Assembly (NCBI GenBank): GCA_011033025.1
Contig: WFMF01000331.1
Location: forward strand, 124,001 to 188,000
DNA from: Beroe forskalii
Lineage: Eukaryota; Ctenophora; Nuda; Beroida; Beroidae
Direction: 5' to 3'
Length of the DNA: 64,000 bases
The notes under the pieces were generated by a model. The model had not been told where the DNA came from. It did no database searches and saw only the letters and a list, made by a program, of their open reading frames with translations. The position numbers were made by a program, and so were the translations under genes. Shown here one piece after another: positions 1-64,000 of this stretch; position 1 is the first letter of the stretch; the number at the start of each line of letters is the position of its first letter.

Positions 1-1360
1 TTTCACACCATTGCTCCTCATTTCGATCCTGCCACACACCTTACCTAGTAATCTAGATATTTTTTCCCTCCCCATTGACCTTTTTGTGAATACAAAAAGG
101 CAAATGAGAGGGTTAGCAGAGATCGTGTTTGGGAAGGTGAGAAATAGGATATTTGCATAGCAGGTCCAGATTTGCAATACAACTACTGTAATTTCTGGAA
201 AGTGCCCGGAAAGTCCGAGGGAGATATGTCCACAAATTTTGAGGGAGATGTCCACAAATTTGAGGGAGATGTCCTCATATTTGAGGGAGATTTCGTCAAC
301 AATGGTACCATCAAGCGGAGTCGCGTAGCAACCTTAATTGCGCGCGCAATTGCGCGCTTTCACTCCGCAAGATTAGGATGGATGTTAATATCGAGCAGTT
401 TTGTGCGCGGCGCTGCGGCTAAACATCATGCGTGGCGCGCTCAAGTTAAGCTTTAGTTAGCCGATCAACTTTTTAGCGAAAATTCAAGCGCCGAGTCAAC
501 ACTTTACCAATGTTTGAAATTCGAGCAATTTTGAACAATTTATGGTGGAAAAACAAATTACTGTATCATGAAATTGCGTATCATGAAATTGAATCATCAT
601 GATCAATGCTAGTTGCTCCAAGTTCAACCTCGAAAACCATGACAAACTACTTAACTACGGAGTTTCTGAAATAAATAACTTCGCGAAGTAATTCAATTGC
701 GTTGTTTAAAAGCTCATCAACGTGGATCGAAGCTGCCTACGTCCCACATGCATTATATAGAATTGCACGTTTCTATTAATATCTTATTCAAGCTCGGGGG
801 AGGGAAATTAAGCGCCCGCAGATGGGTAACGGGCGCAATTCTTGTTATTGAATTACTCCTGTATTATACATGAGCCATCTGTGCCAGCTCCCAGGGGAGC
901 TCTAACACTAGCCACACTCGATGACGTCATTATCAGGGGTTAGAGTGGGGAGTTGATGACGATTATATTGCCTATTTATGTTTGTGGCTGTTTTCTAGGA
1001 TTGGATATATATGTATATAAAAGCTTGAAATATATTGAATAAATTTAGAGTGGCTCGATGTATTGTTGTTGAGACAATACATTATATATTTCAAGGCTTT
1101 CTCTTTTGATCGTGTTTTCAAGAGCGAGTGCGATTTTATGACAAGCATTCAAACTCTTGGTATTTGACGAAAGCTTTTGTCATGAAAACAGCGCATGTCG
1201 GGTCTTATATTCGCTCTCATGGCCAACATATTGTTCAGTTTTCCTGTTTTTCTTTTACGAATCAATACGCGCTGTAAACCGAGTTTACTTTAGTAGTCCA
1301 CCTTTCACAATTTTGTTTCACGATTAAGTTTCACGATTTTAGTTAAAATAAGGTTCATAA
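1..1360. other. Upstream region of the ITPRID-like gene, no gene seen
   Basis: I see no convincing exon here. About positions 216-297 hold three to four tandem copies of a roughly 21-bp unit with the core GAGGGAGATGTCC. Positions 337-357 form a palindromic TGCGCGC/AATT stretch. A CRE-type palindrome TGACGTCA lies at 922-929 inside a short MITE-like segment. The promoter and 5' UTR of the downstream gene presumably lie in the right half, but no TATA box or other core element decides where. Confidence 0.5.
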
Positions 1361-4300
1361 ATGGGTGAGATAGATTTGAGGGAGGCTCTGTTCGCTAAAT
1401 TCGGAAGCCCCAAACCCACTCTATCTGAACTCATAGACCAGTCCAGCTTTGCTAAAGACTGCTGTCGGTTAGTTCATAGATTTTAAATGCAACAGAGGCA
1501 GTTTTGTGTGCGCGGCGTAAGTCTACAGGTGGAACTGTCGCCATGATATCTTTGAAAATCTGATTGTATTACCCCTGGGTTCTTCCCTTTGAAATTCTGC
1601 TGCAGGCAGAAAAGCTTTAAAAAAACTACCCCATTATCTCCTTGGAGCATTGTTCTTAAAGTTTATCTTGCTAGATGAGTATTATATATGCTTTCAAGTC
1701 AAATCCTTTCTTTTCAGTTTGCCGATGACTGCTACGGATGTTCTTTATAACCTCGGCTTCGCCTCAACGGACAACATCTCCTCAGTTCCCAAGCGATTCC
1801 TCGGACCAACAGCAGCTAACCTAGGTAACATCCTACTTCGTCATTCTACCGTAGAAAGTGCAATTTCCTATGTTAGCCTTTCTCTTGGCTCGGCGAAGTG
1901 AAACGATTAAGACCTCAATTCTTAAATCTGATCAGGTGGCCAATTTTCAGTGCCCGTTTCCCATTTTTAACCCCACGATATTGTGTCAGGTGATTGGAAT
2001 GGCCAGGTATTCTCTTACCCCATATTGTTTTACCCCGGAATGGCCAGGTGTCTGTTTCCCATTTGTAACCCCGTATATTGTGTCAGGTGATTGGAATGGC
2101 CAGGTATTCTCTTACCCCATATTGTTTTACCCCGGAATGGCCAGGTGTCTGTTTCCCATTTTTAACCCCCACGATATTGTGTCAGGTGATTGGAATGGCC
2201 AGGTATTCTCTTACCCCATATTGTTTTACCCCGGAATGGCCAGGTGTCTGTTTCCCATTTTTAACCCCCACGATATTGTGTCAGGTGATTGGAATGGCCA
2301 GGTATTCTCTTACCCCATATTGTTTTACCCCGGAATGGCCAGGTGTCTGTTTCCCATTTTTAACCCCCACGATATTGTGTCAGGTGATTGGAATGGCCAG
2401 GTGTTCTGGTCGGACCAGACAGCTCCCATCTCCAACTTTGACTACCTCTTCAACATGATGGACGATATACCGGCCATGGACGAGGAGATTATAGACCCGG
2501 ATAACAGCCATACTGACTCCTCCTTCAAATCAGGTTTAAGGGGGTGTTCTCAGCTGTTTCAATCTTTCTGATAATTTGTTTCTTTCAAATTGCATTCAAA
2601 CTAAAGCGTCTCTGTTCGTGCGTGCTTTTCTCCGACTGAAGAGTAAAGCTTTGTTCCCCTTCAGCCCTGAGTTTCAACACCAGCAAGGGAGAGTCATCCT
2701 GGAGCAGCTTTGACAGTGCCTCACAGAGTGTCTCAGGTAACAGTGGCCCAGTTCGAACTGCAGTTTGCGTGTCTTTTGTGCGCGCGGCGTACAGACATGT
2801 TATTTATGTGTCTATTCGCCGCGCCAACTAACGCCGTGCACACGAAAGACGAGCAAACTGTAGTTTGAACTGTCACCGTTAAAGGGGCAAAATATCATAA
2901 ATTTGACGGATATGCTAGTGACAATTTTTATTTGCAAATGAGAATTCCTATGTTTCATAATATTAACCTGGAGATTCCCACAAATAGCAGCCTTCTCCTT
3001 TCTTAAACCAAACAATCCGTCCTTCAGGAGGCGGAACCCCCGGTAACGGCCACCCTCCTTCCAACCCTAAACCCCCTCCCTCCAAAACCTCCTCCTCTTC
3101 CCACCGAGGTTCCTCCCGTCCTAAGATGATCAGATCACACTCCCTTCCTGATGTTCAGACCACCAGTGGGAACCAGGGCAAAGATAGCAGTAGTACAACT
3201 ACCACTAGTGATAAACCTTTCATTAACAAGGTCAGGGGTATTTCTTTGCCTCACGTAGTGGTAAGGGGTATTTCTTTGCATCTAATCTATGCCTTATTCG
3301 TTTGGCCTCCGTTTTCTCCTCGAGGCCTCTTTCTGGCATTGTTTCTGGCCTCTTTTTGCATTCCTTTTGGCTTGTTGTGATCTGGTGCACATATTATATT
3401 CTTAGAAGTAATGAGTACACCTGTTGTTGGTTTCAGATGAAGTTGAAAAGACACCGGTCTCAGCTGTGCCTCCAGCAGTCCTTTGACACCATCACAGAGG
3501 AGGAAGAGGACACCTTTAAAACCCCCGTCATGGCTAACGTGGAGAAACTCGAGACCATCGAGGTATGATGACAGGGGCAGTTTAACTGCAGTTTTGTTTG
3601 TGCGGCGTAAGTTTGTGCGGCGTACAGACATGATAATCGTATGTTTTGACGCCGCGCACACAAAACTGCAGTTCATACTGTCACCGTTACCGTCAAATAA
3701 ACCATGAAATGATGTGGTGAGTTTATAATACTTCCGACTTCTTAACAACCAGGAGTAGCAAGAGAATGACAGAATATCTGTCGAAGCATTGCGAAATCAT
3801 GTTTTTGGACGTGACATTTATTATTATTTTTGACATTATCCTTCCATATCTATCCAATCATAACAACCTAAACTATCACATGACAAAAACAAAACAGAGT
3901 TATAATGAACACTGTGAATACTGTACAGAAGTAATGAAATACGTTGACTACAACTGGGAAGAGAACTGCCTAAAAACAGCGCATCATATACTGTGTAAAT
4001 GCTCTTATTTCAGCAATAAAAGAAAAGAAATATTCAACAAATACCAATTTGATAGCATTGACGATCTGCAAAGTAGTCATCTAATCAACAAAATGATAAA
4101 ATTTTTCAACAACACCAATATTTTTGAAAGAAAGCCACAAATAACAAAAAGAAGCCTTTCCCCCAACAGAACACTATCTCACAAAACTAACAAACGTAGA
4201 AGCACACCTACACAAGGTAATAATAATAAAAGACGACGATACACCAGCTGATTCAAGAAAATAATGGAAGGAGAGCAGGAGGGTCCTGACATTTCGATAA

Positions 4301-7300
4301 TCACCACTCAAAATGAAATCCGTACCACTTTTTAAATACACTTATGTTACCGAAGGCAACCCAGCTCATGCCATCAAAACTTCACTTACCTTTATGACTT
4401 TTTGACTGACCCATGGCAATGTGGACAGAGAGAGTAAATCTATTTTTCTGTGCTTTGGACAGAGATATAGTTGACTCAAACTGTAGTGCAGCAGTAAAGG
4501 CGGCTTGTCTGGCCTAACACCCGGACCCCCATTGCTCAGTGAAGTTCACCAAGCCAATGTCACTGAAATGCTGTTCCCAATAAAGCCAGAGCACCCAGTG
4601 GGTACCAGTGGCAACTTGCCGTCGCTATAAGTGGTGTCCCGTGGCCCCAGTGCTGGCAGTGCCCTTAAGGGTACTGTCCCCCTTACTTCCGAGTTTGGGG
4701 AACCTACAATACAATACAATACAATACAATACAAATCCTTCCATATCTTTGTATCACTCTACCTTCCTCCCCAGGGATCCTTCAGTCAATCCATCGACTC
4801 TGTCTCCCCGCATCCCATCAAACCCTCCACACAATACTGCAACAGAACAGGGACGCTGGATGAGTCAAATAACGAGACTTCCGATGCTTCGGAGCAAACG
4901 GAAAATTCCAGAGCCAGCTTTTCAAGTGGTTAGTGTTCAAAAACATTGTTCAGAAAATTCCAGTTTTGTTAGAAATTTCTGTTAAAGAAAGTTTTCCTGG
5001 AATGTGGATATCTTGCTGATTTTCGAGAAGTTCAAAAAGTTAAAGGTAATACTTTAAAGGATATTGACTATAATAGTATAATATCAGAATATCTTACATG
5101 ATTTTTCCTGGGATAATGAACTGCAGTAAATAACTTATCGTCCGAAAAAGCGGAATATCTGAGCAAGAAACTTTTGGAGGATTGAAAAATCACAACAAAC
5201 TCTTTGTGTCAGAAAAGAAATCAGCGAAACTTAAAAGACAAAGTTGTGAAGAAGTATATCAGTGAGTTTTGCTTGTTACGCTCGATAATGTTTATAGTTG
5301 TGGCGTTTTAAGTTCAGTCACCCCAGCCCTGATCATGCCTGTAAATAGTTTTATTATGAGCAATTAAAAGTAAATCCGATAATTATTAAAGGATAGTTCA
5401 AGGAATGCACTAATTCAAGGAATGTCGAAGCATGATAACCTGATCATAATAAGATATGAATTCGATTGATTGAAAAAACGCCCGGTGGGTGCTGGCATGT
5501 GCCTCAATTAATAATGAAATAAGTACAGTATCAAATGAACAATCCCTCCACGAGGGCATTCCATCTGAGGGTACATTTTAAGGGTCCATCGGGCGACTGG
5601 CCATCGAGCCACGGTTTAATTTTCCCTTTTATAACAATATTTGCAGATTGGAGAATGAGTAGGGCTGTGTGGTTGTTGATTCGTTGACTCATGATTGTAC
5701 CAGTTTTGATTTGTGCTGTTTAAAGAAAGCTGCTGATAAAAGACTGTGCTCGACTGTTTTATGACAGTTATTTCATTTTATCAGCTGATTTTGGATTGCT
5801 CAAGTTGATGGCATGAGATCAGAAAACTCACGATCCTTTTTGGTGTTCCTGCTGTCAGTAGATCTTTATTTTCTGTGAATTGATCCGCTGATCATTGAAT
5901 AATGTTTGGCTGCTCTCATGCTTGTATTTTGATTGTGTTGCATGGTTCGAAGTTAATGTTGAATTCTTAAATTTAAAACCACCTTCAAAAATTAGAAGAT
6001 CCAGAAGTATAGTAAATCGAAAAACGAAAACAAATTCAATATTCAAAAGAACCGCGCAAGAAATATTTAGTCAAAGTATGAGTCATGAGTGTCAAAATGT
6101 AAAATTTATTAAAAATGTTGTGTTGAATTAATTTTTTGTTTTTCCCAAAAAAAATGAAACTATCGCTGGTTAATTTTTATACTTATCTGTTTCTTAGATA
6201 ATTCTTGTTTATTCCTGTTTAATTTCTGATACAACTGTTGTAATGTTGTATCATTGTTGTTTTATGGAGATTATGTAAGACTTATTTGTATCTATTATTT
6301 TGGAGATAATAATATGTTCTCATAATATGTTGCAGTTTTCATATTTGCTGTTAATTGTTACACCGTAAATTTGTTAACATTTCATTGAAATTCTACATCT
6401 TTTATTTCCATTTGAAATATTTGAAACTTTTCAATTTGGTGCAAGCTGCAGCCATGATGAGTATAGATATATTATGATATTTAGAGAAACTTTTTACAGA
6501 ATCGAAATACCTGCTATGCTTTTCGAATTATTAAAAAAGTCAAAGGGGTCAAGACTTTTGGCGCACCCTGTAGTTACGCAATAGTAAGAAATCGTTCATG
6601 TAGAAGTAATGAATTTCAGTACTCAATTCCACCCCCTCTGTAATCAACTACATTAACCTTGAAGCGCCCCCAGGCCTGGAACTTCAGAAGAGCAGCTGCT
6701 AAACGAGGTGACATGGGAGCAACTGAGGTCTAAGCTGGAGGAGGTGGAGAGGAGATCCATGAACATTGCTGACATGCCTCAGGTACTGCCTCACTTGAAG
6801 GTGAATATTATTTCTCGTGGTCGCAATTATAGGAGTCTTCTTCTTTCTCCTTTTCCTCTGAAAACCTTTAGAAATATCTGCACTCATTTTTGCTTTTTGT
6901 GCAAAAACAGAGTTTTACTTTTGGGATATGATCAATCTAACCACCATATTTGTCCGCTCCAGAAAGAAAAACGGAAGATATTTTCCCGAACCAGCGTGAG
7001 TCTTCCAGCCGTGATCAGCACAGAAAGGTAGGTAATAACACGAATATTTACGGAGACAGTTCGAACTGTGGTTTTGTGTGCGCGGCGTAAGTTTGCGCGG
7101 CGTAGGACCCCGTATTTGCCGTCCGTCGTACGCGGCACTCCTCCAATAGATTGAAAATTTGGACCATTTGAAAGTCCTATCAAATCTCGCATGCAATGCT
7201 CCAGCATGGGTAATCAAGGCATGATTAAATTTGAATGAGAGATTGATGATGAAATCCAATCAATTTTATTCGTAATGTTTCTCATTTTGTGCCTCAATTC

Positions 7301-10300
7301 TTATTTCAAATCTTATTTCAAATCTCTGAAGTAAGGCTAACCGACTCAGGATATCACAGCCTTTAAGACGGTGTGTCACGATGTTCAATGACATGAAGGA
7401 GGAGACGGAGACGGACACGAGTGAGAGTCACAGCGAGCACTCAGCTGTCATATCCAGATCCAGATTTGATGAAATCTCAAAACCTATTCTTGGTAAGGGC
7501 TCAGAATATTAGGATTTTATCCAGATCCAGATTTGATGAAATCTCAAAACCTATTCTTGGTAAGGGCTTAGAATTAGGATTTTTATCCAGATCCAGATTC
7601 GATGAAATCTCAAAACCTATCCTTGGTAAGGGCTTAGAATTAGGATTTTTATCCAGATCCAATTTGATGAAATCTCAAAACCTATTCTTGGTAAGGGCTC
7701 AGGATGTTAGGACACCATGATTTTGGTAGTAGAGCCACAGCGAAAATTCTGCTGTGATATAGTGGAACCATTTATGAAAGTAATCTTTTATTAGTGATGG
7801 GTTGCATTAGCCATGAAAGCTAGAAGACTTTAAATTGGATTTTTTAGTGATGGCTTACATTGGGCTAGAACTCTAGAAGACTTTAAATTGGATTGAGAAT
7901 GCTATTGGTCTATAATAGAACTTGCTTTCACATTAGGCGATTACAAGTGCTTCATTGCAGTCGTTCTTGGTGGTCTGTTGACCTCTAAGAACTGACTCTA
8001 AGAGGGCGACTCTTAGTCTTATGAATAAGATTGAAATTAAATGTGAGATGAAAAATACCTCGTGCTATACTCTTCATCTCTCTTTCTCATGAAATATCTC
8101 CATCTCATCTCAGAATAAGATTTCATGGTTGAACCTTCGTGTCATGGAGGTAAAGATCTGTGTATACTTTGATCTGATTTATTTTCTCAAATTTTCCTTT
8201 CGATTTCTAGTTCTCACTCCATTTTACAGTATCACGGTTTCCACAATTTGCAGATATATGTAAATTTTACCCCCAGGACGTCCTTCTTGGACCTTGTCCT
8301 CTGAGCCCCCTTTTCTCCTTTTTCCGTCACTTTTTTCTCCTCAGAATGTACGTTAGAGCAGACCACTTCGCATGAATCATCAGATAGTGGCAGCTGCAGA
8401 CTGGCACCAACAATCACAGTGGAGCAGTTTGGTCCCTCAGACGGCAGCAGGTTAAACGGTGGCGTGTCGAACTCCTAATAGTAAGGGGGGGTAATGCAAA
8501 CTTTGACAAATGCTTCACTTTTTCTGGAGTTCGCCAAAAAAGTGTCTGCCAAAGTTTGCTTTACCATCCCCTTGAGTAATACTTATCGTTATATGCGCAG
8601 GGTATAAATCAAACGGAATACTGAGTTAAATCGTTATTTTCGCTTAGTTCACACGCACCAGTTGCGACAATCAAGTGGCAATAATTTTTAATGGATATCA
8701 AGTTAATTGGAATGCTAACCACCCTAACCAGGTCTGCAAGTATGGATGAGATTGAGGAGCAGACACCAATGTGTACAGTGCAGGAGGGCTCTGTGAATTC
8801 TCTCTACACTCCCGCTGATAAAGGTACCGTGAGCTTAACTCTGACACGTCTTAACCCTGACACCAATTCATTCTGACAACACTTCACTCTGACACCAATA
8901 TACTCTGACATCACTTTACTTTGACGATATCACTTCACTCTGACACCACTTCCATCTGACACCACTTCACTCTGACACCAATCCACTCTGACACCAATTC
9001 ATTCTGACACCAATTCACTCTGACACCACTTCACCCTGACACCACTTCACCCTGACACCACTTAACCCTGACACCACTTCACCCTGACACCACCCTGATA
9101 CCACTCCACCCTGATACCACTTCACTCTGACACCGCCTTGACACCATTCCACTCAGTTACCATTTCACCCTGACACCACTCCACACTGTCTCCACTTCAC
9201 CTTGACACCACATCACTCTGACACTACTTCACTCCACTCTGACACCACTCCAATCTGATACCACTTCACTCTGACACCATTTCACCCTGACACCACTCTA
9301 TTCTGTCACCAAATCATCATGAGACCACTCTACTCTAGCTCTGACTCCACATCATTTCAGTGAGACCGACATCTCCCGCCCTTTCTAACGCAAGCGAAGC
9401 CACCATAATCCCAGAACTGGAAGAAATGGTAGAGCTAACAGAATCGAAAGTTGAGGTTTGGGAATAAGACATTCGTGACCTAGTTAATCATGTTTAATTC
9501 GTACCTAAAGGACATTCACTTTGCAACGTACTTTACCAATGATCGATCATTTCATAATTCATATTGTCTCGTAACGCCGTTTCGTTTTTTTTTTTGTTTT
9601 TTTTTTGTTTTTTTTAAATATTCCATCGATAACGATTAACGAAATACCATAATTTAAGTCCTATTAAGGGCCCTATTAGGTCCTATTAAGGGTCCTATTA
9701 GGTCCTATTAAGGGACCTATTAAAGGTCATATTAACTCCTTATAAACGCCTATATCAGAGTGAGATTGTGATGGCCAAAGTGATTGTACCCCGCCGGCAG
9801 CGCCTAGTCAAGATGAAGTCAGCCGTTCTCTTCAGTTCCCTCAATCACGCCAGCTTCAAATCACCCTTCTACATCGTCACTCCCAAACTCAGATTCCACA
9901 GGAAGGTAAACTTCGAATGCAAAAAAATTCTGATTATAATCAGGGGGCTGGCAAGCCCCCCGCGGCGGTTTGCGAGCCCGAGGGCCCGAAGGGCCCGAGG
10001 GCGAGCATTGGACGGCGGTCCTAACAGTGCGAGGGCCGAAGGCCCGAGCCAAGAGCCTGAGGACCCGAAGGGTCCGAGGGCGAGCATTGACGGCGGACCT
10101 AACAGTGCGAGGGCCGAAGGCCTGAGCGTGAGCCTGAGGACCCGAAGGGTCCGAGGGCGAGCATTGAACGGCGATCCTTACAGTAAACGAGCTTCCGGAC
10201 ATCGGAAGTGAGTTTTGTTAACTTTGCTTGCCAGCCCCCAACTATATGTTTTCATGGATTGGCCATATTTCACGTTATAATTTGAGTAAGTTCCCGTTGC

Positions 10301-13300
10301 CGAAATTGCACCAAAATTTGATCATCGCATGTTTAGAGGTCAAAGGTGCAACTGTCAAAATTTCAGATTGATTGGATTAAAAATGGCCTAGATATTACAA
10401 CTTGAATATTGCCAAAATCGAGGGTGTTCTTGTTAAATAGGGTTACGACCATATATATACACATATATGTACAGATATATAGAGGTATATACATATAGAG
10501 AGATGACGCTTTAGTGTAAGAAGTGTACCCTATTTAAACGGCGATATCTCGGGAACCGTAAAAGATAAAGAGCTCATCGACCCAGCGTTGGAAAGTAGAA
10601 AGATAGAACTTGCAGTTAGTGACCTTAAAAACTATTTTACGTCATGATTATGACGTCATAATGACGTCACGAAACTAAGAATTTCAAATGTCGATTTTCC
10701 CAAAAATAGGCGTTTTTTAACGCAATTTTTCGGTATGAAGCTTTCGAGATAGGAAAAAATGCTCCTCCTAGCGTAGAAAGGAAATTTAATTTACTTTTCA
10801 AAAATGTGGTCGAAAAGTTCTGGGCTCCCCGGCATCATTGAGATATATGCGATTGTTTGAAACACTTTGACACGAAAAAAATACCAAAAAATTGCAAAAC
10901 TTGTGAAGCTAGTGGAGAGAGAACGGACCACCCCAGAACTTCATCTTTGGATATGTTGTCGGTCATAGTCCCAATTGTGTTAATGAATGGGTCTCAGATA
11001 GTTCATCTAATTTTATGACGTAATTGTGACGTCATCAGTAATGCTAGGTAACGCGAATTTTTACGCGCGATTTGACGCCAAATTTAATATCTCGGCACAG
11101 AAAAAGGGTGATATTTTTCCCAAAACCAAAAAGGATTTGGTTGTGATGTCCGCGGCGGTTTTAAGGCGTTCTTTACTGTAAAACCCATGATATGAGAAAG
11201 AACGCGACGGTTAAAACTGCCGCAACGGCACTTTTTTGATGCATTTAAGTTACGTGAATGCTGTATATTTTATAAGTGACGTTGCAGCAGTTTTAACCGT
11301 CGCGTTCTTTCTCATATCATGGGTTTTACAGTAAAGAACGCCTTAAAACCGCCGCGGACATCACAACCAAATCCTTTTTGGTTTTGGGAAAATCTTTTTA
11401 ACGACAATCCAGATTGACTGATTACCATCAAGTACCATCAATATTATATTCGCAATATATTAGGTTTAGTTCTTGGGAGCCATCAGTTTCGTGTCCGACT
11501 GGAGTTATAGAAACCTAAATCAATATTTTTTTTTGTTTTTTGGTGTTTTTTAATAACATATTCCATCCCAGCGTTCCTCGTCGATGCCGCTGCTTTACAG
11601 ACCTACTCTGGTGAGGAGCAAGCTGAGACGCGCAGTCACTGACAGCCCTCACTCCCTCAGCAATATCATCGAGGTGATTACGGGGACAGTTCAAACTCAG
11701 TTCTGTGTATGCGGCGTAAAGACACATAAATGACATGTCTGACGCCGCGCACGCAAAAATGGGGGGGATGAAGCCCAAAAAAAACCAAGCCCCACCCTAC
11801 TTTTCCGATTCTTGGGCTAGGTTTTTTTTGGTTTTTTTAGGTTTTTTTTGGTTTTTTTTGGGTTACATTTTATTAATTTCTAGCACCTTTCCAAACGATT
11901 TTTAGGTTAAAATTCGATTGTTTTATGATGTCTACCATAAGAATGTAGATCCACAGGAGCTTGGTATGTAGCCTAAACGACCTATAATTGTGTAAGTTAC
12001 TGAATATAATTGAATATTTTCACTCATCTAATCGTTCTGATATTGGTCCTTAACTCCTTACACTGGAGTCTGGTGGGTACTTTTTCCAGGTCAGGTCTAA
12101 TCGAGCTTAGCCTAAGGGGTCATATTACTGTTCTAGAACCTAAATGTTTATCAAAAGCTGTTTGAACATGGTCCTTTTTATAGATTTATGAGCTTATCTG
12201 AGCTTCTTGTCAATTGTATTTTACGTACTTACTTAGGCTGATCCTCAGCTTTATTGCTCCTGCATATTGAGTCCTGGAAGACCTTTTTTGGACCTAACAT
12301 TCCTCCCTGCTGAACCAATGCCAATCATATCCTAACACTACCTGACTGAGTGACCCTAACCCCTGGGGATACTTTACAGAACCTTTTCTGGCTCTTAATT
12401 TTGAGCATATTACAACTAGAGGCATCCACCACATTCAGCCAGGCAAGATTCTTGCCTGGCTGAATGTGGTGGATGTCCTAGCTGCATGGCTCATTAAAGA
12501 CATGTAGGTTCTCTCCACTCCAGCATGGACATAAGTTGCATATTATATACCGCCAGCACACAGGAAATATTTCTTTTTGCTTTGGAGGGTAGGTGAATCA
12601 AGGGCGAAACTGCACTTGGCAAACCCTTACCAACCCCAGAGAAAATTTGACTGACCTTTTCCTGATACCTATTTGACATTTTACTTACCCCTAGCAAGAA
12701 GTTAAAACCTGATTGACCTTCTTGCCTCTTCTGACTGCAATAGTGGTCCCTTTATGACCATTGGCGACTTCCTGCTGACCCTTGGCTGTCCCTTAATAAC
12801 AACTGAATGAGTGATTATCTGATGTCTTGATTGTCCTCACTCAACTTCTTCCCTCAAAAGCCTTTTGATCCCATAGTAGCATAGTGACCCGTTGCTCAAC
12901 CTTGTCTAACTCCTGGCTCCTTCTGACCATTACCTTGATATTGGACAATCATAACTTCATAAGTGACTGTCTCCCTGGCGACCCTTGGCTATCCTTTGAA
13001 ATGGTGACTTTTCCAGTGCAAAACACCTTGTTGATCTCAGATGACACTAGTCTGAACTTTATCAGCCATGAGCAAACCAGTGAGCCCTAAGAAACCCCTG
13101 GTTCACTAGCACTTGGCAGTTTGCGGGGCCCCTATGTCCTTACTTCAGCACTGAGTGGCCTCCTGGCCTGGTGATTCAAGTCTGACCACTATTAACCCCC
13201 TGCTGATCATGCTGGCTGACCCTCGGCAACTCTTGAGCAGTGCTTTGCTGATAGTACACCAAAACAATGCCTTAATGTACTGATTGTGTCATATAAAACA

Positions 13301-16300
13301 CCACAAATCACCCAAAACATCGATAAAACTAACGAAAATTGTTTGAAACTATAGTAATATCAATAACAACACGTTAATAGCATCAACAATCCATATTGGC
13401 ATGAAAAGTCCAATTTTTGAAAAAACCTAACCCAAAAACCAAAAAACCAAAAAAAACCAAAAAATACCAAAAAAACCCAAAAAAAACCAAAAAAAACCAA
13501 GGCCCACCCTACTTTTCCGATTCTTGGGCTAGGTTTTTTTTGGTTTTTTTTGGGCTTCATCCCCCCCAAAAATGCAGTTCGAACTGCGACTGTTCGCGTA
13601 AATTCGTTCAGCGTAAACCTTGCAGTTATCAAACTCTATTCCCCATCCTAAATGTATATTAGGATGACATGACAGGGTCGTCATGACGACTCTATACTTC
13701 AGGAATATGACGCGGATCTGGACGATGACGAGTTGGTGGTGGAGCAGGAGGAACTGGAAAGCCGGATCTGTGACAGCATCATCAAGTCCATAACTAGCAG
13801 TTCTAAGGAGGACCTTCTCAAACAAATCGAGGATAGGGTGAGTTGGTGTATTGGTATCTTTTTTCTAGCTCGTGATCAAAAGGTCCCGGGTTCAATTCCC
13901 TGCTGTTCCCACTGAGCTACGGGTGAAGGATACCTAGTTCTAAGGAAGGCCGCCTCAAAGAAATCGAGGATAGGGTGAGAAGAGCTGGGGTTTTTTAATC
14001 TCAAACAGTCGAGGATAGGGTGAGTAGATTTAGTGGTTTTAATCGCTGTTAGATTGACCAATCAGCTTGCAAGTTGACCGTAAACCAGCGCATTGATTAC
14101 AGTTGCTGTCATGGCGATTTGGTGATCTTACTGGACACTAGTAAGCTGATATACCCTAAAACATACTTAACCCCTCCTTAGGAAACGACCGCTTAACCGA
14201 ACCGAAACCGAAATGCCGGTTAACCGGACTTTTTAGCTAACCGAAACCGTAACCAGATTTATTGAGAAATAGTAACCGGTCGTTTGTTACCCTCCTCTAG
14301 GTGGAAGGCACGTCGGATGAGGCCCTGAAGATCAAGAAGAACGGAAGGAAGAAGAAAACGTCCTTCTCCAAGTCTGGGGACGAGTGGTCCCAGAGCTCAA
14401 CCGAACCGGACGCTCCTTCGGACACCCTCCTCACCGTGAGTTTTTAACCAAATTAAGATGACCACACGTGAAATAGGCGGGTAGGATGACGTCATCATCA
14501 TAATATTGTGATGAAGTGAGTAGTGAGTACTGAGTTGATCACGTTTAACCGCCTATTTCTCGTGCGCGGTGTTAAATCCCCGACATCATTTTGCGAATTG
14601 TACCTTTTTCAATCTTAGAAAATCACGTTGAAGCAGGCCAGCTAGGATCCAACGATCAAGTTTTGATGAGATGAAATTGAAAAACTCATGTGATGAGTTT
14701 TTCATCTCATCAGAATGTCACTTTTATAGAAATTTAATCAATATTGTGCCTCCTTTCCTTGGTCACCGAATCATTAATCAAATAACTCATCTCATCCTTT
14801 TATCGATGTGATGTATCTCTGCTGGATATCTTGATCAGGCAATTATCCTCTTTCAGTAAAAACCGATAGCGTGTCAAACTCTTACGTGCGCGGCTTTTCC
14901 GTGCGCAGTGTAATCGTGCGCGGCTCAGGGCTCTTTGTCAGACAGTGAGCCGCGCACTATTACACCGCGCATGGAAAAGCCGCGTATATATGAGTTAGAC
15001 ACGCCCCTGTAAGAATGGCTTGCTGACAAGCAGCTTTCACTCCCTCCCCAGGTTAAGCGGTACGTACCGACTAGCTAGGAAATGTTCCGCGGTACGTACT
15101 GCGGTACATACCGACTATTTGATGTATCTCTGCTGTTGAGAGATACATCCAACCTTCCCCAGGTTACCTAAGTGAGGAGGGCTTTCTTACAAGCAGCTTT
15201 TCAGAGTTATTTCATCAATATCCTGCCTCTTTGGTTGCAGGTTAACCATCCCGCAGGTGAAGCCGCGGAGGAAGCGTAAGAAGAGTCGGGACAGGAGACA
15301 GGAGGGCGGGATCCTGCTCTCTCCCTCAATCAGCCCTGCTGACGGCATCTCCGACCCTCAGAGGTAAACATTGACGAATCAGCGAGCAGGCTTCGTATGA
15401 TGCTGCGCGCTTATTGGTTCGCTTCGTATGATGCAGGGCGCTGATTGGCTCGCTGCGCCCTGATTGGTTCGGATGATCATTTGAACACCCGACACTGGGA
15501 GGGCGTTGCACAGTTCCATCCCTCCCGGGTATCCTCAGGTATATATCACCCGGGGAGGCATTGTATAAGTCATGATGTTAAACCTCTGTTTATAGTTGCG
15601 GGGACTGCATCCTCTTGCCTTTATATTGATGGGATTGGATTTATAAGCGTGTCTTAAGTACACGAAGTGTGAAACTTTTGTAGTTCTGATTGATATTGAA
15701 TTGCTCAGGCTCTAAATGAGCATATTCAATTTGTCATTGGTTTGATGCGATGGTGTTGTGATGACGGCAATTCGCAAATATATTGAAGGCTCCTGATTGG
15801 TTGATTGGTTAGATATATGCAATTGGTGGTTTCTGATTGGATGATCGGTTTGAGATATATGCACGGAGTCGTGAACTTGAAGTGGTCTTCGCACGAAGTT
15901 GTCTGTCCTCTGAAATAGAAATTCGCTTCTGATCGCAAAGCCAAGCTGTGTGCGTCTTGATTCTGTCAATATAAACCACATAAACGAATTTATACAAGAG
16001 CTTCAACCATTTGTTACCGTATATAGGTATATGTCCTTTGAACCTTAAAACACACCTTAGATTTAAGGCTGTGCAGCGAATATGTTGACTTTCTGAAGTC
16101 AACTCTAGTCCGTGATTTGCTATGGTTATAACGCCGAACTCCTGTGCTTACTGTCTGTTAATCCCCGCCAAATATATATTCAAATAAACATCAACTTGAC
16201 AACTTCACAGGAGTCAAGAGCACATAATTTAATCTTTACGAGTTTATGCGTCAAACATTTATTGACATTGCTGTTCCTACTGTATGCGCTCCATGCTCTG

Positions 16301-19300
16301 GTCTTGCCGCATTTTGTTGTGAAATTCGTATATTTGCAGAAAAATTATACATGCGTAATAAGAGCAATAGATTCAGTGAAACGAGGCAATAATCTTGAGT
16401 TGATTGCTCCAGCTTTACTAGAATAGATAATTTTATGAGTTTACCAAGAGCCCATAAAACCACACCGCACCACCTCGTGCAATAAAACTCACACTGAACT
16501 ATCGGCGGTGTGACGTCATCAACTCACCACTATGAGCTATGAAAATGACGTCATGGCAACCTCCTTCTTTAACTGGCGATCACTATAGATGCGCCTGGAT
16601 CAGTTCTTCATTAACACTAACTCGATTGGCATATATGAGAGCTAGCCCACCGCACTCCGCCAATTGACCAATCAGCGCGCGAGCTGACAACACGCTCGTG
16701 CTCTGATTGGCCAATGTGATTGACACTCTCGCTATGGTATAATCGAGGTCGAATTGTATGTCGATTTCTGATTAAGTTAAACGCTACGATCGAGGAGTTG
16801 ATTTCATTTATACCACTGTGAATCCCTACTGAATGAGAGAGTCATCCCCCTACATATGATGGGCGTTGTGGTTCTGTAGATTATGGGAGAGTCTCATGGG
16901 CTTAATCGGGAGTCAGTTATTTCTTTGAGGTTGCAAAGTCTTTAAATCGTAAGGTACTTTGAGGTTCTAAAGTGTTTTGAGTTTTGAAGTGTTAGTTCTT
17001 TAATTTGTGATATTGTGGAGATTAGCTCACCAACCATCAGCTTTACACGGAATGATCCGTGTTTAAAGATCTCGTGGATATACCTGCATAGTGCATCCTC
17101 TAGAATTTATAATATGTTGCTTAGGAATTCACGGTGATTCTGTAACGGATATTGGTTTTTGAAACGTATAAGGTTTTTGGTAATTATACTATAGATTTAT
17201 TGACTCTTCTGTCTTACGATTCTTTTCACAGTGATTTGCTGCATTATACCTTTTTCTGAATTAGGCACCCTTGTTTTTGCAATGATTTCCATTTTTCTCC
17301 GGAATAGAAAATTATTAGTTAAGCTGCAGCTGTTTCCATGCAGGGGCATAGACAGATCTTTGAAAAGTAGGTGGCGAGTTACATTCAAAATCTGTTCAAT
17401 TTTCTGTTTTTCTTGGCTCAAAGTTCGCATCTCAACAAAATCAACAAGATTTTCATATTTTCTGTCTCGCCCCTATTTCAAAGTTAAGCTGTCTCAAAGT
17501 TAAGCTGTTTCAACGTTGATTTCATGAAAAACGATTCATTCTCAATGACCCTTGTTGAAACACAATTTTAAAAGGTGTCTGGATATTGATAGAAGCATGA
17601 TTTTAGGTTGCAGTATAATATATTGACGTGCATGGGCTTTCTTGCAATTCCATTTGATCATTAATTGTTTCGCTTGTTGGTTTTGAGCTCTATGCATTTA
17701 TGATCGAATATTCAATGTGAGTTCATTAAAATTGAACAAATTCTGATTAATTCATTGTAATATAATCCATTACAATAATTAATTATGTTAATCTTTAATT
17801 GCAACTTTGCAAGACCTAGATACCTGCTCACATAGTGAAATCTTTAATTTGATAACTATATAATCGTAAATTTTAATCGATTTCTAACCGAATTTTATGC
17901 CGGCAGTATTCGCACCGAAATGGAGAACACTGACAACTGCGGGGATTTACCTACACCCTCCGAGCACAGCCAATCAGACTTCAAAACGGCACCGGGGAGC
18001 CAATCAGATCTGCAGCCAGTTTCAGTCGACCAATCAGAGCTCAGAACAACTTCTGTCGCTAGCCAATCAGATTTGAGACCAGCCTGCGTCGCTACCCAAT
18101 CACAAGCCCCCACCCGAAGCATTCCAACACTGCCTAAGTTAGAGAAGATCAATGATGTAGCCAACTACACTGATGATAACGACAACTCTGGATTTGGGAA
18201 TGTCGAAGGGAGGAGTGGGAACGTTGAAGGGAGCAATGGATATTGTGTCGAGGAGGAGTTTGAAGAGGAGGGGGAGCATCTTGCTTCTGAAATCCCCAAG
18301 ATAGATTTCCCAACAATAACCTCTTCTGGTGAGTTTTCCACGCTTTTTCCTTTAATCATTAATCATTGGGCAGTATTGTGATGGCGCGGGCGTGGCGAAC
18401 TTCTTCGTGCGCAGCTTTTCCATGCGCAGCGTAATCGTGCGCGGCTCACTGCCTGTCATTAACAAGCAGTGAGCCGCGCACGATTATGCCGCGCACAGAA
18501 AAGCCGCGCACAAACGAGTTCGACAACTCCCTTTTGAGCACTGATTGGCTTCACCACTCACCTCTTCATCTCCTCTTCTGTTTCCAATACGGATGAGAAC
18601 CTGGCAGAGATAGTGAGGCAGGACGAGGAGGATCCGACCCTCAGCAGCGGCTCCACTGACGACTGGGTAAATGCAGGGGTTTTCAGGGATGGGAGGGTAA
18701 TTGGGGTTTAAAGATTTTAAAGGTTGTGGTTGGGTGAGTGAGGTTACACAGGGTTTAAAGGATGTGGCTGGGTGTGTAAGTGTGCTTTAAGGGCCAAAAA
18801 GTAGGGATCCTTATTCTGATAAATCCTCCTAATCTCGCTCCACCTCTCAGACGCAGAGCGACATGAAAGGGAGGGGTGAGTGGGAGCTACAAGTTCTGCG
18901 TGATGTGATCAAACACTTTGAGCAGGACTACGAGGAATCGGAGAAAGTCCTGGAGGAGAAGAGGCAGAGGGATAAGAAGATGAGGATGGAAACATTTCCT
19001 TGCGTTTAAAAAGATTTAATTTATTTTAAGAAGATTTGTGCTGACAGCTGTTCGAACTGCAGTGTTCGCGTCTTTTGTGTGCGCGGCGTACAGATATTTC
19101 ATTCATGTGTCTATATGCCGCGCAAACTTACGCCGCGCACAGAAAACTGCAGTTCAAACTGTCACCGTAATCCCTCCTCGTATCCCAGGATGGAGATTAA
19201 GATGCTGAAAACTCAGATCGCAGTCCACAAAATGGATCTCCGTCTGCGGAGTGACTTTACGCCCCTCCACACCTCGACCCCCCGCCCAAAAGATCAAGCC

Positions 19301-19426
19301 TCTTCCACACCCCGCTCCAAGGAGCAAACCTCTTCCACAGCCTCCCCCAGAGCTCAGTCAAACTCAAAGAACAGAACCGCGCTTGACTCCTTTCTGCTGA
19401 GTGAGAATAGTTTCACTAAGAAGTGA
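1361..19426 (+). CDS. ITPRID/KRAP-family (IP3-receptor-interacting) protein, 22 exons
   Basis: Family members bind IP3 receptors and position them near actin. Exons: 1361-1467, 1718-1824, 2384-2533, 2665-2736, 3028-3230, 3437-3562, 4775-4928, 6688-6782 (or to 6800), 6963-7027, 7350-7492, 8345-8450, 8732-8823, 9361-9455, 9759-9905, 11572-11673, 13703-13837, 14301-14435, 15257-15363, 17907-18328, 18608-18666, 18851-18984, 19189-19426. Phases agree at every junction and give 997 codons plus TGA. Residues 43-64 (DVLYNLGF...VPKRFL) match the IP3R-binding motif of human ITPRID2/TESPA1; a RSHSLP motif and a C-terminal coiled coil (about 885-945, starting WELQVLRD) also recall ITPRID2. The middle is low-complexity and acidic; exon 19 repeats SQSD. 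The exon 20 acceptor is weak, and the last intron reads GA-AG. Gene structure is firmer than the family name. Confidence 0.75.
1983..2383 (+). repeat. 99-bp tandem repeat carrying the exon 3 splice acceptor
   Basis: Copies of GTGTCAGGTGATTGGAATGG begin at 1983, 2080, 2179, 2278 and 2377, giving periods of 97, 99, 99 and 99 bp. The last copy runs into the exon 3 coding sequence at 2384. Each unit repeats the acceptor (TGTCAG), the first codons of exon 3 (GDWNGQV) and a pyrimidine-rich stretch. The 99-bp units are open in the exon 3 frame, so acceptors at 2087, 2186 or 2285 would add 33, 66 or 99 residues without a shift. Confidence 0.9.
2741..2882. mobile_element. Foldback MITE family A, copy 1
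   Basis: Palindromic element in intron 4 of the ITPRID-like gene. The arms share GTTCGAACTGCAGTTT, then a GCGCGGCGTACAGACATG-type centre, and the right end reads AACTGTCACCGTT. Eight copies of this family lie in the window, all but one of them whole or nearly so. No coding capacity. Confidence 0.85.
3571..3688. mobile_element. Foldback MITE family A, copy 2
   Basis: Same palindrome as the copy at 2741, here just after the exon 6 donor. The left arm has AACTGCAGTTTTGTTTGTG, the right arm GCACACAAAACTGCAGTTC followed by CTGTCACCGTT. Confidence 0.85.
3720..4740 (+). mobile_element. 5'-truncated LINE (non-LTR retrotransposon), 3' end
   Basis: The reading frame 3766-4251 ends with a cysteine-histidine cluster (HCEYC, then TAHHILCKCSYF) of the kind found at the C-terminus of LINE ORF2 proteins after the reverse transcriptase, followed by a lysine/arginine-rich tail. 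A 480-bp 3' UTR follows and ends in about six ATACA repeats (4707-4736), a microsatellite tail typical of several non-LTR clades. Endonuclease and reverse transcriptase are absent, so it is a dead fragment inside intron 6 of the ITPRID-like gene. The 5' limit is approximate and the clade is undetermined. Confidence 0.65.
7050..7135. mobile_element. Foldback MITE family A, copy 3 (partial)
   Basis: The left arm (GACAGTTCGAACTGTGGTTT, then GCGCGGCGTAAGTTTGCGCG) is clear; the right arm is degraded beyond about 7135. Lies in intron 9 of the ITPRID-like gene. Confidence 0.7.
7452..7690 (+). repeat. 65-67 bp tandem repeat carrying the exon 10 splice donor
   Basis: Four copies of a unit containing CCAGATCCAGATTTGATGAA and ending CCTATTCTTGGTAAGGGCT. 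The first copy holds the real exon 10 end (donor after 7492). The other donors follow 7559, 7625 and 7690. Each copy repeats about 40 nt of coding sequence (SRSRFDEISKPIL) plus the start of the intron. Because the periods are 67, 66 and 65, only the fourth donor (198 nt on) keeps the original phase. Confidence 0.9.
7787..7895 (+). repeat. Direct duplication of about 55 bp in intron 10
   Basis: Two adjacent diverged copies that share TTAGTGATGG near the start and CTAGAAGACTTTAAATTGGA at the end. Non-coding. Confidence 0.7.
8836..9350 (+). repeat. Minisatellite, unit about 15 bp (ACTCTGACACCACTT)
   Basis: Around thirty diverged copies of CACTCTGACACCACTT-like units fill most of intron 12 of the ITPRID-like gene, beginning about 13 bp after the exon 12 donor and ending just before the exon 13 acceptor. 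No coding potential of its own. Confidence 0.9.
9657..9745 (+). repeat. Short tandem repeat, unit about 13-26 bp (GTCCTATTAAGGG)
   Basis: Alternating GTCCTATTAAGGG and CCTATTAG units in intron 13, ending just before the exon 14 acceptor. A T-rich stretch lies upstream at 9586-9616. Confidence 0.8.
9941..10243. mobile_element. GC-rich insert with 14-bp inverted ends
   Basis: GGGGGCTGGCAAGC at the left end is repeated in inverse at the right end (GCTTGCCAGCCCCC). In between lie about three GC-rich tandem units built on CGAAGGGCCCGAGGGCGAGC, far above the local GC content. Open frames across it run on both strands, as expected from composition, and are not genes. No clear target duplication. 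Lies in intron 14 of the ITPRID-like gene. Confidence 0.6.
11117..11394. repeat. Large inverted repeat, arms about 110 bp, spacer about 55 bp
   Basis: The left arm, about 11117-11226, starts TTTCCCAAAACCAAAAAGGA, and the right arm, about 11281-11394, is its near-perfect reverse complement. The arms include GTAAAACCCATGATATGAGA and the GC-rich CCGCGGCGGTTTTAAGGCG. The transcript would fold into a long hairpin inside intron 14 of the ITPRID-like gene. The near identity suggests recent origin or gene conversion; probably part of a foldback transposon. Confidence 0.9.
11681..11761. mobile_element. Foldback MITE family A, copy 4, left part (split by an insertion)
   Basis: The left arm (GGGGACAGTTCAAACTCAGTT) and centre are here, and the right arm starts to read GCGCACGCAAAAATG, where a 1.8 kb element interrupts it. 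The remainder (AAAAATGCAGTTCGAACTG) resumes at 13567. Confidence 0.8.
11762..13566. mobile_element. DNA transposon (non-autonomous) with 8-bp target duplication
   Basis: The ends are inverted repeats: GGGGGGATGAAGCCCAAAAA on the left and its reverse complement on the right. The flanking CAAAAATG occurs at 11754-11761 and again at 13567-13574, an 8-bp target-site duplication as made by hAT-type transposases. A subterminal block (ACTTTTCCGATTCTTGGGCT) recurs near both ends. A perfect hairpin sits in the middle. The interior has no convincing reading frame, so it is non-autonomous. It lies in intron 15 of the ITPRID-like gene, inside a family A MITE, and is therefore younger than that MITE. Confidence 0.85.
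12423..12475. repeat. Perfect 25-bp hairpin inside the 1.8 kb transposon
   Basis: Arms 12423-12447 and 12451-12475 are exact reverse complements (ending GCCAGGCAAG / CTTGCCTGGC) with a 3-nt ATT loop. Confidence 0.9.
13567..13587. mobile_element. Foldback MITE family A, copy 4, right part
   Basis: Continues the copy split at 11761: CAAAAATGCAGTTCGAACTG. The usual CACCGTTA end is missing or altered. Confidence 0.75.
13790..14025 (+). repeat. Three copies of the exon 16 end with its donor
   Basis: The end of exon 16 (CAAATCGAGGATAGG, donor after 13837) is echoed at about 13938-13980 (TCTAAGG...AAATCGAGGATAGGGTGAG) and, shorter, at about 14003-14024 (CAGTCGAGGATAGGGTGAG). Both downstream copies keep the GGATAGG|GTGAG donor. 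Between the first two copies, 13866-13920, lies GGTTCAATTCC, a B-box-like word that may be a worn tRNA-derived SINE. Confidence 0.8.
14195..14300. repeat. GGTTAACCGG-rich repeat
   Basis: Repeated ACCGAAACCG / GGTTAACCGG words; the same kind of sequence recurs at 45325-45440. Probably the end of a dispersed repeat. In intron 16 of the ITPRID-like gene. Confidence 0.6.
14459..14580. mobile_element. MITE family C copy with CRE core
   Basis: Ends: GAAATAGGCGGGTAGGATGA on the left and CCGCCTATTTCTCGTGCG on the right, which are inverted. The interior holds TGACGTCATCATCATAAT and GAGTTGATCACG. The same structure recurs at 23968, 27940 and 52614. Confidence 0.8.
14664..14711. repeat. Hairpin, arms about 22 bp
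   Basis: GATGAGATGAAATTGAAAAA is followed by a near-complement ending TTTTTCATCTCATC. Intron 17 of the ITPRID-like gene. Confidence 0.7.
14870..15008. mobile_element. Foldback MITE family B, copy 1
   Basis: Palindrome with arms built on GTGCGCGGCTTTTCC and GTGCGCGGCTCA, closing with TGAGTTAGACACGCCCC. The same family is at 18389, 34563 and 58244, and its terminal word GGCGTGTCGAACTC also stands alone at about 8461. Confidence 0.85.
15364..15880. repeat. CCAAT-rich stretch in intron 18
   Basis: About nine ATTGG/CCAAT words, several in a diverged tandem unit (GCTTCGTATGATGC...CTGATTGGCTCG) at 15380-15475 and more at 15738-15850. It could be a promoter-like element or simply a worn repeat; nothing in the sequence decides. 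Confidence 0.5.
18389..18533. mobile_element. Foldback MITE family B, copy 2
   Basis: Arms with GTGCGCAGCTTTTCCATGCG and GTGAGCCGCGCACGATTATG around a CTGCCTGTCATTAACAAGCA centre. Intron 19 of the ITPRID-like gene. Confidence 0.85.
19040..19169. mobile_element. Foldback MITE family A, copy 5
   Basis: Whole palindrome (GCTGTTCGAACTGCAGTGTT ... AACTGCAGTTCAAACTGTCA) filling most of the last intron of the ITPRID-like gene, 20 nt from the final acceptor. Confidence 0.85.
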
Positions 19427-21586
19427 AGGGCCGCTGCAGTTATTAAGTCTTCGTTGTAAGTTTCATCTTGGCTATTGATATGATGACGTGTTGAGCCGTT
19501 GAGTAATTTGGGTTAACCAGAATTTCCAAAAATGGAAATTTCACAGTTTCAGCCTTTTTGAGTGTGATCCGGGTTCAGAACTTTGAATCGTTAACTCGAT
19601 TTTATCCAGCACAAAAAGTTGGAAAATTTTTTCCTGGCTCAATTCAACGAGAGCTGAAGTTTCCAGATATTTATTGGTCGCGTGCTATATTTTAATGGCG
19701 CATTTGTTTTGTTATTGTTTTTTGTTTCATTTTTGAAAATAATGATCAGTTTGATCCCCAGTAGATGTCGTTGAACCGCTGATTTTCCGCTAATGAGAAA
19801 ATAATTTCAGCTGAGATTGATTGTGCACTTTCCGGTATAACAATTTCTTGCAGATTCAAGATGCGATGTGTTTTCGTTGTTCTCAACGATTTTTGGGCTT
19901 ATTTGAATTATCCCCTTTCCGATTTTTACTATCTATAATTCAAGGGGAGTTGGGAATATTCTATCAATATTTCGAGTTAAACGCCGCCCTATAAAATAAT
20001 TTAATTTGGGAATACTTTTGCATTACCATAGGGCCTGTTTTCACTAGAGCAGATATCAATCACCCATCGAATTGAATAGGCCTATTTCCCACTCAAGGTA
20101 ATAAGGGCCTTCAATACTTCATTCAATTTGAATTTCACTCCTTAATTTTAAATTCCATTTATTTAAGAATCACTTAAAGCCATTGAATTCTAGTTTTTGA
20201 TTCTTACCTTACAAGACAAAATAACATGGGACAATAATTCAAGGGATCGAAATTTTGGGGTTCGAAATATACTTCATTTTAAATTAAATCATTTCAATTT
20301 TCAAATTCGATAAAAATAAGGTAACTTTTGATAAATCAAACTTTATTTTATTAAATTCTATTCAGTTTGAAATTCATTTCCCTTTATCGAGTCGAGTGTA
20401 GGAGGTTTCATTAGGAATTACTGCATTTAAGATATTTTTAACTCTGATTAACAGCTGATTAAGCCTACCAAAAAGTTGCCCAAATTCAGTTTTTTTCAAC
20501 ATCTGAAATACTCGATTTTTTATGATTAAAAAACAACAAAATAAAACTCATTGGATCGTCTCAGCATTGATTTATTAGCATAATACATCAAGAAAATGAT
20601 AAATAAGTTATCAAATAGGAATAAATGAAATTATTAACTCACAAATAGTTATAGTATTGGGCAGAGCATTTTTCAACTATTCTTGGGGTAAAGTTAAATC
20701 CGGTTCATATTCCATCGTGGCTTTTATGATTGTTCACCGAAGTTTCGAGCATCACAAATGAGCTTGAACCCCAAAAAATATTGAAAAACACACTGCTCCA
20801 CGGAAAGTTCAGCACATTAAATATCGCGTTCAATTCGTTTACTGATAATCAATACTTCTACTGATCATCATAATTCGTTAACCGATAATCGTAACACGTT
20901 TACTGATAATCGTAATATCTTCTGTTATCAAACCCTCCAGTCTTCTGAACTGTTTCGTCAGATATTCCATCTGATTGAGTGGCAAATACTCAAACACTAC
21001 CTTTACAACTTGCTACAAGCTTTCAAGAAATCTAAATTTAATATGATATGTGAATATTAAAACAAGGCATCCATGAAAGACATTTTTTCTTGAAATTAAG
21101 TGACTGACAAATTTTGAACTTGAAGAATGTTGAATCGACTGGTAAAACTGTTTTTTACTGCAAAATTCCATCAATTTTCTAAAACATCAAAATCTTAAAA
21201 CTTTAAACGGTACTTGGAACTCATCAATGTTAATCTTATCTCAGTATAGAAAAGTAATACTGCGAACTTAAGCTATCTATCTGAAATTTGATGGATAGTC
21301 TATTTTCAGTTTCACATAAATAATTTAGATTAAAACTGAAATTCAAAAATTCTAATAATTCTTATGGGATAATGGTCGTAAAACTGCAAACCAGCATCAC
21401 AATAAGTTCTGTTCCTGATAAAGCTGTTAAGTAGCATTTACTAATCTCACTACTTTCATGGTGACTTAAATACGCCTAAATTTATATACCAGAACTAATT
21501 ATAATAAAAACATTACCATATCAATTTCATGATTTATCAATTAATCATATATAATTTCATGTGATAACATAACTTTTGAAAGTATA
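19427..21586. other. Convergent 3' flanks, no gene seen
   Basis: AT-rich, no exon recognised. AATAAA at about 20537 can serve the plus-strand ITPRID-like gene; TTTATT at about 20569, read on the other strand, can serve the minus-strand secreted-protein gene, so the two transcripts probably end close together. Confidence 0.5.
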
Positions 21587-22933
21587 CTAATAGTCTAAAA
21601 GCGGCAATAAGATACCGATGGTTGAAGCGCTGCAGTATACACTTTTACAGCAATTTAGGTTGTCCTTCGGGTCCGCTGTGTCACACTTTTCTGAGATCTT
21701 CCTGCACTTTGAAGGGTGGTTTAGTTGAAATATTTCCTTGTGTTTGGGTTGATAATGCTTAAAATATTTCCTTGTGTTTGGGTTGATGAGGTATGGAATA
21801 TTTCCTTGTGTTTAGGAAGTCACTCACTTTGTTAGGTATTAATGAACTCCCAATAAGGTATGATATTCTCAGAACATGCCCTTATAAGGACATGCCCTTA
21901 TAAGGAATATAATCACTCACTTGATAAGCTGTTGATTAACTCTTAGTAAGGTATAATACTCTCAGAACATGCCCTTATAAGGAATATAATCAATCACTTG
22001 ATAAGCTGTTAGAGAACTCCTAATAAGGTATGATACTTCAGAACATGCCCTTATTAGGACATGCCCTTATAAGGAATATAATCACTCACTTGATAAGCTA
22101 TTAATGAACTCCCAATAAGGTATGATACTTCAGAACATGCCCTTATTAGGACATGATAAGCTGTTGATTAACTCTTAGTAAGGTATAATACTCTCAGAAC
22201 ATGCCCTTATAAAGAACTCCTAATAAGGTATGATACTTCAGAACATGCCCTTAAGCTGTTGATTAACTCTTAGTAAGGTATAATACTCTCAGAACATGCC
22301 CTTATAAGGAATATAATTACTCACTTGATAAGCTGTTGATTAACTCTTAGTAAGGTATGATATTCTCAGAACATGCCCTTATTAGGACATGCCCTTATAA
22401 GGAATAATTACTCACTTGATAAGCTGTTGATGAACTCCTGTGGGTTCTCCCTCTTCAACTTTCTGCAGTCATGTCCTCCATACCACTCATCATAGTACTT
22501 CCACCAGTCCATGAAGCAAGACCGGGGTATTTTGGAGGGGTGTTTGTAGGAGTAGCAGTCCGTGGTGGATCTCTTAACGATATCTCTCTGAGGGGAGGAG
22601 GATTAGATTTAGAGGGAAGGGGGAGGATTAAGAGATATCTCTATGTGGAAGGAGGATGAGAGGGAAGGAGGATTAGAGGAAAATAAACAGGTATCTCTCT
22701 GTGGGGGAAAGAGGATTAGAGGAAATAAAGGAAGGAAATAAACTATCACACAGTTCGTGAAAGAGGGGAGTGGGGGGTAAGATAAGCAGTTTGTCAAGCT
22801 GCCAAAATGTAATTTTGGCAATCTTCCAAAATGTAAGCTTCCTCACCTGAACTTTGTCGAGGACGCCGCAGGAACAGTCTCTGAACAAATGTAGCAAAAC
22901 CACGAGGATAAGGAGCTGGCTGATAACTTTCAT
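21587..22933 (-). CDS. Small secreted cysteine-rich protein, 3 exons
   Basis: Function unknown; family not recognised. Exons on the minus strand: 22933-22847, 22587-22416, 21690-21587, giving 120 residues. Residues 1-22 are a clear signal peptide (MKVISQLLILVVLLHLF). The mature part has a dibasic KR at 34-35 and cysteines at 40, 53, 70, 89, 100, 101 and 106, plus 20 and 22 near the cleavage site; the aromatic run DWWKYYDEWYGG sits at 56-67. Exon 1 has a strong GTGAGG donor and exon 2 a strong A|GTGAGT donor. The exon 3 acceptor is the least certain: TCTCAG at 21691 gives the cysteine-rich frame, whereas GTGCAG 11 nt before it gives a short cysteine-free tail. The exon 2 splice sites lie in tandem repeats on both sides. 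Composition and phases make a real gene likely. Confidence 0.7.
21826..22440 (-). repeat. Tandem repeat carrying the exon 2 donor of the secreted-protein gene
   Basis: About seven diverged units of 60-100 bp containing CACTTGATAAGCTGTTGA, then TAGTAAGGTAT and AACATGCCCTTATAAGG. Read on the minus strand, several units repeat the end of exon 2 and its donor (CAACAGCTTATCAA|GTGAGT). The unit next to 22416 is the true exon end. Confidence 0.85.
22588..22730 (-). repeat. Repeats of the exon 2 acceptor region of the secreted-protein gene
   Basis: GATATCTCTCTGAGGGGAGG at the true acceptor (22588) is echoed at about 22635 (GATATCTCTATGTGGAAGG) and about 22690 (GTATCTCTCTGTGGGGGAA). The copy at 22690 still reads as an acceptor on the minus strand (CCCCCACAG|AGAGATAC). 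The spacer is GGAGGATTAGAGG-rich. Confidence 0.75.
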
Positions 22934-23450
22934 TGTGTAGTCTGATGAGGCTATAAACAGGGGGATTCGTTAGGAAACTCATGGATGTATAATAGAAAAT
23001 TGGATAAGTGTCGATGTATTTAGAAAATCAGAGTAGATGTACACTTTAAACTAACATCAAATGAGCAAATGGCTAAATAGTAAATGGGTCGAATAATATT
23101 TTAAATATTTAGAAATAATATAATTTAGAAATAATCATAATTGGGACCGGAAACAATTTTTAGGATCAATTAGAGCTATGAATATTGTTACTTTATTACA
23201 TCAGGAATAAAAAGATGACGGTCGAACAACACATGGAGTTTGGATATTTTATGAAATGTACAAAAATCTAAAAATGAAGTAAAAAGAACTGTTAATCTGA
23301 ACCATTGCATATACAATTCTATACAATATACATCTCTAAATCAATGTGCATCGCAAATACAGATTGCTGCAGCAGACATAATTCTGCAAGAATTACACTG
23401 AATAAATCGTTGACATCAGTTATCTCAAAAAATGGTTTCGGAGTAACCTT
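22934..23450. other. No gene seen; 5' flank of the secreted-protein gene
   Basis: AT-rich, no exon recognised. The minus-strand promoter should be near the start of this stretch, but no core element is decisive. Confidence 0.5.
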
Positions 23451-23464
23451 CGAAGTCTTACACA

Positions 23465-23812
23465 AGTATACATTGGGACCTCGAACTGAAATCACAAGAA
23501 TTGGCTCCTCGAACTGAAATCAGTTAACTAAATCACTAGTATAGGGACCTCGAACTGAAATCACAAGAATAGGGACCTCGAAATGGAATCACGCATACAA
23601 CTATAACACTTAGTATTTCGACCCCGAACTGAAATCACAAGAATTGGGACCCCTAACTGAAATCACGCATACAACTATAACACTTAGTATTTCGACCTCG
23701 AACTGAAATCACAAGAATAGGGACCTCGAACTGAAATCAGTAAACTAAATCACAAGTCAAGGGACCTCGAACTGGAATCACAAGAATAGGGACCTCGAAA
23801 TGGAATCAGGCA
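23465..23812. repeat. Satellite-like tandem repeat, unit about 27 bp
   Basis: Roughly a dozen copies of GGGACCTCGAACTGAAATCA followed by CAAGAAT or AGTAAACTAAATCA, with higher-order alternation. No coding potential. Confidence 0.85.
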
Positions 23813-23967
23813 TACAACTATATAACAAGGTTGTGATGTAGATCGTTGATATAATATTTCTAGTCTATATTCGTAAGGCCCCACCTGGTTTGAATACTTC
23901 GCATATTTCCCTTGATAATATATACCATTGTCATTTGCTGAACAGTGCAAACGGTTCCGTCATCAGG

Positions 23968-24092
23968 GTGGTTGAAACGCCACGCACACGAGAAATAGGC
24001 GGGTAGGATGGCGTCATTATCATAGTTTAATGTAGTGAGTTGATGACGTTAAACCGCCTATTTCCCGTGCGCAGCGTTTAGTGCTATGTAAT
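23968..24092. mobile_element. MITE family C, complete copy with CRE-like core
   Basis: Inverted ends ACGCCACGCACACGAGAAAT and its near-complement CCCGTGCGCAGCGTTT. The interior has GGCGTCATTATCATAG and GTGAGTTGATGACGTT. Confidence 0.8.
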
Positions 24093-27000
24093 GTAAACGT
24101 CACACAGTCTCTGCCTGTCAGTCTGCCGCCTTAGACGTCATGTCTGTAACGTCACCTTAATAATAGGACAGACTAAATTTAGAAATATAAAAGAAAAGAT
24201 ATAAAGCAAGTTGAATATAAAGGTCGCGTAAGAATATTCAATGTTTGAGATGCTGGCATTATATCATGGGTTATAGTCTTGTGAAAGGGTGAGGTAAATA
24301 TGGCTATTGTCATAGTTTGCTATGACTATATGACAGGCTATTCAATGTTTATGACTGGTAAAAATATGTTATGTTCTGACGGGTAAAATATGTTAAGTCA
24401 CCACTCAGCCGAGTATAGTGGTGTCATAGCATACCTAAATACTTGTCCCAAGAACGATAAGCAGTTTTTAGTCATCAAAGGACCATTAAAACCCCTGATA
24501 ATGACGTCACTAACGAAATGTGCCAGTTTGCCCCTCCCCCTAAAGCTCTGTTGTAACCATGACAACGCGTTATGGTCTATGGCACAGGAGATAGGTTTTA
24601 GTTCACTGAATCAGTTTCAAAGAACTAGAGATGGGTTTGAGTTCATTGAATCAGTTTCAAAGGAAGCTGGTGGTCCTTTCATCCTTTGGTATTTTGTTGG
24701 GAGGGGCAGATTCTTGATAGTTTAGCTAATCAGATGGGTGACCGCAGGGCCGTGAATCGAAAAAGCAAAACTATTGGGGACACGGAAATTTTGTTAAGTC
24801 ATAAAGTTGCAGACGTGCGTCATACTTGAGTCAGGCGAAATATTTTGAAAATTTAGATTTTTTTAATTGAATTTGGAGCACTTTTCCATCAATCTACCAA
24901 AAACCTGAGGGGGAAACTTCCCACAGTCACCCCTGGAATTACGGGTCTGGGTGACTGCGGAAAAACTACGGAAAGTTATGTCATACTCGAGGTGTAGAAT
25001 TGTGAACTGATGGTGCTGCAATCCCAAATTATATCAATGCGATGAAGATAAAATCAATCATGGTTGCCAAAAATGACCAACAAATATATCAAACAAACCG
25101 AACTAGTATGAAAGAATGAAACAAACCGAACGTATGAAACGCGTATGATTTTGCGATCAGCGGCAACATTAGAACATTGGTTCTTTGACGCTTCATATGA
25201 CGCATTCTCATGCACCTTTGACTGAAGAAAGTATCTCTTCTGACAACGTTTAAATACCGCACTAAAAATAAATTCAAAGAGAGAAATTTGTGCAACAATT
25301 TAATTAAGTTTAAAAGAATTACACATGAAATGTGCAATTTAATAAAATAGAATGAATAAACAGTTTAAAAAATCAACAGTTTAAAAAATCAAAAGTTTAA
25401 AGCTTGAGGTATTGAGAACCCCGCTCAAATTTTAATCACAATATGTTGCTATGATTATGAATGACACTTTGCATATCAGGTTATGAAATAAGTCCTTAAT
25501 TTAGTTTGAATCACCAACGACTCAAGTCAGCTTGTGGACTTGGATTAATTCTCTCGTGACAATATGTCAAGATCAAAATTATAATCTTATTTAACGGAGC
25601 CTTATTGAAGAAGGGGGAATTCGAAAAGTACTCCATCAGTCTATCACCAATTGTGCTAAAATTTAGAGCGGCAGCAAGTGAAAGTTGTGGGACTACGCCC
25701 TATCATTGGCTTAGTTACCACCCTCTCCCTTATCCACAGCAGCTGTAGCAAACTTCGATGAAAAACACAGACTACTGACTACCTGCAATCAGGTGAAGAT
25801 ATTGAGCAATCAACGCTCCTACTGCTATCACGTGATCTCTAGCCAATCAAAGGGCAGCGCATGGGCTCTGCAGCCAATCACAGGCCAGCGCATGGACTCT
25901 GCAACCAATCCTAGCTTAGATTGCAACACTACTCAACTTACCCATGGGAATGGCCCCTGTATTCCCATGACTATGAAAGCATAAAGTGTCAGCACTCCAA
26001 AGTCAAAAGTATATTCGAATATATTTGGGGCAGCTGAAGAAGTAACAGTTCCGGTGTTCGGGGCATTGTTGTCCTGAATGGATTGTTACCAAGTGGCAGT
26101 TATCATTGTATTGCGCTCTTGTGCTGGTATTAGAGGAGCACCCACTGAAGTGACGGTGGTGATCGTGACTGCAGGGCATCATGTCAATCATCATGGTATA
26201 TTGTGACATTTGGAACCACTGAAGAGGCAAATGTGACAGTAGTGACTAAAGGGCATGGTATATTGTGACATTTGGCAGCTGCACTTTCTGACACGCACCT
26301 GTTGTGTGAAGAAAGGAGTGTATAACTATAAGACACCGATCCTGGACTATCAAATCTGTCAAGCATGGTGAAACCCGGGATTATCTCTGAGATGTGATGC
26401 CAAAGCCCAAAACTACGTTTCAACGCCCACGACCTCCGTTTTCGCGCAAATGAAGAAAAACAGATCTTTATCAAACTTTTAACTTTCCTCTATTTTTTGA
26501 TGTATGGAAGCATTTATTACATCTTAAATCATTGTATTTTTAATCTGCAAACCAAAGAACAGAAGTGCTGTAATTTGATCCGTTCATATCTCTATATGGC
26601 CATTTTTCGACAAAATACAACTGTTGGAGTATACTTGGCACATTCATTTAGCCGAAGACTCCTCAGACATACGGGCGATGCAGCCGTGACTAAATCTAAT
26701 AATCTAAACGAGCAGAGAAGTAAGACATATGGACGCCTTGTCTAGTGCTGGATGAAAATATGAATATTTAATTTTTCTGCAATTACACGGTGCTTACGTG
26801 AGCTATTCGTATGATGCGGAATGCCAATTTCCATACTGCTAGGCATGATTTACGATTAAATCACGCTGGGCTATGCCTATTGTAATTATTCTAATTGCGT
26901 GGAAGTTGCAGGACCCGGTATTATCGCGGTTTTATCCTTAGGGTTTTTGTGTTGTCCTGAGAGTTTTGTCCTAAAGGTGGTTGCAGAAACTTACAGCTTG

Positions 27001-27905
27001 GAGTTGATAAGGCGTTGTGATGTCATCAACTAACAACTCTAATCTTTGATAATAACAACCTCTGAGCTTGTACTGAACGGTTCAATCGAGCTTCAAAATA
27101 CAGTGCAACGAGGCGGTTAAACGTCATCAACTCATAATTTTAAGTCATGACAATGACTCCAAAGTACCTCTCATCTTGAATTGAAAAGAATAACAAATAA
27201 CGCTGCATAATTCAGAGTGTACCAAGGTATGGACAAGGGCAAATACCAGTGCAGATGATGCAATGTGATATATAATAGAAAACACCCTGCAAATATAGGC
27301 TCCACACAAAGACACCTAGTGATTACGCTCGGTTTTCTCAGAGGAAACTCACAGAGCAAATCAGCAGGGGAGTATATAACAAGCTCTTCTCTGGTGAAAT
27401 TGCTATCATCAAAAGAAACGCATATAATCGCATGCCCCCGTCGTCAACTGAGGGTGATAGATGGGGCGATATCATGGATTAACCACTCTAAACTATGGAA
27501 ATTACGTCACTTTGGAAAGCATTTAGAAAGCTAAGTGCCCTTTTTGTGACACCGCGTATGCTGAGATTGGTAATCCTAGCTAAGCTGTGATTTTGATGTT
27601 GGTGCAGGCTTGCAATTTGACAAATTGTCAAGAATGTGGCACTACCCCGCTGTTAAAATCCTCGTTTCACCGTCATCAATTCACCATTTTGAGTTGTGAT
27701 AGTTAATACAGCTCACGAGCGCCTATAGGAGTCTGACAGTAAAACGGTTAGGTCTTTGAGGAAATATTATGTGTTATGAAGGGGCTCAGAAAAATGTGAG
27801 CATTCTTTGCTCCCGTAGAAAAAACAAAGGCAGCTCCTCTACAAACAAATATAAACTGTAACATGCGAGGTATTTATGATTCATCTGTGTCTATCAGGCT
27901 CCAAC
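24093..27905. other. No gene seen
   Basis: Several open stretches of 60-110 codons occur on both strands (for example 24390-24725 plus, 26184-26474 minus, 27265-27534 plus), but none has a recognisable domain, a signal peptide with a downstream exon, or good splice sites. Two CCAATCA-rich units lie at 25838-25910. A diverged repeat at 24745-24950 (GCAGGGCCGT...ATCTACCAAAAACCTGA) has a partner at 53516-53662. Confidence 0.5.
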
Positions 27906-28057
27906 ATTCAATGGGATTCAGCATTTAAATGGCGGAAACGAAAAATAGGCGAGTAGGATGACGTCATTATCATAGCTTAATGTAGTGAGTTGATGACGTT
28001 GATATGATGACGTTGACTACAACTCAATGGGATTCAGCATTTAAATGGCGGAAACGA
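27906..28057. mobile_element. MITE family C copy flanked by a 34-bp direct duplication
   Basis: Positions 27908-27941 and 28024-28057 are identical (TCAATGGGATTCAGCATTTA plus 14 bp). Between them lie GAAAAATAGGCGAGTAGGAT, TGACGTCATTATCATAGC and GTGAGTTGATGACGTTG, all family C. The flanking duplication is far longer than a transposase makes. Confidence 0.8.
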
Positions 28058-28679
28058 TCCGGTTAAACTGTTTTATATAGTGGGGGGTATCATAACTCAA
28101 AGCTTGGTCAATTGATCACTTTGACATGGATACTTCTTACACTCATGGATATACCTGAAGAGTGGAGATGGATTTTGTTGGTTATGGAAATAACCAAAAA
28201 TGGGATGCACCCATGGTTTGGAAGTGTACCCAATCATATCAGTGCAACATATTTAAAACGAAGGTAGCAAGGATGTCACATCAAGAGATGTCAACAACCG
28301 AAATAAAAGTGAAAGAAAAATGTGAATTTCTGCAGCTTGTCGATACCACTTACCTCTAATTGCACTAAATCATGATTCGTAGACAAAATAATTACTTGTC
28401 ATCAACTCTGGATTGAATCAGAAACATCTGGATGGAATCAGAAAAATGTTATAATAATCCTGTAATTATGCTTAGATAAACAATCAATTGATATAATGCC
28501 CTTGTCAGATCACAACCAAATCTAAGATATTTCAGTAAATGACGGTGGCGATGTGATCAGACCACAAAATTCAGATAGACAACATTCCGATGACCAGCTT
28601 TCGCTTTTCAGCTCTCTATAGACATAGTCCCAATGGAATTGTCTATAGATCATTGATCTATTGATTATGGTTGGACATA

Positions 28680-29428
28680 CCTTAGTACCAGAAATATAGG
28701 CGACTAATAATTAAGGTGCAAGATATTAAGGCGACAAGATATTAAGGCGATTTTTTCCTGGAGTTTCAATTGAAGTTTTTTTTTTTTTTTTTTTTTTTTT
28801 TCCCCGAAAATAAACGATTTTTTCAATGGGGTGGCAAGTTATGGGAGCCCCTGTATCCGTTTTGGATACACGGGCTAAAAATATTGAGATGCTTATATTG
28901 CCAGAGCCGAAAGCCTGGGGTTTTCCAATCAGGCCTAGCGCAGAATCATCGAGCCCACCTTGGGTAAACCCAATATTCGAAGGATCCTGGGTATGAGAGG
29001 TCTCAAATTTGCAGTTTTTTCGGGGCTCCTATACTTGCCAGCCCCATTAAAAAGGCTATGAAATGAATATAAAATTGAACGAAAATGCAAAAAAGTCTTG
29101 TCGAGTGGGCCTTCAAAATACAGTACATCATATCCTGAGCTTTTCAAGCGGATCAATGAACATTTTAGAGTCAATACCGACATCCTTACATCGTGCCACA
29201 TCGTCAGTGATACCAAAAGTTGCACTGATAACTGGAGCCTATTAAGTTATTTAATATGTTGCTAAATTGAAAAAGTCGATTGGGGAGGAAAAACTAACTG
29301 AAAATAAAGTCTTTAAAAAATTAAGACTACCAGATATTTAGACGATCAGATATTAAGGTGACAAGAAATTAAGGCGATTTTTCCAAAATCGCCTTAATTT
29401 CTTGTCGCCTATATTTCTGGTACTAAGG
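28680..29428. mobile_element. TA-flanked non-autonomous DNA transposon, 749 bp
   Basis: Ends are inverted repeats beginning CCTTAGTACCAGAAATATAG, flanked by TA on both sides (28678-28679 and 29429-29430), as made by mariner/pogo-type transposases. Subterminal AAGATATTAAGGCGA words repeat near both ends. A run of about 28 T lies at 28776-28802. No transposase frame; the open stretches inside have no recognisable domain. Confidence 0.85.
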
Positions 29429-32400
29429 TAAGGTCTTTAAACTATAAAGGAAAGATGCGAGCTGACTAAAGAGCATGATTCTAAGGGGTACTGGGGCATC
29501 CCAAATATTATTTATGCCACATACATATTAAATCACCTGCAGAATTCCTGGCATACTTTGTGATTTGTCTTGGAGTCGTGAAGGTGAAAAGGACTTAACA
29601 ACTTTATCAGTTTTATATAATGTGCTCAAAGTGATCGGTGGTTAGAAAATGACGTCATGATCAAGGTTTAGAATGGTGAATTGGTGTCGTCAAACTGCAT
29701 ATTCTTTAAGCCGGTATGTTTGCTCACATGTTTCCCAGTCTTGGAAATCATACGAATAAGAAATTGTAGATTTAGCATCATCAATTTAGCATTTCAAATC
29801 GTAGAAATAACGTCAAAGCCCACTTGGTATTAGATTTTTGGGGAACAGTTCTCGGTGACACTCAGAGGTCCTTAATTTTAAAAATAATGAAAACGCGCGC
29901 ATATTATTTTCACATGTTATGCTATTATTATGAATTACAAAAAATCACGCTCAGAAAATTGAAATTTAATTGGAAGAAACGGCGGTCGACAGATTTTTAA
30001 AGGTTTTAAACACTAAAGATTACCTTGACACATATTAAAGTTAATTGATTTCCTCGAATGAGGAGGAATAATTTGTTCTCAGAACTGCCGATTATACCTT
30101 TTAATAACCATCGCACCTTCAAACAAAGGCCTGTCAAATTTGACATTTAATATTTGTTTCAAACAAGGCATCTACAGTAGCATTTATTCTTGAATGATGA
30201 CTGTTCGTGAACAGAGAGAGGTGCCAACTGACATTAAATTATTCTAAAAATATCCAGTTATAACAAGTAGGTTTATTGAAATTCGAAAACATCTGTGCTG
30301 ACATTGCTATCGCCACAATGACAAAACCTTGAATAGTGTTAGTTGATTAAAATTTCCCATCTCCGTCAAATCAGCAGCTGCTCCACCCTCTGATACATAT
30401 ATTCAAATATTAAAGGCATCTGTGGACCTGCTGACCTCAGCAAGTTGAGTAACTACCAATATAGAGAGACAAAAACTAGAATTACTAGAAGTTAGAATAA
30501 CTAGAAGTTAGAATTGCGCAACTCAGCGTGCACCAGGAAATACATGTCGTCACAATACCGTCAGAATACAGCGTCAATTCACCACTCCACCCCATCATCT
30601 TGATGTCAGTCTAAAGTCTAAACAACCTATTGTTAATATCTCAACTTAGCAATCGTATACGATGAAATAAGAACTGTACAGACTCAAACTAGTCTTGAAC
30701 TAATGACTTGAATCATGTTTCATCAAAACCAAGAATGACAAGATCATAAAGTTAGAAAACCACTTCTCTTAATGCGACCTTAAGAATTTACCATATTTGG
30801 TAACGTTTCCAAGGTTTTTGCCCATAGATGGTATGACGAATGACGTCATTACCCCGGTCGGGCTATGTTGAGAGACTCAAGGCCTGCACTCCGAAGTCAG
30901 ATTGACTTCAATTAGAAGTTAATCAAGGCTAGAACTAATGTTTAGTCGATTAAACATGAGACATACATAATTTGAAAATAAATAATGAAATGCTTTGAAT
31001 ACTATGATGAATAGCGTAAAATCTTTAATAAGATGCTAGATTCAACCGCACCCAAGACCGAAGTTCACTTCATGTATCATCAATTATAGATGAATTTTGC
31101 TTAATTCTTCCGCACAGATGTTAATGACGGTCTCAATTAAGAAATAAAGATTAAAGAACCGAAAATAATTGTGGCCTCAATTACTAAATCAAACATACTT
31201 TGTATACAATGTACATCCAGATCGATTAAACTGGGGAATCTGCAAGAAGACGCCTGATTGAAATACTATGGAAGCGCGCGCACATTCATCTACGGAATGA
31301 TATCTTCCGAAAACGAAAGTGCGCGCAATTGCATTTGCATTCCATTCGCGCGCCTTTTTTGATTATTGATCGCTAAATTCAGTCCGTCCATGCATTTCCG
31401 CGATTATAAAATATAAATCTAATATCGATTATATTATGCTTCTCGGCAACTGCAAAATAAAATTCTAATGCTCTTTTGTGGTAGTGGTGGTCAGCATGAA
31501 ATTTTATAACGAGCAAGGGGCGTTAAACTGTAAAACAAGGCTCAACAATGACCAAATATACGTAAATTATTCCCTTTATTTATATCCTATTCAGTAGTCT
31601 AAGATGTCGTAATGCAGTAATTCCTGACAATTTATATGGTATCAACCTTTCATAATTAACAAAGAATTTAAACCCCTGTAATTATTACGTGGTAATTGCT
31701 AATTCTTGCGGTAGGAAAGTATATAAGTAGCGAATGGTATGCCTAATTTTATGGAAATTGAAAATTTACGTCATCGAAAATCAAAATATACGAAAATCAA
31801 ACAATAATAGCAACAACAGATGCAATTGGTTCGATAAAATTTCTGGAAATTCCGGTTCAAAAGTAAAAAACGATTTGGATATGAAACCAAACGAGGAAGT
31901 TATAAGGTAGCTCAAATTGGGAAAAATTTGACGACAAAACTTTACTTGTCATAAGTTGTTGGGTACACTGAGTAAGCTATACAGTTAAGATTTTGTCTGC
32001 CAACTAAATTTAAGGAATCTGAATTTTCACAGACTGTTGAATGTTGTAACCTGTATTGTCAGGGTTGAAGATATAAATGGCTCGTAATTTTTCCTGAAAT
32101 AGCAAGGTATGTCATTTGTCACACATTTAGTGCTTCAAGGCGCCTTGCCAGCAGCATGTTAAACAACAGATTATATTGAATATTTCTATGTGTACCCATT
32201 CACAAAACTTGAAATTCTATTTCCCATAGGGAGGATAAAGCGAGGACAAATTTCTTTTTACCAGCAAAAATTTTAAAAGTTTTGTAAAAAACCAAAATTT
32301 GGTGATGAATAGTTGAATTGTGAAATTAATGTCATCTCTTTTGGAGGTGTACTATGTGGCTTGAAAACAAATTTAACAGAGAAAGGGGTGCAAATCTAAA

Positions 32401-33087
32401 ATGTAGCGCGTATAATCCCTCATGAAACATGCCCCATCATCAACTTACTCAGTAGCTCGTACTGAAGTCTGGGGCGGTATTCAGCGTCATCAACTTACCA
32501 TTGTGAGCTTTGATAATGACGTCATCACCACCCTCTAGGTTATAACCTAGCTACAACTATAAATTGAAAGTTCGTATAATGCAAACCTAAACCACTGTGG
32601 ATGGTCTGTGCTAATGCTAATGAATATATATTATTATACCCCATCTTTACAATGTAGAGTTACAACCCAACTGCTTCGCACTGGAATATAATGATGACGT
32701 CATTATCAGGGGTTATAATGGTGAGCCCTCATGTCTGTCTAAATTGTTAGAATAACAATAGAGCTAAGGTCAGGGTTGCAACTTGGATGAGGGAGAGAAT
32801 TCTTTAGATTCCCTTCAGAGAATTAAACACACCTTGAACATTCAGCGTCACACTGCAAAATACCACTTTGAGCTATGATAATGACGTTTTCACGGTGTAC
32901 ATATCATTGAATGAATTCTTGCTCTCAATTTCTAGAATCTGGGACCTGGGTAGCTGGATCTGCGATTCTGTGATTTTAAAAAGCCGATGCAAAAATTGAC
33001 AAAAAGTGCAAGGAATTGCAAAACTGGTCGGTAACATCCATAGCAAAATAGCAAATGACAGGGTATTCACGATATCTTCTATTTCAG
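29429..33087. other. No gene seen
   Basis: AT-rich non-coding sequence. Short CRE-bearing MITE fragments occur, for example TGACGTCA at 32517 and 32695, each near GTGAG/AACTCAC words. No reading frame worth listing. Confidence 0.5.
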
Positions 33088-33195
33088 GTACACCTCTAAT
33101 CGGAAGAGGAGGATCTCCAAAACTTAGCCTCTACTTTCGCCTTCCTTCCTCATCTACAAGCACAATGCACACTCTACACAACCTTCAGACGAAAG
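33088..33195 (+). CDS. Possible orphan exon
   Basis: A 108-nt segment richer in GC than its surroundings, bounded by TTCTATTTCAG and GAAAG|GTACAG, open in phase 1-1 and reading TPLIGRGGSPKLSLYFRLPS and onward for 35 codons. I found no partner exon on either side, so it may be chance or part of a gene I could not assemble. Confidence 0.3.
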
Positions 33196-34562
33196 GTACA
33201 GTTTAACAAGTTTTATCTGTAACTAGAGATTTTAACACGACATGGCACCAAAAAAGAAATCTCAAAAATAGAATAATCTAAAAATAATTCAAATTAAAAA
33301 AGAACTAAAACATAATTATTCTAAAATTAAAACTGACCAGAAGCTAAGAAATGGTAGAATAAAATAGCTATTTTCCCACGTGAAAGTGGAGAAGTGGTGA
33401 CTTGGCTAGAGTTAACAAATCAGCATTCCTAGGGAAAGCCTTAACTCCACCCTAGAGAATATTCCAACATGATCTAAGCTATATAAAACAGTGCTATAGA
33501 GCTAGAGGATTGGGATAATGAAGTGTTGGAATTAAAATTAATTTAACTTGAAATATAGCTAAAGGGGGTGGTTCTGATAGAAAAGACGACTGAAGGAAAC
33601 GTTTTTGTTGTTTTTTCGTTGAAATGTGAATTATATGATTCAACCACAAACCTAGTTATCGGCATAATCTGTTGTGACATGTTAATAATCAAATAATATA
33701 GTGCCGTAAAACCATAATCTGTCACGATTGCTGCAGGGTTAGCTCATTACTATAAATAATAATTCTCCTTTGATAGGAATCATATTTTACAGTTTTGAAG
33801 CCAGATTGTTGGCTGCAAATCCTTCAGGTGCTTGGTCCAAAAGTCCTAATCTGCATCAGTATCCAATAGTTTGAGTCACCCTGTCTTTACTCTTTATATC
33901 TTAGATCCTTACTCTTTATGTATTACAACATGAGGCGTATATATCACAACACTATTACCAGAAGGTGCAGAGCAAACCCTGTATCAGTTGGTATCAGATA
34001 CTGATTGAGTCACCCAGCACCCTGTCTTCACTTGAAGTCAGTGAGACTTCAGGTGAAAGAGATTAACTTTCCAGATAGCGAATAATAATTTGTTGGAGTG
34101 ACGTAATAATCATAGCTTAGAATGGTGAGTTGGTGACTACAAAATGCCGACTTATTGTGAAAGGCAGATTTGAATCACAACTCGATTCAAATGAACGCTG
34201 GGGCTCAGCCAATAAGCACAACATAGAAAACAAGGTGTACCTATATGAGTGTTTGGTTTGAATTATGAGAAATGAGAATTAGGGGTACCTATATGGTTTG
34301 GAGTCATGGAAATTAGGGATCGTGGTATTAAGATGCTATAGAGAATAACAGTCGGAGTGTGTGTGTACCAGATAATAAGCCTGATACCAAATATACATGT
34401 ATAAAATTAGCATCAAATATGATTTGTATGATTATAGCACAATTCCGTGTCTACTGCCCTCAATATAGTACCCAATAAATTGTAGGCGTGACAGGGCATC
34501 ATGTTACCTCTATGAAGCTTATAACCGGCTAACACTATGGTAGTGACGCCATTTTTATGGTG

Positions 34563-34670
34563 GTGTGTGGAATTCCTTGCGGCTTTTCCTTGCGCGGCTC
34601 AATGCTTGTCATTAACACGCAGTGAGCCGCGTATGGAAAAGCCGCGCACATTTGAGCTCGACACGCCCCT
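34563..34670. mobile_element. Foldback MITE family B, copy 3
   Basis: GCGGCTTTTCCTTGCGCGGC on the left, GTGAGCCGCGTATGGAAAAG on the right, closing with GCTCGACACGCCCCTG. Confidence 0.8.
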
Positions 34671-35938
34671 GTTATTGCGCGCATACATCTATCCACGTAC
34701 AGATGAACTGTCCTTGAGTCATGTTTCGCTATTTTCACCCATACCACTCACTAGTCACTGATTATGGAATTTCAGTCGTATGAAGAACGGACAGTGGTTT
34801 AATATAAATGAATTCCTAAGGACTTCCTATGTACAAGGAATTGTATGATTTGAAACACAAACTACCACACAAACTTTGAAATGAACGGCAGAAGCGACTC
34901 CCCTTTCACGGTCACCAGATTGGTACAAAATCACAGAGGGAAGCTCCAACTACAAAGAGTGAGATATGATTAAGGCTTTCATTCTCTGATCTCATAAGCT
35001 TCCCAAAGTTTGTTATCTTAACAGAGCATAAATATGTGAGAAAATGCAAGGAATTTTACGGCAATGAAATACGGGGGAAATTTGGTTAAATAACCGACTG
35101 AAAACTGCTGGGAAAGCCATTTAAGGAGCGAAACGAACTGGGAATTTTCTGATAGCCCCGTCATAAATTCCTGAATATTTATAGTAAGAAGTTGATTGGG
35201 ATTCAATACGTCATGTTGCGTCAAATGAGAATTTGCACCCGTGTGATTTTCTAATTGCTTAATTGATCACCTCCACGTACCACAAGAATTGCAGTCAAGG
35301 AAATTCTGCGCATGTTAGGAATCGACCAATTACCCAATTTAGCTCCAAATACTTGTGTGACAGTCCTGCCGCATGAGATGGAATTGTTTTGGTTGTAGGA
35401 CCAATTATTTAGACCCTTGAAATGAAATATGCTTTAAGAATTTGGCGTACTTATTCACGTTTACTCCTGGGACACTTCTACAAGTAAATCCTTAGGATGA
35501 AAATGATTTCATGGTTTGGAATGGTGTGTTGATGGCGCCATTACCACGGTTCAGAATGGTCTGTTGATGACGTCATCACCATGGTTTAGAATGGCGTGCT
35601 GATGACATTACAAGATGGTGTACCTTTCACTCGCACGCCACGCATCTTGTAATGATTTCCTTATTATCGCCCCAATACTTTAACATACCGTCATATCAAG
35701 GAAGCTAAATCCTATTATGTGGGAACGGGATGGTGTAACAGCCACTTGAGCACTTGGTAACAGGTACCTAAGTGAGGGTAAATTTGGGTCTAGCGTTGGT
35801 TCTTATAACAGTTGGGGTCTTGCGAGGGCTAATGGTGGTTCATACAACAGTCCTATATTGAAGTCGCAATGATAGATTCGACCTTGAAGTTCCCTGGTAT
35901 ACTGCTCTCTGAATTGTCACCGCTGTTGGTAATTTCAG

Positions 35939-36066
35939 TGGTTAGGCCAGTCTTCTTGTCTCTGTACCACCTCACTGATAGTCATGAAGAAACAAACTCC
36001 TTACAATTCATGCTCTTCTTTGGACACCACCAAATACCTACAGCAACCAAGAAATGCTCTACCAGG
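35939..36066 (+). CDS. Possible orphan exon
   Basis: Bounded by GGTAATTTCAG and CCAGG|GTAACT, 128 nt, open from phase 0 to phase 2 (WLGQSSCLCTTSLIVMKKQT and onward). Other frames on both strands are also open here, so the reading is not secure and no partner exon was found. Confidence 0.2.
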
Positions 36067-36510
36067 GTAACTGGTACGTACCACTACAAGCCTACGACTT
36101 CACAAGACTAAACGAGTTGGGGACAAAAGAATTGGTGGATAACTCTAAACTGGTAACGGTTCATTGCTCCTTCGGATGCATCTGATAATCAGAAATTGTG
36201 AAATATAAACTCTTAAACGCCTTATTCTATGGAAAAATGGGTACATCTGGATGGGAATTCCTTGTAAACATTACGAGCAAAATAAGCATATAAATGTTTC
36301 TTGAACCCATTCATGCTAAAGCATAACAAATTAGTCTTTCGATTACAAATAATGAAAGTTTTATGATAACCACTCAATTGAGATTTCCGTAAATCGGAAA
36401 CTGGTCGTACCATATACGAAATAATAACTTATTACGTATGCTTTCATGGGCTGTGGCTAAACCCAAGTTTAACCCAAAATACTAAAATAAACCAAAGCGG
36501 AAGGTATATA

Positions 36511-37436
36511 GGGGAGATAGGCGGCAAATGGGACAAAAATTTGAGATGAACATTTTGAATGAAAGGATCTACGCTTTGTGTGAAATTTATGTTCCAGGAT
36601 ACTCGAATTGTGGAAATATGTTCTGTTGCACATTCCAAGGTCATTAATATGAAGGGTTTCTGAGATAATGAGCTGTCCCATTTGACGGACAGTGTCCCAT
36701 TTTATAAGTGCCATGATTACCAAATGGGACACCCTGTCCCAGCACGCAAAAACCCAGTCCCCATAGTTGTCTGCTGCCTCAAATTGGGTGTCTGATGTCA
36801 TTTTGATATTTTTGTGCATTAGAAATGGACTTTTGATCAGATTTGAAAAAACCGTGCAAACATGCCATAATCAGTTTTAGCCTGGAATAAGAGAGAAAAT
36901 TTTCGAAGTTGATGAGAAATGCCGAATACACCAGTTCGGCTGTTCCATGATGAAAAATACGCTATTTCTATTAATTCAAGTTGGTCAAAAAGCAATAATA
37001 CGTTTAATGAGATGGAAATATTCTGCCGAAAGGGTGTCCCATTTTCCAAACTTCGATCTGTCCCATTTGACCATTTCACATGGAATGCATAATTCACATA
37101 ATATATTCTGAATATTAGAGAAGCAACGTTTTTTGACGTTTGAATAACATCATAAGATGTCTGATATCGGCTATAAAACCGAAAAAAGCGACCTAAAAAC
37201 AATAATGCGAACACAACAGTCGAAATGAAAATCTCAACTTCCTAGTTCTGATGACTTCGTTCAGCTTTGTAGCCTTAAACCGTGATTCTTATTGCATTCA
37301 ACCTGCAATTCAATTCCCATCTATGTTCCACTAATTGGAACATATTCAAAGGTCTCATGTTACATAGTGACCAAAATTAAGTGAGATATGAAGCTGTCCC
37401 ATTTGACAAACTGTCCCATTTGCCGCCTATCTCCCC
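36511..37436. mobile_element. TA-flanked non-autonomous DNA transposon, 926 bp
   Basis: Ends GGGGAGATAGGCGGCAAATG and its reverse complement (27-28 bp matching if the flanking ATA is counted), with TA at 36509-36510 and 37437-37438. Internal TGTCCCATTTGAC words recur in both orientations at about 36672, 36702, 37030, 37063, 37397 and 37412. The two longest minus-strand frames inside (about 116 and 125 codons) show no transposase motif. Probably pogo/mariner-related by its target site. Confidence 0.8.
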
Positions 37437-37438
37437 TA

Positions 37439-40400
37439 TCTGCATTCATAATACGAAATGATTTACCTAATTCAATATAATAACGAATTTTACTTCATAA
37501 TATTGACGTACTCAAAGAATTTCTTGTGACGTGCTATTTCAGTATTTTAATAACCAACTCCCGAGGCAACGTGTAATTCTGTAAGATTACATTCTTTGTG
37601 AAATCCCTACATTGTATGTTGAACGCAATTAATACGCTAATTATAATACGCAATTAATGCGCAAATAAGGGGATTGGGATGATGTCCTTATCAGGGACAC
37701 AACCTTTTCTTAGACCTCCAGAGATTGAAGTTTCTTAGACATTTTGTCCCGACAAAACTAGGGTAGCTTTGTGAGTGTGGTACTGAAATTAGAGCGATTA
37801 TTTGTCCTGCAATTAAGCTTCCCGCTTGTTTCTGAAATATCGTGGCATAGGATAGCGCTTTAAGGTATATGAAATGGCCGCCATCACATTGCTGGACTGA
37901 TTACAGTAACTGCCTTAATTCCAGTCCCTGATGTTGTTAATTGACTGAATATACAATAATTCAGTCCATTGATAGAAAATTGATAAAATTTCAATCTAAC
38001 AAACAGGGGCTCAACAAACTGACAAAGAAGGACTGTTAACGTGTTCACTATCGAAAGTTCCCGTAGGGGATTGCCTTTTTTAAGTATTGAAAAGTATTAA
38101 CAAAAAGTTATAAAGCAATAAAGACTGGACAATGGACATGTACTAGCCTTTTCTAAAAGTATGAGAGCAGCGAATATGGTTTTTAAAGCTGAGTCCCTAG
38201 TAGTACAATGTACGGGTACGGCCAACACAATTGCTGGAGTCTGTAACTTTTTCTTCTTCAATGATAATACGGCCTTCGCTGAGTGCCCTTTCCTTTTGAA
38301 TATTGAGAAAGAATATTGAAATTTAAAGACGTGACAAAAGCAATGTAACAACGTGACAAAAGCAATGTAACAACGGAACAAAAGCGATGTTCCGACGCAA
38401 CAAAAGGCACGGGAAGGTTTTTGGTCTGGACTGCAGGTGTATAACACCCATGTACAAGTACACAAGCTTTGTAATTTGTAATTAGGAACACAATTGGTAA
38501 CTGCCATTACACCTTTGAGGACCCGGAACATAAACATTATGAGAACAAGCGAGGGTGACGTTACCATCAAAGTTAATAGTGAGTTGATGACGTCAAAGTT
38601 AATTATTCTGTTGAGTTGATGACGTCATCATCCTAGTTAACATTGAGTTGATCCCGATACCCGAGACTTTACCACTATCAGAGGACAGTGGGGGAAGAGA
38701 ATTATAACTGTGAACCATATCGGAGACTTTGCCACTTATACTAGAGGGCAGAGGGGGATGGTGGGGACTACCACCATCCCCAATTCGTGTTTTCCAAAAT
38801 ATGAGAGTCGAACCCCTCCCCCTTAAAATAGTGAGTTTATGACGTCATCATTATCGAGACTTTACCACTCTCAGAGGGCTGAGGAAATCATGGAACTGGC
38901 CCCATATCTGAGACTTTGCCACTATGAGAAGACAGAGGGAACTGACCCCTTATCCAAGACTTTACCACTCATGAACTGACCCCATACCCCGAGACTCCAG
39001 CAAACAAAGCTAGGAAAGGAAACACAAATCGCACTCTCTTCCATAATGACCGTCCCGAACTATTCAAACCATTATTTGGTACCCCGAAATTCCCCTGAAC
39101 GGCGATAAGACAGATTCGAATCATTATCTCTTTATCCTGAGTTTCGTGGCGTCTCCCAGCACTCACTTCCCATTGTCAGGAGAGTGACATCATTAAGGGT
39201 GGTGTGTTTGTGACGTCATTATAATGGTTTAGGCCGGTATGTTGATGACATAGAGTAGTTCCGATTGCTTCGTTTCATCTAAGGCACTCTTCAGCGTTAC
39301 ACAATCATCACTTTATCTCTATATTGCCCAAGCCAAATAGGGTGGACCGGGTTACGTAATAAGTGTTGTGACCGAATCCGAAAAGATGTTGTGAAAGAAT
39401 GGATCAGTGAAACTTATATCGAAGGATGTTACCCCACCCCGCGCGCGCAACGTTCCACATTATTTTGGACGGTCACAATTGCGCTGACCACCCAGTCATG
39501 TCAGAGGAATAAGAAGGACAATGTCCGTGGAAACTTATATCGAACAATTCATCAGCAATATATTGTAACATTCCATCGCCACCCATTAAGATGGCGGAAA
39601 CTTGATCGAAAAATGCCAGGGAACGAAGGATCAAGATGCTCCGCGCCATCATACCAATTTGGAATAATCAGTGCGTCGTCAGCACACCGTTTTAACCATG
39701 ATAATGACGTCATTTAGCTATCACTCGCGATCCCCATAATGTCATCGGAAGCAAACAGATATTTTGTCAGAATTTTGAGTGTTTCCATGAAATTCCCTGG
39801 GCGCGGTGAGACAAGTCGTAAGTTTATAACACTACTGTGTGAGAAGACTGAACTGTACATGCAGTCACGCCAAAAGGAAGGCGGTCCGGTGCCCTGTAAT
39901 AGCAATCAAAGTCATGATATATTCGTAAAGTCATGATAGCAACCGTTACTGTAGCAACCGCTACTCCAGCAACCGCTACTCTAGCAACCGCTACTCAAGC
40001 AACCGCTACTCAAGCAACTTAAGCGTGTCTATAATGGTTGGGGTCAGGATTAGGGCTTGCAATTGTTAGTTTTAGAGTAAAGATTAAGGTTAGGGCTATG
40101 GTTAGGGTCATGGTTAAAGTTAAGTTTACTGGTTTAGGGTTAGGATATTAAAAGATCGAGGTTTTGATCTGAGACGTCTTCAGAGCCGTTTATTGGGGAG
40201 ACATACCATTTCCCTGACGAGTGATAACTTACCCGTCCAACTCAAACAAAAAGCCAGCATTCACTTTTCAAGGCGTGACCCTCCAAACCTAGTCCTATCC
40301 GCCCTTTTCCCACCAATAATTCTTTTTTACTTTCCTTTTCTCATTCGTTTAGGAGTACAGTTCGCTGGTTTGTGCATAGAAGTAAAGAGAAAGAAACAAA

Positions 40401-40869
40401 ATCTTGACAAAATCTTGACAAATAAGTACAATTATGACTCACAAAAGAACCCAATGAAACACAACGATCCTTATTAAACTGATAATAATCGCCTAAACTG
40501 GGATAGGAAGGTCTTATTGACATTCCTTGTAGCATATTTTAAAACAAACACATGAGAGTCTGTAAAACGTAAAATATTGGCTGACACTATTATAATGAAA
40601 GTTCTCTGCAAGATTCACAAGTCAAAAGTCTACAGGGTCACGTGATTCTAAGTTCATTGTAGCTGCTCTCGATTATACCTGAGATATTGAGTTATTTGTA
40701 ATTCTAAATTTACAAGCGTAGTCTTTGAGCTAAATTAATAGTTTTTCGCCCTTTACTAATAATCAGGTTTTCACCGTTTTCAATATTTTGTGAACGATTT
40801 GGAACAGGAAAAAATTAAATAGAGCCACGATTATGGATTACGGTAAATAGGGGCGTGAAGCAGCCTTAC
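37439..40869. other. Non-coding stretch with minisatellites
   Basis: About 38645-38995 holds diverged units with GAGACTTTACCACTATCAGA and ACTGACCCCATA. Positions 39941-40018 hold about six AGCAACCGCTACTC units (16 bp). Positions 40020-40150 are TTAGGG-rich but degenerate. About 38330-38400 holds ACAAAAGCAATGTAACAACG repeats. A minus-strand segment near 40515 (CCTATCCCAG acceptor, then LGDYYQFNKDRC) might be a last exon of the peptide-precursor gene, but this is weak. Confidence 0.5.
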
Positions 40870-42876
40870 CTGCAGCCAATCATCCTCCTCCGCTGCTGAC
40901 CTCTTCCCAAAACTCCCCTGCTTCCTCCTGAGGGAATGGTTCGATCAAATGCTGCGATCAAAAATTTTTTGGCCTTAATTGTGAGAGCTGTTCACGTTTG
41001 ATTATCACGTTCGATTACAGAGAGGGAGGGGGTAGAAAATACCCAAATTGATTACGTTGGAATTTTAAAATATCCATAGAGCTGAATACTTACCTTTTCC
41101 CTCCTCTCGTTTTCCGAAGACACCCCCTGAAATAATACACCGATAAAGCATGGCGACTTTACTACAGTGGCAGTTCGAACTGCAGTTTTGTGTGCTTGGC
41201 GTAAGTTTGCGCGGCGTACAGACATGTTATTCATATGTCTTTTATACGCCGCGCAAACTTACGCCGCGCGCACATGAAACTGCAGTCGAACTGTAACCGT
41301 TAGATGTAGCTATTACTTCATATTTTAATCTCATTGCTATATCTACAACTTCATATGAAACAAGTACTGCGCCCACTGCGGCACTGCGCAAATCACAAAT
41401 TTCAATCTGGTCATGAGACTTCGAATTTAAGAATTTATGTTATTCGTGCACAGTTAATCTTGATGAAAAGACCCTCTATTATTTTTCTTCTTTTCTTCTC
41501 TTTTGCCGAATACGTCCCCTGAAAAGAAAAAAAAAGGATTTAAAAAAATGTTTTTTGTAAAGAATTTTAAATAATGAGTTAAAATTAGTACTCGATCTTC
41601 ATTCTAAAAGTTTGTTACTTTCAATTCAATTCATTGGCAATTCGGTCCAATATGCCGCAATATATCATTTTTACACGCAGTTCAATAATACATAGTTCGG
41701 CTATTGTCATGTGTCAGTGCAAAGCATGGGGCCATTCAGCACTCCCTGTTTCCCTTTTTCTTTTCTTCCCTTTTACCAAATACGTCCCCTGGGAAGTCGG
41801 ACAGTCAGAGATTAAATTCTAAAGGAAGAAATGAATCGAAATGGATGTGCCATGTCTCCATAGCTTAAGTCTCTTGTTATCAATGTTTAAATGTTTGCTC
41901 ATCCTCAACTCGATCCATAGTCTTCAATGTTCCTGTTCTTTTGGGGTTTGGGTATAAATTGTTGAGGCGTAGCTAGGATATTGATGGAGTAATAAATATA
42001 AAACTTACTGTTTCGCTTTTCCTCCCTTTTGCCAAAAACTCCTCCTAAATAATAAATATTCGATCAGTTGATCAGCAAAGTATCATAATTTATTTGTGAA
42101 CTAAGCAAAGTATCATAATTTATTTTCCAACTAAAGAACTAATACCTACGTGATACTGATTTAAAAAAATAAAGTTATTGAAAAAAAAAACACAACAAAA
42201 ACAATAACAGCAAAAACAAAAATTAATACAGGAAATTTCCGAATAGTTATCCTTCCGTATGATGTCGCGGAACAGTATCTAAATACAAGTCAAATGCACT
42301 TACTATTATTCTTTCCCTCTCGTTTAACTACAGATTCTTCTGAAAAATACGTTGAACAATATTAGTAAAATGTGAAGTTGGGAAAAATGTTGAATTTCAC
42401 AAAATATTCCAGAAAAGCGTAAAACATAATAGGTCCAGAGTGATTTGGGAGAGCAACTAACGAGATTTTCTCCAAAAAGTTTATCTCACCTCGCTTTTCT
42501 TCCACTGTCGTCTCGTCGTTGTCTGAAAATTGCATTGTTTTAACTTGAAAAAGATTATGAAAAATGAAATACATAAAATCATGGATCATAGTGTATGTAC
42601 TTGAATTGCGTTAACCTATTTTATACACTTACAGGGGCACTTCGAACTGCAGTTTGCGCGTCTTTTCTGTGCGCGGCTTAAGTTTGCGCGGCGTACAGAT
42701 ATATGTCTGTACGATGCGAACACAAAAGACGCGCAAACTGCAGTTCCAACTGTCACCGTTATTTAAAACTCACCATTCAAGAGAACCTCTTCCCTCATTT
42801 CCTCATCAGTGTCGCATGTAACGTTGCTAATAGCAACCGTTGCTATAACTAGCGCTACTGACCACCACATTGCCAT
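40870..42876 (-). CDS. Putative multi-copy amidated neuropeptide precursor, 8 micro-exons seen
   Basis: Exons on the minus strand: 42876-42774, 42522-42490, 42339-42304, 42044-42009, 41788-41747, 41518-41477, 41126-41094, 40927-40870. Exon 1 encodes a signal peptide (MAMWWSVALVIATVAIS). Every junction from exon 1 to exon 8 is phase 1. Exons 4-7 read R-GVFGKREEKRN, R-DVFGKREEKKKGN, R-DVFGKREEKKKNN and R-GVFGKREEGK; exon 3 is related (ESVVKREGKNN). F-G-K-R is the classic signal for cleavage and C-terminal amidation, so products like NRDVF-amide and NRGVF-amide are expected, with acidic EEK spacers between. Exon 8 reads GGSRGVLGRGQQ in phase 1, but RKQGSFGKRSAAEEDD in phase 2, which also fits the pattern. 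Donors of exons 5 and 6 read GG and GA instead of GT. The stop codon was not located. Confidence 0.7.
41165..41302. mobile_element. Foldback MITE family A, copy 6
   Basis: Whole palindrome (AGTGGCAGTTCGAACTGCAG ... GAACTGTAACCGTTA) in the intron between exons 6 and 7 of the peptide-precursor gene. Confidence 0.85.
42632..42761. mobile_element. Foldback MITE family A, copy 7
   Basis: Whole palindrome (CACTTCGAACTGCAGTTTGC ... AACTGTCACCGTTA) in the first intron of the peptide-precursor gene, just after the exon 1 donor. Confidence 0.85.
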
Positions 42877-45800
42877 GGTATTATTGCTGTTTGCGAGGTT
42901 TATCAGGTTGTTATAACTATTGACTCACTTGTCAAAATCCTACTGAAATTCAAGTCGAGGAATCGACGTGATCGCAGTTATTGTAGTGTGGGGCCTAAAA
43001 GTTCATGATTTCAACGGAATCTATAGACCTTGAAAACGTTCAAATGTTCACAGCGGGTTGCCAAAGTACGAAATTATCCAACATGTCGCCGTGTCGATTG
43101 AAGGATTATTCTGACCACAGTTTTACAAGTTTAGATTCGCTGCAACGAAAATAATAGTGTTCTGTCACGTTGCGCTTTATATATCAGCTAGCAGCCTAAC
43201 GAATTGTTCGTGGAATGGGCTGCGTAACACGCGCAGGAATAGAGATAATATTTACTAAATCAAAGTCGTCGAGATGATTTCATCATCAGACTTTGTAGCG
43301 GTGAGTTGTGGCCGTCAGACTGCGTAGCGCTCGTGTCAGTCAGTTGCCGAATTTTTGTAAATTTTGAAAATTCCGGAGGATGCAGGCTCCATTGTCTCAT
43401 TAATTCGCCTGATTTTCCAGCTGAAAAGCCTTTGTGATCACATTAGTTGGGTGAAAGGAGGCAATCTTAGATGGATAGAGAGTTGCAACAAAGAAGTGAC
43501 ATGGAACATTTCCAGAGAGATCAGTCGAAGTGAATGGTTTGAAATGGTGTTAGCCCCCGATAGACACATGCTACAAAACCAATAAGTCCATTGGCAAATA
43601 ATCCCAATTTAAGAACGAGATTTATCGGACGAGCTTTGACTAGCTCAACCAAAAAAATGTGTCTTAGCGCAGCTTGTGATGCTCGGTATAACTGTGTCTG
43701 CGTTACAAACCGCTGTTACTGGTATAGTGCCGGCATTACTATGGCTCCATCTATCATGGTTCCTACTAAGATGGTTCCGACTACTATAATTCCTGACTAC
43801 GATGGATCCTACTAAAATGGTTACAATACCAATGGTTCCTAAACATTCTTTGTGGTCTAATCAATCAGCGCCCAGGATTAGCAGGAGCCTGGAAGGTGAT
43901 TGGTCAATACAAGCTCAAGCTTCTAATTGCAGTGCCCTATAATTATAAAGCCCTATAATTATATTATAACCCTATAATTTTTATAGGTTTTATGATTACT
44001 AACTTGTATTAAGGCTCAACTTGTATTTGGTCCTCAACCCCAACAATTTGCAATTGCAAGAATATTTTGATGACAAAAACTTACGCTGAGGCAAAATTTA
44101 CAAAGTGAGCAAGCTAAGGCAAGGGTTTGGGTTCAGGCCCCGGAAAATTGTTTGAAAAATTGGGTGTTCCAAACTGTTTTTTGGGGTCGAATTATATCAA
44201 GTTCATCACTCTTTTTCGCACTAAAGTATTACCCTAACACGAATATATTGATATTCTTTAAAATGATAGCAAAATTTTGGGAGGTTCTTCCCATTTTTCC
44301 GAGGGGGGACGGGGGCGCAGCCCCCACGGCCTCTTCCTAGCAAACGGGCCTGAAGTTGGTGAGACTCTTGTGCTAATAATGACGTCATCTGCAATTTTCC
44401 ATAGTAAAGCCTGCCGATGGTGTCATCAAATATCAATTCAGTTAATTTTCCGGTTCAGAAAGTTACAAAACGTTATCTAGATTGGTGCTCTGTCTCTACT
44501 GGCACTAAAGTTTAGATTTACATTAGGCTGGCAGTGGAGTTTAGATTGGCATTAGGCTGGCAGTGGAGTTTAGACTGACAGTTGAGTTTAGACTGACATA
44601 GGCTGGCATTAGGCTGGCAGTAGAGTTGAGACTGGCATTAGGCTGGCAGTAGAGTTTCAAGGTTCTAAGTGTTTTCAGGGTAGGGGTTTCAAGGTACTTA
44701 GGGTTTTTGTCTTATAAGGCTTTCTCGGGATTTTTAGGCCTAGGCCCTAGGGTTTTTAATGTAGTTTTCAGTGTCTCTCAAAGTTTTCAGGGTCTCTCAA
44801 AGTTTTCAAGTCTCAAAGTTTTCAGGTCCCAAAGTTTTCAAGGTCTCTCAAAGTTTTCAAGGTTTGTTAGCAAGACAACCGACTATAAGAAGAATGTCTG
44901 TAATGAGAGTGCGAGTCAATTACACTTGGCTTTATACCCCTCGTGGGGACAAAAGCCCTCTTAATGTCATTAACTGAGTAATGTCATTAATACAATGAAG
45001 ACAATGTCTTGAAAGACATGACAGCACCTTTCTGAAGCAAGGTCATGACAGAACAGCTTTGCAAGACTTAGGGTCCATGACCCTCTGATGCGTAAACACA
45101 ATTTAAAGCTAATTCATAGCATGAAAGGAAGAATCAAAGCACTAAGTTATTCACGATCTCGAAGTTTAATGCTCTCTGTTTTGCAATCGTTGATGGTATT
45201 AACTTCCATTGGTGGCGGAGTCATAACAAGTCATCGTCACGGGAAGTGAATGATTGCTGCAAAGTGTGGAAAAGATAAATCAGCAAGCCTTCCCAGTGCT
45301 TGAACAGCTTATTGCGAAATTGAAATACCGGTTTGCCGGTTGGCCTAAAATTTTCGGTTAACCGGTATTTTGGTTTCGGTTCGGTTAACCGGTCGTTTCA
45401 GCCTTATATTCGGTTCGGTTAACCGGTCGTTTCAGCCTGCTTATAGTCAGGGAGTGCAGGTGGTTTTCTCAGGAGGATATACACTGCGTGGAGAAATTGT
45501 TTGCTGAAAAGTTTCAAAGGAAATATCACAATAATCATGTTCACAAATGTATTTCTAGGGCAAACTGTTGCGATATACAGACCACAAGGAAATTAAAAGA
45601 GGAAATGAAAAAGAAAATGAAAAAGGGAATTAAACTCATCGCTAACAGAGTCTCTACATATATCGCACAACTCACCTTGACACCTTAAAGTGTAGGTTCA
45701 TCAACCTTCAAAGTTCAAGATCTCGCTCTTATATTTGAAGACACGATCTAGACAGACACTCGAGAATTGACGTCAACATCAGAGCTAAAATTATAGAGTT

Positions 45801-46925
45801 GATGTCCCTTGAAATGGCTACTTATTCGTGTGATTTGATATATCAGGTACATGATTAACTAAATTAATGTGTACTTTGTGATGAATGAACTGCAATGAAG
45901 TGATTGTATGAGGACCAGCAATATGCTCGTTACACGATCATGATCAGTAGATGGAAAAAACTGTCATTTGCAACGTCTTTAGTGTTCCAAATACGAATTC
46001 TTCAAATGATACAATTTTCAAAAAGCTAAATCTTGAAATTCTGTCACTTACAAAGTTCAACCCATTAGCAGACATACGTGCAACCCCCGACATACTTTCA
46101 ACCCCCAACCCCCTTCAGTGCTGACAAACCACCCTCGACATCAAATCTAATCAAAAACTTAATCCTCTGAAATTCCATATCCCTGAGACATTACTTCATT
46201 CCTGAACAAAAGATGTTTATTATTATTATTTTTGCTTGACCACACTTTTTGATGATCTCAGTCCGTGCTTATTGATATGCACTCATCCAGCTCACTTGAG
46301 TCAGAAAACATCTGAAAATGTATTGGACATTTTTTGTAGTGCATAAGCGAGACAACAATATGATATTTCATAATTCCGATTACATATTACTTATGAGTAC
46401 GAAAACGTGGACAAAAGTTAAGCATTTGAGGATATATGCAAGTTTGCCACATTGAGACAAGCTTCGTATTCTTGTATAGTTTCTAAAAAATAATCAAAAA
46501 AATCTATGTACAATTACATTATTTTACAAAATGTAGCTGGAAGCTACGCACTATATTACAAGTCACAGAAACACGAAGAATAGACCGTGCCATCACTTCC
46601 AGGGGTTGGAACACCGAACCTATTGTGCATTGACCAGGCACGTAATTCCCTCTCAGTTTTTTGGTAGATTGCAGGAAAAGTTCTTAAAATTCAATAAAAA
46701 AAATCTAAATTTAATAAAACAAAAAAAAAGTCTGCGGTTGGGATGTCGGCCACTTAACAAAATTTCCATGTCCCCTCCAGATCTTCTTTTGGATTTATGG
46801 CCCTGGTATTGACGGTTTATCCTCCGTGCCTGCAGTTATTCACAAATTGTAGATATTCACAGATAAATGTAGGTTTTACGACATGCTCCATGCTCTACTT
46901 GATACGTAGGTCGCAATGACAATAA
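42877..46925. other. No gene seen; several simple repeats
   Basis: The 5' flank of the peptide-precursor gene is at the left end. About 43730-43850 holds ATGGTTCCTACTA-type units. About 44515-44660 holds TTAGGCTGGCAGTGGAGTTT units. About 44690-44870 holds CAAAGTTTTCAAGGTCTCT units. About 45325-45440 repeats GGTTCGGTTAACCGGTCG, like the block at 14195. Open frames at 43364-43585 and 45488-45688 (plus) show no domain. Confidence 0.5.
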
Positions 46926-47093
46926 GGGATCATTCACATATTACGTAATCACCTAGGGGAGGGAAGGGGGTTTCCGAATGATTACGCTACATGTTATTGT
47001 AACTAATACAACTACTGTAAACTTGATAACGAGGGGTGGAGGGGGGGGTTAAAATCGGCCCAAAAATTGATTACGTAATATGTGAACGATCCC
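46926..47093. mobile_element. MITE with TAA target duplication (PIF/Harbinger-like)
   Basis: Ends GGGATCATTCACATATTACG and, inverted, ATTACGTAATATGTGAACGA followed by TCCC, flanked on both sides by TAA (46923-46925 and 47094-47096). A 168-bp element with no frame. Three-bp TWA duplications are typical of PIF/Harbinger elements, so the family is inferred from the target site. Confidence 0.75.
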
Positions 47094-48162
47094 TAATTAC
47101 TAAAATATACTATTAACAAATCATCATGTATTTGCGGAATAACAAAGTTCTTTATTCCTCAAAAATGATCACTCATTAAAAGGGAGTTAAAATATCTTAA
47201 TTTTCAAAATTCAGATATCAAATATAGTAAAATCAGATATTGCAAACCAAAAAATGTAAATTTGTGGTCTCATTACTGACATCTTTACATATAACTAGAA
47301 TTTGCTACATTGACTTTTGGCGTGTGAGGCACGTTTGACAAAGTAACAAATCTGTCGATAAAGATCATGCAGGCTGTGATTGGGAGTTGCATGGTTATAA
47401 TTGGGGTACAAAACTACTTATTCTATAAAAAGTACAAAATCCGCCTAGAAAACGCCCTCACCTAGTTAATTGAGTCTGAATGTATAAAATCAGAATACCA
47501 TCTTCCTATACTGTACTCACTCTTTGTACTAGTAAAACTTTCTATTGAAAGTAAAACTTAATAATTGATAATGCAAATAATTGAAAGATCTTAGGGTACC
47601 TAATCTGCTTTGCTGTATGAAATCCGAATTCCAAACCCCCTTAAATGGGGCCACACTTCTCAGATGTTTACTCACTTCTAATCGTCTTATAACCATCCAT
47701 TACTTCATTTTGAACAATCCCATCACATGACGTCATGTTGATTCCTCCTTAAATTGTTCCAACACAAGTAAATCTCTCAACATCTCACTATTGATATCAT
47801 CATCGCTTCCTAATAGTTAACACAATTCTATCAATTTGAACCTCTGCAGTCGTAGTTGTCAAGAAATCCCAAGTCTGTTGCTTAGCTTCTTTCTGTTGCA
47901 GAACAAAAAAGTTTAGTCATCTTGACAAAGGCATGAATTCAGTGATGAAAACGCGCATCTTTATGCCCTGCAGCAGTCACAACTGCGCGCATGGTCAGAC
48001 TCTAATCTGCTTTCATCTGAAGAGATTCGAACTGTTCTCTCCTTTATGAATGCCAATAGTTCTTCAGTGTCACGTTTTGAAGCAGGCGGTGTCACTAGCA
48101 ACCTTTAAACTGTCACTGGCAACCTTTAAAGTGTCTAGTCAGGGCCTAGGCCCTGACTCAAC
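47094..48162. other. Probable 3' flank of the minus-strand gene, no gene seen
   Basis: AT-rich. TTTATT words (AATAAA on the minus strand) occur around 47150 and could end the transcript of the gene that stops at 48163. No reading frame of note. Confidence 0.4.
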
Positions 48163-51100
48163 TCATCCTCCCAATGATGCGCTGTGGAGGACTGGGCTGG
48201 ACGCAGGGGGCCGCATTGGAACCGGGCGAACTAACTCCTCCTTCGTGGACTGAAACGTTAACGAGTTTAGATACTTTTCTCCCCTGGGGATGAATAGAAG
48301 GGGATTTGTTCCCACCCTGGCAACAGGGACCTCCCAGGGGGAGGTCCCGTGCTGGGGACTCTGTTTGGATCTCTTGTTGATCTGTCCCCCGTTTATTAGT
48401 AGATAATTTTCCCTATTGATAGCTTAGACATGAGATAAGTTGGTGAGATAGAATGCAGCCCTTCAAAGTATTCCTAGTCCTACATTTCATGGTGTAGAAT
48501 CCTGGACCCTTTCACACCTCTATAGAACTAATGGCAGGGGGCTGGAAAAAGCCGTACGCTTCTTGGCACCCTGCCAAGAAGCATGGGTAGCCATTAAATC
48601 ATGCAATTACTGCATCCGCCATGAAACCAAAGGCCACCTTTCCGCTCCTTATTACCTGCCTTGAGCACCATATATTTTGTTTGTCACAATGTCAGCAGGT
48701 TTAGAAAGGCCCCCTGGTTAGCAAGTTTATGAAGCCCCCCAGTTTATAAACAGTAGGTTTATGAAAAGCTGCTTCAAGTGCTCGCTCCCTGGTGGGCCCT
48801 CTGGCTCCTGTTTAAGGGCCACCTGGAGCCACCTTGCAGGCGGCTTGACAGTGGCAGACTAAACCAAGTTCACGAGGCCTAGCTAATGACAGCACCCTGC
48901 TCAATATAACAATCCTTCTGCGCCATAGGAAACTAAAAGCACCACTTCAGTATAAAACTTGATAGGAACTGAGGTACTATTGACATCGTCTTGAGTTATA
49001 ATGACGAGTTGATGACGTCACACAGCCCATATCTCCCGTGTTCTAGGGCACCTACCCTGGTATATCAGGTATTGTTTGGAATTACCAAAGGTCACCTGCT
49101 TAATGACTCCTGATAGCTGTTACCCAGGCAACATTAAATTTGGAGGATTTCGCTAATAATGTAGCGTGTAAGGCACCACAGAGGCCTCCTAAACCAAATA
49201 ATATGTGTGTTTATTAGCGGAATTTATGTTATAAGTCTCTGAAAATGTAAATCACGAAGGTGGCTAGGCGTTTAATTAGTTTGGAATAAACAAAAAATAA
49301 CAAGTTTTGAAATTTAAAGTTTCTGCTGAGGGCTCTGATACTTGGATGAAATGTTTTGATACACCAATAATTTGGAAACAACCTATTGCCAAAGCTATTC
49401 GTGTTAAAGTTCTGTACGATTAATTATCCTTTGTATTAGTGATTCTGTTCTCTTCAATTTAGTGGCTTACGAAATACAATAGCGGAACCTTTTTAGTTGG
49501 TGCTAACTGCCAAGCCAAAACAAGAGACAGAAAATAGGGTTATTGAACAATTTATCAAAATGAAAGAGTAAAAGCAGGATAGACTCCCTTATAAGATATT
49601 AGTACCCAACAATTTTACCTTATAAGGTATGACTACCAAACATCAATTATTAATTATTGAAAGAAGGACTCACCCAGACCATGGCCGGGTTCCCTGCCTT
49701 CCTGACCACTGGACGCCTCACAAGCACCGCCTGAGGGAGATATAACTGTTACCTATCACTGATTAACACTAAATCGGTAGGCTCAGAAGATAAGATTTTA
49801 TAAAAGTCGGTTCAATTCTGCCATATTCTTTTCACCATTCCATCCCCTGATAATGACTTCATCAACTCCCCACTTTACCAAATAGTAATGGCGTCATCAA
49901 CTATCTACTTTACCATTAAGAAATAGCGTCATCCATTCCCCACTTAACCATATAGTAATGACGCCATCAACCCCCTACTTTAACCTCTGATAATGACATC
50001 ACGAACCTGAGCCATCTTCTCTACGTTGATGCTCGGTCGTCTGAGGCTGGGCGGGGACTCTGTGCAGCAGACACGTTTGTTGGGCTGCATCACGCTGATG
50101 TCTATGGTGCGGTGGTGAGGGCCCGCTGAAACAGGGGGTGGGGTAATAGGGAGATTATTGGAAATGGTTTGTGTGCTGCTGAAATAGGGGTGGGGGTAAT
50201 AGGGTTTTAATTAAGGAAAATGTGTTGTATGGGCCTAACCTTGGTTTGAAATGAGCCTTGAAACCCAAGATTTCATATGAGCCTTCTAGAATTATCATGA
50301 GCCTATACTTAGAATAAGACCTAATATCCTTCCACCAATCTACTCACATTGTGAAGGGTTGGAAGTGAGGACGAAAGCTTTGAAGTTGGAGGAGGAGGAG
50401 GTGCCGCAGATGTTCCTAACTTCCTCGTCAGCCGGCAGCACGCTGTGCTTCCGCTTCAGCTCATTCTGAGGAGAGACGGCCCGTCAGTAGTGGCTTGGTT
50501 GTTAAATACGTGCAAAAATCGTAAATAAGTGTTTGCCGTATTTTTGGCTCCTGGGAAAAATATTTCTATTTTTTTATTGAGACTTTTTCTCCAGAGAATT
50601 GTCTCTTCTGTCACTTACATTGAGTCTGTCTCTATGCCAGGAATGCCTATCTTCGTCTCCTACTGACTCTGTCATTTCTACGTCAGTTTTGTCCCACGAG
50701 CCTCGGGAGTTAGATTCCCTAATCGAAACTCTGAAAAGTTAGGAAATTATTTAATGTCGGAATTTGTTGTACAAATATTTTCCCAAGAACTTGCTGAAAA
50801 ATATTACTGTAGCTGATATCATTATCATCTATTACAGTTATCAATGAGGAAACTGAAAACCAAATTGCTTCATATTTTGCGAACCTTTCGATATTGATCT
50901 TGTGGTTTGGTGATCGCGATCCTTCCTTATAGCGCTCCATGAAGAACTTATCCAGTGAATTGTTACTTTTCCTGCTGGTGTCGTCTCTCCGTATAATCTC
51001 TTTTGAAGAGATCGGCTTAAACCTCTTCCCAAGATTTTCCACGAGCGTTGCTGATAACTTCTCATTTTCGTACGATGAAGACAGAGTCTTGAAACACTTG

Positions 51101-54100
51101 TACTCAAATCGAGGCGAGGGTGTGTTCTGTTCTCGGATTGGTTCCCTTGGGTTGACGTCACGCAGGAACTCGCGTGGGCCCTCACGCAGGAACTGCAGAT
51201 CACGCGAAAAATCACGCGATGATGTTTCCCGCGGTGGTTGTAACTCGCGTGAGGACTCACGCGGCAGGGGCAGCTCACGTGAGGACTCACGCGGCAAGGG
51301 CAAGTCTCTGTGGAAGTCGCGTGAGGGGTCGCGCGTGATCTGCATGTCACGTGACAGCTCATTGGCGATGTCCCGGGTTGTCAGCTGGTCACGTGGCTGC
51401 GGGGAGAGGCGGAGTGGGGGCGAGGCCCCCTGGCGAGTCAGCGTTCCTATCCGTAGGGTCGGGATCTCGGAGTGAACTCTATCGTGGAAGGAAAGGGTTG
51501 GACTCTTCTTCTCTGTGAAAGAACCGGTCCTTGCGATGGAGGAGGTCCGTAGGGCCGGCTCAGCCGTGCTCTCCGAGATCTCAGAGTCAGAGTGGGAAGT
51601 CTCTTCCTGCTTCTTTTCCTGGACCACTGCCGGCTTTGTCTTCTTCTCGTGGTCCTTGCCCCGGCCCTTCTCCGCCCGGGGGTGGATCTTAGCCACCTCA
51701 ATATGTGGGATCCTCACAAAGGCTGAGGGCCGGTCTTTGGCGAAGTCCTGGAATGCAGCCCGCCTCACGTTGCCCTGACTCTCCAGGGACTTGAGGAACT
51801 GCTTATGGCCGCCCCCTCGCGGGCACTTCTTGGGTTTAATGGTGACGGGGTGTTTGCGCTCTACTTCGATGTCAGGCAGCCGCATTTCGAACTGTTTTAG
51901 TGGCGGGGTAACGTGACGGAGGGAGTGCTGCTTGACACGCTGCTCAGTGTAGCGCGGGTTACTCGGCCCTGCTTCCTGTTCCTGAAAGGGAATTAGGGGA
52001 TTCAGGAGGGAATTAGGGAATTTAGGATGGAATTAGGGAATTTGAGAGGGAATACGTAGCTTTAAGCTTCTCATACTAGCTAGAGGTGTCATCAAACGAC
52101 CATATCTAACGCTTCAGGTGTTATGTTTTCATCAGACCATCGCCTGATTGGTGCTATAGGTTGGGACCCTCGCTCTATGGGCTATTGGGCTGCGGTTCTG
52201 AACCAGATAAGGCTGTGCCCTTGGGAGGAATCCCAAATATAGGAGCGAATCAGTGCGTATTTTGCATCTTTTTGTTGGATCTGATATCTTACCATGCTCT
52301 TCGGCGAGTACTTGAGCGGTGGAGCTTTCCCCTCGTTTACTTGGCTCAGATTTATCGTTGAAATCTCTGAAAAAGAGTGCATATTATTTACAAATCAACT
52401 GACATCGCACGTTAAATAAACGTGTCACTAGAAAATATGGGGCGCATTAACGTCAACAATTCCGCATTTAACGCCTAATAATGACGTCATCTTCCTCCAG
52501 CTGCTGCCTTCGCTCAGCCAAAGCAGCAAGCAGTGCTTTCTGGTTTTGTTAAGCAAAGGCGGCAAGAGCACATGCGGATGCATGATTCATCTAGAAGCTG
52601 GATGCGAGCATGGAAAATAGGCGGGAAGATGTGACGTCATTATCAGAGCGCAAAGTGGTGAGTTGATGACGATAACTCGGCCCTTTTAACAGAAATATAC
52701 CGACACCTTTGTGCTTCTTAAGCGCGCTTTGAAAAACACGCAAAACAAACCGCCGGACTATACGTTTTCTTAAAACTCGACAAAAATTCTGAATTGCATC
52801 ACGAAAATCTCTATGATTGGATGGAATCCAGATTATATATAGAAATTTACATTATATAATATATATTTATATATAGCGAGTTTGAGCATCTGAAGATCGC
52901 AGCGTGTAAGCAAATGGCTTGAGTCACGGGACTAGCAAGGATCCAATAAGAGGGGGCGGGGCATTGGAAAAGAGCCCAAGGTTTAAAATCTCTCAAGAAA
53001 ACGAGATGATCACGTATGCTAACGATTTCTCGAAATTTCGTAATTTCTACGGAACCTGCGAATGAACTCACGTGCATTTTGAAGATAGATTTTTAGTATT
53101 TAACATAAGTTTGAAGTCTTAAGATCAGACATTTGAATTGGACCTCTAGATTTTGGTTTTCTGTTGAGCAAGACGAAGAAGAATTAATTGCCGGTTATAT
53201 TTCATTAACCAGTTCATTAATAATTTTGGAGACAATTATCAAATTAACCCTCATTATCATATTGGATAGTTAAAACAGTGTCAATATATCCATCACGCAT
53301 GCTCTATTGGTCACTGCAGTGTAGCTTACTGCTTACTGCTTGCTAAAGCTTGGAAGTATTGAAACGTACAATGCATGTAGAGCTTCTACTGCTTACTGTA
53401 CAGTGATGTACACGATGTTACTCATAATCAATAATGCAAATACTCGGGAGCCTGATAATGCAAATAAAGAAATAATCAGGATACTGGCTTAGGAATAAAA
53501 GGAATGAGGAGTAGGCAGGGCCGTAAATCGAAGAGAAAAATTGGTGGAGAAATGGAAATTTTGTAATGCTATCATTTTTTAAATTTAGATTTTTATTGAA
53601 TTTTAGCATTTTTATAGAAATCTACCAAAAACCTGACGGGACATGTCCATTGTCCCCCTGTCCTGGTCCATATAAAGTTTAATAAAGTTCAATCTTGTAA
53701 TTTCTCAAGAAAGCCTTGATTCCTGTGCCGTGTTTTGTGCGCATTAAAAGCACAAGAAATTGGATGGTATGGCAGGGATTGTCCTATTTTTAGGCTAAGG
53801 TCACTAGTTAGAACATAGGGACATGTCACTGGTTATTAGTCTATGGATTGGCAGGATGCCAGAATCATAATGCAGGAAAATTAATGATTTTCATTCATTG
53901 ATTTGAAACTTATATTAGCGTACTTGAAAGATCAAAATTTGAATTAAGATGATCAAAAGCCTTCAGAAATCAAAGGCCAGTAGGGTCCACCAGGGGTCAG
54001 TAGGGGGACACTGGTATACTTTCGTACAACGGGAATCTAACCTTCGTCCTCAAAGTCTTCCTCAATCAAACTGCCTGGACTTTCTAAGCTCCATCTCTCA

Positions 54101-55744
54101 GGGGCTTCAGACCTAGCAGTAGATTGAGTAAAAAAGGTACAGTAAATAAGGTACATTGGTTATCAATTGGCTGATGAGTTAATCACTTCTTTTATTGAGT
54201 GGGGCCTCTGACATAAGAAATTTGGTCTCGGATTTTTTGCAAGCTTTGGATAGTTTGGCAGATACGAAAGATTCCACATCAGAATGTTAATAATCTCCTA
54301 AAGTCTCACCTGTCCTTGGCTTCTTCTTGGCCAGGGTTGTGCCCCTGAAATCAATGTTAAAACTAAGTGTAATGTAATAACTAACTGGAATATAACTAAG
54401 TAATGTAGCAAGTTTGCCCAGTGCTGTGAGGTTCTGATTTCTGAGTCTGACAAATGACTAGCGTGGTTACTTACTGGCTTTAGTAACAAGAATCATCGAA
54501 AGTATTTATACTTTCTATTATTTCTAGTCGCGAAGGGTGGGTAACATTCAAGAAATTTCATAAATATCTTATCCCATCTCACTTCCAGTTTCCATAGTAA
54601 CGTTGCATAAGAATTTGTAAATTGGCAAGGGTACCTTCGGTACATATTATTATGTACATTTAGGTAAATTTCAATTTATCAGGCGTTTCATTAGATAAAG
54701 ACGTTATATTATGAAACGCCTATAAAAATTGGATTATCTTTATTTTTCCAGGTGATATAGGAAATTATTGAATTCCTGTGAAATCCTAACCCTACCCATT
54801 GTGGGCAGGTTTAGGAAATACCTACTCACGGACTAAATTTGTCTTAATTTACGAAACTTTTGAAATTACCGGGCAAGAGAGAGAACTGATTTTAGTATGT
54901 CAGGAGTCATAATTTCCTGTTTTTCTAATTTTTAAAAATGATAATCTATCTATTTATTTTTCAATTTGACAAGTTACCGTATCCTGAAGATTATTCACAA
55001 TTAATAATTTCCTGGAACAAATGAAATGCAAATGTAAAAACTACATCTTGGGTCAGTGCTTCATCTGAATTGATCTTTTTAGCAAAGGCTTGAGTAATTT
55101 CAGAACTATATAATCATGGTTTGGTTTGGTACATCAATATTTTCAATCAAGTCGGACTTTGCAGTTGTATATTTTGTAAGATGACCATATATTGTTAAAT
55201 TCATGTTTTAATTCCTGTTTAATTCCTGTTTAATTCGGAAACCTCATTTGATTATATTCTATTTCTATCCTATGCATGATTTCAAAATTTTGAAAACATG
55301 CAGAGGATAGAAATAGAATATAAATCTAAATGGGGCAGATCAAAAACTGAAACAATATTCTGCAATAACAAGAACTGATAGGAATTTAAAAGCTGACTAC
55401 CTTAGAAATGCTTATAACAATTAAAAAGACTGGAAAACCCCGTGGCCTCCGGCCATTGTTTAAGAATCATGACTATTAACTAGTAAGATGACCACCTTGA
55501 CCTACAAAATGTTAACAAGAATTAAAAATCAAAATAAGAATTAAAAATGCTTATAATTAATAAAAGAATTAAAAATTGCTAAAAATAAGAATAAAAAAAA
55601 TGCTAATAAGAATTAAAAATAAAAACGACTCTATACCTGGAGTTTGAGTTGATCACCATGAGAGGTGGGCCCGGGCTTCACCTCCCTCAGGTTATGAGTT
55701 GAAAACTTCTTGGTCAGAAACCGAATCATTTCGGGAGCAGGCAT
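48163..55744 (-). CDS. Uncharacterised disordered protein, 10 exons, 625 residues
   Basis: I do not recognise the family. Exons on the minus strand: 55744-55637, 54344-54310, 54112-54042, 52366-52293, 51981-50885, 50730-50619, 50465-50348, 50125-50007, 49730-49674, 48249-48163. All splice sites are GT-AG and phases agree throughout (626 codons with TGA at 48165-48163). The N-terminus begins MPAPEMIRFLTKKFSTHNL; residues 85-200 are basic (for example MRLPDIEVERKHPVTIKPKK, VRIPHIEVAKIHPR), with a loose internal repeat in the two IEV segments. Residues about 306-381 are a low-complexity R-E/D-S run (PRESSREL, SRDFSRDL). The rest is serine/proline-rich with KR clusters and short patches such as RTIDISVMQP. 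No signal peptide or membrane segment. An X-box-like site about 215 bp upstream hints at RFX control. Confidence 0.75.
52614..52690. mobile_element. MITE family C copy with CRE core
   Basis: AAATAGGCGGGAAGATGTGA, then TGACGTCATTATCAGAGC and GTGAGTTGATGACGATAA; the right inverted end is weak. In the intron between exons 3 and 4 of the minus-strand gene. Confidence 0.7.
53516..53662. repeat. Dispersed repeat, partner of 24745-24950
   Basis: GCAGGGCCGTAAATCGA, then GAAATGGAAATTTTGTAA and AATCTACCAAAAACCTGA occur in the same order as at 24745-24950. Family unknown. Confidence 0.6.
54680..55325. repeat. Two short inverted repeats
   Basis: AGGCGTTTCAT at 54680 pairs with ATGAAACGCCT at about 54711. 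TATTCTATTTCTATCCT at about 55254 pairs with AGGATAGAAATAGAATA at about 55305. Both lie in the first intron of the 625-residue gene; MITE remnants are likely. Confidence 0.6.
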
Positions 55745-55958
55745 CTTTATTCAAGATATTTAATAAAATTCAAAACTAGAAATTTTGGGAAAAATCAAAA
55801 CTAGAAAGTTGGAAAATTGCCGAAAAATTATAGTGGTTCTTGGGAGAAATATTGCCGAAAATGGTAGTTCTAAAAAACGTGGCAAATTAACGCTCATGAT
55901 ACAGCGTACATAGTATGTAGCTGCTGGCGAGTATACGATATATATTAGAAATCTCAGA

Positions 55959-55972
55959 GTTTCCATAGCAAC
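55959..55972. promoter_or_regulatory. X-box-like (RFX) motif upstream of the 625-residue gene
   Basis: GTTTCCATAGCAAC, an imperfect palindrome that matches RYYNYY-WW-RRNRAC, the broad RFX consensus. It lies 215 bp upstream of the ATG at 55744. A similar word (GTTTCCATAGTAAC) occurs at about 54588 in the first intron. RFX factors drive ciliary genes, so a ciliary or sperm role is possible but not shown. Confidence 0.4.
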
Positions 55973-56381
55973 GTGTTATGTGTATGAGTGAGTGCCTCCG
56001 CCACACACGTCTCATTGGCTGCTTAGTGACGTCATTGTCAGGGGTTAATGTGGTGGAGAGGTGACGGGTGCATTAGCTGACATATGACACTGTGCCGCCT
56101 CTTCCGCAGAAGCTCCGCTATTGTGAGGGGCCCGGGGCATAGCACCCCACGTTAACTAGTCATAATGACGTCATCTTAAGTCCTTCAAAGTGGAGTGAAC
56201 AATCACAGAGCCTTCATTTCGATGGAGTTAGGGGTATGAAAATTGGCAAAACTTCTAAAATTTGTTCTATTGAATGCCAGGCTGAACAATCTATAAATTG
56301 AAAATGAATTATTTTCAGAATCTTTAAGTTTCGCAATGTTAAGAGTGTGTTTTGAATATACTGATTTTACTTTTCTTTCAG

Positions 56382-56441
56382 ATTGAAGCCGAAGTGGACT
56401 CAGTGGAAGAAGTTTACAACCGCAAAACTTCGAGACAGTGA
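56382..56441 (+). CDS. Possible terminal exon
   Basis: A strong acceptor (TTTACTTTTCTTTCAG) opens a phase 0 frame reading IEAEVDSVEEVYNRKTSRQ and then TGA. The acidic, protein-like sequence and good pyrimidine tract suggest a real last exon, but no upstream plus-strand exon was identified, and the nearest upstream gene runs the other way. Confidence 0.35.
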   Translation: MEAEVDSVEEVYNRKTSRQ

Positions 56442-57476
56442 CTGCTTACTTCTACGTTGCGGGTAATTTTACGTTTTTGAAGATGCTCAGATTTAGGAAT
56501 ATGAAACTATTGATCGCTCTCAGTATAATAAATATGAACCTAAAATGTCGGCATCGGCACTGAACAGAATGTATGAGGCGCAAATTAAAGGGTGAGCTCC
56601 GAAAGGCGTCCGATTAAGGAAACTGAGGGCACCAATCGAATATATTCGCAATTTTACGGCACAGTCAAACGATCAAAGCTTCAAAGAATGAACCACTAAA
56701 TTAAGCGTTATTTGGAGCGCGGATAATCCAACAACTCCGGAAAACTAATTGAACTAACGCCAACTATTCCTGATTTTGAAATTGCGGAAAACTAACGCCA
56801 AACTACGGCCAATTATTCCTGATTTGGCGCTGAAATCTCGCTCAAATACCGCCAAAAGCGGCTGCTCGGCACACGCATCCCGCATAATCGACGTGTTTTT
56901 ATACTCGCGCATCACGTGAGCTTGCTTCTCAGCGGATCTAATGATTTCTGCTTGTCGGAAGGTCACGTGCTGCTAATGTCACGTGACTTTTAGCTACTGG
57001 AGTGGCTACACGTGTCTCGTGACCGTTCGAAAAACAATGAGCTTTGTCAGAGATATGTGTTTTAGCTGATATATCTAGATATGGATATATTTATTGACGG
57101 ATTATAGTTTAACCCGAGTAGAGAATTTAAGTGATTTGATTTGTCATAAACGCACCACTTCGAACTATGATAATGGCGTCATCAACGCACCACTATAACC
57201 TATGGCAATGGCGTCATCAACTCACAATATTAAGCGCTGATTATGAAATCGATTTTGTCTTCATGTTTTGCTGTGACGATTAAAAAATAGCGATTTTTCG
57301 ATTGGGCTAGAAATGCACTCACTCATTTAATCAAATTCAATTATGATACCATTGACAAGGGTCCCATTTGTTATTCTATCCCAATTCCCATTTGCCGCAT
57401 AACTCCACTATTGAAGTGTAAGTTTTCAAAGCCATCGTTACTTAAACTTTGTTAATTTACATTTTATGTATTTCAG

Positions 57477-57597
57477 CGTTCCTGCAGTCACCACTCAGCT
57501 GTTCGGAGTAGCTGCTACTCGGTGTCCCCAAGCTGTTGCTGTTCCTGACAGCACTCTGCATGGTGTCACTGCTGCCTTAGATGTGTCCTACATTAAG
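57477..57597 (+). CDS. Possible orphan exon
   Basis: Bounded by TATTTCAG and ATTAAG|GTACTG and open for about 40 codons (VPAVTTQLFGVAATRCPQAV and onward). The sequence contains internal CAGCACTCTG repeats that continue beyond it, so it may be just an open repeat. Confidence 0.2.
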
Positions 57598-57814
57598 GTA
57601 CTGCTAATAATGATCCTGGCAGCACTCTGTTCGGTGCCACTGGGTCACTGCTGACGCTGTTTGGTGTCCTCATCGACATTCTGACACTGCTATCCCCCAA
57701 GCTTCTGAGGGTCCTGGTATAACTATCCGGTGCCTCCCTTCATGAGTGCTGCCCCTGTGACACACTCTGTTCAGTGTCATGGCGTCTGACAATTTTCCCC
57801 TTGTCAGACGTTGT

Positions 57815-57845
57815 CTGACCCCTACGCCTTCGGCGTAGGGGTCAG
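57815..57845. repeat. Perfect 14-bp hairpin with a 3-nt loop
   Basis: CTGACCCCTACGCC, TTC, GGCGTAGGGGTCAG. Lies within a repetitive GTCTGAC-rich stretch. Function unknown. Confidence 0.85.
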
Positions 57846-58243
57846 GCACTGAATAATCCTTATCCAGTGCCTCCTTTTCATGACTGATGTCCGGATCCAA
57901 GAATTTGTAGGTTTCGAATTTGTTATACACAGTGATGCAGTTTTACTTTTAAGTTTCTGATTCAGATTAAACCGAAATTCCATTCGGCAACCGTAATTGG
58001 GTAAAGTTCAGCGAAAGGCAAAGGCTTGAATTGGCGCAATTGAGCGTGACTAGGAGGACTGAACGCACTCCCAGATTCTTGTGCCCATTCCCCAGCATCG
58101 GCGGAAATATTTGCCAAACACGCATAGTTGCCAAAAACGTAATACGTATCGGTATATATCCCTATTCGCGTTGCCAGTTGCGTTGCTAAAATGCTCAAAG
58201 TAAACAGAAATAGGTGAAAAATTTTAATTTTGCACGCTGAACC

Positions 58244-58393
58244 CGCGTGTCGAACCAGTTGCGCGTGCACGCTGCGCGGTAAAACACGTATGTCGTGCGC
58301 GGCTCGCTGCCTGTTAATTACAGGCAGCAAGCTGCGCACTATTACGCCGCGCATTGAAAAGCCGCGCATATATGAGTTCGGTACATGCCACCG
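58244..58393. mobile_element. Foldback MITE family B, copy 4
   Basis: Left end GCGTGTCGAACCAGTTGCGC, centre CTGCCTGTTAATTACAGGCA, right end GAAAAGCCGCGCATATATGA followed by GTTCGGTACATGCC. Confidence 0.8.
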
Positions 58394-59468
58394 TAAATGT
58401 GCGCACGTCACTGCACTTTGTTGTCAATGTCATGTCTGACGTCGTTTGGCGCGAGGGTCTGTCAATTGTAAACGCAATCGGCCGACAACTGTGTGCGCGC
58501 CACGCTTAAGAAATGCCTGGCGTCCGCTCGGTGAAAATCAGTGCGCGACGCGGCCCGGCGCTGAATTCTTGAGAAGAGGACGTCTGTCAACGGCCGACAA
58601 TACGTGATCATCTAAGTTGCTAAACACGTATATCCCTGTTTGGCTCGCGCAGCGCGCATCCCCAGGACAGTATGAAGCGCGCGTACACACACCTATGCGG
58701 GCATAGGAATCATTTAAGGGGAGGAGTTGTTTTGTCGTATAACGATGTATGACCCGCTGACGCCAGCCGCGAATCAGCGCCGCGCGCGCGGCGCTGATTC
58801 TCGAATGGGTCTGTCAACGTCAGACGAGAGCTGTCGGCCGTTGACAGACCTTTGCGAGAATCTGATTATGACCGGCTGGCGACAGCTGGTCATATATCGT
58901 GCGACAAGGAAGGGAATGTCTTCAAATGATGACGTTTCATTACAGGGAGAGAGGGGTTGAGGTGGTTGATAATCTAATCAATATATGCCATATTTTCACA
59001 ATTTTTGAAATTTTAACTTCAAAATTCAAATTCTCGATAATATTTCGGCAAAACAACATCTTTTAAACTTTTACTAAATGCTTTCATCAAAATTTTCAGA
59101 AGTTAAAACAATAAACCATAATCAATATTCAAGTATTGCCACTGTCCCTTTTCTACATTGCTTACTGATAACATAAAATGTGAATGATCCATCATATCTC
59201 TGCTTCTGGAATTCTGCATAGTATGTCATTAAGTTCTCTGATTTGATTTTAATAAACGTAGTGTTGATGAGTTTACATTACCATAGATACTCTATGGAAT
59301 ACACAATTGTACACTTTTCTTTGAATACTTTATTGAAGATTTACATCCTAATTTATCATTTCTCAAAGTATTTCTTTAACATCCTAATTTATTATTTCCC
59401 AAAGTATTTCTTTCACAAAGAATACCCAACATCAGGATGGATGGGAATCTATAACAGTGCAACAGATC

Positions 59469-62400
59469 ATGATGCAAGAAGATCGATTAAGTTCTGTTAC
59501 AGTTGTTTTAGGTTCGCAGTGGGGAGATGAGGGCAAGGGAAAAGTTGTAGATATGCTTGCTGAAGAGATGGATATTGTTGCTCGATGTCAGGTATAGCCT
59601 GAAATTTCACATTCTGTTTACAATGAGGTACATACTGCACAATGCTAACATAAATGATTTTTAAACAATTTGAAATAAATACCTTTTAGTCGATTAGTTC
59701 CTAGCAATTTTTAATCAGACAAAATATTTAACCTGAAGAATTGTTTTTGAGGATTTGAATAATCTGTCTTCCAGTACCATGACTTGATTTTTGACCCATT
59801 TCCTCTGAAGGGAGGTAATAATGCAGGACACACAGTTGTTGTAGGAGAGACCCACTATGATTTCCACCTCTTACCATCTGGAATTGTGTATGATAATGTG
59901 ACATGTGTCATTGGAAATGGTGTTGTGGTTCATATTCCATCACTCTTTGAGGAGATTGATAAAAACAAAGCCAAGGGTATGTAGGGATGGCTGCTGTTAG
60001 GAACTTCAATGCTAGTTTAAAATTTAAATACTGAACCAGCAATTGAGTAACTTTATGCTGAACCGAATCCTGTGACTCAGTATGTATCTAAGGTCTAGTG
60101 CTCTTATAATTGATCACATTATCAGGGCTCAATGGTATTGAAGGGAGGCTGGTGATTTCTGACAGAGCTCATGTTGTAACTGATGCTCATCAAGTGGTTG
60201 ATGGACTGTATGAGCAAGAAAAACAGAGTAACAGCCTTGGAACAACAAAGAAAGGTAAAATAAATTGGTTCTTCCAATGAATAAACCCACTGATTTATCA
60301 TTTACATGAAAAACATAACATGACAAATTTTTATCCAATCTTTCCCTTCCCTGGTTTGTAGATGATTGTTTGTGTTTCATTTCTAAACTTGATTTTCTAG
60401 GGATATTTCATTTCTAAATTAAAATGGACATTGATTTTCCAGGGATTGGTCCTACCTATGCTGGGAAGATGCAGCGTATAAATCTAAGGCTCTGTGATGT
60501 CATTGGAGATAAGGAAGCACTGAGTACCAAGCTTTCTGCTATAATCAATGACCACCAGCTCAGATTTCGAGATCATGTCTTTGATACAGAGATGGAAAAG
60601 TTTGAAATGTTTCGAGATAGGATCAAACCTATGGTGAAGGTATGCAAGATAATTTCAAACCACATTTTTACGGATAAATATTAGTTTGTTAATTGTTGAA
60701 AAATCTTAGAAATTGACTCAAAATATTTCGTAAATGCTTGTGTTTCAGTCATGATGTTTTATTTAGAATACTTTATATTTTGATTGGTGGCCTGTTGTAA
60801 AGATTTTACATAGGACTTGCCTTCAGCAAGACCTTTAGATGCTTTGATATCTATAGACTATTTGCTATTAGATAAATTTTAATTCTATTTCTGTGTTATA
60901 ACAGTGGCAGGTCAAACTGCAGTTTTGTGTATATGGCATATAAGTTTGTGGGGCATGCAGACTGTACAAACAAAACTGTAGTTCAAACTGTCACCATAAA
61001 ACCTTATAATTTAACTGAATTGAATATTTTCAGGACTCAGTAGTGATGATGAATGAAGCACTCTCTACTAACAAGAAAATTCTGGTAGAAGGAGCCAATG
61101 CATCCATGCTTGACATTGACTTTGGTAAGTCCTAAACTTGTTAATGTGGTTATGTAGACTTGTTATTTAAATGCAAAACCAATAATGGTTTATAATTCAT
61201 CACCTTTATGAAGAGCTATATGAGCGAATACTGCTGCTTCAACATAGTAACCTCTGCACTGCAATATTCTACTTGGCTTTGTTCTATAGCTCCATAATTA
61301 GCTTTCTCTTTGGTACTTTCTCTGTTTCTCTTGGACCAGATAACTCCTACAAAACGTATATCTCCCTTGTTTCAGGAACATATCCCTATGTGACCAGTAG
61401 CAACTGTACAGTTGGTGGGGTGTGCACAGGACTTGGGATACCTCCCCGGAGGATAGATCATATTGTGGGTGTTGTCAAGGCTTACACAACCCGAGTTGGG
61501 GCTGGAACCTTCCCTACTGAGCTGAAAGATGAAATAGGCAAGTCTTTTCTGGGTTCTGTATGTGGTTCTACAGTCTGCAGTCTGCACTCACAGACTGTAA
61601 CTTAATAACGAATACTGTTACTTAATAACATCTCTTTATTGGAAGGTGAAGCAATGGCTGACATTGGACACGAGTACGGGGTGACTACCGGAAGAAGACG
61701 GCGGTGTGGCTGGCTAGACCTCATGGTCCTCAAGTACAGTCACATGATCAACGGATTTACCAAATTAGCTGGGGAGAAAAGGGGGCATCGTCATGAACTC
61801 TCATTATATTTATTTCACTGGAATCTAATGTCCTAAAATATATTGCCCCTGCAATTGATCCTCCAATCTTAGATTATAAAATCTCCCAAATTTGATATTT
61901 CTCCCAAATTAGCTGTAACGAAGTTGGACATCCTCGACACTTTCACTGAGTTGAAGATCTGCGTGGGTTACAAAGTAGATGGGGTAGAACTGCCCAGCTT
62001 TCCAGCGGACCATTCAGTGCTGGAGAGAATAGAACCCGTCTACATCACGATCAAGGTGGGGAAGCCAAGCAATCAATCTACCCAAATTAGTAAACCCAAT
62101 GAATAGAATCCAAATAAGATATATTGACCTTTTCATCACTAGTTCAAAACTAGACTCATAATACTAGTATCATTTTGTTTTATATGTTCAGTACTATGTT
62201 GGACGAACACAACAATATAATTCAAACGTTTCTTTTCAAATTATTTAGCCCGTTAAATTCAACATCCTTTCCCAGGGCTGGGAATGCCCGACTGTTGACT
62301 GCAGGACTTTTGATAGTCTGCCTGAACAAGCCAAGCTGTATATCAAAACTATTGAAGATTTCGTTGGTGTCAAAAGTGAGTGATTTTCAGCAAAACTTTC

Positions 62401-62544
62401 GAAAGATAGTTTCATACTTCGTTGTTTCATAATTGTTGCCAATCTGGATGGGGTGATGAATCCCCAACGATGATTTAAACCCCTTATATTTCAGTTTGCT
62501 GGATTGGAGTTGGACAGTCTCGTGCCAGTATTATCACAGTTTAA
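59469..62544 (+). CDS. ADSS: Adenylosuccinate synthetase, 10 exons
   Basis: Joins IMP and aspartate, using GTP, to make adenylosuccinate in AMP synthesis; cytosolic homodimer. Exons: 59469-59591, 59811-59976, 60126-60254, 60443-60639, 61034-61124, 61376-61537, 61646-61768, 61913-62055, 62276-62375, 62495-62544, giving 427 residues (human ADSS2 has 456, with a longer N-terminus). Visible motifs: QWGDEGKGK at 17-25 with catalytic Asp20, GGNNAGH at 42-48 with catalytic His48, GTTKKGIGPTY at 135-145, [22 protein letters not shown] at about 303-312, and C-terminal WIGVGQSR. All key residues are present. The start could be ATG 59469 or 59472. Intron 6 begins GC. The intron 7 boundaries fall in a 12-bp repeat and lack GT. 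A family A MITE lies in intron 4. Confidence 0.95.
60902..60998. mobile_element. Foldback MITE family A, copy 8 (worn)
   Basis: AGTGGCAGGTCAAACTGCAG ... GTTCAAACTGTCACC, in intron 4 of the adenylosuccinate synthetase gene; the centre has lost much of its GC-rich sequence. Confidence 0.75.
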
Positions 62545-64000
62545 AACTAGATCACGTGCACAGCTGGTGGTCGTTAAGGTGAAGATGAAAACAAAGAAAT
62601 GCACAAGGAAATGTCACGTGATATGGGATCGTTAATAAGTTAAATATATCCGGGTTGTAAAGAATATCAAATTTGATTTGCACTTTTTGGAGAAAAAGTG
62701 GTGTGAATGATGAAACCTAAATTATCAGTTGAATGATGAATGCCTATTAAATGTAGAATTATTTTAATCCAACTTGATTTCTTAAATTTTACTAAATCTT
62801 TACCACCCAACTCATGGAATTGAATGCTCACTCATATATGTTTCTACCATTTCTAATGTCTTAGTAAAGGAATTGAATAATAAATAAATTACTGATGTAC
62901 TAAATCCATTGATAAATTCAAAGTAAATGCATGATTTCAAAGTAAATGCATGATTTTCTACGCATGATAATGACCTCATAAGTATTGCGAATTTTAACAA
63001 ATTAGTTAAACGGATGATTAATTATGAATAACTAGTTAAAACAATTTGATTAAATAGGGTTAGTATATCATAGGGTTTTATATAATAATCTGTAATTATA
63101 ATATGTATTGCCCCAGGGTTTCTTATGTATAATTTCAACTTGTTTTGAGGATTTAAAGTTTAGATGAAGCGACTTAAATGAAGCAAAATTCCGATCAAAA
63201 TTTCTTTTCTATTTTTAAAGTTCTAACAAAAATTGTTGAGTTTCACGTCAATTATTGAAGTACAGAACAAAATTATGCTCCAACTCAAGTTACGACCTAA
63301 GTTAACGGCCATTCATCGATAATTTCCATGGCTGTCATATCATTGTATCTGTTGCTTAATAGTTATTTGTATTTTTAGATAATTGCTACAGTTTGTATGT
63401 ATGCTTGAACATTAAAATATTAGAGGTATGTGCATGTATTTTAATCGAATATTGTTATTACAGCAGTGGTGTCCTGACCTTCAAAGTTACAAGCGGCATA
63501 AAGATTCGTTGCAACTTTTTGGCGCGTAATGGCCATGCTATACCCATTCAGATTTTTGTAAAATTTTTCTCATTATATCTTAGGATGAAGCGTTTTCAAA
63601 GTTTTCATTGTTAACATCATTTTTAAATTGTTAAATTATCGTCTGATTTACCAGCTTATACTTAATCTAAAAGAGATAAAACCTCAGATAAACTTATGAT
63701 GTACCAACTTAAAAGTTAGCCAGGTTATTAAAAGGTCGGGACACCACGGATCTATATTACTATGTGTTTGTACTAGCTTGTGGGTTTTTATCAAATGTAT
63801 TGTTATGTGTATCATATATGTATATTTATTTGTATGAATAAAACAGAATAAAAGGTTTTGATATATAATACATTCAGTTCTCATGAATAGAAAGTAAGAG
63901 GAAGACTGCTATATAACATGGATTTATTGTATAAAACTTAAACGCATGTTCAGTGCTTGCATGATACGTACATTTCCTAATGGAATATATAACTTTCCCC
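62545..64000. other. 3' flank of ADSS, no gene seen
   Basis: AT-rich. AATAAA words at about 62877 and 63836 are candidate polyadenylation signals for the adenylosuccinate synthetase transcript. Short open stretches have no recognisable product. Confidence 0.5.

Follow-up and report, generated by a model that had tools for sequence, protein, structure and literature searches.

The minus strand of the 64,000-nucleotide stretch of Beroe forskalii DNA analysed here (the window) very probably carries a genuine gene, kept under constraint, for a secreted precursor of multiple amidated peptides. A precursor of this kind, with one peptide to each small phase-1 exon, had been proposed from the letters alone (the sequence-only reading), and the proposal is backed by the sequence itself, by the pattern of selection on the peptide codons and by exons for the amidating enzyme in the genome.

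Organisation of the gene and its surroundings

The bodies of the claimed signal-peptide exon and of the seven exons of 33–58 nt that follow it are all present on the minus strand, and the four copies of R-[G/D]-VFGKREE lie, as claimed, in exons 4, 5, 6 and 7. The exons are listed below in the order of transcription.

Exon 1, 42774..42876, minus strand: 103 nt; ATG, signal peptide MAMWWSVALVIATVAISNVTC, then DTDEEMREEVLLN as the acidic beginning of the propeptide; donor GTGAGT
Exon 2, 42490..42522, minus strand: 33 nt; DNDETTVEEKR; donor GTGAGA
Exon 3, 42304..42339, minus strand: 36 nt; EESVVKREGKNN; donor GTAAGT
Exon 4, 42009..42044, minus strand: 36 nt; RGVFGKREEKRN, including RGVFGKREE; donor GTAAGT
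Exon 5, 41747..41788, minus strand: 42 nt; RDVFGKREEKKKGN, including RDVFGKREE; AG acceptor, GGGAGT in place of a GT donor
Exon 6, 41477..41518, minus strand: 42 nt; RDVFGKREEKKKNN, including RDVFGKREE; AG acceptor, GAGGGT in place of a GT donor
Exon 7, 41094..41126, minus strand: 33 nt; RGVFGKREEGK; donor GTAAGT
Exon 8, 40870..40927, minus strand: 58 nt; GGSRGVLGRGQQRRRMIGC, including the variant RGVLGR; donor CAG/GTAAGG, phase 2

The start ATG at 42876 lies in a good context (ACCATGG). The signal peptide, whose cleavage site was placed by eye, has a 12-residue core with a mean hydropathy of 2.38, a value reached by 13 of the window's 563 open ATG starts. Reading and translation of the minus strand revealed an AG acceptor and phase-1 entry for all seven of exons 2–8, with the frame open through every exon body, and the AG of exon 6 is preceded by pyrimidines at 17 of 17 positions. 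Exons 1, 2, 3, 4, 7 and 8 are followed by GT donors that match 5–6 of the 6 consensus positions. The description of the seven exons as joined in phase 1 is thus correct for their entry but not throughout for their exit, as exons 5 and 6 lack GT and exon 8 leaves in phase 2.

Motifs for amidation and cleavage in the precursor are VFGKR, found four times (exons 4–7), and VLGR, found once (exon 8). Exon 3 (repeat family D1), which at the DNA level resembles exon 6 at 64% over 42 nt, looks like a relative that lacks the amidation Gly. The full model, including the exon 9 discussed below, comprises 142 residues. Its only Pfam match, to Nucleoporin_FG (E 0.0019; 19.4 bits, below the cut-off of 32.2), was attributed to repeat composition and rejected as a known domain, and no solved structure matched the precursor at E 1.

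Two of the introns contain inverted-repeat elements.

Intron 1 element, 42631..42759, no strand assigned: inverted repeat with arms of 44 nt that are 84% complementary
Intron 6 element, 41164..41286, no strand assigned: inverted repeat with many copies in the genome

These two account for 89 of the 90 DNA matches to the locus, of which 2 are the elements themselves and many are counted on both strands. By their look, the palindromic repeats may represent a non-autonomous transposon.

Further observations were made in the window. An adenylosuccinate synthetase exon (PF00709, E 9e-26) at 61186–61605 on the plus strand gave the sole Pfam match among the 10 large open frames scanned. At 1855–2571, a continuously open frame contains a segment (FNPHDIVSGDWNGQVFSYPILFYPGMARCLFPI, with variants) that is repeated, and part of this region is also open in a second frame. 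Downstream of the gene, a degenerate CCCTAA-like run lies at 40040–40150 on the minus strand.

The assembly also includes a mitogenome (C1134) of 13,339 bp with a G+C content of 17.5%, which has the only COX1 match in the genome and in which no tRNA was detected; its genes other than COX1 were named by eye. The published account of three B. forskalii mitogenomes gives 13,357, 13,339 and 13,338 bp, a mean G+C content of 17.3%, no conserved tRNA, and URF1 and URF2 after ND5 (PMC6991124). C1134 likewise has two large unnamed frames after ND5, the second of which spans 939 nt from stop to stop, compared with the 669 bp reported for URF2 (PMC6991124). Over 346 nt, the start of the large frame after ND5 at 7545–8649 shares 82% identity with a shorter frame at 4310–4691, 3 kb upstream, as if this unnamed frame had begun as a partial gene duplication.

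Constraint on the repeated codons and search for related loci

The DNA pattern for VFGKREE has five matches in the 216,145,372-base assembly, four of them within 938 bases at the locus, and the reversed control has none. Variation among the four copies, each of 21 nt, affects 6 of the 7 third codon positions and 1 of the 14 first and second ones (Fisher p = 8.5e-4), the latter being a synonymous Arg change. In a neutral simulation with an assumed ancestor and copies treated as independent, VFGKREE was retained in all four copies in 0 of 200,000 runs. The VFGKREE codons are under purifying selection. Chance clustering of the motif is ruled out by the genome motif count, the reversed control and the synonymous bias.

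Exons 5 and 6 differ by six synonymous and one non-synonymous codons and retain the coding part to the last codon in both, and the introns flanking them show no similarity above chance. From the synonymous differences and the dissimilar introns we infer that the duplication giving exons 5 and 6 is old and that both copies were translated over much of the time since.

The fifth VFGKREE match in the assembly reads YVFGKREDDEGG followed by a stop, in a stretch of low-quality appearance (L015; G000:C181:304058-307077), and was taken as a chance occurrence. Unusual runs in which bases are doubled or quadrupled give that stretch the look of a poor consensus, and one may ask whether the assembly contains base errors locally.

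Looser patterns were searched for paralogues and other candidate precursors. FGKR[DE][DE] gave 16 matches in the genome against 21 for the reversed control; four of the 16 are the locus, and the 12 others, whose reading covered all fragments except L020 and L021, all lie more than 2 kb from one another. N[VIM]FGK[RS] gave 10 matches against 9 for the control, none of them clustered, which on reading proved to be eight GKS and two lone GKR. For [VIM]FGK[RS][DE] the counts were 35, including the four of the locus, and 30 in the control. An excess was observed for [VIM]FGR[RS][DE] (34 against 17 for the control), which is due in part to one repeated word present 7 times. Among the 31 and 34 other matches to the latter two patterns, the surroundings of six were read, other than those of the match pairs on C366 (spacing 3.8 kb) and C181 (spacing 9 kb), and none of the six was precursor-like. 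In these searches of the genome with related endings, which are blind to other basic sites and to codons split by introns, no second tight cluster was found. In one region seen (L053; G000:C187:82000-91000), a large gene that by eye resembles a receptor, with Cys repeats and hydrophobic segments like those of a seven-helix receptor, has two almost identical parts separated by 5.4 kb.

Exons without GT donors and the 3' end

Exon 5 ends at ACA/GGGAGT and exon 6 at ATA/GAGGGT. When read on, exon 5 continues as ...GNREC, with a stop after three further residues (REC), and exon 6 as ...NNRGSFHQD, with a stop after seven (RGSFHQD). GGGAGT matches 5 of the 6 donor consensus positions, and 0.3% of the non-GT hexamers in the window do as well or better; the corresponding values for GAGGGT are 4 of 6 and 4.4%. 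The GT located 4 bases past each of these exons was rejected as a donor, being weak (2/9 and 4/9 matches for exons 5 and 6, respectively) and, as judged by eye, shifting the frame of the following peptide exon. Joining of exon 4 to exon 7 preserves the frame, because exons 2–7 are multiples of three in phase 1. We commit to a model in which exons 1–4, 7 and 8 would be spliced regularly, exons 5 and 6 would for the most part be left out or serve as alternative terminal exons, and exon 8 would join the Cys-rich last exon proposed below.

Joining of all eight exons is a serious contender, if somewhat short of probable; here exons 5 and 6 would in truth have GT donors (the bases read being errors or an allele), or GG and GA would be used as such. 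A single open frame would result, GGGAGT of exon 5 departs from GTGAGT only at position +2, and both exons keep their coding sequence to the last codon with the largely synonymous differences given above. Against this, independent errors at +2 would be required in two adjacent exons, the site of exon 6 matches just 4 of 6 positions, animals very rarely have GG or GA donors, and no second allele or copy of the locus for comparison was found among the 40 candidates scored out of 1024 DNA candidates. The more specific proposal that each of exons 5 and 6 serves as an alternative last exon, spliced from exon 4 and bringing its own stop, so that isoforms differ in the last amidated peptide, seems unlikely, though the intact acceptors, the conserved peptide codons and the stops 3 and 7 residues beyond the two exons agree with it. 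Against it, the sequence 3' of exon 5 is still donor-like, and a search of introns 5 and 6 for two polyadenylation signals (AATAAA and ATTAAA) found no AATAAA between either exon and the next, and only one ATTAAA, at 41329 after exon 6. A decaying gene, with exons 5 and 6, or even the entire locus, no longer functional, would explain the loss of two donors and an exon 3 without the amidation Gly; as all exon bodies are open, the peptide codons strongly constrained and the other donors strong, we regard decay as very improbable.

The sequence-only reading had given no stop codon; unspliced exon 8 runs into an in-frame TAA at 40868–40866, which lies inside a donor, CAG/GTAAGG, that leaves in phase 2 and fits the consensus at 8 of 9 positions. 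Two further features were recorded downstream.

Exon 9 (proposed last coding exon), 40514..40559, minus strand: (R)LSCVCFKICYKECQ and stop, following exon 8; acceptor ttttacag
Possible polyadenylation signal, 40189..40194, minus strand: AATAAA downstream of exon 9

Splicing of exon 8 to the acceptor at 40559 gives a Cys-rich end, CRLSCVCFKICYKECQ, followed by a stop, and acceptor-like sites before 40586 and 40580 lead in the same frame to the same Cys-rich tail with extra residues. At least 4 Cys in 15 residues, read in the phase left by exon 8, were found for 4 of the 3269 acceptor-like sites in the window (with a frame ending within 60 residues) and, among those with a better pyrimidine tract, for 1 of 691, which is the acceptor at 40559 itself; this acceptor was picked by eye among 36 such sites in the 1.5 kb downstream. 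The tail of exon 9 has an odd number of Cys (five), which counts against the exon 9 model. Taken together, these data are suggestive of a joining of exon 8 to a Cys-rich exon 9 at 40559.

Predicted peptides and relation to known precursors

The signal peptide would direct the precursor into the secretory pathway, where a prohormone convertase is predicted to cleave after KR, KKK, K and RR sites, a carboxypeptidase to remove the basic residues, and peptidylglycine amidating enzyme (PAM) to convert the exposed Gly to a C-terminal amide. The products expected from this processing are xNR[G/D]VF-amides, namely NNRGVFa, NRDVFa and GNRDVFa, with NRGVFa if the DVF exons are skipped, and in addition GGSRGVL-amide. 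Splicing, processing, release and receptor action of the VF peptides are all deduced from the sequence. Of the two products named in the sequence-only reading, NRDVFa and NRGVFa, the second would directly follow a dibasic site only if exon 4 joins exon 7. If every exon is included, the GVF products would be NNRGVF-amide or longer forms, unless their N termini are trimmed.

A profile search of the genome with PF03712, the copper domain of PAM, gave 5 matches above the cut-off on 3 contigs, and the copy on C175 retains FRTHTH. A PAM-like copper domain on C411 (L038, 59552–59725) has an in-frame TAG and is possibly a dead copy.

The E- and K-rich repeats would also suit a secreted acidic and basic repeat protein that is not processed to signalling peptides. 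However, the same hydrophobic core followed by Gly-Lys-Arg in four copies, and by Gly-Arg in a fifth, together with the description of an amidated -GVF peptide from another ctenophore, makes such a protein highly improbable. It is also conceivable, if quite unlikely, that this one gene chooses its peptides by splicing and not by cleavage: GVF-amides would come from the regular micro-exons, DVF-amides only from isoforms ending in one of the two duplicated exons that have lost their donors, and a separate Cys-rich peptide, MIGCRLSCVCFKICYKECQ, would be freed at RRR from the full-length isoform.

The sequence-only reading knew of no described family with the core of these peptides. This has to be corrected, since the NVFa/NIFa family of ctenophores, with its GVFa peptide, was already described (PMC9525235). 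In that study, the precursors NVFa/NIFa1 and NVFa/NIFa2 of Bolinopsis mikado are reported from mass spectrometry, ML40299a and ML16906a are given as the Mnemiopsis counterparts of NVFa/NIFa1 and 2, and GVFa is contained in the NVFa precursor, the peptide being MHGVFamide and the antigen Cys-MHGVFamide (PMC9525235). Acidic residues are reported there as cleavage sites in ctenophore precursors, which fits the EE after each VFGKR copy in Beroe (PMC9525235).

The locus belongs to a ctenophore (Beroe), as do the NVFa/NIFa precursors, and is predicted to share with that family short amidated peptides with -VF-amide ends, including GVF-amide (PMC9525235). The endings at the locus are GVF, DVF and one GVL, with R before each, whereas the N-V-F and N-I-F that give the family its name are absent from the locus. 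The likeness lies in the GVF ending alone, the published precursors having been compared through their descriptions. We consider it rather likely that the locus is the Beroe member of the NVFa/GVFa family. The GVFa-positive cells of B. mikado are described as lacking visible neurites and are placed in the pharynx by a figure legend (PMC9525235); as a first guess, the Beroe peptides may have a role in the pharynx or in feeding. A full-text literature search, which covered few subscription papers, gave no match for VFGKREE and no relevant literature beyond PMC9525235 for ML40299a, ML16906a, MHGVF, NVFamide or GVFamide; among the matches listed for neuropeptides of B. forskalii, none contains the species name.

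A C-terminal -VF-amide is shared also with the mollusc PXVFamides, or Mytilus inhibitory peptides, which have a Pro-x-Val-Phe core (PMC4200219). Membership in this group was rejected, as the Beroe peptides have R-[G/D]-V-F with Pro in no copy, and we infer that the likeness is due to convergence. The echinoderm SALMFamide genes resemble the Beroe gene in encoding a multi-copy amidated precursor with a separate signal-peptide exon; in the two species whose genomes are described there, all the peptides come from one exon (PMC3594158), in contrast to one exon per peptide in Beroe.

Ctenophores are a possible sister group of all other animals. In a cluster analysis, their peptide precursors had no similarity to cnidarian or bilaterian ones (PMC9525235). 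Precursors that can be traced between ctenophore orders therefore inform what the nervous system shared at its origin. If the assignment is true, a Beroe member would extend the GVFa family beyond lobate ctenophores to an animal that preys on other ctenophores. The exon layout lets one see directly how copies of a peptide arise, diverge and may be silenced.
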